From assembly GCA_007130045.1 (NCBI GenBank), contig SLTG01000125.1, forward strand, positions 1-42,623: 42,623 nucleotides of DNA, read 5' to 3'. Below are positions 1 through 42,623 of the stretch, one piece after another. The stretch's first letter is position 1, and each line of letters begins with the position of its first letter. The notes under the pieces were generated by a model. The model made no database searches, was not told the DNA's origin, and saw only the letters and a program-made list of their open reading frames with translations. This DNA comes from Opitutales bacterium (lineage in GTDB: Bacteria; Verrucomicrobiota; Verrucomicrobiia; Opitutales; T3Sed10-336). The position numbers and the translations under genes are program-made.

Positions 1-1
1 A

Positions 2-195
2 ACCAGCTTGAACGAAATCCTCGATAGTGTTCCGCAGAAAATTTATGAACAATGCCCAGCTCTCAAGAGGGGAATGATCGAGTATTTGAAGGGGAGTAGA
101 ATCCGAAAAGCTGATGACGGGAAGTATATTAACTCCCGGCCCAGACCGTGCCTACCGCCGAGGAGTGCCCTCCCCTCGGAATCGGGAATCGCCCC
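2..195 (+). other. Left-edge open frame, no confident gene
   Basis: One plus-strand frame stays open from the left edge and runs on to position 430, where it lies antisense to thrB. Its first 45 codons look mildly protein-like but use more A/T-ending codons than the neighbours. It has no recognisable motif and its last part is clearly a shadow of thrB. It may be the remnant or the 3' part of a gene that begins outside the window. No minus-strand gene is visible here. Confidence 0.2.
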
Positions 196-1110
196 CTACT
201 TGACGACGAGACCCTGGTTATCCGACTTCAAGAGGTACACGCCGCATTCGGTCCCCTGCCGGGAGAACGCCTCAGACATCGCATCGCCCACGGCCCGGGC
301 GACAGATTCCGGCCCCACACACAACACGCTCGATCCGCTCCCGCTTAGCCATCCACTGAATGCGCCGGCTTCCAGACCCGCTGCAATGGCTTCGCGGGCG
401 CCAATGATTCCCGGAACGCGAGTGGGCTGATGAAGGAAGTCAGTCACCCCGTGACGCAACCGCTCGTATTCCCCCAGAGCAAATACCGAAACGATGTAGG
501 CCAGGCTGTTCAGGCTCTTGACCACGTCGAAAAACTCCAGGCTCTCCGGCAGAGTGGCGCGGGAGGTCGCGGTCAGCACCTCTTTGTCCGGAGAAACCAC
601 CACAAAGGAGAGCGACGAAGCGACGTCGAATCGAAGCGCATCGAGAAAGCGTCCGGTATCGGGACAGGTGCGGGAGACGCAGAAACCGCCAAGAATCGCC
701 GCGGCGGCATTATCCGGATGTCCTTCCAGCTCGGCCACCAGGGCGACCAGATCTTTCCTTGTCAGCGGCTCTCCGGCGGCGGCGTTCATCCCGGCAAGAA
801 TGCCGGCCCGCAGGGTCACACTGGAGCCAAGCCCGCGCGCGCGGGGCACGTCCCCGCTCATATCGAAGCCAAAACCGAAGCGCTTCGTTCCGGTGCCCGC
901 AAAAAAGGCGTCCGCGGCCACCCGGACCATGGTCATCGCGGACTCGTGGAAAGCGGCGGCATCGCCATCATACGCGATCACTTCCTTTCCGGTCGGTGTC
1001 AGCCGGATGTGATTGTAAAGGGTCAGGGCAATACCAAGCGTATCGAATCCCGGCCCGCAGTTGGATGTACTGGCGGGAATGCGTATTTTGAACGTACCGC
1101 CGGATTTCAT
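196..1110 (-). CDS. thrB: Homoserine kinase
   Basis: This 304-residue GHMP-family kinase phosphorylates L-homoserine with ATP, the step before threonine synthase, in the cytoplasm. The N-terminal GHMP substrate motif IPASTSNCGPGFDTLG is at residues 11-26. The phosphate-binding motif PRARGLGSSV is at about 89-98, and the HPDNAAAAILGG segment typical of ThrB is at about 131-142. The length is normal. The ATG start at 1110 has an AAGGAGA ribosome binding site about 10 bases upstream. It is the last gene of a minus-strand run rpoZ-smpB-thrB, 30 bases after smpB. The homoserine kinase assignment over other GHMP kinases rests on the GFDTLG and EGHPDN motifs. Confidence 0.9.
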   Translation of the reverse strand: MKSGGTFKIRIPASTSNCGPGFDTLGIALTLYNHIRLTPTGKEVIAYDGDAAAFHESAMTMVRVAADAFFAGTGTKRFGFGFDMSGDVPRARGLGSSVTLRAGILAGMNAAAGEPLTRKDLVALVAELEGHPDNAAAAILGGFCVSRTCPDTGRFLDALRFDVASSLSFVVVSPDKEVLTATSRATLPESLEFFDVVKSLNSLAYIVSVFALGEYERLRHGVTDFLHQPTRVPGIIGAREAIAAGLEAGAFSGWLSGSGSSVLCVGPESVARAVGDAMSEAFSRQGTECGVYLLKSDNQGLVVK

Positions 1111-1140
1111 CGAGTAATAGTCTCCTTCACCCTGTGCCTT

Positions 1141-1614
1141 CTACCTGCGGCGTCTCATTTCGCGCTCTATTTCCTGCATCTGCGTTTTCTTCTTAAGGGT
1201 TTCCCGCTTGTCGTAAAGCTTTTTACCTGTACAAACGGCAAGCTCCACTTTGACGAGGCCCTGCTTGAAGTACATTCGTACCGGCACCAAGGCCTTGCCT
1301 CCCTGGGAAACGTCGGCATTCAAGCGATCGATCTCTTTGCGATGAAGGAGCAGCTTGCGCGGACGTTTCGGCTGATGGTTGTGGATGTTGCCGAAGGCGT
1401 ACTCGTCAATGTGCATGTTACGCAGGATGACCTCGCCTTTTTCGATTTTTGCGAAAGCGTCCGTGATCTGAGCCCGGCCCGAACGTATTGATTTCATTTC
1501 AGTCCCGGTCAAAACAATGCCCGTCTCCAGCTTATCCTCGACAAAGTAATCGCGGAAAACCTTGGCGTTCCGAATCTCCTTGAAACGCCCGTCCTTCTGT
1601 TTTTTCGCGCACAC
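1141..1614 (-). CDS. smpB: SsrA-binding protein SmpB
   Basis: SmpB binds tmRNA and is needed for trans-translation, which rescues stalled ribosomes. The core segment DYFVEDKLETGIVLTGTEMK followed by SIRSGRAQITDAF is characteristic, as are HIDEYAFGNIHNHQPKRPRKLLLH and the lysine/arginine-rich C-terminal tail. I place the start at a GTG at 1614, giving 157 residues (family about 150-160) and an N-terminus MCAKKQKDGR. An ATG at 1665 in the same frame would add 17 residues that do not look like SmpB. The ribosome binding site is weak for either start. It sits between rpoZ and thrB. No tmRNA gene was seen in the window. Confidence 0.92.
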   Translation of the reverse strand: MCAKKQKDGRFKEIRNAKVFRDYFVEDKLETGIVLTGTEMKSIRSGRAQITDAFAKIEKGEVILRNMHIDEYAFGNIHNHQPKRPRKLLLHRKEIDRLNADVSQGGKALVPVRMYFKQGLVKVELAVCTGKKLYDKRETLKKKTQMQEIEREMRRRR

Positions 1615-1697
1615 GGAAAACGCCTGGTGGTGGCAACCCGCATCCCTGGACTGCAAAAACCGCAACTCCGGCGATGCAGAAACGGGCTTTCAGCCGG

Positions 1698-1901
1698 TCA
1701 CAAATCCTCGCCCAGCTCGTAGCTGATTTTCCCTCCGATAATCTCGCGCAGGGCGACGTCTTCAGGGTCCAGCCTTTCCAATGATTCGACGAGCGGACGG
1801 CTGCCGTAACGCAACTGCTTGACCCTGCGCGAAACAAGGTTGATCAGGATGTTCGGATCGGATACCACTTCCAATGCTTCGCTAATGTAATCTTCTCTCA
1901 A
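1698..1901 (-). CDS. rpoZ: RNA polymerase omega-like subunit
   Basis: This 67-residue protein resembles the omega subunit, a small assembly and stability factor of RNA polymerase. The segment ILINLVSRRVKQLRYGSRPL matches the conserved part of omega (LVxxxaxRaxQL...RPL), followed by a short acidic C-terminus. I choose a TTG start at 1901 because an AGAGGAG ribosome binding site lies 7 bases upstream. The in-frame ATG at 1961 lies beyond that site and adds unrelated sequence. It is first in the rpoZ-smpB-thrB run. Family assignment is by pattern only; the protein is short, so confidence is moderate. Confidence 0.75.
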   Translation of the reverse strand: MREDYISEALEVVSDPNILINLVSRRVKQLRYGSRPLVESLERLDPEDVALREIIGGKISYELGEDL

Positions 1902-2079
1902 GGTAAAACTCCTCTTTCTGATGAAACCGCCGACAATGAAGATTTCCGAGGGTAAGGTCAAGACGATTCAACGCAAAAACCATTCGCACGGTCGCGCACC
2001 GGAGTTCGCGCCGAACGGGGCGCCACCCCACGCAGGCACGAACGCGCCGCCGGCAGATCACAAAAGATAATCACACGCC

Positions 2080-2421
2080 ATGTCGAACGATTCCAAACAC
2101 GACGACAACGCGCTCCTGCTGGGATTCACCACCGTGGAAACCCGGGAGGATGCGGAAAAACTGGCCCGGGCGAGCGTCGAGAGCGGCTTCGTCGCCTGCG
2201 CCCAGGCCGACGCGCCGATTACTTCGTTTTTCTCATGGGAGGGAAAGCAGGAAACGGTCACCGAGCACCGCGTCCTGTTCAAGTTCGTTTCAGCGCGCAG
2301 GAGGGAGGTGGAGGAGTGGCTCCACGCCAACCACCCGTACGACACCCCGGAGTGGATTGTGATCGTCGCCGACCACACCGCGGAAAAATACTTGCAATGG
2401 GCTCGGGAAACCACAAGTTAG
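2080..2421 (+). CDS. cutA: Divalent cation tolerance protein CutA
   Basis: CutA proteins are small trimeric cytoplasmic proteins linked to divalent metal tolerance; their exact role is still debated. The 113-residue sequence shows the family order: FTTVETREDAEKLARASVES, VACAQ with the conserved cysteine, SFFSWEGKQE (the S-x-x-x-W-x-G-K segment), and the C-terminal YDTPEWIVI followed by YLQWARE. The length is usual for the family. No strong ribosome binding site is seen before the ATG. It is followed 29 bases later by the small basic protein gene, so the two may be cotranscribed. Confidence 0.9.
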   Translation: MSNDSKHDDNALLLGFTTVETREDAEKLARASVESGFVACAQADAPITSFFSWEGKQETVTEHRVLFKFVSARRREVEEWLHANHPYDTPEWIVIVADHTAEKYLQWARETTS

Positions 2422-2450
2422 TTGACCTTTTAACACATTCGGAAACAGCC

Positions 2451-2612
2451 ATGTCACAGCACAACAGTTTTAAAGGCGTCGCTACGGGCGCCGCGGCAAA
2501 GAAACGCAACGTACTCAAGCGGTTTGAACGGGTCGAGCTGCTCAGAAAGCGCGGGCAGTGGAAAGAAGGAAACCGCGTACTCGGGCTGCGCAAGACCAAG
2601 CCCGAGGAATAA
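2451..2612 (+). CDS. Small basic protein, Chlamydiae/Verrucomicrobia family
   Basis: A 53-residue, strongly basic protein beginning MSQHNSFKGV and ending LGLRKTKPEE. It matches what I remember of the small basic protein family (TIGR04137) that is conserved in Chlamydiae and Verrucomicrobia and is otherwise uncharacterised. The pattern is an N-terminal H-x-S-F/L-K segment, then KKRNVLKRFERVELL, then a G-x-W/R-K/E basic stretch and LGLRKTK. The charge pattern suggests RNA or ribosome association, but that is inference. The ATG at 2451 is in frame with a longer spurious open frame whose upstream part is a cutA shadow. A terminator-like hairpin follows at once. Confidence 0.85.
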   Translation: MSQHNSFKGVATGAAAKKRNVLKRFERVELLRKRGQWKEGNRVLGLRKTKPEE

Positions 2613-2623
2613 TCTTCTCCGGC

Positions 2624-2655
2624 GCCCCGCACGATTCCGCCGGGGCTCCTTTTTT
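2624..2655 (+). terminator. Rho-independent terminator after the small basic protein
   Basis: GCCCCG at 2624-2629 pairs with CGGGGC at 2641-2646 across an 11-base loop, followed within three bases by a run of six T. It begins 12 bases after the stop of the small basic protein and would end the cutA/small-protein transcript. Confidence 0.65.
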
Positions 2656-2733
2656 GGTGAAAATCGGCCTCCTGGAATTGAAACGCGTCCGGTCGCGGTC
2701 TGCCGGGAGTCCGGAGCGATTCGACTTGAGCGC

Positions 2734-3855
2734 TTAATCTTCGTCGTTCGGCCTCCGAACGGATTCGTCAGTGTCCCCGCCGTCCGCCGTGATCAACTCC
2801 TCGTCGTCGGGTGAAACACTCTGCAGCCATTCCATCCGGAAGTTGAATACCGGAAGGAGGGCGATCAGCCCGACGCAGGTCAGCCCCAGCACCGCGTAAC
2901 CCGTTACATCGTGGACGGCGCCGTCGATCGCATCCGGTCCGTTCGCATAGGCCCAGCCCGTAAGAAACAAGCTCCGCAGGATGTTCGTGAAGAAGGCGAA
3001 AAGCATCGCAATTCCGACGAGCAACACCTTCTTCCAGAGCGAATTGAGAAAGACCGCCCCCAGAAAACTGCCCGCGAACAGGCATGCCGTGAGCGAGCGG
3101 ATCCCCGAGCAGGCATCCTCGACCCCGACGCGGCCGGTGGGAAGGATCAGCGTGTTCCCCTGCTGCTCGAGCGGAAACCCGCCCATGTCAAAAACGAAAA
3201 ACACCACCCGGGTCACCTGCGAGAGAAGGAATAGGCTGATGTTGTTCTCCACAACCGAAACCAGGGGCGCCGAGATCACCCATATGAATGCGGGAAACAG
3301 GAACAGGCTCGCCACAACGAATCGTGTGTCGAGGAAAAGCCGCTTCCACCATCGGGGTTCCCGGTTCATTTCCGGGTTGGGGATCTCCCTGGGCACGCTC
3401 AGGAAAATCAGCGGCAAGAGAATACAGCCGAAACCGACCGCAATCAGAAGCGAGCCTGGATTGGACGGGCCGGATCCGGCACGGTAAAACGCCCCCAAAA
3501 AAAAAGCCATAAGCCCGAACGCAAGCACCAGGTACGCCGCAGGCGGGAGAATCCGGCTTGCGGATGGCGAAGGCACGGACGATACCTGCGGAGCCGGGGC
3601 CCCCGTACATTCCGCTTCCTCCCCGGCATTCGCCGGATTCCGGCCCTTGCCCTTCAGAAGATTGCAGATCTGTTCCCAACGGTCGTAAACGACGTACGCG
3701 ACGAAGAACGGTACCAGGAAGCCGAATGAATAGTCGTCCCTCGTGTTCCACCAGTGCCACTGGTCCCAGGCCACAAACAACGCGATTGCTCCGCTCAAAC
3801 CGAGAGCGTAAACAAAGGATTGGGGAAGATCTTCGAAAGTGGATTTTGCTGACAT
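2734..3855 (-). CDS. Exosortase/archaeosortase family protein
   Basis: A polytopic inner-membrane transpeptidase of the exosortase family. These enzymes are thought to cleave PEP-CTERM-like sorting tails on exported proteins. With the start at 3855 it has 373 residues. About eight hydrophobic segments are visible, the first at residues 14-32, interrupted by a linker rich in Pro, Ser and Glu at about 68-102. The three expected active-site residues are present: Cys249 in VGVEDACSGIRSL, Arg294 in NILRSLFLTG, and His315 in GAVHDVTGY. The C-terminus is acidic and cytoplasmic-looking. The gene stands alone, divergent from the HIT gene, with no PEP-CTERM substrate or EPS cluster in the window. The start is a choice between 3855 and 3909; the extra 18 residues of the longer form are not hydrophobic. 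Confidence 0.88.
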   Translation of the reverse strand: MSAKSTFEDLPQSFVYALGLSGAIALFVAWDQWHWWNTRDDYSFGFLVPFFVAYVVYDRWEQICNLLKGKGRNPANAGEEAECTGAPAPQVSSVPSPSASRILPPAAYLVLAFGLMAFFLGAFYRAGSGPSNPGSLLIAVGFGCILLPLIFLSVPREIPNPEMNREPRWWKRLFLDTRFVVASLFLFPAFIWVISAPLVSVVENNISLFLLSQVTRVVFFVFDMGGFPLEQQGNTLILPTGRVGVEDACSGIRSLTACLFAGSFLGAVFLNSLWKKVLLVGIAMLFAFFTNILRSLFLTGWAYANGPDAIDGAVHDVTGYAVLGLTCVGLIALLPVFNFRMEWLQSVSPDDEELITADGGDTDESVRRPNDED

Positions 3856-4063
3856 TTTGCGAGTTAAAACCAATGGCGGAGGACCGATCCGGCGGGTTAC
3901 CCTACCCAATTCAGATGTCCGGACAAGACGAACTGTCTCATATTCTCCATTTTCATGCCGGAATCAGGACGAAACATGACTGGCTAACGCAACAGCGCCC
4001 GTCAAGTCGAGCAAAAAGCCGGTTTTGACTTTTGTCCGGAATAACGCAATCCTGTTTCGTCGA

Positions 4064-4567
4064 ATGGAACGATTACACTCATACTGGAGGATGGAGTATG
4101 TCGAGGCGCCCAAGTTCAAGAACGAGAGCAATCCTTTCCGGGACATCCCTGAATCCGAAGCCGACGAAGAAACCTGCCTGCTGCACCGCAACGAACTGTC
4201 CTACCTCGTTCTGAACCGCTATCCGTACAATGCGGGACATCTGCTGGCCATTCCGTACAGGGAGGTCTCCGATTTGAGTGAATTGAACGCGAACGAACGA
4301 GGCGAGCTGATGAACACGATCATCCTTGGGAAGGAAATCCTCCAGAACGCCCTTCACCCGGACGGCTTCAACATCGGGTTCAATCTCGGAAAAGCCGCCG
4401 GCGCGGGCCTGCCCGCCCATCTTCACTGCCACATCGTCCCCCGCTGGGAGGGAGACACAAATTTTATGCCGGTGCTCGGTGAAACCCGCGTCCTTCCGGC
4501 CTCCCTTCGCGCAATGTGGAAGCGGCTTCGCCCGCACTGCCCCGGCGCTTCCGAGGCACAGGACTGA
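4064..4567 (+). CDS. HIT family nucleotide hydrolase/phosphorylase
   Basis: A 167-residue histidine-triad protein. The catalytic triad HLHCH is at residues 119-123 within PAHLHCHIVPRW, preceded by the NxGxxAGxxLxHLH-like segment FNIGFNLGKAAGAG. The upstream NRYPYNAGHLLAIPYREV is typical of the bacterial branch related to Ap4A phosphorylase and Ap4A hydrolase. It probably hydrolyses or phosphorolyses dinucleoside polyphosphates or similar nucleotide conjugates; the substrate cannot be read from sequence. I use the ATG at 4064 (MERLHSYWRM). An in-frame TTG at 4025 is possible. It lies 24 bases before phoH and may be cotranscribed with it. Confidence 0.88.
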   Translation: MERLHSYWRMEYVEAPKFKNESNPFRDIPESEADEETCLLHRNELSYLVLNRYPYNAGHLLAIPYREVSDLSELNANERGELMNTIILGKEILQNALHPDGFNIGFNLGKAAGAGLPAHLHCHIVPRWEGDTNFMPVLGETRVLPASLRAMWKRLRPHCPGASEAQD

Positions 4568-4591
4568 GCAAAAAGATTAGGCGCCGCCCGC

Positions 4592-5566
4592 ATGACAACC
4601 AGGACCCTCCAATATGAAAACCCCCGCACGCTCGACCAGCTTTATTGCAGTCGGGGCGACAATCTGAACATGGTTGAAAACCTTCTAGGCGTCCGGCTCG
4701 TCACCCGCGAGGGATGGCTCAAAATCGAAGGAGATGAAGCCGGCGTCGAAAAGACCGAGAAATTTTTCAAGCTGCTCGAAGAGGGGCGCCGGCAGGGAAT
4801 GCGACCGCGCAGCTCCGATTTCACGAGCATCCTTCAGGGTATCGCGCGCGGCGAGGAAAAGGATCTCGAGGAGATGATGCGGGATCCATTCGTTGTGGAG
4901 CTCAACCGCAAGACGGTCGTCCCGAAGACGTTGGGACAAAAACGCTATCTTCAGGACATCGAGCGGGCGGAGGTCGTTTTCGGCATCGGTCCGGCCGGAA
5001 CCGGAAAGACCTACCTCGCCATGGCCATGGCGGTTTCCGCACTCCTCAAGAACGAGATCAACAAAATTATCCTGTCCCGCCCCGCAGTCGAAGCCGGCGA
5101 AGCCCTGGGGTTTCTTCCGGGAGACCTGCGCGAGAAAATTCTTCCCTACCTACGCCCGGTTTACGACGCACTCTACGATATGATTCCACGGGAAGACGTC
5201 GCGCGCATGATCGACAAGGGCATTATCGAGATCGCCCCGCTCGCGTATATGCGCGGGCGGACGCTTTCTGATGCCTTCATCATTCTCGATGAAGCCCAGA
5301 ACACGACCTCCGAGCAGATGATGATGTTCCTCACCCGCCTGGGGGACAACAGCAAGATGGTGATCACCGGCGACATCACCCAGATCGACCTCCCCAGGCG
5401 ACATAACTCCGGGCTCGTTGAAGCCGCACGCATTCTGGGGCGCGTCGAGGGAATCCGTTTGTTCCATTTCACCTCCTCGGATGTCGTCCGCCATCCCCTG
5501 GTCCTCCGAATAATTGAAGCCTACGAAGAGCAGAAAGAAAAAAAGGCACGGGACAGTTCCGAATGA
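4592..5566 (+). CDS. phoH: PhoH family ATPase
   Basis: A 324-residue cytoplasmic ATPase of the PhoH/YbeZ family, linked in other bacteria to RNA metabolism and to YbeY function. The N-terminal 100 residues form a KH-like domain. The Walker A motif GPAGTGKT is at residues 133-140 and the Walker B region FIILDEAQNTT at about 228-238. The VxxGEALGFLPGDLxEKI-type segment (AGEALGFLPGDLREKILPYLRP) and MVITGDITQIDLP are family signatures. Length is normal. It stands upstream of pgpH and ybeY, the classic phoH neighbourhood. No strong ribosome binding site is seen. Confidence 0.94.
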   Translation: MTTRTLQYENPRTLDQLYCSRGDNLNMVENLLGVRLVTREGWLKIEGDEAGVEKTEKFFKLLEEGRRQGMRPRSSDFTSILQGIARGEEKDLEEMMRDPFVVELNRKTVVPKTLGQKRYLQDIERAEVVFGIGPAGTGKTYLAMAMAVSALLKNEINKIILSRPAVEAGEALGFLPGDLREKILPYLRPVYDALYDMIPREDVARMIDKGIIEIAPLAYMRGRTLSDAFIILDEAQNTTSEQMMMFLTRLGDNSKMVITGDITQIDLPRRHNSGLVEAARILGRVEGIRLFHFTSSDVVRHPLVLRIIEAYEEQKEKKARDSSE

Positions 5567-5660
5567 TCCGTGCTCGAATTTCGCGGAAAAGCGCGTAAGA
5601 TTGAAACAGCAATGATGCGCCTTCAGACATTTCGCCTCAACAGTCACCATGCCCGCACCG

Positions 5661-5693
5661 GGGGCTCTCCGGCGTCCTTTCGCCGGACACCCC
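5661..5693. other. Hairpin in the phoH-pgpH spacer
   Basis: TCCGGCG (5668-5674) and CGCCGGA (5681-5687) form a perfect 7-base stem with a 6-base loop. Flanking GGGG (5661-5664) and CCCC (5690-5693) can extend it. There is no T-run, so it is not a typical terminator. It may be an mRNA processing or stability element in the 190-base spacer, or chance in GC-rich DNA. Confidence 0.35.
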
Positions 5694-5757
5694 GTCCTGA
5701 ACGCTGCCACTGAGAGCTTGTCTCCCAGGCGATCCAGTCCAAAGAAACGGATCCGTC

Positions 5758-8211
5758 ATGTCCAAAAAATCCACAAAGCCCGCCGCCACCGAAGCCTCCC
5801 GCCGAAAACGAAAGACCGACCAGCACTCGCAGCTCGTCAAGTTCCTGGAGACCAGCCGCGCGGTTTCCTTCGCTATCTTTCTGCTGACCGCCGCAGGCAT
5901 CGGCACACTCAGTCTGATCGGTCTGCACCCGACTGGCGCCCAAATAATTCCGCACCAAGTTTCACCTGTTCGCGTAACCGCGAGCATCCCGTTCGATTAC
6001 GAAAGCGAACTTCGAACCGAGCGCGAACGCCAGCGTCAAAGCAACCTCGTCGGCCCGGCCTACTCGATCAACCCCGTGCGCTTTGAAACGTTCACCGAAT
6101 ACACCGGGCACCTTCTCCAGGAACTCAACAGCCTCGACGAACGTACTGCGGAAATGGACGAGGAGGAGCGCAGTTCGGTCGTGCGCGCATTCGTCGAAGA
6201 TTTCGGTGATCGCACCCGATACAACCTGAGTTACGAGGACGCCTTCTCCATGCTGGAGCTGACGGACGCCGAATCCCGCACGATCCTCTTTGACCAGGCT
6301 CTCGGAATACTCGAAAGCATACATCAGGACGGCATTTATGACCCGGAGGAGACCTTCCACGTTCACGACCCCTCCGACGGCGTGACTTTCTTCACCATTT
6401 ACGGGCTGGACGAATCACGCCTGAGCGAGCGCAACATCCGCGGCGAACAGCAGGCCCGGCAGACGTTGCGGAACCGGCTTGAAGAACTCGATGCCCCGGA
6501 GGAAGTCATCCTTGCCCTGCGGAGGATATTCCGCGACGGGATCGCACCGAATTTCGAGTACGACGAAGACATGACCGAACAACGAAAAGCCCGGGTGGCC
6601 GCGGACACCCCTCCCGTCACCGTAGAGGTCGAAGAGGGTGATCCCATCGTTCGCCCGGGAGTCACGGTCACCGAAGAACAACATGAAATGTACCTCGCCT
6701 ACCAGGAGGAACTCGCTGCCCGCGGCGAGCAGGCGCTGGATTTGCCCGAACAGGTTCTCCATCGCCTCCTGCTCGTTCTGGGCATACTCCTCTCGGCGGT
6801 CGTTTATATTCGGATCGAAGACCGGGAATCACTGAAAAGCAACAGCCGCCTCGCTCTGCTCGGCCTCCTAGCCGCCGTCAATTTGAGCCTGGTGTGGTGC
6901 GTGATTCAACTCAGCAACGTTCCCGAAATCGCCGCAAACGCCGCCTGGCTGCCGGTAATTCCCTACCTCACGCCGACCGCCTTCTCGCCGCTCATTGTCG
7001 CCATGCTCATCGGCCAGAGGCCCGCCATATTCATGGCACTGATCATCAGCTTCTTCTCCGCAATCATGTTCGGCTACAAAGTCGAAATGTTCGTCATCGC
7101 ATTCCTATCGGCCCTGGTGGGGATCTACTACTGCCAGGACGTCCGCTTCCGGGGCCGCCTGGTGAAAGCGGCGAGCATGACCGGTCTCACTGTCGCGGTT
7201 GCCGCCCTTCTACTTGGCGCGGCGGCCATGCTCGATATCACGATCGTCGTCAAACAAATGACCGCGGGTTTGGCGATCGGCACGCTGACCGGCATTATCG
7301 TGGTCGGTATTCTCCCGATTCTCGAAACTCTGTTCCGCCGCATCACCGACATCACCCTGCTCGAACTGACCGACTCGAACCATCCGCTCCTGAGGCGAAT
7401 GCAAATCGAGGCTCCCGGCAGCTACCACCACAGCCTCGTCGTCGCGAATCTCTCCGAGAACGCCGCCGTCGAAATCGACGCCAACCCCCTCAAGTGCCGC
7501 GTATGCTCGCTATTCCACGATATCGGAAAGCTCGTCAAACCCGAGTACTTCACTGAAAACCAGCGCGATGGTTTCAATCCGCATATCGACCGCAATCCTT
7601 CATTCAGCGCACTCATCATCAAGAGCCACGTCAAGGAAGGCGTCGATCTGGCCGTCAATTTCAAACTTCCCCACGTCATTATCGACGTGATCCGCCAGCA
7701 CCACGGGACCACGCTGATCGAATACTTCTTCCATCAGGCCAAGCAACAGGAAAAGAAGGGGTCCGCCCCGCCGTTTTCCAGGACCGAATCGCTCGAACTC
7801 GACAAGGTCAGCGAAAGCACCTACCGCTACGACGGCCCCAGGCCGCAGTTCAAGGAAAGCGCGATCATCTTCTTCGCCGACGCGATCGAAGCCGCCAGCC
7901 GCAGCCTCAAGAAAGTCAACCAGCAGAGCCTGGAAGAGTTGATCGATAAAATCTTCCGCGGGCGGATCGAAGACGATCAACTCGACGAATGCCCCCTCAC
8001 GATGGAGGAGATCGACCGGATCAAAAAGAGCTTTTGCTTCACCCTTCTCAATATGCTCCATTCGCGTATCGAGTACCCCGCGGAGGAAAAGGAGAAAGCA
8101 AAAACCGACGCGAAGTCGACCCAACCCATACAGAATGATGGCGGCGAAACCGAGACACCGGACCATTCCGATCCAAAAAAAGTGGAAAGCCCTCAAGCTT
8201 CGTCCCGCTGA
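5758..8211 (+). CDS. pgpH: 7TM-HD cyclic-di-AMP phosphodiesterase, PgpH-like
   Basis: An 817-residue membrane HD phosphohydrolase of the YqfF/PgpH family. Characterised members hydrolyse c-di-AMP to pApA. Domain order is: a short basic cytoplasmic N-terminus, a membrane anchor at about 39-62, a long charged extracytoplasmic domain to about 335, a set of about seven membrane helices at about 335-520, and a cytoplasmic HD domain. In the HD domain, SYHHSLVVANL begins at residue 555, the metal-binding pair is His587-Asp588 in LFHDIGKL, and IRQHHGT and FFADAIEAASR complete the site. The last 50 residues are charged and low-complexity. It follows phoH and overlaps ybeY by 77 bases. A c-di-AMP role is from the family; no cyclase is in the window. 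Confidence 0.92.
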   Translation: MSKKSTKPAATEASRRKRKTDQHSQLVKFLETSRAVSFAIFLLTAAGIGTLSLIGLHPTGAQIIPHQVSPVRVTASIPFDYESELRTERERQRQSNLVGPAYSINPVRFETFTEYTGHLLQELNSLDERTAEMDEEERSSVVRAFVEDFGDRTRYNLSYEDAFSMLELTDAESRTILFDQALGILESIHQDGIYDPEETFHVHDPSDGVTFFTIYGLDESRLSERNIRGEQQARQTLRNRLEELDAPEEVILALRRIFRDGIAPNFEYDEDMTEQRKARVAADTPPVTVEVEEGDPIVRPGVTVTEEQHEMYLAYQEELAARGEQALDLPEQVLHRLLLVLGILLSAVVYIRIEDRESLKSNSRLALLGLLAAVNLSLVWCVIQLSNVPEIAANAAWLPVIPYLTPTAFSPLIVAMLIGQRPAIFMALIISFFSAIMFGYKVEMFVIAFLSALVGIYYCQDVRFRGRLVKAASMTGLTVAVAALLLGAAAMLDITIVVKQMTAGLAIGTLTGIIVVGILPILETLFRRITDITLLELTDSNHPLLRRMQIEAPGSYHHSLVVANLSENAAVEIDANPLKCRVCSLFHDIGKLVKPEYFTENQRDGFNPHIDRNPSFSALIIKSHVKEGVDLAVNFKLPHVIIDVIRQHHGTTLIEYFFHQAKQQEKKGSAPPFSRTESLELDKVSESTYRYDGPRPQFKESAIIFFADAIEAASRSLKKVNQQSLEELIDKIFRGRIEDDQLDECPLTMEEIDRIKKSFCFTLLNMLHSRIEYPAEEKEKAKTDAKSTQPIQNDGGETETPDHSDPKKVESPQASSR

Positions 8212-8614
8212 GGTGCGCAACGCCATCCGTGCGCTCGACAGCAGCACTCTTTTCCGATGCCCCCCGGGGGAGTTGTCGATTGTCTTTATGGGCGACGAGG
8301 ACCTCGCGCGACTCCACGACGAGTTCTTCGATGATCCCGAACCGACCGACGTCATCACCTTTGACGGTGAGCCCGACATGGACTTTGCCGGCGAAATCTG
8401 CGTTTCGGTGGAACATGCCCTCGAATACGCGGCCCGTCACCGAGTTGATTTTTCGCGCGAACTGACCCTTTATCTCGTCCACGGTTACCTTCACCTTTCC
8501 GGGTTTGACGATCACGACCCTTCCGCCCGGCGCCGAATGAGAACCGCCGAAAAGAAAGCCCTCGATTTGCTTGAAAGTTCGGACAAACTTCCGCTTTTTC
8601 ATGTCGTCACTTAA
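8135..8614 (+). CDS. ybeY: Endoribonuclease YbeY, rRNA maturation
   Basis: YbeY is a zinc-dependent single-strand endoribonuclease used in 16S rRNA 3' end maturation and ribosome quality control. The 159-residue protein has ELSIVFMGDEDLARLH, the PTDVITFDG segment, GEICVSVEHA, and the metal motif HGYLHLSGFDDH at residues 116-127. That motif has one residue more between the second and third histidines than the textbook HGxLHLxGYDH. The start at 8135 overlaps pgpH by 77 bases in a different frame. An in-frame GTG at 8213, just after the pgpH stop, is an alternative, but it would remove an N-terminal strand that looks genuine. Confidence 0.92.
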   Translation: MMAAKPRHRTIPIQKKWKALKLRPAEVRNAIRALDSSTLFRCPPGELSIVFMGDEDLARLHDEFFDDPEPTDVITFDGEPDMDFAGEICVSVEHALEYAARHRVDFSRELTLYLVHGYLHLSGFDDHDPSARRRMRTAEKKALDLLESSDKLPLFHVVT

Positions 8615-8616
8615 CC

Positions 8617-9339
8617 ATGGACAAATCACTATCGGAAATTCTGGTTTCGCTCCGGAAAGCATTCCTGGCCGGACTCGTGCTTCTCACTCCGCTGGCGGTC
8701 ACGCTCTACGTCATCAACATCCTGATTACCAACATCGGCGGACAGTTCCGGGACCTCTTTTTCTTCTATGTTCCAGAAGATATCCTGCAACGACGCACCC
8801 TGGTCGCCCTCTGGAACGTCGCCGCCACCATCAAGGTCGTCGTCTTGGTCACCCTCCTGGGATACTTCTCCCGCTACCTCATTGCCAAGTACTTCGTCAA
8901 TCTCTCCGAAAGAGTCATTACGTCGTTTCCGTTCGTTAAGACTGTTTACAACTCGGTAAAACAGATCGTCCAAACCTTCAGCCTGCAGCAACAGGCGATC
9001 TTCCAGAAGGTGGTGCTGCTTGAATACCCGCGAAGGGGAACTTTCGCCATCGGCTTTCTTACCAGCCACGCCCGGGGTGAAGCACAGGCAAAGACTTCGG
9101 AGGACCTCTGCAATGTTTTTGTTCCGACCACTCCGAACCCCACTAGCGGCTTTCTCCTGATGGTTCCATGGGATGACATCGTCGAACTGGAAATGACGAT
9201 CGGTGACGGCATGAAACTGATTATATCCGGCGGCGCTGTCGTGCCGGAATTCAACGCGGGAAAGGAGGTTGCCGCAGTCCGGACGAACACCCGGAAGCGC
9301 ATTCCCGCAAAGAAACCGTCGAAAGATAATTCCGGTTAG
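8617..9339 (+). CDS. DUF502 family inner-membrane protein
   Basis: A 240-residue membrane protein of the DUF502 family, whose function is unknown. The N-terminal helix FLAGLVLLTPLAVTLYVI (about 15-33) carries the G-L-x-x-x-P-L/T-x-T signature of the family. A second helix lies at about 70-90. After these come a cytoplasmic VxTxFPFVKTVYNSVKQIVQTF stretch and the domain KVVLLEYPRRGTFAIGFLT...PTTPNPTSGFLLMVP, all hallmarks of DUF502. The C-terminus is basic. It starts 2 bases after the ybeY stop and precedes recO by 23 bases, so all are one transcript. Its place in the phoH-ybeY-recO cluster suggests a link to envelope or RNA functions, which is inference only. Confidence 0.88.
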   Translation: MDKSLSEILVSLRKAFLAGLVLLTPLAVTLYVINILITNIGGQFRDLFFFYVPEDILQRRTLVALWNVAATIKVVVLVTLLGYFSRYLIAKYFVNLSERVITSFPFVKTVYNSVKQIVQTFSLQQQAIFQKVVLLEYPRRGTFAIGFLTSHARGEAQAKTSEDLCNVFVPTTPNPTSGFLLMVPWDDIVELEMTIGDGMKLIISGGAVVPEFNAGKEVAAVRTNTRKRIPAKKPSKDNSG

Positions 9340-9362
9340 CCCGCCGTTTCCGGGCAGCTTCA

Positions 9363-9974
9363 GTGCCGTTCATCCAAGCCAGTGCCTTTGTCCTCACCCG
9401 CGAACCCTCGGGCGAATCCATGCTCTACCTCCGGCTCTTCTCAGAAGGTCGGGGGCTCCTTCAGGTTTACCGGCGAATCCACACGAAGCGCCCCTCCGTC
9501 TCCACGCTGCCCGACCTCTTCGACAAACTCGACGCCGTTCTGGAAACCCGCAACGAGGGCCGCACGTGGTTCCTTAAGGAATACTCGGTCGTTCGGCGAT
9601 TCTCAGGAATCGGCAACAACTACCGCTGCCTTGAGTACGCCTCGCGCCTGGCGTCGATAATCCTGAAAAATCCCCTGCACCACGACGAGGGAAGTCCCCT
9701 GTTCGAAATTCTCGAACACGCTCTGGACGCCTGGGATAAAGGTCTCCATCCCGGGATCGTCTATCTCAAGACACTTTACCTCCACGCCCGGAACGAGGGA
9801 TTCCCGGTCAGGGAGGACTGGTTGAAACACCTCCCTTTACGCCGTCGCGATAAAGCCGTCGCGATCATTCACCTCCCGCTTGTCCGGCAGGCCGTTACCG
9901 ACGCGGCAGACGCCGAAAAGCTCATTCAAAGCCTTGAAAGGTGGTTACAGGGCTACCACGACCTGCATCTCTGA
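9363..9974 (+). CDS. recO: RecO-like DNA repair protein
   Basis: A 203-residue protein resembling RecO, the mediator that helps load RecA on gapped DNA with RecF and RecR. The N-terminal OB-fold part reads FIQASAFVLTRE...YLRLFSEGRGLLQVYRR, as in RecO. The helical C-terminal part has YASRLASIILKNPLHHDE and IVYLKTLYLHARNEGF. It is shorter than the usual 230-250 residues and has a single cysteine, so the C-terminal zinc finger of many RecO proteins is absent. The start is a GTG at 9363. Its place at the end of the phoH-pgpH-ybeY cluster supports the call, because recO ends that cluster in several phyla. Confidence 0.75.
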   Translation: MPFIQASAFVLTREPSGESMLYLRLFSEGRGLLQVYRRIHTKRPSVSTLPDLFDKLDAVLETRNEGRTWFLKEYSVVRRFSGIGNNYRCLEYASRLASIILKNPLHHDEGSPLFEILEHALDAWDKGLHPGIVYLKTLYLHARNEGFPVREDWLKHLPLRRRDKAVAIIHLPLVRQAVTDAADAEKLIQSLERWLQGYHDLHL

Positions 9975-9993
9975 CGCCTCGCAATTCCGACTG

Positions 9994-10467
9994 TTACTGG
10001 AAAAAGTACCGGACCCCGATCGCCGCATTCAAGCTGACACGCGAACTGGGAGCCAAGTCGAGGATCGGAACGATTTCCCCGAATATTTCAAGCGGAACCT
10101 CCTCCACGTGGTAGGCGATCCCCAATGGCACGCGAACGCCCAGACGATCGCTGTGGCCTTCGCGCACTTTCAGGCGGGCGCCGAATCCGCCGTAAACCGG
10201 CAGATGCCCTACGTCCACGGGAATAAGGTCGAAGTCGTGAAACAGATAATCGCCGTGAACGTGGAGCGAACTTCGCCCTTCAAACGACCAACCCACCGCC
10301 GCATCAAATGCATTACTGGGACTGACCCAGTGTTTGATCGTGACGCCCGTGGGCTCACCTATGATTACACCGGCCCCAAAGCCTTCATTGTGCTGGGTCC
10401 GGGCGAACGTGGCGAAACCAAGACAGACAACGAGCGTTATAGTAAATAAGGTCCTGACGTTCATCAT
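9994..10467 (-). CDS. Outer-membrane beta-barrel protein, DUF3996-like
   Basis: A 157-residue exported protein. The start at 10467 gives a clean signal peptide with hydrophobic core LFTITLVVCLGFATFA, probably cleaved near FARTQ. The mature part has alternating amphipathic strands (GFGAGVIIGEPTGVTIKHWV, AFDAAVGWSF, LHVHGDYLFHDF, VYGGFGARLKV, RVPLGIAYHV) and ends in an aromatic strand GVRYFFQ. This pattern recalls the BAPKO_0422/DUF3996 barrel family seen in spirochaetes and some Verrucomicrobia; the family name is from memory. A small outer-membrane barrel is the most that can be said. It is convergent with recO. Confidence 0.72.
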   Translation of the reverse strand: MMNVRTLFTITLVVCLGFATFARTQHNEGFGAGVIIGEPTGVTIKHWVSPSNAFDAAVGWSFEGRSSLHVHGDYLFHDFDLIPVDVGHLPVYGGFGARLKVREGHSDRLGVRVPLGIAYHVEEVPLEIFGEIVPILDLAPSSRVSLNAAIGVRYFFQ

Positions 10468-10650
10468 AGTGTTCTTCGCTGAATGTTGATAGTTTTTCGG
10501 CTGGATCAATATCACCTGATACATTACATACCAAGGGATTGTACAGGAAATTCTTCAGTGTTTCCCCGATGCGGACCGCAGTCCTTCACCCTCAACTCTG
10601 CTTGCCGGCGCCTCCGGCCCGGATCAAAAACTCTTGCGGGATAGAGGGTT

Positions 10651-11412
10651 TCAGCGTCGGACCCAGATCGTCGCCTGGGCGACACTCCATTGGAATTTCC
10701 TCGCATGCTCCCTGATCAGAAACGGAACGTCCCGGCTCCCGAGGAAATCAAAGCGCCCCTCCAAAACGGACTTGAGGCCCACCTCCGTCGTTACCGCTTC
10801 GCCGTTGACGCGCTTGCCTCCCACCCACTTCTCAATCGGCGTGAACTCGGGAAGCCAGGTGTAGGGCGACGTGATGATCAACCGCCCTCCGGAACGGACC
10901 AATCCGGGAAGACGCTCCAGGCACCGCCACGGATCCGCGAGACGGTCGATCAGATTCGCCATCAGCACCAGTTCGAAATCGCCCAGATCCGCCGGGAGAG
11001 CCTGCGCATCCGCTTGAAGAAATGAAACCCGATCGGGATCGGTTCCGTCGGGCAAGTATGCCCGGAGCGGGGTGGTCAGTTCGCCTTCGTCAATCCGCTC
11101 GTAATGGATCAGCCCTTCCCTCTGCAGCGTTCGCGCAGCATCAATAAATTTCCGGGAGTAATCGATCCCAATGACTTCCTTACAATAACGGGTGAGCTCG
11201 AACGAGGAACGCCCGACCGCGCATCCGAGGTCCAACGCCCGCGCATTTCGCGGAAGCGTCGATGGATCGATGGATTCACTTACGCACCTGACCGCAAAAT
11301 CGAGCGCCTCGCACGGCCCGTGGGAATAAGGAAGAACCTCATCGTGACTACCGTAGTGAAACAGCAGGTACTCGTTGACGATACGATCGTTCTCATAGGG
11401 CGAGTCGCTCAT
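10651..11412 (-). CDS. Putative 4-mercaptohistidine N1-methyltransferase (OvoA C-terminal type)
   Basis: A 253-residue class I SAM-dependent methyltransferase. The opening SPYENDRIVNEYLLFHYG, then VLPYSHGPCEALDFAVRCV, is the signature of the OvoA C-terminal domain family (TIGR04345), which methylates 4-mercaptohistidine to ovothiol A. The SAM loop LDLGCAVGRSSFEL is at residues 60-73, with IGIDYSRKFI as the acidic ribose-binding strand. In full OvoA proteins this domain is fused to a sulfoxide synthase and a lyase acts separately. Here it is alone and no synthase gene is in the window. It lies between an outer-membrane protein and an aminopeptidase, with no obvious operon link. Confidence 0.82.
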   Translation of the reverse strand: MSDSPYENDRIVNEYLLFHYGSHDEVLPYSHGPCEALDFAVRCVSESIDPSTLPRNARALDLGCAVGRSSFELTRYCKEVIGIDYSRKFIDAARTLQREGLIHYERIDEGELTTPLRAYLPDGTDPDRVSFLQADAQALPADLGDFELVLMANLIDRLADPWRCLERLPGLVRSGGRLIITSPYTWLPEFTPIEKWVGGKRVNGEAVTTEVGLKSVLEGRFDFLGSRDVPFLIREHARKFQWSVAQATIWVRR

Positions 11413-11563
11413 ATTAATTTTCCGAGCGATTCCACACGCTCAATAACCTTAATTCTTGTGGAGAACGGTATCATGCCGGGATTTCGACGCCAAACAATTC
11501 ACGAAGCGACGGGCATAACGGCACCCAGGCCCGCAGCCGCGCCAACAAAAACGCACACGAAAC

Positions 11564-12724
11564 TCAATTCTCAAGGAGTCCGCGAAGGTACGCGGCAGGT
11601 TCGAAATTCTCGATCAAAATCTCCGTCGCGCCATTTCGATACATACGCGCCTGCGGGACAGCTATTTCCGGGGTCTTGGCCGGCGAATAAAGTATGTCGT
11701 CGTGGGTGGCATGCGAAGCTTCACTGAAAAGGTCGGGCGTCAAATGCCCCCCCAGGTGATCGCTTCTCCCCGTCGCAACGTGTAGAGTTCCCAAAACCTT
11801 TTCGTCTTGAATGTCCTCTCCGGAAACCGGCAGGACCTGCGTGCCGAACCCAAGCTCGCCGAGCTCCCCGGTAACCGGATCGCTCTTGAGTTTACGGTTG
11901 TGCTCTTCGATCATCGCCGGGTCACCGGAAATCAAAAGCGCTTCCTGAATCCGTCCCTTGGCCACCTTCATGAGACCGAGCGTGCCGTCCTTGTATTTCA
12001 TGGGAAACGCGCCTTCCGCCCCTGTCGGAACAAAATAAACCTCCCCGGCGGGAAGATTGGCCACGTCCGGTCCTCCCCGGCAAAGTCCGTGGCTCTTCTG
12101 TGCTTCCTGTCCTCCGAGTTCGAGACGTAACGTATGGAGATCATCTCTGACCTTGAAATCGATCTCAACCGCATCGGCCCCGCTCATTCCCGCACGCAGC
12201 TTTTCCGCGTCACGGCTCACCTCCTCGTAGTTCACCGCCAGACCGCTGTTGATAATGATGTCATTGAGACCGTGAAGCGTCGCCCCGCGAAACCCATACT
12301 TCTTCGCAAACGCCGTCAACGGCGCTGTCGCCGAATACGTGGAGATGCAGAGGATCAGGTCGTAGTTGGGATACACGTCTTTTTCCAGGCTGAGCTCCCG
12401 GCCCTCGGAATCCACCGCCCGGTCGGGAAGATCGAGGTTGCTGCCGCCGGTCACCTCGTAGGCAAAAATATCGCCGCCTTTGAGCCCGAGTTCGTCGGAA
12501 ACCCCTTCCCGCAAACCTTTGTAGAAAACGTCATGGGCGTGCTTCTGCACCGTGAGCGACGAATCCGATAGAAAACCGAAATCCCGTATCCGCCGCGGAT
12601 CGTCCAGGTCAATGAGAATTGCCACGCGTTCTCCCCCTTTGGGCGCGAACACCGTCTGAAGCAATCGCGACAGGCTGAACGGAGGAAAGTCCGACGTGGA
12701 CGTGGTCGAAGTCTGAATACTCAT
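11564..12724 (-). CDS. M29-type metal-dependent aminopeptidase
   Basis: A 386-residue protein resembling peptidase family M29 (aminopeptidase T, AmpS). It would remove N-terminal residues from peptides in the cytoplasm. M29 metal and catalytic residues can be placed as Glu228 in NLPAGEVYFVPTG, Glu290 in GELGFGTQ, Glu308 in QDEKVLG, His315 in GTLHVATG, and His341-x-Asp343 in THDDILY. The N-terminal half has the nucleotide-like fold start RVAILIDLDD and the segment KYGFRGATLHGLNDIIINSG. No signal peptide is seen. Similarity is clear in the C-terminal half and weaker in the N-terminal half. It is preceded by a 514-base noncoding stretch, so it probably has its own promoter. Confidence 0.75.
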   Translation of the reverse strand: MSIQTSTTSTSDFPPFSLSRLLQTVFAPKGGERVAILIDLDDPRRIRDFGFLSDSSLTVQKHAHDVFYKGLREGVSDELGLKGGDIFAYEVTGGSNLDLPDRAVDSEGRELSLEKDVYPNYDLILCISTYSATAPLTAFAKKYGFRGATLHGLNDIIINSGLAVNYEEVSRDAEKLRAGMSGADAVEIDFKVRDDLHTLRLELGGQEAQKSHGLCRGGPDVANLPAGEVYFVPTGAEGAFPMKYKDGTLGLMKVAKGRIQEALLISGDPAMIEEHNRKLKSDPVTGELGELGFGTQVLPVSGEDIQDEKVLGTLHVATGRSDHLGGHLTPDLFSEASHATHDDILYSPAKTPEIAVPQARMYRNGATEILIENFEPAAYLRGLLEN

Positions 12725-12805
12725 GCCCTCAAGCTATACTGCGGGAAAAATCCTCGCAAGCACCTTTCCCGATGAATAACACAAGCTCCGAATCCGTTTC
12801 GCAAC

Positions 12806-12961
12806 ATGTCTGATAAGGAGAAATTAGCGAAGATCACCGATCAACCCTTCCGCGGAAACCAGGCCCAACACGAGCTTCCGGAAGAAAGCGGAAGAGTTAT
12901 TCAAATCTTATTCACATCCTGGCGCAATCCGCATCCCGATGATCCGGAAAGCGTTGGGTAA
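12806..12961 (+). CDS. Possible small protein, 51 residues
   Basis: An ATG-to-TAA frame coding MSDKEKLAKITDQPFRGNQA and on to DDPESVG. The composition is protein-like: charged N-terminus and a short hydrophobic VIQILF stretch. However, there is no ribosome binding site, codon third positions are only moderately GC-rich, and no family is recognised. It lies antisense to the probable promoter region of the aminopeptidase gene. It could easily be chance. Confidence 0.25.
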   Translation: MSDKEKLAKITDQPFRGNQAQHELPEESGRVIQILFTSWRNPHPDDPESVG

Positions 12962-13055
12962 GGGAATTTCCGTACTGAGACACGAAGACGCAATCCGGTG
13001 AATAAGTCTCGGCCCCTTGATCTCCCACAAACAACATTCGGATCGGGTCCAGGAG

Positions 13056-13099
13056 AAAACAAAAAATGGGTGGACCGCCTACCCCTAAACGGTCCACCC
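13056..13099 (-). terminator. Strong Rho-independent terminator
   Basis: On the minus strand GGGTGGACCG and CGGTCCACCC form a perfect 10-base stem (plus-strand arms 13068-13077 and 13090-13099) with a 12-base loop. It is followed by A, six T, G and four T. It would end the candidate small RNA or the transcript of the PAS-PP2C gene. Confidence 0.85.
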
Positions 13100-13156
13100 T
13101 TGCTTTCTTAGTTACCCCAAACCTCCGCTATGCGGAGGAAAGTCTTGAGTTTCTAA
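13058..13156 (-). ncRNA. Candidate small RNA of about 100 nt
   Basis: The minus strand shows a complete small transcription unit in noncoding DNA. There is a promoter (-35 at 13192-13187, -10 at 13168-13163), a predicted start near 13156, a hairpin CCTCCGC-ATA-GCGGAGG (13138-13122), a single-stranded linker, and the 10-base terminator hairpin with U-tract. The motif GTTT(A)GGGGTA occurs twice, once in the linker after the first hairpin and once in the terminator loop. It matches no riboswitch or known RNA family I can recall. It could also be the 3' UTR of the PAS-PP2C gene, whose stop is 82 bases upstream of the predicted start. Confidence 0.5.
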
Positions 13157-13162
13157 TTACCT

Positions 13163-13192
13163 ATTAGATACACCTCTTTCCCCCGGATTCAA
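13163..13192 (-). promoter_or_regulatory. Predicted sigma-70 promoter for the candidate small RNA
   Basis: On the minus strand TTGAAT and TCTAAT (5 of 6 matches to the -10 consensus) are separated by 18 bases, next to an A/T-rich stretch upstream that resembles an UP element. No coding sequence starts downstream for more than 400 bases. Confidence 0.5.
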
Positions 13193-13238
13193 GAATTAAA
13201 TTCAAAAAAATTTTAATTTTCTTCTCATTCAGCGAATT

Positions 13239-14480
13239 TCACCCCTCCGACTCCACGCATTCAACGGCAACGATACAGACGTCGTCCGTAAAATCGCTTG
13301 AATCGGCATGGCGCTTGGCCGCACCCGTCACCCGTTCGATGAGGTTCTTCGAATCCGATGCCAATCCCTTCCGCAGTTCCTCCTGGAGCCGGTCCTCTCC
13401 AAACGCCTCCCCGCTGCTGTTTTCCACCTCGAATAGACCGTCGGTGAACAGCACGGCCATATCACCGTTTCCGAATGGCTCAGTCGCGCTCGAATACGCG
13501 AACGCATCAATCAATCCCAGGGCGGGTTCCGGATCGGCCGAGGGATGAGCGATTCGACTGACCTCCCCCGAACCCCGGCGAAGCACGAAGGGCAACGGGT
13601 GTCCGGCATTGGCGTACACTATCTCCCCTTTTGTCAGATCCGCCAACCCGTAAAACGCCGTCACGAACATCGGCGCATCCGCCTGGCGCAGCACGGGCAA
13701 CAACCCGCGATTGATCCCGTCCAGAAAGGCCCCCGGATGCCGGGACAACGTCATGATCTCCCCAATCAGCCCGCGCAGAAACGCAGTAATCAACGCGGCC
13801 CGAACTCCGTGCCCCATCACATCGCACACCAGAATTCCCGCCTGACTGTTGGAAACACGAAAAATCTCGAAAAAATCCCCGGCAAGCGTGGAGACCGGAA
13901 AGTAGCAATGATTGAAACGAAGCCGATGCCCCGACAGGACATCCTTCGGCGGCAAATCGGGATACTGAAGGGTTAGAAACGACTGTTGAACCTCATACGC
14001 CATCTTCAAGTCCGCCTGCATCTCCGCATTCTTCCTGAGAAGCTTCTCTTCCGCACGCTTGCGGTCGCTGATGTCACGGGAGATGCCCACCGTGCCGATA
14101 ATCGACCCTTCCGGATCCCGCAGCGGAACTTTCGTAACACTGACCCACAAATCAGTCCCGCCGGAAAGGACGAGCTTTCTCTCCTTTCCGACCATCGGCA
14201 TTCCCGTACGGATGATCTCCGACTCCTCAACCTGCGTCTCTCGCGCGTATGATTCGGTAAAAAAGTCGAAATCCGTCTTGCCGATCGCCTCGTCGGGACT
14301 GTTCAGTCCGAACTGTGCAACCTGCGCCTTACCGATCCGGATAAACCTCCCCTCCAAGTCCTTAAAGAAGATCTTGTCCGGCATGGCGTTCATCAACTGG
14401 TCGAACATCGACCGCTCCCGGCGCAGTTCCTCCACTGCCCGTCGCTCGTCGTCACGCAAATATTTGACCTGTGAATCCAT
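13239..14480 (-). CDS. PAS domain-containing PP2C (SpoIIE/RsbU-type) serine phosphatase
   Basis: A 413-residue cytoplasmic signalling protein. A short coiled-coil start (1-25) is followed by a PAS domain at about 25-145, with the typical end GTVGISRDISDRKRAEEKL. A helical linker then leads to a PP2C-like phosphatase domain at about 185-410. Metal-binding aspartates are present at Asp202 (LAGDFFE), Asp220 in VCDVMGHG, Asp347 in FTDGLFE, and Asp399/400 in FTDDVCI. Such proteins usually dephosphorylate anti-sigma-factor antagonists in response to a signal sensed by the PAS domain. No anti-sigma kinase or antagonist is nearby, so the target is unknown. The gene stands alone. Confidence 0.9.
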   Translation of the reverse strand: MDSQVKYLRDDERRAVEELRRERSMFDQLMNAMPDKIFFKDLEGRFIRIGKAQVAQFGLNSPDEAIGKTDFDFFTESYARETQVEESEIIRTGMPMVGKERKLVLSGGTDLWVSVTKVPLRDPEGSIIGTVGISRDISDRKRAEEKLLRKNAEMQADLKMAYEVQQSFLTLQYPDLPPKDVLSGHRLRFNHCYFPVSTLAGDFFEIFRVSNSQAGILVCDVMGHGVRAALITAFLRGLIGEIMTLSRHPGAFLDGINRGLLPVLRQADAPMFVTAFYGLADLTKGEIVYANAGHPLPFVLRRGSGEVSRIAHPSADPEPALGLIDAFAYSSATEPFGNGDMAVLFTDGLFEVENSSGEAFGEDRLQEELRKGLASDSKNLIERVTGAAKRHADSSDFTDDVCIVAVECVESEG

Positions 14481-14912
14481 ACGTTAGATTTCCGGTTATG
14501 GAAGTGGATCTGCAGCGATTCCCAATGACTCAGCACCAACAACCAGGGTCCGCTTTCCAATGTTTTCCAACGTAAATATTTCTGATGCAATCATTATTCC
14601 CGAATTCGATCATCCGCCGCGGCAAAGATACATTACCACATCTTTCATTCCTTAGTATATCACATCACGCATTCAGATACCTCGTTCCATTCCGAATCCA
14701 AACCGGTGTCATGCAGGCGATCATCGAAGCCGGATACTCCGGAATTCGCCCCCGGATAGCCAAATATAACCCCACACCCCCGCCGGTCCGACACGGGTCT
14801 GGAGAGTATTGTTTTCCTGGCAAAACATTCCTTCACTGATTGACGCCGCTTTAAAATCTCCTGTAACATTGCACCCGTTCTTTCCATATTCAACTTTCAA
14901 GACAGCCCCGGC
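14481..14912. other. Noncoding spacer before the secreted-protein gene
   Basis: This 432-base divergent spacer is poorer in G/C than the flanking genes. I see no convincing small gene in either strand. It should hold the promoter of the PAS-PP2C gene (minus) and that of the secreted protein (plus, candidate at 14840-14869). Confidence 0.6.
14840..14869 (+). promoter_or_regulatory. Possible sigma-70 promoter
   Basis: TTGACG at 14840-14845 and TAACAT at 14864-14869 are 18 bases apart, 43 bases upstream of the start of the secreted-protein gene. The -35 is good, the -10 matches at four of six positions. Confidence 0.4.
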
Positions 14913-15637
14913 ATGCCCATTCTCCAATCCCTCCCTGTTCAGGTTTTCTTCCTTTTCCTCATCTTTGATCCCGCACTCCCGGCTCAATCCGGGTCATGGC
15001 ATTCCGAGGTACTCGACCGCGGGTATCCGCGTTTTGATACCAATACCGGATTGCCCATAATCGACAATTACGGGCGGCAGAAAGTGATGATGCCCGAGGC
15101 ATTTCGACCGTTTGTCGTCGGCGGAGAAGACGGCCTGCGATCGCCCTCGATAATCAGGGAAATCCAGGATTCGCGTACGTAACCCGAAACGGACGCGAAC
15201 TGAGATTCAGCTGGAGCAATGGATCAGGCTGGGAGCACGCAACCGTATCAAGTTCAGAGTACTCCGGGTTTTTCCTCGGTGTCACCCTGAGCTTTCACAA
15301 CGACGCGCCGCTGATCATCGCATCCGAATCAGAAATACTGTACTTGAAAGCGTACTCCCCGTATCAACTTCCTCCCCTGTTCCCAACGACCCACCCAGTT
15401 ATCGAGATGAACCGAGCCTATATTCTTGAATGGGACGGCGATGTGGGATTCGAACCGGTGAGCCGCCTTGAACGGACTGCTGATCTGTCCGATCCATCAA
15501 GTTGGCAACCTTTTGAAGACACGGAAATCACCCTATTCACGGACGGTGAAGGTCAACTTCGATTCCGTACCACAATCGAGGTTGCGCCGGAGCCGGTTTT
15601 CTTTCGGGCAGTCGTGACGACGACTCAGGAAGAATAG
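14913..15637 (+). pseudogene. Secreted protein with a single frameshift
   Basis: The first part (14913 to about 15135) codes a signal peptide (hydrophobic VQVFFLFLIFDPALPAQS) followed by SWHSEVLDRGYPRFDTNTGL. Near 15125-15140 the coding signal moves to the -1 frame. From there RPAIALDNQGNPGFAYVTRN runs to 15637 and ends in LERTADLSDPSSWQPF...FFRAVVTTTQEE. The SLALDxxGxPxxAY-type motif spans the junction, so both parts belong to one gene of about 240 residues. The C-terminal LER-T-DLSDPSSW...FFRAV pattern is common at the end of secreted verrucomicrobial proteins. No slippery heptamer is seen, so the cause is a one-base loss in the genome or in the sequence read. Function unknown. Confidence 0.65.
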
Positions 15638-15662
15638 AAGCCATTCCGTCTCAACTGCAAAC

Positions 15663-15696
15663 GGCAGGAGCAGGGATCGGGCAGGAGCAAGGATCG
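15663..15696. repeat. Tandem duplication of a 17-bp unit
   Basis: Two adjacent 17-base copies (15663-15679 and 15680-15696) share the sequence GGCAGGAGCA[GA]GGATCG and differ at one base. They lie between the secreted-protein gene and the 3' end of tRNA-Ile. Confidence 0.7.
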
Positions 15697-15714
15697 TTGT
15701 ACGGCAGACGGCGG

Positions 15715-15787
15715 TGGGCCCTGTCGGATTCGAACCGACGACCAAAGGATTATGAGTCCTCTGCTCTAACCGCTGAGCTAAGAGCCC
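15715..15787 (-). tRNA. tRNA-Ile(CAU), lysidine type
   Basis: A full cloverleaf of 73 bases is present: a 7-base acceptor stem (GGGCTCT/AGGGCCC), a D arm beginning TAGCTCAGCGGTTA, an anticodon stem GAGGA/TCCTT with loop CTCATAA (anticodon CAT), and a T arm GTCGG-TTCGAAT-CCGAC. The arms match the minor isoleucine tRNA of E. coli much better than either methionine tRNA. The C34 of this tRNA is normally changed to lysidine by TilS so that it reads AUA. The CCA end is not fully encoded (CCG follows). Confidence 0.93.
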
Positions 15788-16021
15788 CAATGAATTTAAT
15801 GAACCAATACGATTCATTTCGCCCCGTCAACAATTCCGCGCTCGAGCAGATACGTTGCAGAGGAAAGCCCGCACGCGCCCTCCATCTCCGACCCGCCTTC
15901 GGTGTCCCGCATCCGTGTCCCGCGTAGGGTCGACTGCGAAGCGGGAAGCTCGGAGAGCGACGTGACAAACCCGTAAGGCGAACAGACCGCTGCCAATCTT
16001 TTCCGCGGCACGCGGAGAATA

Positions 16022-16429
16022 TCACCGGCGTTTCTTTTTGACGAGAAGCTGGGCGGCGGAGAAACGGACGAGGCTTTCCAGGCGTTCGACTTCGGCGGGG
16101 TCGAGCTCGGATTTTCCGGAGAGCGCCTTCTGTGCCCGTTCCATCGCTTCTTCGACAGCGGTTTCATCGATTTCCTGGACGTCGATAGCGGACTCCGCGA
16201 GAACGGAGACCTTGTCCGCCGCCACTTCCATGAAGCCTCCCCCGACCGCCAGCACCTCGGGCTTGCCGGCCTTCATCACCCGTAACTCACCCGGTTCGAG
16301 CTGGGTAAGCAGCGGAAGGTGTCCGGGAAGGATCCCGATTTCACCCTCGGTCGTAGGCAGGACGACCGTTTCGATGGTATCGCTGTAAACCCGCTTCTCC
16401 GGAGTGACGATTTCGAGCAGCAGTGGCAT
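16022..16429 (-). CDS. atpC: ATP synthase F1 epsilon subunit
   Basis: A 135-residue epsilon subunit, part of the central stalk of F1, which couples rotation to catalysis and can inhibit ATP hydrolysis. The N-terminal beta-sandwich starts MPLLLEIVTPEKRVYSDTIE and contains TTEGEIGILPGHLPLLTQL and VGGGFMEV, all typical. The C-terminal helical hairpin (about 85-135) is complete and Lys/Arg-rich at the end. It is the last gene of the atp operon. The ATG at 16429 has no Shine-Dalgarno sequence; a heptamer repeat lies where it would be. Confidence 0.95.
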   Translation of the reverse strand: MPLLLEIVTPEKRVYSDTIETVVLPTTEGEIGILPGHLPLLTQLEPGELRVMKAGKPEVLAVGGGFMEVAADKVSVLAESAIDVQEIDETAVEEAMERAQKALSGKSELDPAEVERLESLVRFSAAQLLVKKKRR

Positions 16430-16437
16430 GGAAGAAA

Positions 16438-16472
16438 TTTGGATTTTGGATTGCGAATTTCGGATTGCGGCG
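16438..16472. repeat. Heptamer repeat in the atpD-atpC spacer
   Basis: Five consecutive 7-base units fit one pattern: TTTGGAT, TTTGGAT, TGCGAAT, TTCGGAT, TGCGGCG. The array fills about half of the 78-base spacer and ends 9 bases before the atpC start codon on the minus strand. Confidence 0.75.
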
Positions 16473-16507
16473 CGCGCGCCGGTCCAACTCCCCGCTGTTC
16501 CTGTTTA

Positions 16508-17956
<1,449 letters not shown>

Positions 17957-17968
17957 TTATCGGATAGA

Positions 17969-18865
17969 TCAATTGTTGGAAGCTGTGGCGGCTGCGATTT
18001 CGAGGATTTCCTGGGTAATGGCCGCCTGGCGCGCCTTATTGTATTCGAGGGTGAGGTCTTCGAGCAGGTTGGTCGCATTGTCCGAAGCGGTTTTCATCGC
18101 GACCATTCTGGCACTGTGCTCGGAAGCCTTGGCGTCGAGGACAAACTGATAAATCTGGTGATTGATGTAGAGGGGAAGGAGGTTGGAAAGGACCTCTCTC
18201 GCATCCGGCTCGAAGATCATTTCTCGTTCCTCGCTCCAGAGTTCCTCGACTGTTTCCCTTCCCTCCTCGGCCTGTTTTCGTTTCATTTCCTCAATGACCT
18301 GGCGGAGGTTCGCCAGGGGAAGGAGAGGGAAAAGGGTCGGCTCCTGTCTCAGGGTGTTGACGAATTTCGGATAAACAATCTCCAGCGTGTCGATCTCGTG
18401 ATCGAGATACTGCTGGGTAAAGAACTCCGAAACCACCTTGACCTCGCTGAACTTGACTTTCTCGCTGACGGTGAAGTCGGCGAGCAGGTCGCGCCCGGTG
18501 CGCCCGAGAAACTGGGTACCCTTGCGTCCGATACAGACGAATCTCGCGTCGCGGTCGACTTCGGTCGCGACCAGTTTGAACAGGTTCGCATTCAGGCCAC
18601 CGCAAAGCCCCTTGTCGGTCGTCACCAGGAGAATTCCGCGGGTCTTGATCTCGCGCACCTCTAGAAAGGGATGGCGAAGATTTTCAACCTGCTGCTCCAA
18701 CGCAGCCAGCATCTCGGCCAGCAGCATCGAATACGGATTCCCGGCCAGGGCGGTGTTCTGCGCCTTTTTCATCTTCGAGGCGGCCACCAGCTCCATGGCT
18801 TTGGTAATCTGTTTGGTGTTTTTTACCGACTTGATCCGCCGGCGAATGTCGCGCGTGCTGGGCAT
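17969..18865 (-). CDS. atpG: ATP synthase F1 gamma subunit
   Basis: The 298-residue rotor shaft of F1. The N-terminal helix PSTRDIRRRIKSVKNTKQITKAMELVAASKMKKA is a textbook gamma start. The central ILLVTTDKGLCGGLNANLFKL and the C-terminal LVAMKTASDNATNLLEDLTLEYNKARQAAITQEILEIA are conserved. Length is normal. It lies 41 bases after atpA and 33 before atpD. No clear ribosome binding site is seen, so translation may depend on coupling or on weak leader features common in this phylum. Confidence 0.97.
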   Translation of the reverse strand: MPSTRDIRRRIKSVKNTKQITKAMELVAASKMKKAQNTALAGNPYSMLLAEMLAALEQQVENLRHPFLEVREIKTRGILLVTTDKGLCGGLNANLFKLVATEVDRDARFVCIGRKGTQFLGRTGRDLLADFTVSEKVKFSEVKVVSEFFTQQYLDHEIDTLEIVYPKFVNTLRQEPTLFPLLPLANLRQVIEEMKRKQAEEGRETVEELWSEEREMIFEPDAREVLSNLLPLYINHQIYQFVLDAKASEHSARMVAMKTASDNATNLLEDLTLEYNKARQAAITQEILEIAAATASNN

Positions 18866-18906
18866 GTTTTAGTGGTCAAATTCAGGTTGGCTCGACGAGA
18901 TGAAAT

Positions 18907-20445
18907 TCAGGAACCATCAAAGGTTCGTGACCATTCCTCGTAGGCGCTCTTGAGTTCGGCGGCGATATCGTCCTTGATCTGCCCCTGGGTGAGAATCTTA
19001 TCGAGCAGATGGGCATTGCGCGCCGAGACATGCTCGCGAAAACTCACCGAGGCCTCGACGATCTTTTTGGTGTCGATCGCGTCGTAGAAACCGTTTTCGA
19101 TTCCCCACAGGGTCGCCACCTGCTGTTCCATCGGAATCGGATTGTAGAGACGCTGCTTGAAAATCTCCACCACTCGCGCTCCGCGGTCGAGCTGGGCCCT
19201 GGTCTTGGCGTCCAGGTCGGATCCGAACTGGGCAAACGCGGCCAATTCCCGGTACTGGGCAAGCTGAAGCTTGATCTTGCCGGCCACCTGTTTGGTCGCC
19301 TTGACCTGCGCGGCCGATCCCACACGCGAAACGGAAAGCCCGACTGAAATCGCCGGCCGGATGCCCTGGTTGAAAAGGTCGGTCTCCAGGTAAATCTGCC
19401 CGTCGGTAATGGAAATCACATTTGTCGGAATGTACGCGGATACGTCGCCCGCCTGCGTTTCGATGATCGGGAGGGCCGTCAGCGAGCCGCCGCCGTTCTC
19501 CTCGTTGATCCGCGCGGAACGCTCCAAGAGGCGGGAATGGAGATAAAACACGTCGCCGGGGTACGCCTCGCGACCGGAAGGCCGCTTGAGCACGAGTGAA
19601 ATCTGGCGATAGGCGGCGGCGTGCTTGGAAAGGTCGTCGTAAACAACCAGCGCGTCCATGCCGTTCTGCATGAACCATTCGCCGATGGCGGCGCCGGCGT
19701 ACGGAGCCAGATACTGGTTGGCCGCATTGTCCGCGGCGGAGGCGGTCACCACGACCGTGTACTCGAGAGCGCCGGTCTCTTCGAGGACGTCGATCGTACG
19801 GGCAACATTGGAGTTCTTCTGACCCACCGCGACATAAATTGAATACACCGGACGGAAATTCCCGTCGCCCGACTCGAGTCCCTGCTTGTTAATGCGTGCC
19901 TGATTGATGATGGTATCGATGGCGATCGTGGACTTTCCCGTACCGCGGTCGCCGATAATCAGCTCCCGCTGGCCGCGCCCGATGGGGATCATTGCATCGA
20001 TCGCCATGATGCCGGTGTGCAGCGACTGGTCGACGGACTTCCGGGCGATGATACCGGGTGCGATCTTTTCGATCGGGTACGCCTCTTTTGCGTCGACGGG
20101 ACCCTTGCCGTCGACCGGCCGACCGATCGCATCGACGACACGCCCCAGAAGCTCCTTGCCGACCGGAACCGAAAGCAGGCGTCCGGTGGTGCTGACCTCA
20201 TCGCCCTCCTTGATATGGTTCGCCTCGCCGAGAATGACGCACCCGACCTCGTCCTCCTCCAGGTTGAGGGCGATGCCGGTGACGTTGCCGGGGAACTCAA
20301 TCATCTCGTTATACATGACCTCCGAAAGGCCGTCGACACGGGCAACGCCGTCTGCGATCGAGAGAACGCTGCCGGTGTTCTTCTTAACCGCGCCGGCTTC
20401 CAGTTGGCTGATTCGTTGTTCGATCTGTTCGATAACTGAGCTCAT
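18907..20445 (-). CDS. atpA: ATP synthase F1 alpha subunit
   Basis: The 512-residue regulatory nucleotide-binding subunit of F1. The Walker A loop GDRGTGKS is at residues 165-172. [44 protein letters not shown] and [42 protein letters not shown] are the family signatures, including the alpha arginine-finger region [12 protein letters not shown]. The N-terminal helix that contacts delta ([15 protein letters not shown]) is present. Standard length. It follows atpH after 120 bases, with no Shine-Dalgarno site visible. Confidence 0.98.
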
Positions 20446-20565
20446 GAGAAATTAGTGGAAATTTGGCTGATTCTTTTGGAGCTGCTTCGGAATTGAAGCG
20501 TCAAAGATAGATTGATCATTCAAGAACTGTTAAGAATAAGCGTTTGCCCGATCGAAAAACGGGCC

Positions 20566-20961
20566 CTAGACGGCCGCACGGGAAAGCGCTTCAAGGCGGG
20601 AAGCGATGGAATTGTCGTAAACATCGCAATCAATGCGAACACGAATTCCTGCGATCAGGTCGGGATTGGGACGCGTTACCGGAGTGATCGGACGCCCGTA
20701 GCGATCGGAAAAAACCGAAACGAGCCGGTCGACCTCGTCGTCTTCGAGTCCCCCGGCGAACTCGATAATCGCACTGCTCCGCGCGATCTCCCGCTTCACC
20801 CGTTTGAGGTAGGCGCGAAGGATGGAGAGGTATTTGCGCGGGCGGCTTCTCTCGAGCGTGTTCAGCACCGCCTCGACCCGTTCGGAATCGAGCTGGCCGT
20901 CCTGAAGGCTGATCTGCAGGAGTTCACGGGAATAACGTTTGATGCGTTCTTTTCCGGTCAT
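20566..20961 (-). CDS. atpH: ATP synthase F1 delta subunit, N-terminally short
   Basis: Delta joins F1 to the b-subunit stalk. The conserved C-terminal segment NPDLIAGIRVRIDCDVYDNSIASRLEAL identifies it. The protein is only 131 residues against the usual 175-180; the loss is in the N-terminal helical domain that binds the alpha N-terminus, where only about three helices (RIKRYSRELLQISLQDG, SERVEAVLNTLERS, YLSILRAYLKRVKREIA) remain. The ATG at 20961 has a GGAGGA site upstream, inside the end of atpF, which supports this start. atpF stops 6 bases before. The shortening looks like a family feature rather than a broken gene, as no frameshift is seen. Confidence 0.85.
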   Translation of the reverse strand: MTGKERIKRYSRELLQISLQDGQLDSERVEAVLNTLERSRPRKYLSILRAYLKRVKREIARSSAIIEFAGGLEDDEVDRLVSVFSDRYGRPITPVTRPNPDLIAGIRVRIDCDVYDNSIASRLEALSRAAV

Positions 20962-20967
20962 GTCGGA

Positions 20968-21519
20968 TCAGTTCCTCCGAAGATCCTCCGTTGCAGCGCT
21001 CAGAAAACGGCTTCTTTCGTCCTCCGAAAGCTCCTGTTTCAGGACGCGGGATGATGTAAGCACAACCAGCCGCGAAATCTCTTCTCGAACCTCGGAAAGC
21101 ATCCTTCGGCGTTCCGTCTCGATGGATTCCTCGGCGCGCGTCACCATAGACGCCGCTTTATCGTTCGCTTCCTGTGTCTGTTTCTCGATGTATTCCTTGG
21201 CAGACTGGCGGGCTTCATCAATGGTCTGTTTCGCCTGCTGGGACGCCTCCTTGAGCATCTGCTTCTGCTTTTCCTCGGCATCGGCGAGCTTCTGTTTCAT
21301 CTCCTCGGCATAATCGAGCCCGGCCTTGATCTCGGCCTGGCGATTATCGAGGGTGGCGAGGACCGGCTTGAGCGCGAACCGGTGAAGCACGTAAAGGACG
21401 ATGAGAAAATTGATGGCCTGCGCAATGAGCAGGGACCCCTTGATACCGAACTGTTCGGTGACTTCGCCCAGCCTCTCGCCCAGATCCGTTGCTGCTAATA
21501 ATGACGGGAAATCCAACAT
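20968..21519 (-). CDS. atpF: ATP synthase Fo b subunit
   Basis: The 183-residue peripheral stalk subunit. The single membrane helix IAQAINFLIVLYVLHRFALKPV lies at about 35-56 and is followed by the long, highly charged coiled coil (about 57-175) with the usual E/K/A/Q composition. An N-terminal extension of about 30 residues precedes the helix. Only one b-type gene is present, so the stalk is probably a homodimer. It is in canonical position between atpE and atpH. Confidence 0.95.
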   Translation of the reverse strand: MLDFPSLLAATDLGERLGEVTEQFGIKGSLLIAQAINFLIVLYVLHRFALKPVLATLDNRQAEIKAGLDYAEEMKQKLADAEEKQKQMLKEASQQAKQTIDEARQSAKEYIEKQTQEANDKAASMVTRAEESIETERRRMLSEVREEISRLVVLTSSRVLKQELSEDERSRFLSAATEDLRRN

Positions 21520-21595
21520 GGCCTGTTACTTCAGGTAATTTCGTGAACGTGGGGACGGGCGGCTAATCCTCGCGGACCTCGCCGCCCGCCACACA

Positions 21596-21817
21596 TTAAG
21601 TTCCGAGGAAGATGACGAAGAAGATGATCGCCTCGGCAAAGGCCATTGCGATAATCGACTGGACGAGGATCTTCGTGGAAGCCCCCGGATTTCTGCCGAC
21701 GGCTTCCACAGCCTTGTAGCCGATCAGGGCGATTGCGAACGGTATAACCAAGGCAGCCATGCCGATTTGAAAATTGCCCGAGAATACAGCTTCAGCGAAT
21801 AGCATTGGTAGGTTCAT
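21596..21817 (-). CDS. atpE: ATP synthase Fo c subunit
   Basis: The 73-residue ring-forming proteolipid. Two membrane helices are joined by the polar loop VGRNPGA, equivalent to the usual RQP loop. The ion-carrying carboxylate is the Glu in AMAFAEAIIFF of helix 2. Helix 1 reads ALVIPFAIALIG where other c subunits have GxGxGxG, so the glycines are replaced by Val, Pro and Ala. Neither the Gln of helix 1 nor the Ser/Thr after the Glu that mark sodium-binding rings is present, which favours protons. The ATG at 21817 has an AAGGA site 10 bases upstream. Identity is secure from position and loop. Confidence 0.93.
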   Translation of the reverse strand: MNLPMLFAEAVFSGNFQIGMAALVIPFAIALIGYKAVEAVGRNPGASTKILVQSIIAMAFAEAIIFFVIFLGT

Positions 21818-21919
21818 TTCAGTTTGTCCTTTTCTTTCTAGTGTTTCGAGTTATTCTCCGGTTCGCCCACGTTTTATTGCGTTCCTTCAAAGGGAGCCAT
21901 GGTCCCGACCCGGAAAAGT

Positions 21920-22792
21920 CTAGTGGGCCTCGTCCTCTTCACCACCTTCGTGATTGCAGATGAGGCCGATGTAAATAGCGATAAGCATAATGAAAATCGA
22001 CGCCTGGATGATCCCGACCATGAACTCGAAGAAATAGACCGGGATGGGCACGATCCAGCCAAAAAACTCGCCCATGCTCATAAGGAGGTTTTCCCCTCCA
22101 AACATATTTCCGTAAAGACGAAGCGAGAGCGAGACCGGGCGGAACGCGATCGAGATGACTTCAATTAGCCCGACCATCAGAAAGATCGGAATCAACAGGT
22201 AGTAGATGACGATCGGAGTCTCGCTCTTACTGGCTTTGTTGCCGAAGAGGTCGTGGTAAACGATTTTCGGTCCGGCATAACGGATGATAAAATACAGCCA
22301 CGCGACCATCCCGATCAGCGCGAGCGCGAGGGTCGTATTCAGGTCGGTATTCCCTGGGCGAATCAACTTCTCGGTAATATAGAAGGTTCCGTTCTCAAAA
22401 TGCCCCCACCCGATCGTGCCGACCCCGGGAAGCAAACCGGACCAATTGTGTAGCAGGATGAAGATAAAAAGCCCCACCAGCAGCGGAAACACCGGACGCA
22501 CCATGTGTTTCCCAACGATCGGTTCGATCAGTCCTTTGATGCCCTCGAAAATCGCCTCGACCAGCGCCTGACCGCGGTGCGGGACCATGGTGGGCTTCTT
22601 GATCAGCCCCCGAATCAGGACAATGATCGCGATGGAGATCACCCAGCTCGTGATCATGCTGTTGGTGATCGGAATGCCGAACACCTCGGTCAGGATATCA
22701 GGGGCAGGGGGCACCGCCGCTTGAGCGTGCCCGGCGCTTCCTAGAAAAAGCAGTGCAAATATTGAAAAAAGTCCTGTTCTGAAACGATGCAT
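21920..22792 (-). CDS. atpB: ATP synthase Fo a subunit
   Basis: The 290-residue stator subunit that forms the proton half-channels. The essential arginine is in VSLSLRLYGNMFGGE, followed by the last helices with VGIIQASIFIMLIAIYIGL. Five to six hydrophobic segments are visible. The N-terminus (LFSIFALLFLGSAGHAQA) looks like a cleavable signal peptide, giving a periplasmic N-terminus as in many Bacteroidetes and Verrucomicrobia a subunits. It is the first gene of the operon; no atpI is seen upstream. The operon promoter should lie in 22793-22959. Confidence 0.96.
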   Translation of the reverse strand: MHRFRTGLFSIFALLFLGSAGHAQAAVPPAPDILTEVFGIPITNSMITSWVISIAIIVLIRGLIKKPTMVPHRGQALVEAIFEGIKGLIEPIVGKHMVRPVFPLLVGLFIFILLHNWSGLLPGVGTIGWGHFENGTFYITEKLIRPGNTDLNTTLALALIGMVAWLYFIIRYAGPKIVYHDLFGNKASKSETPIVIYYLLIPIFLMVGLIEVISIAFRPVSLSLRLYGNMFGGENLLMSMGEFFGWIVPIPVYFFEFMVGIIQASIFIMLIAIYIGLICNHEGGEEDEAH

Positions 22793-22959
22793 TCGCTGTT
22801 ACCCTTTCGCCTGTCCGTCCCAAGCGCTCGGCGGTAAAGGATTAAGAAATTGAGTCGGCGACGGTATTCGTCAACATAGAAAACATAAATTTTCCCGAAC
22901 ACCCCGGCGCGCCCCTAAAAGCAATCGACACGGGAACCGGATTGTGTTGGGTACTGGTC

Positions 22960-23637
22960 ATGCAGGCTTCCGATCTCTTCACCCTTCCCGAAGACTTCCC
23001 GTTTGCGAAACACTTTCGTTCGGATGCCGCCCCGTGGGAGTGGGTGGCGGCCATCAAGCCCGCCCTCGCCGAGTTCGGGTCCCCGCCGGCGCGCGAGGAC
23101 CTCCCGGTCGGCGTACACTGCGAAGGACCGGTCTTCCTGCATCCGTCCGTATCGCTCCCCCACACCTGCACTCTGATCGGGCCCGCGTACATCGGCGCGG
23201 GGACGGAGATCCGTCCCGGGGCCTATGTACGCGGCAACGTCATTACCGGCGAAAACTGCGTCCTCGGCAACGCCTGTGAATTCAAGAACTGCCTCCTCCT
23301 CGACCGCGTCCAGGTTCCGCATTTCAGTTACGTGGGCGACTCGGTCCTAGGCAATGGGACACACCTCGGCGCCGGGGCGGTGCTCGCCAACCTCCGTCTC
23401 GATCAAAAACCGGTCGGCGTGCGGCTGGAATCCGGTTCGGTGGCGACGGGAATGCGCAAACTCGGGGCGCTGATGGGGGACGGAGCCGAAACCGGCTGCA
23501 ATGCGGTTCTCCAGCCGGGAACGATTCTCGGCAGGCGCGCGGTGGTGCTTCCGGGAGTGGCCTTCGGCGGTTTCCTCGAAGAAAACACCATCGCCCATGC
23601 ACGCCGCACCATCGCCCGGCTTTCGAGGACGGATTGA
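22960..23637 (+). CDS. Hexapeptide-repeat (left-handed beta-helix) protein, GlmU-like
   Basis: A 225-residue protein made mostly of hexapeptide repeats: VHCEGPVFLHPSVSL, TLIGPAYIGAGTEIRPGAYVRG, VITGENCVLGNA, VGDSVLGNGTHLGAGAV and TILGRRAVVLPG. This forms a left-handed beta-helix as in the acetyltransferase half of GlmU. The uridylyltransferase half is missing. Related short proteins are annotated as UDP-N-acetylglucosamine diphosphorylase-like or NTP transferase-like, but activity cannot be assigned. The ATG at 22960 is preferred to the upstream GTG at 22942. It is divergent from the atp operon. Confidence 0.78.
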   Translation: MQASDLFTLPEDFPFAKHFRSDAAPWEWVAAIKPALAEFGSPPAREDLPVGVHCEGPVFLHPSVSLPHTCTLIGPAYIGAGTEIRPGAYVRGNVITGENCVLGNACEFKNCLLLDRVQVPHFSYVGDSVLGNGTHLGAGAVLANLRLDQKPVGVRLESGSVATGMRKLGALMGDGAETGCNAVLQPGTILGRRAVVLPGVAFGGFLEENTIAHARRTIARLSRTD

Positions 23638-23744
23638 GCCGCGGAGCCGCGGCGGGTATCCCCAATAGCAGGACGTGGCGCCAGGCTTTCACAAAAAGGA
23701 ATTGCGCTCCGCACCGTAAAACGGACCCCGAACGCGCACCGGGT

Positions 23745-24464
23745 CTAATCCACGATGTCGAGCAGTTCGACTTCGAAGATAAGGGTTGCGCCCGGCGGAA
23801 TGTTTCCGGCGCCCTGGTCGCCGTAACCGAGGTCGGACGGAATGTAGAGGATTGCTTCGCTGCCGGCCGGAAGAAGCTGAAGTCCCTCACTCATGCCGCC
23901 AATGATCCCTGTCAGAGGAAATTCAGCCGGCTCTCCCCGCTGGTATGAGCTGTCGAAGGTTTCGCCACTGAGAAGACTGCCGCGGTAGTGAATGCGCACG
24001 GTATCGTTCGGTCCCGGAAGGTCGCCGTCACCGCGTTCAACGATTTCGTAATAAAGACCGCTTTCGGTACTCTCGACGTCGTCGCGTTCCTGCAGTTCCG
24101 CAAAGAATTCGGAAGCTTCGGCTCTGCTCGCCTCAGCGGCGCGGGCACTTGCCACCGCCTGCTTTTCCTCCAAGTATGCCTGCAACTGCGGGATCGCACT
24201 TTCGATATCGCGAGGAGGCTCGGCGCTTTGTACGCCATGACCAAATCCTTCGAGGAAAGCCTTTATACCCTCCTCATCGAGATCCATCTCACGAATTCCA
24301 ACCTGGGAGGCGACCAGAAACCCGTAAGTCTCGAGCAGTTCCGCTTCGGTTAATTCCTGCGTCACCGGCTGCGGCGCGGGAACGGCCGGTTCCTGCCCCA
24401 TCAATCCTGCGAAACCGACGCCCAACCCGGCAGCTAATAGGCACGTAATCTTTAAAACTTTCAT
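23745..24464 (-). CDS. Secreted FKBP-type peptidyl-prolyl isomerase
   Basis: A 239-residue exported prolyl isomerase of the FkpA/Mip type. It has a signal peptide at 1-23 (ITCLLAAGLGVGFAGLMG), a helical N-terminal dimerisation-type region at about 35-125, rich in Glu and Ala, and an FKBP domain at about 130-239. The domain has VRIHYRGSLLSGETFDSSYQRGEPAEF, LLPAGSEAILYIPSDLGYGDQGAGNIPPGATLIFEVELLDI, which retain the hydrophobic pocket residues Tyr, Phe, Asp and Ile/Trp-equivalents of active FKBPs. It probably helps fold outer-membrane or periplasmic proteins. It stands alone, convergent with the hexapeptide gene. Confidence 0.93.
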   Translation of the reverse strand: MKVLKITCLLAAGLGVGFAGLMGQEPAVPAPQPVTQELTEAELLETYGFLVASQVGIREMDLDEEGIKAFLEGFGHGVQSAEPPRDIESAIPQLQAYLEEKQAVASARAAEASRAEASEFFAELQERDDVESTESGLYYEIVERGDGDLPGPNDTVRIHYRGSLLSGETFDSSYQRGEPAEFPLTGIIGGMSEGLQLLPAGSEAILYIPSDLGYGDQGAGNIPPGATLIFEVELLDIVD

Positions 24465-24637
24465 AATTCAATTAGCGTTTCCGATGTTAATCTTGCACTG
24501 AATGTAAAAGGCTAAATGCATCCCCGGCCCAAAAGCAAAGACTTTATTTACGGGTAATCCTCCACCGGTTCGCCGGATGGAAAGTCCGTCGGAACGAAGA
24601 ACCGACATCGCGAAAGCCACAGAACCGTTCGGCGGGA

Positions 24638-26029
24638 TCAATCCCCCTGCCGGGTCAGGGTGCGAATCGACCGCAAATCCACCTTTCCCCGGGAATCGCG
24701 TGGGATTTCGTCAACTGCGATCCAGCGTTTCGGGGCTTTGTAGGCTGCGATTCGAGATTTCAGGCGCCCTCGCAATTCCTCTGTCGTCTTGCCGGAATTC
24801 CGTCCGGGAACATAAACCGCGACAACTGTTTCGCCCCATTCCGGATCGGGCAACCCGGCCACATGGGCCTCCGCGGCAATTCCGGTCTCAATCAGCGCCC
24901 GCTCCACTTCCCCGGGATCGACCTTTTCCCCGCCGCTGTTGATCAACGGACGCAGTCTTCCGGTAACAAAAAGGCGTCCCTCGTCATCGAGGCGACCGGT
25001 ATCTTCGGTCGGCCATGGAGAACGGTTCCCCCGAAGCTCGCGCGCCGCCCCGCAAGGACGGGTCTCCCCTTCCGGACGGAACGCCCCCTCCGCTCCGCCG
25101 TTTTCAACGTACCCTCGGAAAAGCGCGGGCGTTGCGACCAAAATGCGTCCTGCTGCAGACGGCTGCTGCGATTTCACCGACAGCCGCACATGGGGCAGGG
25201 CCTTTCCGCTCGAATCGTCGCCCGCGAGAAACTCGTCCGGATTGACCACGCAAACCGCAGCGGCGGTCTCGGTCATCCCGTACGAAGGAGCAAGCGGCAA
25301 CCGTTCCCGCCGCGCGGCTTCCCTGAGATCGCGGGAAAGAGGAGCTCCCCCGACGAGAACGGCTGAAACCCCGCGAAGAAAATCCCGTTTCTTCCGATCC
25401 CGCATCCAGCGGGCGAGTCGCGTGGGCACAAGCGAAAGGATGGTCGTTCCCTGCTGAGATTCCGCAGGCGCGTTTTCGATTCCGGAAACCCAGCTCGCCG
25501 TTCCTCCGCTCACCGCGGCGCGAACAACGGGCATCAATCCGCTCACGTGAAAAAACGGCAGGCCGGACAGGCAATGCAGCGTCCCTCCTCCGAAACGATC
25601 GCAAAAACCGTTCGCCGCGGCAGCGAGCGACGTTTCGTCGTGAACCGCGAAACGAACCTTCCCGCTCGAACCGCCCGTCGGAATTCCGATTATCGGCTCT
25701 CCAACTCCCGTCATCCCGCCCTCATCCGGCCCCGCCAAATCCAATGGCGTATCGCCGAAAACAATATCGGGTTTGATGAGCCGGCCCACCTCATTCCACT
25801 CTTCGCCCGCCCATTGCGGGTTTCCCAGAAAAACCCGCCCCTCCCGTGCGAGCGCAGCCGCCACCGCCGCGAGAAACCGCGCCGGATCGGGTTCCGCCAC
25901 AACGACTGACGGCGCGCGGCCGCCTATCCGGTCCAGCCGCTCAAGGCACTCGCCGGCATGGACCGACGGACGGATCCCCTTTATCCGGTCGCTTTCGAAC
26001 ATTTCCAGCAATTGCTCCCCCAGGTTCAT
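24638..26029 (-). CDS. menE: O-succinylbenzoate-CoA ligase-like adenylate-forming enzyme
   Basis: A 463-residue acyl-CoA synthetase. In menaquinone synthesis MenE activates o-succinylbenzoate with ATP and CoA. The phosphate loop PTGGSSGK is at residues 117-124, with later motifs SYGMTETAAAVC, the ribose-binding WPTEDTGRLDDEGRLFVTGR, and the hinge/lysine region GGEKVDPGEVE and PRDSRGKVDLRSI. The start is fixed by a 4-base ATGA overlap with menC (26026-26029), so the 39 residues upstream in the open frame are spurious. The N-terminal domain is compact compared with fatty-acid CoA ligases. Substrate is inferred from coupling to menC. It is the last gene of the five-gene operon. Confidence 0.85.
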   Translation of the reverse strand: MNLGEQLLEMFESDRIKGIRPSVHAGECLERLDRIGGRAPSVVVAEPDPARFLAAVAAALAREGRVFLGNPQWAGEEWNEVGRLIKPDIVFGDTPLDLAGPDEGGMTGVGEPIIGIPTGGSSGKVRFAVHDETSLAAAANGFCDRFGGGTLHCLSGLPFFHVSGLMPVVRAAVSGGTASWVSGIENAPAESQQGTTILSLVPTRLARWMRDRKKRDFLRGVSAVLVGGAPLSRDLREAARRERLPLAPSYGMTETAAAVCVVNPDEFLAGDDSSGKALPHVRLSVKSQQPSAAGRILVATPALFRGYVENGGAEGAFRPEGETRPCGAARELRGNRSPWPTEDTGRLDDEGRLFVTGRLRPLINSGGEKVDPGEVERALIETGIAAEAHVAGLPDPEWGETVVAVYVPGRNSGKTTEELRGRLKSRIAAYKAPKRWIAVDEIPRDSRGKVDLRSIRTLTRQGD

Positions 26030-27036
26030 GATCGCGCCTCCGTCCACGCACGTTCCCCATCGAGTTCTCGTATACGCGAGGCCGGAATCTCCGGTCGAGG
26101 CTCGGGCGAGATCCCGTCGTCGGCGAACACCCCCGCCGCCCCCCATCCGACCGCCCGGGGTTCCTGCTCAGTCGAGAAGGCTACCCTTAGCGCCCCCTTC
26201 ATTCCGACCACCGTTTCAAGGGCCGAGGAAAACACGCATTTCGCATCCGTCTCCCGCAGAAGTTCCAGCAGGACCGAAGGTGAACCGGCCAGTGCCGGTT
26301 TGATCACAAACACGCCCTTCCACCTCCGCCCGATCCATTCCCTAAGCGATTCGATGGTTCCCACCGATTCGTCCAACGCGATCGGCACGGGAAATTCCGA
26401 CGCCAGCTTCTCGAGGTCGCTTCCACTCCTTACCGGCAACGGCTGTTCCAGAAATTCGACTCCCGAGTCCTCGATTTCCATTCCCCACTTCAACGCGGTC
26501 TTCCGATCGAGTCCTCCGTTGGCATCCAGCCGCCAAGCCGCCCCCGCCGGAACGGCGTCCCGGAGCCGCCGAAACCACTCCCGCTCGGCGGCGAACGGAT
26601 GCACGGCGATCTTCCATTTGAAAGTCCGGTAGCCCGCTTCCCAGAGCTCCCGCGCCCGCCGTACAGCCTCGCCGCCCGCGGGAAGCAGGCCCGCGACCGG
26701 CAGGTGTTCATGCCGAAAAACCTCTTCGCCCGGACGTTCGCGGAGGTCGGCCAATGCGCATTCCACCGCAAACCGGCAGCACGGCAAGACTGCCGGTACT
26801 GTCTCCAGATCCGCCGGATCGAAACATCCCTTTTGATTCCGGAAGAACGATTCGGCCTGATCGACACTCTCGGTCCCGAACGCCTCGATCGGAGCCGCCT
26901 CTCCGTAGCCTCGGCGTCCGTCCTCGTCGACCAACGCAACCAACACTCCCTCCCTCTCCTTCCAAGCGCCATGCCCCGTTTCCAGCGGTCGCCGGAATGG
27001 TCTTCGGTAACGCCTGTAGTCAAAAGTCAATTTCAC
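26026..27036 (-). CDS. menC: O-succinylbenzoate synthase-like enolase-superfamily enzyme
   Basis: A 336-residue enolase-superfamily enzyme. MenC dehydrates SHCHC to o-succinylbenzoate in menaquinone synthesis. Catalytic residues are visible: Lys140 and Lys142 in FKWKI, Asp171 in LDANGG, Glu197 in EQPL, Asp222 in LDES, and Lys246 in IKPAL. This set also fits dipeptide epimerases and muconate enzymes, but the short N-terminal domain and coupling to menE favour OSBS. The start is GTG at 27036 with a weak AAAGAG site, 4 bases after the permease stop. It overlaps menE by 4 bases. Confidence 0.85.
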   Translation of the reverse strand: MKLTFDYRRYRRPFRRPLETGHGAWKEREGVLVALVDEDGRRGYGEAAPIEAFGTESVDQAESFFRNQKGCFDPADLETVPAVLPCCRFAVECALADLRERPGEEVFRHEHLPVAGLLPAGGEAVRRARELWEAGYRTFKWKIAVHPFAAEREWFRRLRDAVPAGAAWRLDANGGLDRKTALKWGMEIEDSGVEFLEQPLPVRSGSDLEKLASEFPVPIALDESVGTIESLREWIGRRWKGVFVIKPALAGSPSVLLELLRETDAKCVFSSALETVVGMKGALRVAFSTEQEPRAVGWGAAGVFADDGISPEPRPEIPASRIRELDGERAWTEARS

Positions 27037-27040
27037 TCTT

Positions 27041-27886
27041 TCAGCCTTTGATTCCGGACGAAGCGACTCCCTTCACGAATCCCTTCTGAAACACCAGGAA
27101 CACCACGAGCACCGGAAGAATCATCATCACGCCGAAAGCCATGATGTCACCCCACTGAATCGGCGGCAACGTCTGAAATTCGGCGATGGCGACCGGCAGC
27201 GGCCGGTAGGTTTCGTGATCGACCACCATCAGCGGCCAGAGGTAGTTCCCCCAATGCATGAGAAAAGTCAGGATGGCCACGGTGGCAAAAGCCGGTTTTG
27301 CGAGCGGGACGATCAGCGTGAAAAACGTCCGCAACGCCCCCGCCCCATCCATGGCCGCCGCTTCCTCCATCTCTTTCGGAATCGTGAGAAAGAAGGAATA
27401 AAAAAGGTAGATGGAAAATGCGTTCGCGATAAACGGAACGATCTGAACCTGGTAACTGTTGCGCCAGCCAAATTCGATCATCTGGTAGAACAGCGGCACG
27501 GCGATCGCCTCGAACGGAAGGATCAGCAACGCCAGAACAAACCCGAAACAGAGTGTGCGCCCGCGCCACTGCATCCTGGCGAAAGCGTAAGCCGCCATCG
27601 AATTCACCACCAGGCCGCCCAGGACGATGCAGCCCGTGATGAACACCGAGTTGACAAAGAACCTGCCGAAATTCACCCGATCGAAGACGTCGCGGTAGTT
27701 CTGCAACGATGCCCCGCCCGGAAAAAGCGCCCGCCAGGTTCCCGCTTCGCGCAAAACAAGCTCGTCCGGCTTCAGGCTGGCAACGATCATAAACGCGATC
27801 GGGAGGAAAAAAACGGCCGTGCACACCAGGAGAACCGCGTAACTCGACGCCAACGGAAGAAGGCGGGATGCCGATCGCGGCTTCAT
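27041..27886 (-). CDS. Sugar-type ABC transporter permease, MalG-like
   Basis: A 281-residue inner-membrane permease of the CUT1/MalG class with six hydrophobic segments, beginning LASSYAVLLVCTAVFFLPIAFMIVASLK. The cytoplasmic EAA loop EMEEAAAMDGAGALRTFFTLIVPLAKPA, which contacts the ATPase, is conserved. The C-terminus FQKGFVKGVASSGIKG is the usual one for this class (...GLTAGAVKG). The ATG at 27886 overlaps the stop of the upstream permease as ATGA; the much longer open frame upstream is a shadow of that gene. The partner ATPase gene is not in the window, so a shared MsmK/UgpC-type ATPase is probably used. Confidence 0.92.
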   Translation of the reverse strand: MKPRSASRLLPLASSYAVLLVCTAVFFLPIAFMIVASLKPDELVLREAGTWRALFPGGASLQNYRDVFDRVNFGRFFVNSVFITGCIVLGGLVVNSMAAYAFARMQWRGRTLCFGFVLALLILPFEAIAVPLFYQMIEFGWRNSYQVQIVPFIANAFSIYLFYSFFLTIPKEMEEAAAMDGAGALRTFFTLIVPLAKPAFATVAILTFLMHWGNYLWPLMVVDHETYRPLPVAIAEFQTLPPIQWGDIMAFGVMMILPVLVVFLVFQKGFVKGVASSGIKG

Positions 27887-28821
27887 AATATCTCCCGCTC
27901 CTCCCGCAGCAGTTTCCTCTGGACGACAGCCAGACCGACAACGATCACGAAAAAGATCACTGTCATCGCGGCCGCCCGCGCCACCCGCGCCTCGGCGAAA
28001 CTTGTTCGGACGGCTTCGAACATGACCGTCGTCGTGGCGAGCTGCGGCCCCCCCTGCGTAAGGATGTCGACTTGGTCGAAAAGGCGAAAGGCAAGGATCG
28101 TGGTAACAATGACAACAAAAAAGATCGTATTCCTCATTTGCGGCAGAGTGACATGGAGAAACTGCCGCCACGGGCCCGCCCCTTCGACCGCCGCCGCCTC
28201 GTAAAGGGTTTCCGGCACGCCCTGACGCCCGGCCAGCATGATGACCATCTGAAATCCCGCTCCCTGCCAGATCGACATCACCATAATCGCCGGAAGCGCG
28301 AGCAGCGGGTCCCGCAGAAAGTCGCGCGGCGCCCACGCGCCGAAGGTTACGAGTTGGAGCATGCTGTTCATCAATCCGTCGGGACCGGGAGCCAGGAGCA
28401 GCTTCCAGACGATCGCCACAAGCGCCATGGGAAAGACCACGGGCATGAAGAACAGGGTACGAAAAAGGATTCGGCCGCGCAGTTGTTGATTCAAGAGCAA
28501 GGCAAGCCCCAATGCGAGGGCGGTTTGCACCGGCACCACCACCAGGGCGAACAGGGCGTTGTTGAAGAGGGCGCGGCGAAACGCCTCGTCTCCGAGCACC
28601 CTCCGGTACTGCTCCCAGCCCGCGAATTGGGTTTCCAGCGGCGAACCCATCCTGAGGTTCGTGAAGCTCAGGATGATCGCGATTGCGAACGGAACGGCGA
28701 CGAAAAGAAGCAGCCCGAAAAGCGCCGGCCCCGCCAGAAAGACCGCATCGAACGACCCCGACCCAAGAAGCCGTGCCAACGTCTGGCGAACGCCGCCCCG
28801 TTTCGTCTCCTCCGCACTCAC
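27883..28821 (-). CDS. Sugar-type ABC transporter permease, MalF-like
   Basis: A 312-residue CUT1/UgpA-type permease with about six membrane helices; the first is VFLAGPALFGLLLFVAVPFAIAIILSF at about 27-53. Typical features are the FxGxxNY-like periplasmic segment (FAGWEQYRRVL), LFFMPVVFPMALVAIVWKLLL, and the EAA loop ETLYEAAAVEGAGPWRQFLHVTLPQMRNT. It shares 4-base ATGA overlaps with the binding protein upstream and with the second permease downstream, so the three are translationally coupled. The transported solute cannot be read from the sequence. Confidence 0.92.
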   Translation of the reverse strand: MSAEETKRGGVRQTLARLLGSGSFDAVFLAGPALFGLLLFVAVPFAIAIILSFTNLRMGSPLETQFAGWEQYRRVLGDEAFRRALFNNALFALVVVPVQTALALGLALLLNQQLRGRILFRTLFFMPVVFPMALVAIVWKLLLAPGPDGLMNSMLQLVTFGAWAPRDFLRDPLLALPAIMVMSIWQGAGFQMVIMLAGRQGVPETLYEAAAVEGAGPWRQFLHVTLPQMRNTIFFVVIVTTILAFRLFDQVDILTQGGPQLATTTVMFEAVRTSFAEARVARAAAMTVIFFVIVVGLAVVQRKLLREEREIL

Positions 28822-30149
28822 CTGCGCCTGTACCCCTGGTTGTCTTCGATGTCCTCCTCGATCACCCGCACCATCCGATCAAGCACCGCCCCGACGTCGG
28901 CGCCGTCCCGGATGTCCTGGAAACCGGATTCGAATACGGACGTGATGACCGGATACGCGGGCGTGCGGGGACGCGGAACCGCGCTGATTTCCAATTGCTC
29001 CACGAAAAGACGCAGAGGGCCTTCGTCGCCGAAAAGACCGGACCGATCGATCGCCGCGCGCCGCGCGGGAACCGCGCCGTTGGCGTCGGTCATCCGCAGC
29101 ACCTCGTCGGGTTCCAGGAGAAACTCGAGAAACCGCATCGCCGCCTCCGGGTGGTGGGCACGGCGGGTGATGCCCCAGTTCCATGACCCCTGCCCCGTGC
29201 GCGATCCCTCCCCGAAATCCGGCAACGGAAGCAACAGGAGATCCTCTCCCAGTGCCTCCGAGTACCGGGTGTAGTCCCAGTGCCCCGACCAGGACAGAGC
29301 GGCCGCCCGCTCGACAAAAGCCGCGTCATCGATATTCGGATGAACGTATCCGTTTTCGAACCACGACTGCAATTGCGTCATCGCCCGAACGGCATCGGGC
29401 CCGTTGAGAACGCCGTCGGCGCGGAGATACGTATCCCGGTCGATCAGGTCGGCGCCGGCGGACTGGAGAATCGGCGAGAAGGCATAACAGTACCATTCGC
29501 CGGTGTAGTTCACTTTCAAATCGAGAACCGGACGTCCGCCGGCCTCATCGAAAAGCGCAGCGAGGATTTCCTCGAATTCCTCGACCGTCCATGCCTCCTC
29601 AATGCCGCCCGGCACACGGGCGCCCACGGCCTCCAGCCGGCGTCGATCCGCGTACAGTCCGAGGCCCGAATCGAACACCCCGACCGAGTACAGCTCCCCG
29701 TCGTAGGTGCCCTGCTCGATGATCGACGGCAGAAGGTCGCGGCGAACGTCTTCCGACAGGAGATCATCGATCGGGATCAGGTGTTCCTGCCAGACGTAGT
29801 TGTACAGGAACGGTCCGTCGAATTCGAGCAGATCGGGCAGATCTCCGGAGAGCGCGGCGGCCTGCACCCGCGCGTTGTAATCGCCTTCCGGGACAATGGT
29901 CATGTCAACGCGGATGGCGTCCTGCATTTCATTGAACTCCTCCACCTGGCCGCGGATGGTCTCCCGCTCGGGCGCCTGCCCGGAGTGCACCCAGATGTAG
30001 ACCATTTCCCGGCCTTCATCGTCGTACGCGGCCGGTTCGGGCTGCCCGCAACCGGAGAGAAAAAGCGGCAGTCCCGCCAACGGCCACGGAAACAGGCGGA
30101 GACCGACAACGATTTTCCGCAAACCCACTTCCAATCCAAAAGCTTTCAT
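28818..30149 (-). CDS. Extracellular solute-binding lipoprotein, sugar ABC type
   Basis: A 443-residue family 1 solute-binding protein. A lipoprotein signal peptide ends in the lipobox LFLSGC with Cys34. The mature start EMVYIWVHSGQAPERETIRGQVEEFNE and the segments YNARVQAAALSGDLPDLLEFDG, IPIDDLL, and NWGITRRAHHPEAAMRFLEFLL are typical of sugar or glycerol-phosphate importers. Aromatic residues such as WYCYAF and SWNW may line the ligand site. The start at 30149 is chosen because it gives the best signal peptide; an AGGA lies 9 bases upstream. First gene of the operon with two permeases, menC and menE. Confidence 0.92.
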   Translation of the reverse strand: MKAFGLEVGLRKIVVGLRLFPWPLAGLPLFLSGCGQPEPAAYDDEGREMVYIWVHSGQAPERETIRGQVEEFNEMQDAIRVDMTIVPEGDYNARVQAAALSGDLPDLLEFDGPFLYNYVWQEHLIPIDDLLSEDVRRDLLPSIIEQGTYDGELYSVGVFDSGLGLYADRRRLEAVGARVPGGIEEAWTVEEFEEILAALFDEAGGRPVLDLKVNYTGEWYCYAFSPILQSAGADLIDRDTYLRADGVLNGPDAVRAMTQLQSWFENGYVHPNIDDAAFVERAAALSWSGHWDYTRYSEALGEDLLLLPLPDFGEGSRTGQGSWNWGITRRAHHPEAAMRFLEFLLEPDEVLRMTDANGAVPARRAAIDRSGLFGDEGPLRLFVEQLEISAVPRPRTPAYPVITSVFESGFQDIRDGADVGAVLDRMVRVIEEDIEDNQGYRRR

Positions 30150-30264
30150 ACCGTTCGATCCTATCAGGAAGGCGAATCGAGCCAAGCCTGGAAAAGGCTG
30201 CGAGGGGTCGTTGAAAGATTGAAACCCGGAGCGAGTGCGCTCAATCCATAAACTGTTCCCGTGA

Positions 30265-30270
30265 TTATAC
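30265..30270 (-). promoter_or_regulatory. Possible -10 box of the ABC-men operon
   Basis: A perfect TATAAT lies on the minus strand 116 bases upstream of the lipoprotein start codon. No good -35 hexamer is found at 16-19 bases upstream, so an activator may be needed or the match may be chance. The 292-base spacer 30150-30441 holds nothing else I can support. Confidence 0.3.
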
Positions 30271-30441
30271 TGCCCGTGCTCAAGTTTTCGGAACTTTCTC
30301 CCGCTCTAAATCCTAACGATTCCCCTCTTGAGCCGGGGGGGGACCATGCGCCGGAAAGGCCGGTTGCTTACGGATCTGTCGCCCCTTGCGCCACCCGATG
30401 GGCTGGTCGGGAGAAGACGGAACGGTACGATACGCAAGGCT

Positions 30442-31356
30442 TTACCCCAACAGGTTTCGCGCGGCTTCCATGTAGCGCTCCTGAGTACCGCGGACTACTT
30501 CATCGGGCAGCGCGGGGGCGGGAGGCTGTTTGTTCCAGCCGGTCTGATTGAGAAAATCGCGGACGTACTGTTTGTCGAAGCTCGGCTGGGGACGCCCGGG
30601 CTCGTACCGGTCGGCCGGCCAGTAGCGCGAGGAGTCGGGAGTAAGCACCTCGTCGATGAGATAGAGTTTTCCCGCCTCGTCCGTACCGAATTCGAATTTT
30701 GTATCCGCGAGAATCAAACCGGCTTTCTCCGCCCGTTCGTGTCCCCGGGCGTACAGGCGAAGGCTGGCGGTCCTGACTTCGTCGAACCGTTCCCGGCCCA
30801 GTTCCTGCGCGCACTCTTCTTCGGTAATCGGCAGATCGTGCCCTTCTTTCGCCTTGGTGGTGGGAGTAAAGATTGGGGACGGCAGCCGGTCCGCCTCTCG
30901 AAGGTCGTCGGGCGGCGTATGCCCGCAAATCGTTCCGGTTTCCCGGTAGGATTCCCACCCGCTCCCCGCGAGATAACCGCGAACGACGCACTCCACAGTC
31001 AACGGCCGCAGTTTGCGAACGACCATGCTCCGCAGCCTTAATTCCGGATTGTCGGGAAAAATCTCCAGCAACCGTTGCTCCTGGTCCGGAAGCATGTGGT
31101 TCGGTATCAGCTCGCGGGTCTCGCGGAACCAGTGCAGGCTAATTTGCGTCAGAATCGCTCCTTTGCCGGGAATACCCGGCTGAAGGATCACATCGAACGC
31201 CGAGATACGATCCGTTGCCACAATAAGAAGCGCGTCGCCGGCATCGAAAATTTCCCTGACCTTTCCGGATCCCAGACGAGGATAGGAAAGGTCCGCGATT
31301 CGAACGATCGCCGGAGATGCAAGTGTTGCGGAAAGTTCTTGTAAATGAATTTTCAT
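30442..31356 (-). CDS. purC: Phosphoribosylaminoimidazole-succinocarboxamide synthase
   Basis: A 304-residue SAICAR synthetase, which joins aspartate to CAIR with ATP in purine synthesis. Motifs include GSGKVREIFDAGDALLIVATDRISAFDVIL, LRPLTVECVVRGYLAGSGW, FTPTTKAKEGHD, LILADTKFEFG and LIDEVLTPDSSRYWP. It belongs to the longer class of about 300 residues seen in yeast and some bacteria, not the 240-residue E. coli class. The ATG at 31356 gives the N-terminus MKIHLQELS; a longer form from 31404 adds 16 residues and is less likely. It stands alone on the minus strand, divergent from tRNA-Glu. Confidence 0.96.
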   Translation of the reverse strand: MKIHLQELSATLASPAIVRIADLSYPRLGSGKVREIFDAGDALLIVATDRISAFDVILQPGIPGKGAILTQISLHWFRETRELIPNHMLPDQEQRLLEIFPDNPELRLRSMVVRKLRPLTVECVVRGYLAGSGWESYRETGTICGHTPPDDLREADRLPSPIFTPTTKAKEGHDLPITEEECAQELGRERFDEVRTASLRLYARGHERAEKAGLILADTKFEFGTDEAGKLYLIDEVLTPDSSRYWPADRYEPGRPQPSFDKQYVRDFLNQTGWNKQPPAPALPDEVVRGTQERYMEAARNLLG

Positions 31357-31498
31357 CCTGGAATCAGACGGTCCATTGCTGAATTCAGGAAGACTAAACA
31401 GCAATCTTAAACCGGCGTGATTCCGGCGGTATTGTCCGGCAATGCACGGGCTGAACGCGGTTTGTGAAAGAATTTAGGAAATTTTCTCAAAAAAAGAC

Positions 31499-31526
31499 TT
31501 GCGGGAGGGGGTGCGCAAACTACCTT
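31499..31526 (+). promoter_or_regulatory. Possible promoter of tRNA-Glu
   Basis: TTGCGG (31499-31504) and TACCTT (31521-31526) are 16 bases apart, ending 17 bases before the mature tRNA. The match to consensus is partial, but the position is right for a tRNA promoter. A similar TTGCG box lies upstream of tRNA-Leu. Confidence 0.35.
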
Positions 31527-31543
31527 GGAACTTTTCCGGCCGT

Positions 31544-31621
31544 GTCCCCTTCGTCTAGCCCGGCCCAGGACACCAGGTTTTCATCCTGGCGACAGGGGTT
31601 CGAATCCCCTAGGGGACGCCA
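31544..31621 (+). tRNA. tRNA-Glu(UUC)
   Basis: A complete cloverleaf: acceptor GTCCCCT/AGGGGAC, D stem GTCT/GGAC, anticodon stem CCAGG/CCTGG with loop TTTTCAT (anticodon TTC), T arm AGGGG-TTCGAAT-CCCCT, discriminator G and an encoded CCA. The D loop is C-rich and slightly large. Confidence 0.96.
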
Positions 31622-31622
31622 C

Positions 31623-31654
31623 AATAAAGCCAATCCTTGCGGATTGGCTTTATT
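31623..31654 (+). terminator. Hairpin terminator after tRNA-Glu
   Basis: A perfect 14-base stem (31623-31636 with 31641-31654) with the tetraloop TTGC follows directly after the tRNA. The right arm and the next bases are T-rich (TTTATTTCTT). It should end the tRNA transcript before thiL. Confidence 0.8.
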
Positions 31655-31683
31655 TCTTGCAGAAAAGAGCCGTATCCACCGCA

Positions 31684-32730
31684 ATGCATCCACTTAATCC
31701 GAATCCCGGAATTACCGTCGGGCAACTCGGCGAGATCGAGCTGATCCGCCGGATCACGGAGTGGCTTGGGTCCGTCAACCCGCCGTCGCCCGAGGGGATA
31801 GGCGATGATTGCGCGGTGTATCAGCCCGAGGGCGGCCGCCCCCAGTTGATCACGACCGACCCGGTGATCGATGGCTATCATTTCGATGACACCGTACCGC
31901 CCGGGTGCGTGGGGGCAAAACTGCTCAAACGCAACATCAGCGACGTCGCCGCCATGGGCGGACGTCCCCATCGGGCGGTCTTGTCGCTCGCATTGCCGGC
32001 GACGACCGGCCTGGAATGGTTGCGGGATTTCTGCGGCGGCCTGCGCGAGTGCGCACTGGAGTACGAGACGTTGGTGGTGGGAGGTGACGTGGCCCAGACG
32101 TCGGGACCGTTGACGGCCAATCTGACATTGATCGGCGACGCGCCGTCCGGACGGGTGTTGACGCGCCGGGGCGCGGCCATCGGCGATCACCTCCTCGTTA
32201 CCGGGGAACTCGGCGGCAGCCTTAAGGGACATCACTACCGCTTCTCGCCGAGGGTGAAGGAAGGAGTCTGGCTGGCGGGGCTCCCGGAGGTGCGCGCCAT
32301 GATCGACTTGAGCGACGGGCTGGCGAAGGATCTTCCCGCTCTTCTCCCTCAGGACGGGCAGGCGGAGCTGGATTGGGAGGCGCTTCCGATCCGTGAGGAA
32401 GTTCCTCGCGAGCCCGGCGATGACGTTGCCGACCGGTGGGTTCACGCGCTCTGCGACGGCGAGGACTACGAGCTCCTTTTCACCCTCGACGAAACCGCCT
32501 CCGTCCCCGATTTCCTTCGTCGCTGGCAGGCCGCCTTACCGACGCGCGTAACGTTAATCGGAAGTATCGCGCATCTACCGGAGGACGCGACCGAAGCCCC
32601 GCCCATTCGGATTCCTCCGGGTTACCCGCAACTCAAGTCCCTGCGGGCCCACGAACATTTCCGGACCGCCCGGCCGCATCGCGGCTATAACATTCGTTTG
32701 AAGCAAAGCCCCCCGAACCAGGCGCCATGA
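31684..32730 (+). CDS. thiL: Thiamine-monophosphate kinase
   Basis: A 348-residue ThiL, which phosphorylates thiamine monophosphate to the active diphosphate. The N-terminal metal/ATP motif EGIGDDCAVY is at about 37-45. TTDPVIDGYHFD, LLKRNISDVAAMGGRP and VVGGDVAQTSGPL follow, then IDLSDGLAKDLPALL in the C-terminal half and the DGEDYELLFT segment. All belong to the PurM-like fold of ThiL. The ATG at 31684 starts just after the tRNA-Glu terminator; the longer open frame runs through the tRNA and is not real. The stop overlaps tsaE as ATGA. Confidence 0.95.
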   Translation: MHPLNPNPGITVGQLGEIELIRRITEWLGSVNPPSPEGIGDDCAVYQPEGGRPQLITTDPVIDGYHFDDTVPPGCVGAKLLKRNISDVAAMGGRPHRAVLSLALPATTGLEWLRDFCGGLRECALEYETLVVGGDVAQTSGPLTANLTLIGDAPSGRVLTRRGAAIGDHLLVTGELGGSLKGHHYRFSPRVKEGVWLAGLPEVRAMIDLSDGLAKDLPALLPQDGQAELDWEALPIREEVPREPGDDVADRWVHALCDGEDYELLFTLDETASVPDFLRRWQAALPTRVTLIGSIAHLPEDATEAPPIRIPPGYPQLKSLRAHEHFRTARPHRGYNIRLKQSPPNQAP

Positions 32731-33161
32731 ACATCATCGACAAACTGAAACACGGGCTGACCACCCAAACCGCCGAGGAGACCCGGTCCGCTGCCGAAGA
32801 GCTGGCCGCACTCCTCCCGCCGGACTGCACTCTTGCCCTGAGCGGCGACCTCGGCGCCGGCAAGACCACGTTCGTTCAAGGGCTGGCGAAGGGTTGGGGC
32901 ATTCAGAAACCGGTGACAAGTCCTACGTTCAACCTTTACACTTTTTACGAGGGAAAACGAAACCTCATTCATTTCGATGCCTACCGCCTGAACTCCGCCG
33001 CCCAGGCGGAAGATCTGGTCATCGAGGATTTTCTGCACTCCCCTTACTGTCTCGCGGTGGAGTGGCCGGAAAACGTTGAGGGCTGGATTCCCCCTCCGGT
33101 ACTGCGCCTTTTCTTCGCCATCACGGGGCGAGAGCAACACGGAATTCAGCTCGAAGATTGA
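32727..33161 (+). CDS. tsaE: tRNA threonylcarbamoyladenosine biosynthesis ATPase TsaE
   Basis: A 144-residue P-loop ATPase that works with TsaB and TsaD to form t6A on ANN-decoding tRNAs. The Walker A loop SGDLGAGKTT is at residues 39-48, followed by FVQGLAKGWGI, VTSPTFNLYTFYEG, LIHFDAYRL and VEWPENVEGWIP, the standard TsaE order. Length is normal. It is coupled to thiL by a 4-base overlap (32727-32730). It converges with the unknown 571-residue gene, 10 bases between stops. Confidence 0.95.
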   Translation: MNIIDKLKHGLTTQTAEETRSAAEELAALLPPDCTLALSGDLGAGKTTFVQGLAKGWGIQKPVTSPTFNLYTFYEGKRNLIHFDAYRLNSAAQAEDLVIEDFLHSPYCLAVEWPENVEGWIPPPVLRLFFAITGREQHGIQLED

Positions 33162-33171
33162 ACGGGGCGAG

Positions 33172-34887
33172 CTACGATTGATCCGCCTTCGGAGTATCAA
33201 GGTTGCGCTCGGTCTTCTCGAAGGTCGATACCGCGTCATCGTCCCTCGGCGGCGTCGTTCGCGCCGATTCCTCTGCGCCGGCGGACGGATCGGTGCCGGT
33301 GGGCTCTTCGGTCTCCCATGCTTCATCCGAAGGCGCCGGCTGGGAATCACCGGGGCCATCCGTTTCCATCGCCGCCGGGCCTGTCTCAGTGGAAGCCGAA
33401 TCCGCTCCGGATTCCCGTTCATTGATCTGCGACTCGGTGTCGTCTCCTTCCGAATCCGATTTCGCATTCACGACCGGCTGGACGAACAGGCGTCCATCGG
33501 AATACTCGGTCACGTACCCCTCGGTCAGGAGCCAGCGCAAATCCAAAATCATTCGCTTGACTCGCGGATCCTCGGGAACCGAGGTCCCGCCCCCTGAAGG
33601 ATGCGGCTGGGCGGCCGACTCGCCGTCCGCGCTCTCGCTCTCGGCATTTTCGGGGGTGGCGGTAATCCCGAGGTGAGCCTCCGGCAGGCGGCTTGCGGGT
33701 ATCATCGGATTGTCTTCAAGAAAGCGGATCAACTCCTGGACAGACTCGGAAAAGATCTGGTCCGGCTGCCGAAACTTACGACGCACCGTGCAGACGTAGG
33801 AAACGCCGTGCGAACCTTTCTTATAGATGTGAAATCTCTGCCGCCGGAGCCGCCCTCGCAATCCGTTCGCCGTCTCCAGGGGGAAACGGCGCTGCTTTTC
33901 AATCAATCCTTCGATCGACCGCCGAATTCTTCCTTCAGGCAATTCCTCGACCTTCGTTCCTGAAAAGCGGGCCGTCTTGGCGGCGCGAACGACCCGGTCG
34001 CGAAAATGCTTCAGGAGAAACGTCCGAGCTTCCGCGGCGGAATCGAACGAAGGCCGCTCTCCGGCGACCTCTTCCTTGAACGTATAGCGCGTTTGCTTTC
34101 TCATACTCTCAACCCACGCGTTCACCGTTTCCGCGTCCTTGACCGTTTCGATCGCATTCTTGAATCGCTCGAACGGGACGTCCGGAAGACGGGTGGTATG
34201 ATGTTGAGCCAAAATCTGGGCGTAGCGGTGGTAGTTCGGCGGAGCGAGCAATTCGCCGGTTATCGAGCAGCGACACACGTACTGGAAGTTGCCTTTCGGC
34301 GGCTCCACATCGACCACCTCGGTTTCGAAAAACGAGTCAAGATGGGCAGTCATTACGTGGCCCACGGCGTCCTCCTCCCGCTCGAACGGAATGCCGTCGG
34401 GAACCGATATGTACAGGCTGGGCACGGTTCCGTCGTTTTCGTCGGGGATGCTCTTGACAACCACAACGTATCGCTCCGGCTTGGCCAGGATCAACCTGGC
34501 GATCTCAAAGAGCTCGTACGTTCTGCACGAATGCCTCATCGCCTCGCACATCGCCGCGAAACCCGCCTCATCCGGCAAAAATTGCGCATCGACCGTCGGA
34601 ACAAACGGGTGCGTTTCCCGCCTGGCGCCTCGCCCCTTTCCCGCGTCGCGTCCGCCGTAAGCGCCAGCGGAGGGCTTCCGCGCCGGACGGCGGTCCTGCC
34701 GCGGGCCGGCGCCCCCGGAGCCCGGCTTCGTCCCTTCCTTCCGCGCTCCGCCACGGCTGGCAGATCCGGACGACGAGGACGGGCGGTGACTCCAATTCGG
34801 ACCGAAATCCAAGCTCTGAAGTTGCGCCAGATCGACTTTCTCGGATTTCTTGTCTTCTCCAGGGGTGTTTTCTTCTTTGTTGTCCAT
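33172..34887 (-). CDS. Conserved-looking protein of unknown function, 571 residues
   Basis: I do not recognise this protein. It has three zones. Residues 1-92 are disordered and very rich in Gly, Ser, Arg and Lys (SSSSGSASRGGARKEG, KGRGARRE). Residues about 93-445 look folded, with hydrophobic and charged segments such as FLPDEAGFAAMCEAMRHSC, ELFEIARLILAKPERYVVVV and RRFPLETANGLRGRLRRQRF, plus His- and Cys-containing stretches (FQYVCRCSITGELLAPPNYH). Residues about 485-571 are acidic and disordered. There is no signal peptide or membrane helix. The basic tail suggests nucleic-acid or ribosome binding. The ATG at 34887 is preceded by a weak AGTAGAG. It stands alone. Confidence 0.85.
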   Translation of the reverse strand: MDNKEENTPGEDKKSEKVDLAQLQSLDFGPNWSHRPSSSSGSASRGGARKEGTKPGSGGAGPRQDRRPARKPSAGAYGGRDAGKGRGARRETHPFVPTVDAQFLPDEAGFAAMCEAMRHSCRTYELFEIARLILAKPERYVVVVKSIPDENDGTVPSLYISVPDGIPFEREEDAVGHVMTAHLDSFFETEVVDVEPPKGNFQYVCRCSITGELLAPPNYHRYAQILAQHHTTRLPDVPFERFKNAIETVKDAETVNAWVESMRKQTRYTFKEEVAGERPSFDSAAEARTFLLKHFRDRVVRAAKTARFSGTKVEELPEGRIRRSIEGLIEKQRRFPLETANGLRGRLRRQRFHIYKKGSHGVSYVCTVRRKFRQPDQIFSESVQELIRFLEDNPMIPASRLPEAHLGITATPENAESESADGESAAQPHPSGGGTSVPEDPRVKRMILDLRWLLTEGYVTEYSDGRLFVQPVVNAKSDSEGDDTESQINERESGADSASTETGPAAMETDGPGDSQPAPSDEAWETEEPTGTDPSAGAEESARTTPPRDDDAVSTFEKTERNLDTPKADQS

Positions 34888-34995
34888 CTCTACTTTTTAC
34901 TTCCCAAAATATGGGAAACGCGCTCCAGACTCGCAATACCGAAAAGAAAGATCATGATACCGTTTTAGCACGGTCTTTGAAAGCAATTTATTCCG

Positions 34996-35032
34996 CCGCG
35001 GGCCAAAAACCGTTTTTGGGGTTGCGCCGCGG
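34996..35032. other. Nested inverted repeat upstream of tRNA-Leu
   Basis: CCAAAAA (35003-35009) and TTTTTGG (35013-35019) form a 7-base stem with a CCG loop. It is flanked on both sides by the palindrome CCGCGG (34996-35001 and 35027-35032), which can add an outer stem. It lies between the divergent 571-residue gene and tRNA-Leu. It overlaps the possible -35 box of the tRNA. Confidence 0.4.
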
Positions 35033-35051
35033 TCGGTGAGATTCATATTGA
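35022..35051 (+). promoter_or_regulatory. Possible promoter of tRNA-Leu
   Basis: TTGCGC (35022-35027) and TATTGA (35046-35051) are separated by 18 bases and end 16 bases before the tRNA. Matches are partial; the TTGCG box is shared with the tRNA-Glu upstream region. Confidence 0.3.
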
Positions 35052-35067
35052 TTGTCTTTTCAAGCAA

Positions 35068-35149
35068 GCTCAGGTGGTGGAATTGGTAGACACGTACGCT
35101 TGAGGGGCGTATGCCGAAAGGTGTAGGGGTTCGAGTCCCCTCCTGAGCA
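35068..35149 (+). tRNA. tRNA-Leu(GAG)
   Basis: A class II tRNA: acceptor GCTCAGG/CCTGAGC, D arm with GGTGGAATTGGTAGACAC, anticodon stem TACGC/GCGTA with loop TTGAGGG (anticodon GAG), a long variable arm around TGCCGAAAGGTG, and T arm AGGGG-TTCGAGT-CCCCT. Discriminator A as expected for leucine. CCA is not encoded (CCC follows). Confidence 0.95.
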
Positions 35150-35374
35150 CCCCCGAAATCACCCGCAAGACCGTTCGCGAGGTTTTGGAGGTGCGTTCCC
35201 CGGTGTCGGGAACACTCCCCCGACCCCGGGTCTTCGCTCCGCCGGGTTCGCCATCCGAGACTGGGCCGGAAGGGCCGTCAAAGCGGGGTTGCGGCTTGCC
35301 GGTCGCGAAAGTCCGTGCGATGTTGGCTCTTTTCATCCAGTGCCGCCGAATGTCACCGTATTCATTGACACGTC

Positions 35375-36271
35375 ATGTCTCTCGATAAGATCAAGCAAGA
35401 GATCCTGAAATCCTACCGTAGCGATGGTGGAATAAATCACCTGGACGGCCTGAGTCTTCCGTCTCGGGAGGCGATCGACACGCTCGCCCAGGATCTGATC
35501 CACCTTCTGTTCCCCGGATTCTTCCGTTACAACGAATTTTCCTCTGAGCGTTTGGAGGAGCTTCTCGAACAACGGCTGACCCTGTTGCACCGCACCCTCG
35601 CCGCCGAAATAGGAAAATGCCTGATGTCGGAAGATACGACCGATGCTCCACGAGACGCGACTGCCGAGGCCGAGCGAATCCTGTCCAAGTTTTCCGTTAT
35701 CCGGCGGTTGCTGCAAACCGACGTCGAAGCCGCCTACGTGGGCGACCCGGCCGCCAGGAGCTACGATGAAATCATCCTGGCCTATCCCTGCATCCTGGCG
35801 ATCTCCCTGCACCGTATCGCCCATGTCGCTTATGAACGGAAGATTCCGCTTCTACCGCGAATGCTCACCGAGTACGCCCACCGGCAGACCGGCATCGACA
35901 TTCATCCCGGCGCACAGATCGGCTCCCACTTCTTCATCGACCATGGAACCGGCGTCGTGATCGGCGAAACCACGACGATCGGCTCGCACGTCAAACTCTA
36001 CCAGGGCGTCACCCTCGGGGCGAAATCGTTCAAGGTCGATCCGCAAGGGAAAATCGTCAAAGGAATCAAGCGTCACCCCGATATTGAAGACAACGTCACC
36101 ATCTATTCCGGAGCGACTATTCTCGGCGGAGAAACCCGCATCGGAAAGGATTCCATCGTCGGGGCAAACGTCTGGCTGATGGAGTCCGTCCCCCCCCACA
36201 GCATTGCCTACTACAAGGGGGAAAATCTGATGGTCCGCTCCCGCAGAGACCACGAAAAGGCCGAAGGGTAA
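35375..36271 (+). CDS. cysE: Serine O-acetyltransferase
   Basis: A 298-residue serine acetyltransferase of the EpsC/plant-like type, which makes O-acetylserine for cysteine synthesis. The N-terminal helical domain (1-165) is followed by a left-handed beta-helix with GIDIHPGAQIGSHFFIDHGTGVVIGETTTIGSHVKLYQGVTLGAKSF, which includes the catalytic Asp-His and the GTGVVIGET cofactor motif. The C-terminal RHPDIEDNVTIYSGATILGG is also conserved. The tail ends RRDHEKAEG and lacks the usual C-terminal isoleucine that inserts into cysteine synthase, so complex formation with CysK is uncertain. It precedes dapF by 27 bases. Confidence 0.94.
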   Translation: MSLDKIKQEILKSYRSDGGINHLDGLSLPSREAIDTLAQDLIHLLFPGFFRYNEFSSERLEELLEQRLTLLHRTLAAEIGKCLMSEDTTDAPRDATAEAERILSKFSVIRRLLQTDVEAAYVGDPAARSYDEIILAYPCILAISLHRIAHVAYERKIPLLPRMLTEYAHRQTGIDIHPGAQIGSHFFIDHGTGVVIGETTTIGSHVKLYQGVTLGAKSFKVDPQGKIVKGIKRHPDIEDNVTIYSGATILGGETRIGKDSIVGANVWLMESVPPHSIAYYKGENLMVRSRRDHEKAEG

Positions 36272-36298
36272 CCGCATAATTCATCTTCAGTATTTGGA

Positions 36299-37114
36299 AT
36301 GGAAATCGAATTCACCAAAATGCACGGAGCGGGCAATGACTTCGTGATGATCGACAATCTCGACGGTCGCCTGAGTCTCAAGCCGGAGCAGGTCGCCGCT
36401 CTCTGCCACCGTCACTGCGGAATTGGCGCCGACGGGCTTCTCCTGCTGGAAAAGCCGGACGACCACGGTCTCGACGCCCGCATGATTTACTACAACGCCG
36501 ACGGCTCGCGAGGGGAGATGTGCGGAAACGGCGCCCGCTGCTTCACGGCGTTCGCGCTTGGGCGCGGGCTGGGAAGCGCGGAACGGATCCGCTTCATGAC
36601 CGACGCCGGTCCGCTGAGCGCGACTGTCAGGAACGAAAGCTACACGATCCAGATGACCCCTCCGGTTGATACTCGAATAAACCAGTCCCTCGATCTCAAG
36701 AACGGGTCCGCTACAGTTCATTACACAAACACCGGCGTGCCGCACGTCGTGCGGTTTGTGAAGGACATCGAAGCGGTGGACATTCGTGCCGAAGGCTCCG
36801 AACTACGGTTCCACCCGGTGTTCGCGCCGAAAGGCGCCAACGCCAATTTCGTCGAAACCCGGAACGACGGTCACCTCCTCATTCGCACCTACGAACGCGG
36901 CGTGGAGGATGAAACGCTCGCCTGCGGAACGGGAGTGACGGCGGCGGCGATCCTTGGCCACCTTGTCCATCGTCTGCCAAAACCGGTCCGCGTCCAGGTT
37001 CGCGGCGGCGACGTTCTTACGGTAAACTTTGCAGTCGAATCGGACGACCGAATCGAAAACGTCCTCATGACCGGCCCTGCCAAAACAGTATTCAAGGGAA
37101 CCGTCGAATTGTAG
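36299..37114 (+). CDS. dapF: Diaminopimelate epimerase
   Basis: A 271-residue DapF, which converts LL- to meso-diaminopimelate for lysine and peptidoglycan. Both catalytic cysteines are present: Cys75 in MCGNGARCF and Cys209 in LACGTGVTAAA. The start MEIEFTKMHGAGNDFVMID, the GADGLLLL segment and the PKGANANFVE motif are standard. Length is normal. Probably cotranscribed with cysE. No strong ribosome binding site is seen. Confidence 0.96.
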   Translation: MEIEFTKMHGAGNDFVMIDNLDGRLSLKPEQVAALCHRHCGIGADGLLLLEKPDDHGLDARMIYYNADGSRGEMCGNGARCFTAFALGRGLGSAERIRFMTDAGPLSATVRNESYTIQMTPPVDTRINQSLDLKNGSATVHYTNTGVPHVVRFVKDIEAVDIRAEGSELRFHPVFAPKGANANFVETRNDGHLLIRTYERGVEDETLACGTGVTAAAILGHLVHRLPKPVRVQVRGGDVLTVNFAVESDDRIENVLMTGPAKTVFKGTVEL

Positions 37115-37309
37115 GTTCGTCGTTGCCGGGTGTCATTTACCGATTTCCGATGGTGCGGGTTCACTTTCGGATCGACGCACCGCCCGCGGACCATCCATCT
37201 CAAGCGCTTCCCCGCCGGATCATTCCTCGAATGTCCGGAGGCGGTCGAACCGCGCCTGAAACCCGGCGGCAGGCAACGGTCAATGCCAACCCGAAACAAA
37301 CAACCCGCA

Positions 37310-38368
37310 TCACACCCACTCGCGCTGCCGGTGGGAAAGCGCGCGTGCGGCATCGCGCGCGAAAAACGGTCCGCGGTAAATCAGGCCTGTGTAGATCTGC
37401 ACCAGGGTGGCGCCGGCGTCCATCTTCTCGCCAGCGGACTCCGGATCAAGGATGCCGCCTACACCGATAATCGGCAGCCGCCCCTCGGTGTGACGGTGAA
37501 TGTAGTTGATAACCTGGGTCGCCCGGCAACGCAATGGACGGCCGCTGAGTCCGCCCGACTCCCGCACTTCGGCGAATGTTCCGGGACGATCCAGCGTCGT
37601 GTTGGTCGCAATGATCCCGTCGAATCCGAGGTCGATGACCGTGCCGAGAATCGCGTCGATCTGGCGGTAGGTTAGATCGGGAGAAATTTTTATCAGTATC
37701 GGCACCCTTCCATTGCCGGCCGCACGTTGATCGTTGGCGTCCTTGAGAACACTGAGAAGATTCATCAGGTACGATTCCTCCTGCAACATGCGCAGGTCCG
37801 GGGTATTCGGGCTGCTGACGTTGATCGCAAAATAATCCGCATAATCGGCCAGCGCCTCAAACGAATATAGGTAATCCTCGGCCGCATCCTCAATGGATAC
37901 CACGCGCGACTTGCCGATGTTGATCCCGAGGGGAATCCGTCTCCTCGCACGTCGCCGTCGCGAAAGCCGGCGCGCAACGCGGTCCGCTCCGTCGTTGTTG
38001 AAACCCATACGATTGATCACCGCTTCTTCCCCGGGAAAACGAACCACACGCGGCCGGGGATTACCCGGTTGTCGCCGCCCGGTCACCGTACCGATCTCGA
38101 CGTGACCGAATCCCAACGCCGCCGCGGCCGGCCAGCACTCCGCGTTCTTGTCAAATCCCGCGGCCAGCCCGACGGCGTTGGGAAAATCCAGGCCGAACAC
38201 CCGGACGGGACGATGGCGCTTCCCGAGCTGGTTCCAACGTTCCATCACCCGGCAGAGCGGCGGGAAGCGACCGAGCATGGTCATTGCGCGCACCGCCGAT
38301 TCGTGGGCCGCCTCCGCGTCGCACCGGAACAGAACCGGCCTGACCAACTTTTCATACCACAATTCCAT
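37310..38368 (-). CDS. pyrD: Dihydroorotate dehydrogenase, quinone type (class 2)
   Basis: A 352-residue membrane-associated flavoenzyme that oxidises dihydroorotate with quinone in pyrimidine synthesis. The N-terminal MELWYEKLVRPVLFRCDAEAAHE helix region is that of class 2 enzymes. NAVGLAAGFDKNAE, GHVEIGTVTGRRQPGNPRPR, INRMGFNNDG, the catalytic-serine segment YFAINVSSPNT, and IGVGGILDPESAGEKMDAGATLVQIYTGLIYRGP are conserved. An unusually Arg-rich loop RRLSRRRRARRR is seen near residue 132. The ATG at 38368 has GGAG just upstream; the open frame to 38413 is not needed. Menaquinone is the likely acceptor, given menC and menE nearby, but that is inference. Confidence 0.95.
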   Translation of the reverse strand: MELWYEKLVRPVLFRCDAEAAHESAVRAMTMLGRFPPLCRVMERWNQLGKRHRPVRVFGLDFPNAVGLAAGFDKNAECWPAAAALGFGHVEIGTVTGRRQPGNPRPRVVRFPGEEAVINRMGFNNDGADRVARRLSRRRRARRRIPLGINIGKSRVVSIEDAAEDYLYSFEALADYADYFAINVSSPNTPDLRMLQEESYLMNLLSVLKDANDQRAAGNGRVPILIKISPDLTYRQIDAILGTVIDLGFDGIIATNTTLDRPGTFAEVRESGGLSGRPLRCRATQVINYIHRHTEGRLPIIGVGGILDPESAGEKMDAGATLVQIYTGLIYRGPFFARDAARALSHRQREWV

Positions 38369-38606
38369 AGCTCCGGACAAATCAACCGCCGGGCGGGAAC
38401 GGAATTTTAACAACTTTTATAATGTTTTCCGTTATCCGTATTTTCATGATTGCAAGAAGCTTGCACCTTTCCACTTTCATTCGCGAGATAAAACACCGAA
38501 CATTCGGCAAAATTAATCGTTTCGCTGGTTGACTTGCATGCATGAGCGGTTTTTTTCCTGCAATAGGTCAGTTACGCAAACCACAACCTCGGCAAGAAAC
38601 ATTTTT

Positions 38607-39398
38607 ATGGCAAAAGCAAAACCGCAACTCGAATGGTGTATCGTAAGGATCGGAGAGGATCTCAACTGGTGGGTCGATGAAATCAGCGACGAGATGCATT
38701 GGGATATCGACGGGTTGAGCATCATCGACCCCAGGCAAACGAGTTATATCATTGACTTGATCGACCCACTGAACGACTACGGATTCGATTTCAATATCCT
38801 GGAAGCTGCGTTTTTTCGGTTCCGCATCGACAAGGATCTCGGCCAGGGGCGCGTCCGCTTGGAACGGGTCAACGACGCTCTCCTCGACACCGAAGAGCAG
38901 CTCTTTGCCTTGCCGAACGTGATCGACGAGGAAACCGGTCCCTACGCCGACCTCATCGACCATATCACGAAACTGCGCGTCAAATTGTTGAACGATACCA
39001 TCGATTTCGAACAGAAGCTGACCCTCGATGAAATCGAAGATGAAATCCGTGAGGAACAGAATAACAGTCTAATCGAGGGAAGCGCCATTCACGTATTCAA
39101 CGAAATCATCAACATTCTCGAATATGTTCCCGCAGGATACGAGACCGATGACGACCTGAAGGACCCCGATATCGAAAAAGAAGTCAGCGAGGAGATCCCC
39201 GAGATCGACGAGGCCGAAGAGCAGGAATTCGAAAAAGACGAAAGCCTTCGGTGGGATGACGACGATGAAGAGGAGGGAGAAGACCTCGACGCTCTCGAGG
39301 ACGACGATGACGAAATCGATCTCGATGAATCGGATGGAGAGGAAGACGGCGAACAGGTCGAACCCCGCGGACAGGGACAGGGACAGGGACTGAAGTAG
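38607..39398 (+). CDS. Acidic protein of unknown function, 263 residues
   Basis: I do not recognise this protein. With the start at 38607 (MAKAKPQLEW) it has a folded-looking first part (1-185) rich in Asp, Ile and Leu (WWVDEISDEMHWDIDGLSI, DLIDPLNDYGFDFNILEAAF, TIDFEQKLTLDEIEDEI). Then comes a long, almost purely acidic tail (about 186-255) and a GQGQGQG end coded by three GGACAG repeats. It has no cysteine cluster, signal peptide or membrane helix. Two Trp-rich spots near the N-terminus may bind a partner. Proteins of this look seem lineage-restricted. It converges with hemB, 18 bases apart. Confidence 0.83.
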   Translation: MAKAKPQLEWCIVRIGEDLNWWVDEISDEMHWDIDGLSIIDPRQTSYIIDLIDPLNDYGFDFNILEAAFFRFRIDKDLGQGRVRLERVNDALLDTEEQLFALPNVIDEETGPYADLIDHITKLRVKLLNDTIDFEQKLTLDEIEDEIREEQNNSLIEGSAIHVFNEIINILEYVPAGYETDDDLKDPDIEKEVSEEIPEIDEAEEQEFEKDESLRWDDDDEEEGEDLDALEDDDDEIDLDESDGEEDGEQVEPRGQGQGQGLK

Positions 39399-39416
39399 TA
39401 TGTTGTCGGTTGCTGC

Positions 39417-40427
39417 CTAACCTCTCTTCTCGGTCGCCACGCGTGCGAAATAGGTCAGGATCATGTCGGCTCCCGCGCGTTTGATCGCCAGGAGGGACTC
39501 GTTGCGACACGCGTTGAGATCGAGCCAGCCCCGTTCCGCGGCCGCATGGATCTGCGCATATTCTCCCGACACCTGGTACGCGGCCACGGGCAATTCCGTG
39601 CCACCCCGGACCTCCCGAATAATGTCGAGACAGGGACCGGCCGGTTTCACCATCAGAACGTCCGCGCCCTCGGCTTCGTCCAGGCGGGTTTCCTTGAGCG
39701 CTTCGCGCCGGTTCGCCGGGTTGAGCTGGTAGGTGCGTTTGTCGAGCGACGGCTTTCCGCGCGCGGTGGCGCTTCCAACCGCGTCCCGGAACGGACCGTA
39801 GAACGCCGATGCAAACTTGGCCGAATACGCAATGATCCCGGTCTGCGTGCTCCCGGCCTCGTTCAGGGCCGCGCGGATCGCCCCGACGCGTCCGTCCATC
39901 ATGTCGGACGGCGCCACAAAATCCACGCCGGCTTCCGCATGCAGCACCGCCATCTTCATTAACACCTCAACCGTCGCGTCGTTGGCGACGTCGGTTTCGT
40001 CGTCGGTAAGGATCCCGTCGTGCCCGTGAGTCGTGTAAGGGTCCAGGGCGATGTCGGTAATCACCGTCAAACCGGGCGTCTTTTCTTTAATCGCGCGGAC
40101 AGCACGCAGCACCAAGGCGTGCGGGTCGAGGGCTCCGCTCCCCTTGTAGTCCTTCTGCGAGGGCTCCAGACAGGGAAACAGCGCCACAGCCGGAATACCG
40201 AGGCTGAAAAGCTCCTCGCATTCGACAACCAGGCGTTCCACGTTCAGACGATACACGCCCGGCATCGACTCAACCGCTTCGGGATCTCCCCCCCCATCGA
40301 TCACAAACATCGGGGCGATCAGGTCGGCGGAGGTCACACGGGATTCCTCCACCATCGATCGCCGCGAGGGACTCGATCGCAGACGGCGGGGACGGGACGT
40401 CAATTTCAGCTTGAATTCTTCACTCAT
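39417..40427 (-). CDS. hemB: Delta-aminolevulinic acid dehydratase (porphobilinogen synthase)
   Basis: A 336-residue HemB, which joins two 5-aminolevulinates into porphobilinogen. The two Schiff-base lysines are in IAYSAKFASAFYGPFRDA and DVLMVKPAGPCLD. The metal site reads ALDPYTTHGHDG, with Asp in place of the Cys cluster of zinc enzymes, so it is the magnesium-type HemB. FPVPEVYRL-like PGVYRLNVERLV and SDMMDGRVGAIR are typical. The ATG at 40427 gives a normal length. It is divergent from cysS. Confidence 0.96.
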   Translation of the reverse strand: MSEEFKLKLTSRPRRLRSSPSRRSMVEESRVTSADLIAPMFVIDGGGDPEAVESMPGVYRLNVERLVVECEELFSLGIPAVALFPCLEPSQKDYKGSGALDPHALVLRAVRAIKEKTPGLTVITDIALDPYTTHGHDGILTDDETDVANDATVEVLMKMAVLHAEAGVDFVAPSDMMDGRVGAIRAALNEAGSTQTGIIAYSAKFASAFYGPFRDAVGSATARGKPSLDKRTYQLNPANRREALKETRLDEAEGADVLMVKPAGPCLDIIREVRGGTELPVAAYQVSGEYAQIHAAAERGWLDLNACRNESLLAIKRAGADMILTYFARVATEKRG

Positions 40428-40514
40428 TGCCGGGAGATTCTATCTCTTTTCCCCGGCAAGGAAATGAAGAAAATCGAATCGAGAGCGCACACCGATCCTG
40501 AAAAGACCCAAAAA

Positions 40515-41954
40515 ATGGCAGTTTCACTTTACGACACATTGACGCGTTCCGTTCAAGAAATCCGTCCAGAAGATGGCAAAACCCTCCGGTTCTACTGCTG
40601 CGGACCCACTGTTTACGGACCGGCCCACATCGGCAACCTGCGGACGTTTCTGCTCCAGGACGTCTTTCGCCGCACGGTGGAAATTAGCGGTTTGCCGGTG
40701 AACCATGTGCGGAATATCACCGACGTCGACGACAAAACGATTCGCGAATCCAACAACAAGGGAGTGCCTTTAAAGGAATTCACAAGGGAATGGACGGAGC
40801 GGTTCCACCGCGACAGCCACGCGCTCAACATGCTTGCCCCCACCGCCGAACCCGCGGCAACCGGCCACATCAGACAACAAATCGAATTGATCGAGTGCCT
40901 GATTGACCGGGGACACGCCTACGCGTCGAAAAGCGGTTCGGTCTATTTCAGGGTGTCCTCATTCGAAGACTACGGGAGACTTTCTCGGCTCAGGGAACGC
41001 GAAATCACCACCGGCCGCGCGACGCCCGACGATGACGAACCGATCGATGCCGACGAATACGAACGCGATTCCGGAGCCGACTTCGCGTTGTGGAAGGCGC
41101 ACAAGAAGGAGGACGGCGATGTCTTCTGGGACAGTCCGTGGGGCCGCGGACGGCCCGGATGGCACCTGGAGTGCAGCGCCATGAGCATGGCCTTCCTCGG
41201 CGAAACGTTCGACCTGCACGGCGGGGGTGTCGACCTGGTTTTTCCGCACCACGAAAACGAGATCGCCCAGAGCGAAGCCTGTACCTGCAAACCTTTCGCC
41301 CGGCACTGGTTTCATTGCGCGCACCTGATGGTTCACGGGGAGAAAATGAGCAAGAGCCTCGGCAACCTGTACACACTCGACGACATTCAGGCGAAAGGGT
41401 ACGGGCCGATGGACCTGCGCTACGTGCTCACTTCCGCCCACTACCGCCAGCAACTCAACTTCACGATCGACTCCCTCAACGCGGCCAAAAACGCCCTCAA
41501 GCGCCTGCGCAAAAAGGCGGACGCGCTAATCGAAACCGCCGGGATCACCAGGGAAGCGTTTTACGATCCGGAAGCCATCATAAAAAACTCGCCCGAAGAC
41601 GCCGGCGTCTTCCGTACCGCGTGGCAAGAACTGATCGACGATCTGAATACGCCAGGCGCGCTCGGCGAGGTATTCCGCACGCTCGGGCGCATCGAGAAAG
41701 CTTCGATCGATGCGGACGGGAACAAACAACTCGCGTTCAGCTTTGCAAAGATCATCCACGCGCTCGGACTCGACCTTCACCCGGACCAGGAAAAAACCGA
41801 AGCTCCCGAGGAAATCCGCAAGCTGGCCGAAGAACGCTGGCAGGCAAAGAAGCGGAAAGACTTCGCCCGGGCGGACGCGCTTCGGGAGGAATTGAACGAA
41901 GCCGGTTGGAGTGTTCTGGACCGGAAGGACGGATACGAACTGGAAGCAGGGTAG
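40515..41954 (+). CDS. cysS: Cysteinyl-tRNA synthetase
   Basis: A 479-residue class I synthetase. The HIGH motif is PAHIGN at residues 36-41 and the KMSKS motif is GEKMSKSLGN at about 275-284. Zinc ligands are in YCCGPTVYG, HLECSAMS and FPHHENEIAQSEA. The DALR-like helical C-terminus ends LNEAGWSVLDRKDGYEL, usual for CysRS. The start at 40515 gives MAVSLYDTLTR, the common N-terminus. An ATG at 40464 with an AAGGA close upstream would add 17 charged residues and cannot be excluded. Longer forms upstream are hemB shadows. Confidence 0.96.
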   Translation: MAVSLYDTLTRSVQEIRPEDGKTLRFYCCGPTVYGPAHIGNLRTFLLQDVFRRTVEISGLPVNHVRNITDVDDKTIRESNNKGVPLKEFTREWTERFHRDSHALNMLAPTAEPAATGHIRQQIELIECLIDRGHAYASKSGSVYFRVSSFEDYGRLSRLREREITTGRATPDDDEPIDADEYERDSGADFALWKAHKKEDGDVFWDSPWGRGRPGWHLECSAMSMAFLGETFDLHGGGVDLVFPHHENEIAQSEACTCKPFARHWFHCAHLMVHGEKMSKSLGNLYTLDDIQAKGYGPMDLRYVLTSAHYRQQLNFTIDSLNAAKNALKRLRKKADALIETAGITREAFYDPEAIIKNSPEDAGVFRTAWQELIDDLNTPGALGEVFRTLGRIEKASIDADGNKQLAFSFAKIIHALGLDLHPDQEKTEAPEEIRKLAEERWQAKKRKDFARADALREELNEAGWSVLDRKDGYELEAG

Positions 41955-42103
41955 AAGCGTTTTCACTCCTTGTCGGGTGCACATCGGCCCGGACCGGGCG
42001 ATTCTTCAGGCATCGAATTCCGTTTGGCGCAACCTGCATGATTGACCGTGCCGAACGTCTGTAATCCCGATAGATTGTTCGCATTCATTCACCCTTCTGT
42101 CTC

Positions 42104-42417
42104 ATGTCGAACACCGGCAAAAAGCGCCTCCTGCTCGTTGGGGGAGTCACATGGTTCGTGATGATCGCATTCATCGCGGTGACGGCGGACGTACCGTATT
42201 TCTCGGCGGCAACGTCCGGTTCGACCGGGAGGCGACGTTCACCTCCCTGGAGGGAAATGCGACTCCGAACATCCTCGAAACCGTCACCCCCAAAGAGGAA
42301 ATCTACAGCCCCCGGAAGTCGCTCTACCCAATGGCGTTTCCGGCACCGGCGCCCGCCCTTAAGAGTGCCCGGCCCTTTTATGGCGGGATCTCGCTCGCGA
42401 CGGACATCCCGGTTTGA
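42104..42417 (+). CDS. Small membrane-anchored protein, apparently frameshifted
   Basis: The ATG at 42104 begins MSNTGKKRLLLVGG followed by a strong hydrophobic segment to about residue 28 (VTWFVMIAFIAVTAD). Soon after, near 42190-42205, this frame turns into Arg/Ser-rich nonsense. The -1 frame then reads FLGGNVRFDREATFTSLEGN and on to ARPFYGGISLATDIPV, with GC-rich third positions, ending at 42417. The natural reading is one protein of about 104 residues, an N-terminal anchor and a small extracytoplasmic domain, broken by loss of one base. An 88-residue protein from an ATG at 42151 with no frameshift is the alternative. Family unknown. Confidence 0.5.
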
Positions 42418-42483
42418 ACGGGCTTCAACCCCTCTCCCGCAATTATAGAACTGGAAGGTATGGCCCATTGCTGGATTCGTGGG

Positions 42484-42623
42484 TTAACCGAAGACATTGC
42501 ACTGCAGATCGCGGGCGCTGTACAGGTCTTTTACCGCCCCCGCCCGCATTCGGCTGGCTCCGCTTTTCCTGCCGCTTCCGAAATAATCCGCGTTGCCTTT
42601 AATCACCCCTTCCACGTACAGCT
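42484..42623 (-). CDS. 3' end of a gene running off the right edge
   Basis: The minus strand is open from the right edge to a TAA at 42486-42484, giving 46 codons that read LYVEGVIKGNADYFGSG, KSGASRMRAGAVKDLYSARD and LQCNVFG. The codon choice (GC-ending) and composition are those of a real gene. It ends in a short polar C-terminus. I do not recognise the family. It is convergent with the frameshifted small membrane gene, 66 bases apart. Confidence 0.55.
   Translation of the reverse strand, partial: LYVEGVIKGNADYFGSGRKSGASRMRAGAVKDLYSARDLQCNVFG

Follow-up and report, generated by a model that had tools for sequence, protein, structure and literature searches.

The analysed stretch of DNA, referred to here as the window, is 42,623 nt long and corresponds to positions 1 to 42,623 (forward strand) of contig SLTG01000125.1 from an Opitutales bacterium (GCA_007130045.1). 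On its minus strand, a predicted small RNA is flanked by two genes that are both co-directional with it (Table 1). One of these encodes a PAS/SpoIIE-type phosphatase, in agreement with the initial annotation. The other encodes a 386-aa protein that had been taken for an M29 aminopeptidase; it gave no Pfam, NCBIfam or PDB match at the thresholds used. Three tRNA genes were also located in the window.

Table 1. Features of the small-RNA locus and tRNA genes of the window
Feature	Position	Strand	Evidence or remark
-35-like hexamer, TTGAAT	13187..13192	-	Sequence; TTGCAA at comparable distance in related copies L033 and L034; modest consensus match
-10-like TATCTAAT, hexamer TCTAAT at 13168-13163	13163..13170	-	Sequence; TGATCTA similarly placed in L033 and L034
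Predicted small RNA, about 90-95 nt	13061..13156	-	5' end inferred from the -10; similarity to other copies
Hairpin 1, 7 bp, ATA loop, CCTCCGC-ATA-GCGGAGG	13122..13138	-	Covariation in 94 copies
A-rich linker UUUGGGGUAACUAAGAAAGCAA	13100..13121	-	Near-identical in the window's family and Opitutaceae, variable elsewhere
Motif copy 1, GGGGUAA, within the linker	13112..13118	-	GGGGTAA in at least 84 of 94 copies
Terminator hairpin, 10 bp and 3 inner pairs, apical AGGGGU	13068..13099	-	Compensatory change in 12 of 13 pairs
Motif copy 2, AGGGGU, terminator loop	13081..13086	-	GGGGT in 93 of 94 copies
U-tract	13061..13066	-	Sequence
PAS/SpoIIE-type phosphatase gene	13239-14480	-	Pfam
Gene for 386-aa protein	11564-12724	-	Neighbour of the RNA locus
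tRNA gene	15715-15787	-	
tRNA gene	31544-31618	+	
tRNA gene	35068-35149	+	

The elements described in the initial annotation were all found on the minus strand where it had placed them. The TTGAAT (13192-13187) and TCTAAT (13168-13163) hexamers are separated by an 18-nt spacer, and a comparable promoter, TTGCAA...TGATCTA, lies at a similar distance from L033 and L034, the nearest relatives of the window copy. The window-copy promoter is a modest match that falls below the consensus rule of the promoter scanner and is absent from its list. The 7-bp hairpin with an ATA loop (13138-13122) is followed by the linker and by a perfect 10-bp terminator stem formed by GGGTGGACCG (13099-13090) and CGGTCCACCC (13077-13068), after which come an A and six T residues. 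In the window copy, GTTTGGGGTA runs across the boundary between hairpin 1 and the linker, and GTTTAGGGGTA is located in the terminator arm and loop. The terminator was the strongest terminator-like site within its 6 kb. The fold of the window copy reached -43.5 kcal/mol compared to -24.2 ± 3.1 kcal/mol for shuffled sequences (z = -6.15), and none of 200 shuffles was as good. In the minimum free energy fold, the leader can pair with part of motif copy 1.

In a DNA search of relatives, most genomes of the window's family proved to contain several copies. Similarity of the window copy to all other copies extended over about 13148-13061, and covariance model R1 matched 13144-13060; the similarity is limited to the transcribed body and stops where the promoter would start. 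The genome of the window contains five confident copies, namely the window copy and four more, and a sixth match (C122:42667) was weak and doubtful. The small-RNA unit first proposed for this locus is supported, but it is not a singleton: it is one of about five copies belonging to an order-wide family. With a first covariance model, built from 12 copies, the RNA was detected in 79 of the 132 Opitutales genomes sampled. Most genomes of the window's family have 4-6 copies and those of Opitutaceae 1-7, some families of the order carry tandem pairs, and many others have a single copy. Searches with a second model, built from 94 copies, covered 188 genomes at class level and 289 at phylum level and gave matches in 32 and 42 genomes, respectively, all within Opitutales. 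A pattern search of named genomes gave matches in Opitutaceae, Pelagicoccus, Puniceicoccaceae, Ereboglobus and many Opitutia MAGs. Three candidates from outside the order were rejected. L206 (LBRC01000022.1, a Parcubacteria bin) carries a genuine Opitutaceae-type RNA, but its contig looks chimeric; the copy sits at an apparent junction between an AT-rich left part and a GC-rich right part. L213 (Armatimonadota) and L218 (Paenibacillus) were without the structure and were regarded as chance matches.

In Rfam 15 (4227 families), no covariance model reached its gathering score on this RNA when the whole window was scanned, or on 12 divergent members, in line with the initial annotation. When the flagged region was searched at E values up to 10, nothing exceeded the cut-off. 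The sequence almost certainly represents a real RNA family, and it is a new family of a known kind, in which several homologous stand-alone RNA genes are present per genome.

The structure was evaluated in two alignments. In a 12-copy MAFFT alignment, which is independent of the model fit, 99.6% of cells were paired and six of 20 pairs changed on both sides, which was equalled by none of 500 shuffles. In the 94-copy alignment, which leans towards the model because it was fitted to it, 96.5% of cells were paired and 19 of 20 pairs showed compensatory change (355 cells versus 84 in shuffles), with a covariation score of 0.546 compared to at most 0.087 when slid. Three inner terminator pairs are also kept, two of them covarying, leaving a hexaloop that is mostly AGGGGU. 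The repetition of a G-rich motif in the linker and terminator loop, also pointed out in the initial annotation, was confirmed, and both copies are kept in relatives. The members were picked by a motif-aware model, but the contrast between the motifs (Table 1) and the freely varying stems is nevertheless large. The covarying stems and the two near-fixed GGGGU motifs point to a structure under selection. In L033 (2092-2126, plus strand), a second terminator-type hairpin directly follows the RNA gene and has the same CTTAGGGGTAGG loop, making a third display of the motif.

Promoter-like sequences upstream of the copies fell into a sigma-70-like class, to which the window copy belongs, and two ECF-like classes. 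Among 164 distinct copy regions, TTGAC was present upstream of 89 (12.3 ± 3.3 in shuffles); its positions were concentrated at a single distance, and A and T tracts lay above it. GAAMM-N15..17-CGTC was found upstream of 13 copies, with 0.2 expected. These different promoter types suggest that several signals feed one shared regulatory RNA. The RNA promoters of L101, L106 and L141, all from a single family of the order, contain a near-perfect inverted repeat, GTTGCTAAnTTAGCAAC, between their -35 and -10 elements, in the position of a putative repressor operator.

The two ECF-like motifs were also searched as patterns. Because the patterns were written from RNA promoters, the matches at RNA genes arise by construction, and the independent result is the remaining matches. 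Motif A (TGGAACT-N15-TTWCYWA) gave 6 matches in nine genomes compared to 1 for the reversed control; five were upstream of RNA copies, including one in the genome of the window (C34), and the sixth preceded, by 32 nt, a gene whose product has an apparent signal peptide. Motif B (TGAAACnTTT-N12-CGTC) gave 8 matches in eleven Opitutaceae genomes compared to 1 for the reversed control. Two of these were upstream of RNA copies, and the other six were all 11-68 nt before the starts of exported-protein genes. Their products are GspG (two genomes), a Tsp/S41 protease, a DUF3016 protein and two further proteins with apparent signal peptides, such peptides being called by eye throughout. Such a gene set is what one would expect of an ECF regulon for the envelope or secretion, and the loci L327, L329, L330, L331, L332 and L334 form a candidate envelope regulon. 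A predicted ECF-type promoter shared with envelope genes was found for some sibling copies, the window copy not being among them.

Candidate partners and targets were searched among relatives. Hfq was detected in none of 40 genomes, although the positive controls were detected, and it was rejected as a partner on this basis. CsrA was present in 10 of 40 genomes of the order and absent from the genome of the window and from all relatives of its family, so that a CsrA sponge was also rejected. RRM proteins were encoded in 33 of 40 genomes, but their presence does not strictly track that of the RNA. After removal of the RNA genes themselves, TTACCCCAA sites up to 22 nt before an ATG were about 1.7-fold more frequent than the reversed pattern in 32 genomes, an excess that possibly reflects composition. 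The same search revealed no recurrent target gene. Sites at plausible starts tend to belong to genes for membrane or exported proteins, though in numbers too small to carry weight.

Sequence comparison establishes the family, its structure and near-invariant motifs, its copy number, the promoter-like elements and the occurrence of one ECF-like motif at both RNA copies and exported-protein genes. That the copies are transcribed and pair in trans with targets, and that particular sigma factors and an RRM partner are involved, is inferred. The balance tips slightly towards trans-acting sRNAs that form a sibling family, with part of the copies belonging to an envelope regulon. Each copy would be transcribed from its own promoter, end at its own intrinsic terminator and display the G-rich motif twice, as GGGGUAA in the linker and AGGGGU in the terminator loop. 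The RNA would most likely act in trans: the motif would pair with ACCCC-type mRNA sites, probably close to where genes for envelope or exported proteins begin, and this pairing would alter translation or stability of the target without Hfq, perhaps with an RRM-domain protein. The sigma factors in control would differ among the siblings: the window copy and some others would use sigma-70-like promoters, and further copies would use ECF-type promoters in common with exported-protein genes, forming a noncoding arm of the envelope regulon. A wider proposal is put forward tentatively, namely an undescribed order-wide, Hfq-independent regulatory RNA system in Verrucomicrobiota whose duplicated copies have each been rewired to a different sigma factor and whose frozen GGGGUA, shown twice including in the terminator loop, is read by an RRM protein.

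The closest analogues are RybB/MicA, Yfr2 and FopS, each of which has part of this design. RybB and MicA are Hfq-dependent and mutually unrelated, whereas the Opitutales RNA is one body on several promoter classes and Hfq was not found. They resemble it in being sRNAs on an ECF-type promoter common to envelope-protein genes (PMC1804206). Yfr2 is likewise clade-wide, with multiple copies at unconserved loci and a fixed motif (PMC6778093), but the motif and the phylum are different, the Opitutales RNA keeps one ancestral syntenic locus per lineage, and it has no Rfam match. In Bacteroides, the FopS sibling sRNAs base-pair close to start codons and are associated with RbpB, an RRM protein (PMC11697453). 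Paralogous short multi-copy sRNAs, a common conserved unpaired motif, an intrinsic terminator and the presence of an RRM protein are common to both systems (PMC11697453); Hfq was not detected in the 40 Opitutales relatives. FopS itself has a single-stranded 5' stretch and a terminator, a seed at the 5' end and copies on the same promoter class (PMC11697453), whereas the Opitutales RNA has two covarying hairpins, a G-rich motif that occurs twice, including in the terminator loop, and several promoter classes. No match of the Opitutales RNA to the FopS family was obtained in Rfam 15, which holds only if FopS is in that release. By analogy, base pairing via GGGGUAA is the favoured mode of action.

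A search of the open-access literature found no description of a trans-acting sRNA in Opitutales, which, together with the negative Hfq result, gives the family its significance. Judged by the predicted promoters, duplication would here have placed a single sRNA body under the control of several sigma factors, a naturally occurring example of such wiring. Being strongly conserved and present in several copies, with an exact motif and more than one promoter class, the RNA also provides a probe (e.g., to UUUUGGGGUAACUAAGAAAGCA), a pull-down bait and a covariance model for the whole order.

The main rival to base pairing is protein titration, in which the two GGGGU(A) motifs would bind an RNA-binding protein, such as an RRM protein, and the RNAs would act as its sponge. 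CsrB/RsmZ-type RNAs titrate CsrA and similarly repeat a short G-rich motif in loop and linker. The display of the same short motif both in an apical loop and in an unpaired stretch, the multi-copy nature of the RNA, the L033 copy with a third motif-bearing hairpin, the common occurrence of RRM proteins and the weak target-site signal are all consistent with titration. The Opitutales motif, however, is GGGGU(A) rather than GGA, each RNA offers two sites only, CsrA itself is missing from the window's family and the RRM protein is a candidate only. We regard titration as possible but somewhat improbable. It is unlikely that the motif pairs mainly with another small RNA bearing ACCCC-type sites, although cyanobacterial multi-copy RNAs with a fixed repeated motif do so, as Yfr2 with Yfr1/Yfr10 (PMC6778093).

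Genomic contexts argue for an independent gene over a role as an untranslated region. The neighbours of the copies differ both within one genome and across lineages. In three families the RNA occupies a common site, flanked by a divergent GcvT-domain gene and a DAHP synthase gene; the syntenic copy in the genome of the window is C31:12892 (L032), which adjoins the DAHP synthase gene, and not the window copy. In other lineages, the RNA adjoins a UvrB/C-motif gene, a DciA gene or others. The window copy is a lineage-specific paralogue, and a synteny-based test on the spacer between its two flanking genes would therefore fail; covariation, which the initial annotation had proposed to test, was obtained across copies, but that spacer was the wrong comparison. 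The RNA could be seen as no more than a 3' UTR with terminator belonging to the PAS-phosphatase gene, or else as a cis leader of the downstream gene, since it is co-directional with both neighbours and syntenic copies precede the DAHP synthase gene. This is very unlikely because copies adjoin unrelated genes and have their own promoter-like elements close upstream, in keeping with the stand-alone unit originally proposed. The RNA is an independent gene with its own predicted promoter and intrinsic terminator. Least probable of all is a functionless dispersed repeat of mobile origin (MITE- or REP-like), which would account for the several dispersed copies per genome but not for single, syntenic copies in many families or for the compensatory evolution of the stems. 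A phage or plasmid origin was rejected, as the phages and plasmids searched gave no match to the RNA and two pattern matches on viral contigs were without the hairpins. In Opitutaceae, a PIN-PhoH (RNase/ATPase) gene is found downstream of the ECF-class copies L120, L122 and L051, in the same orientation.
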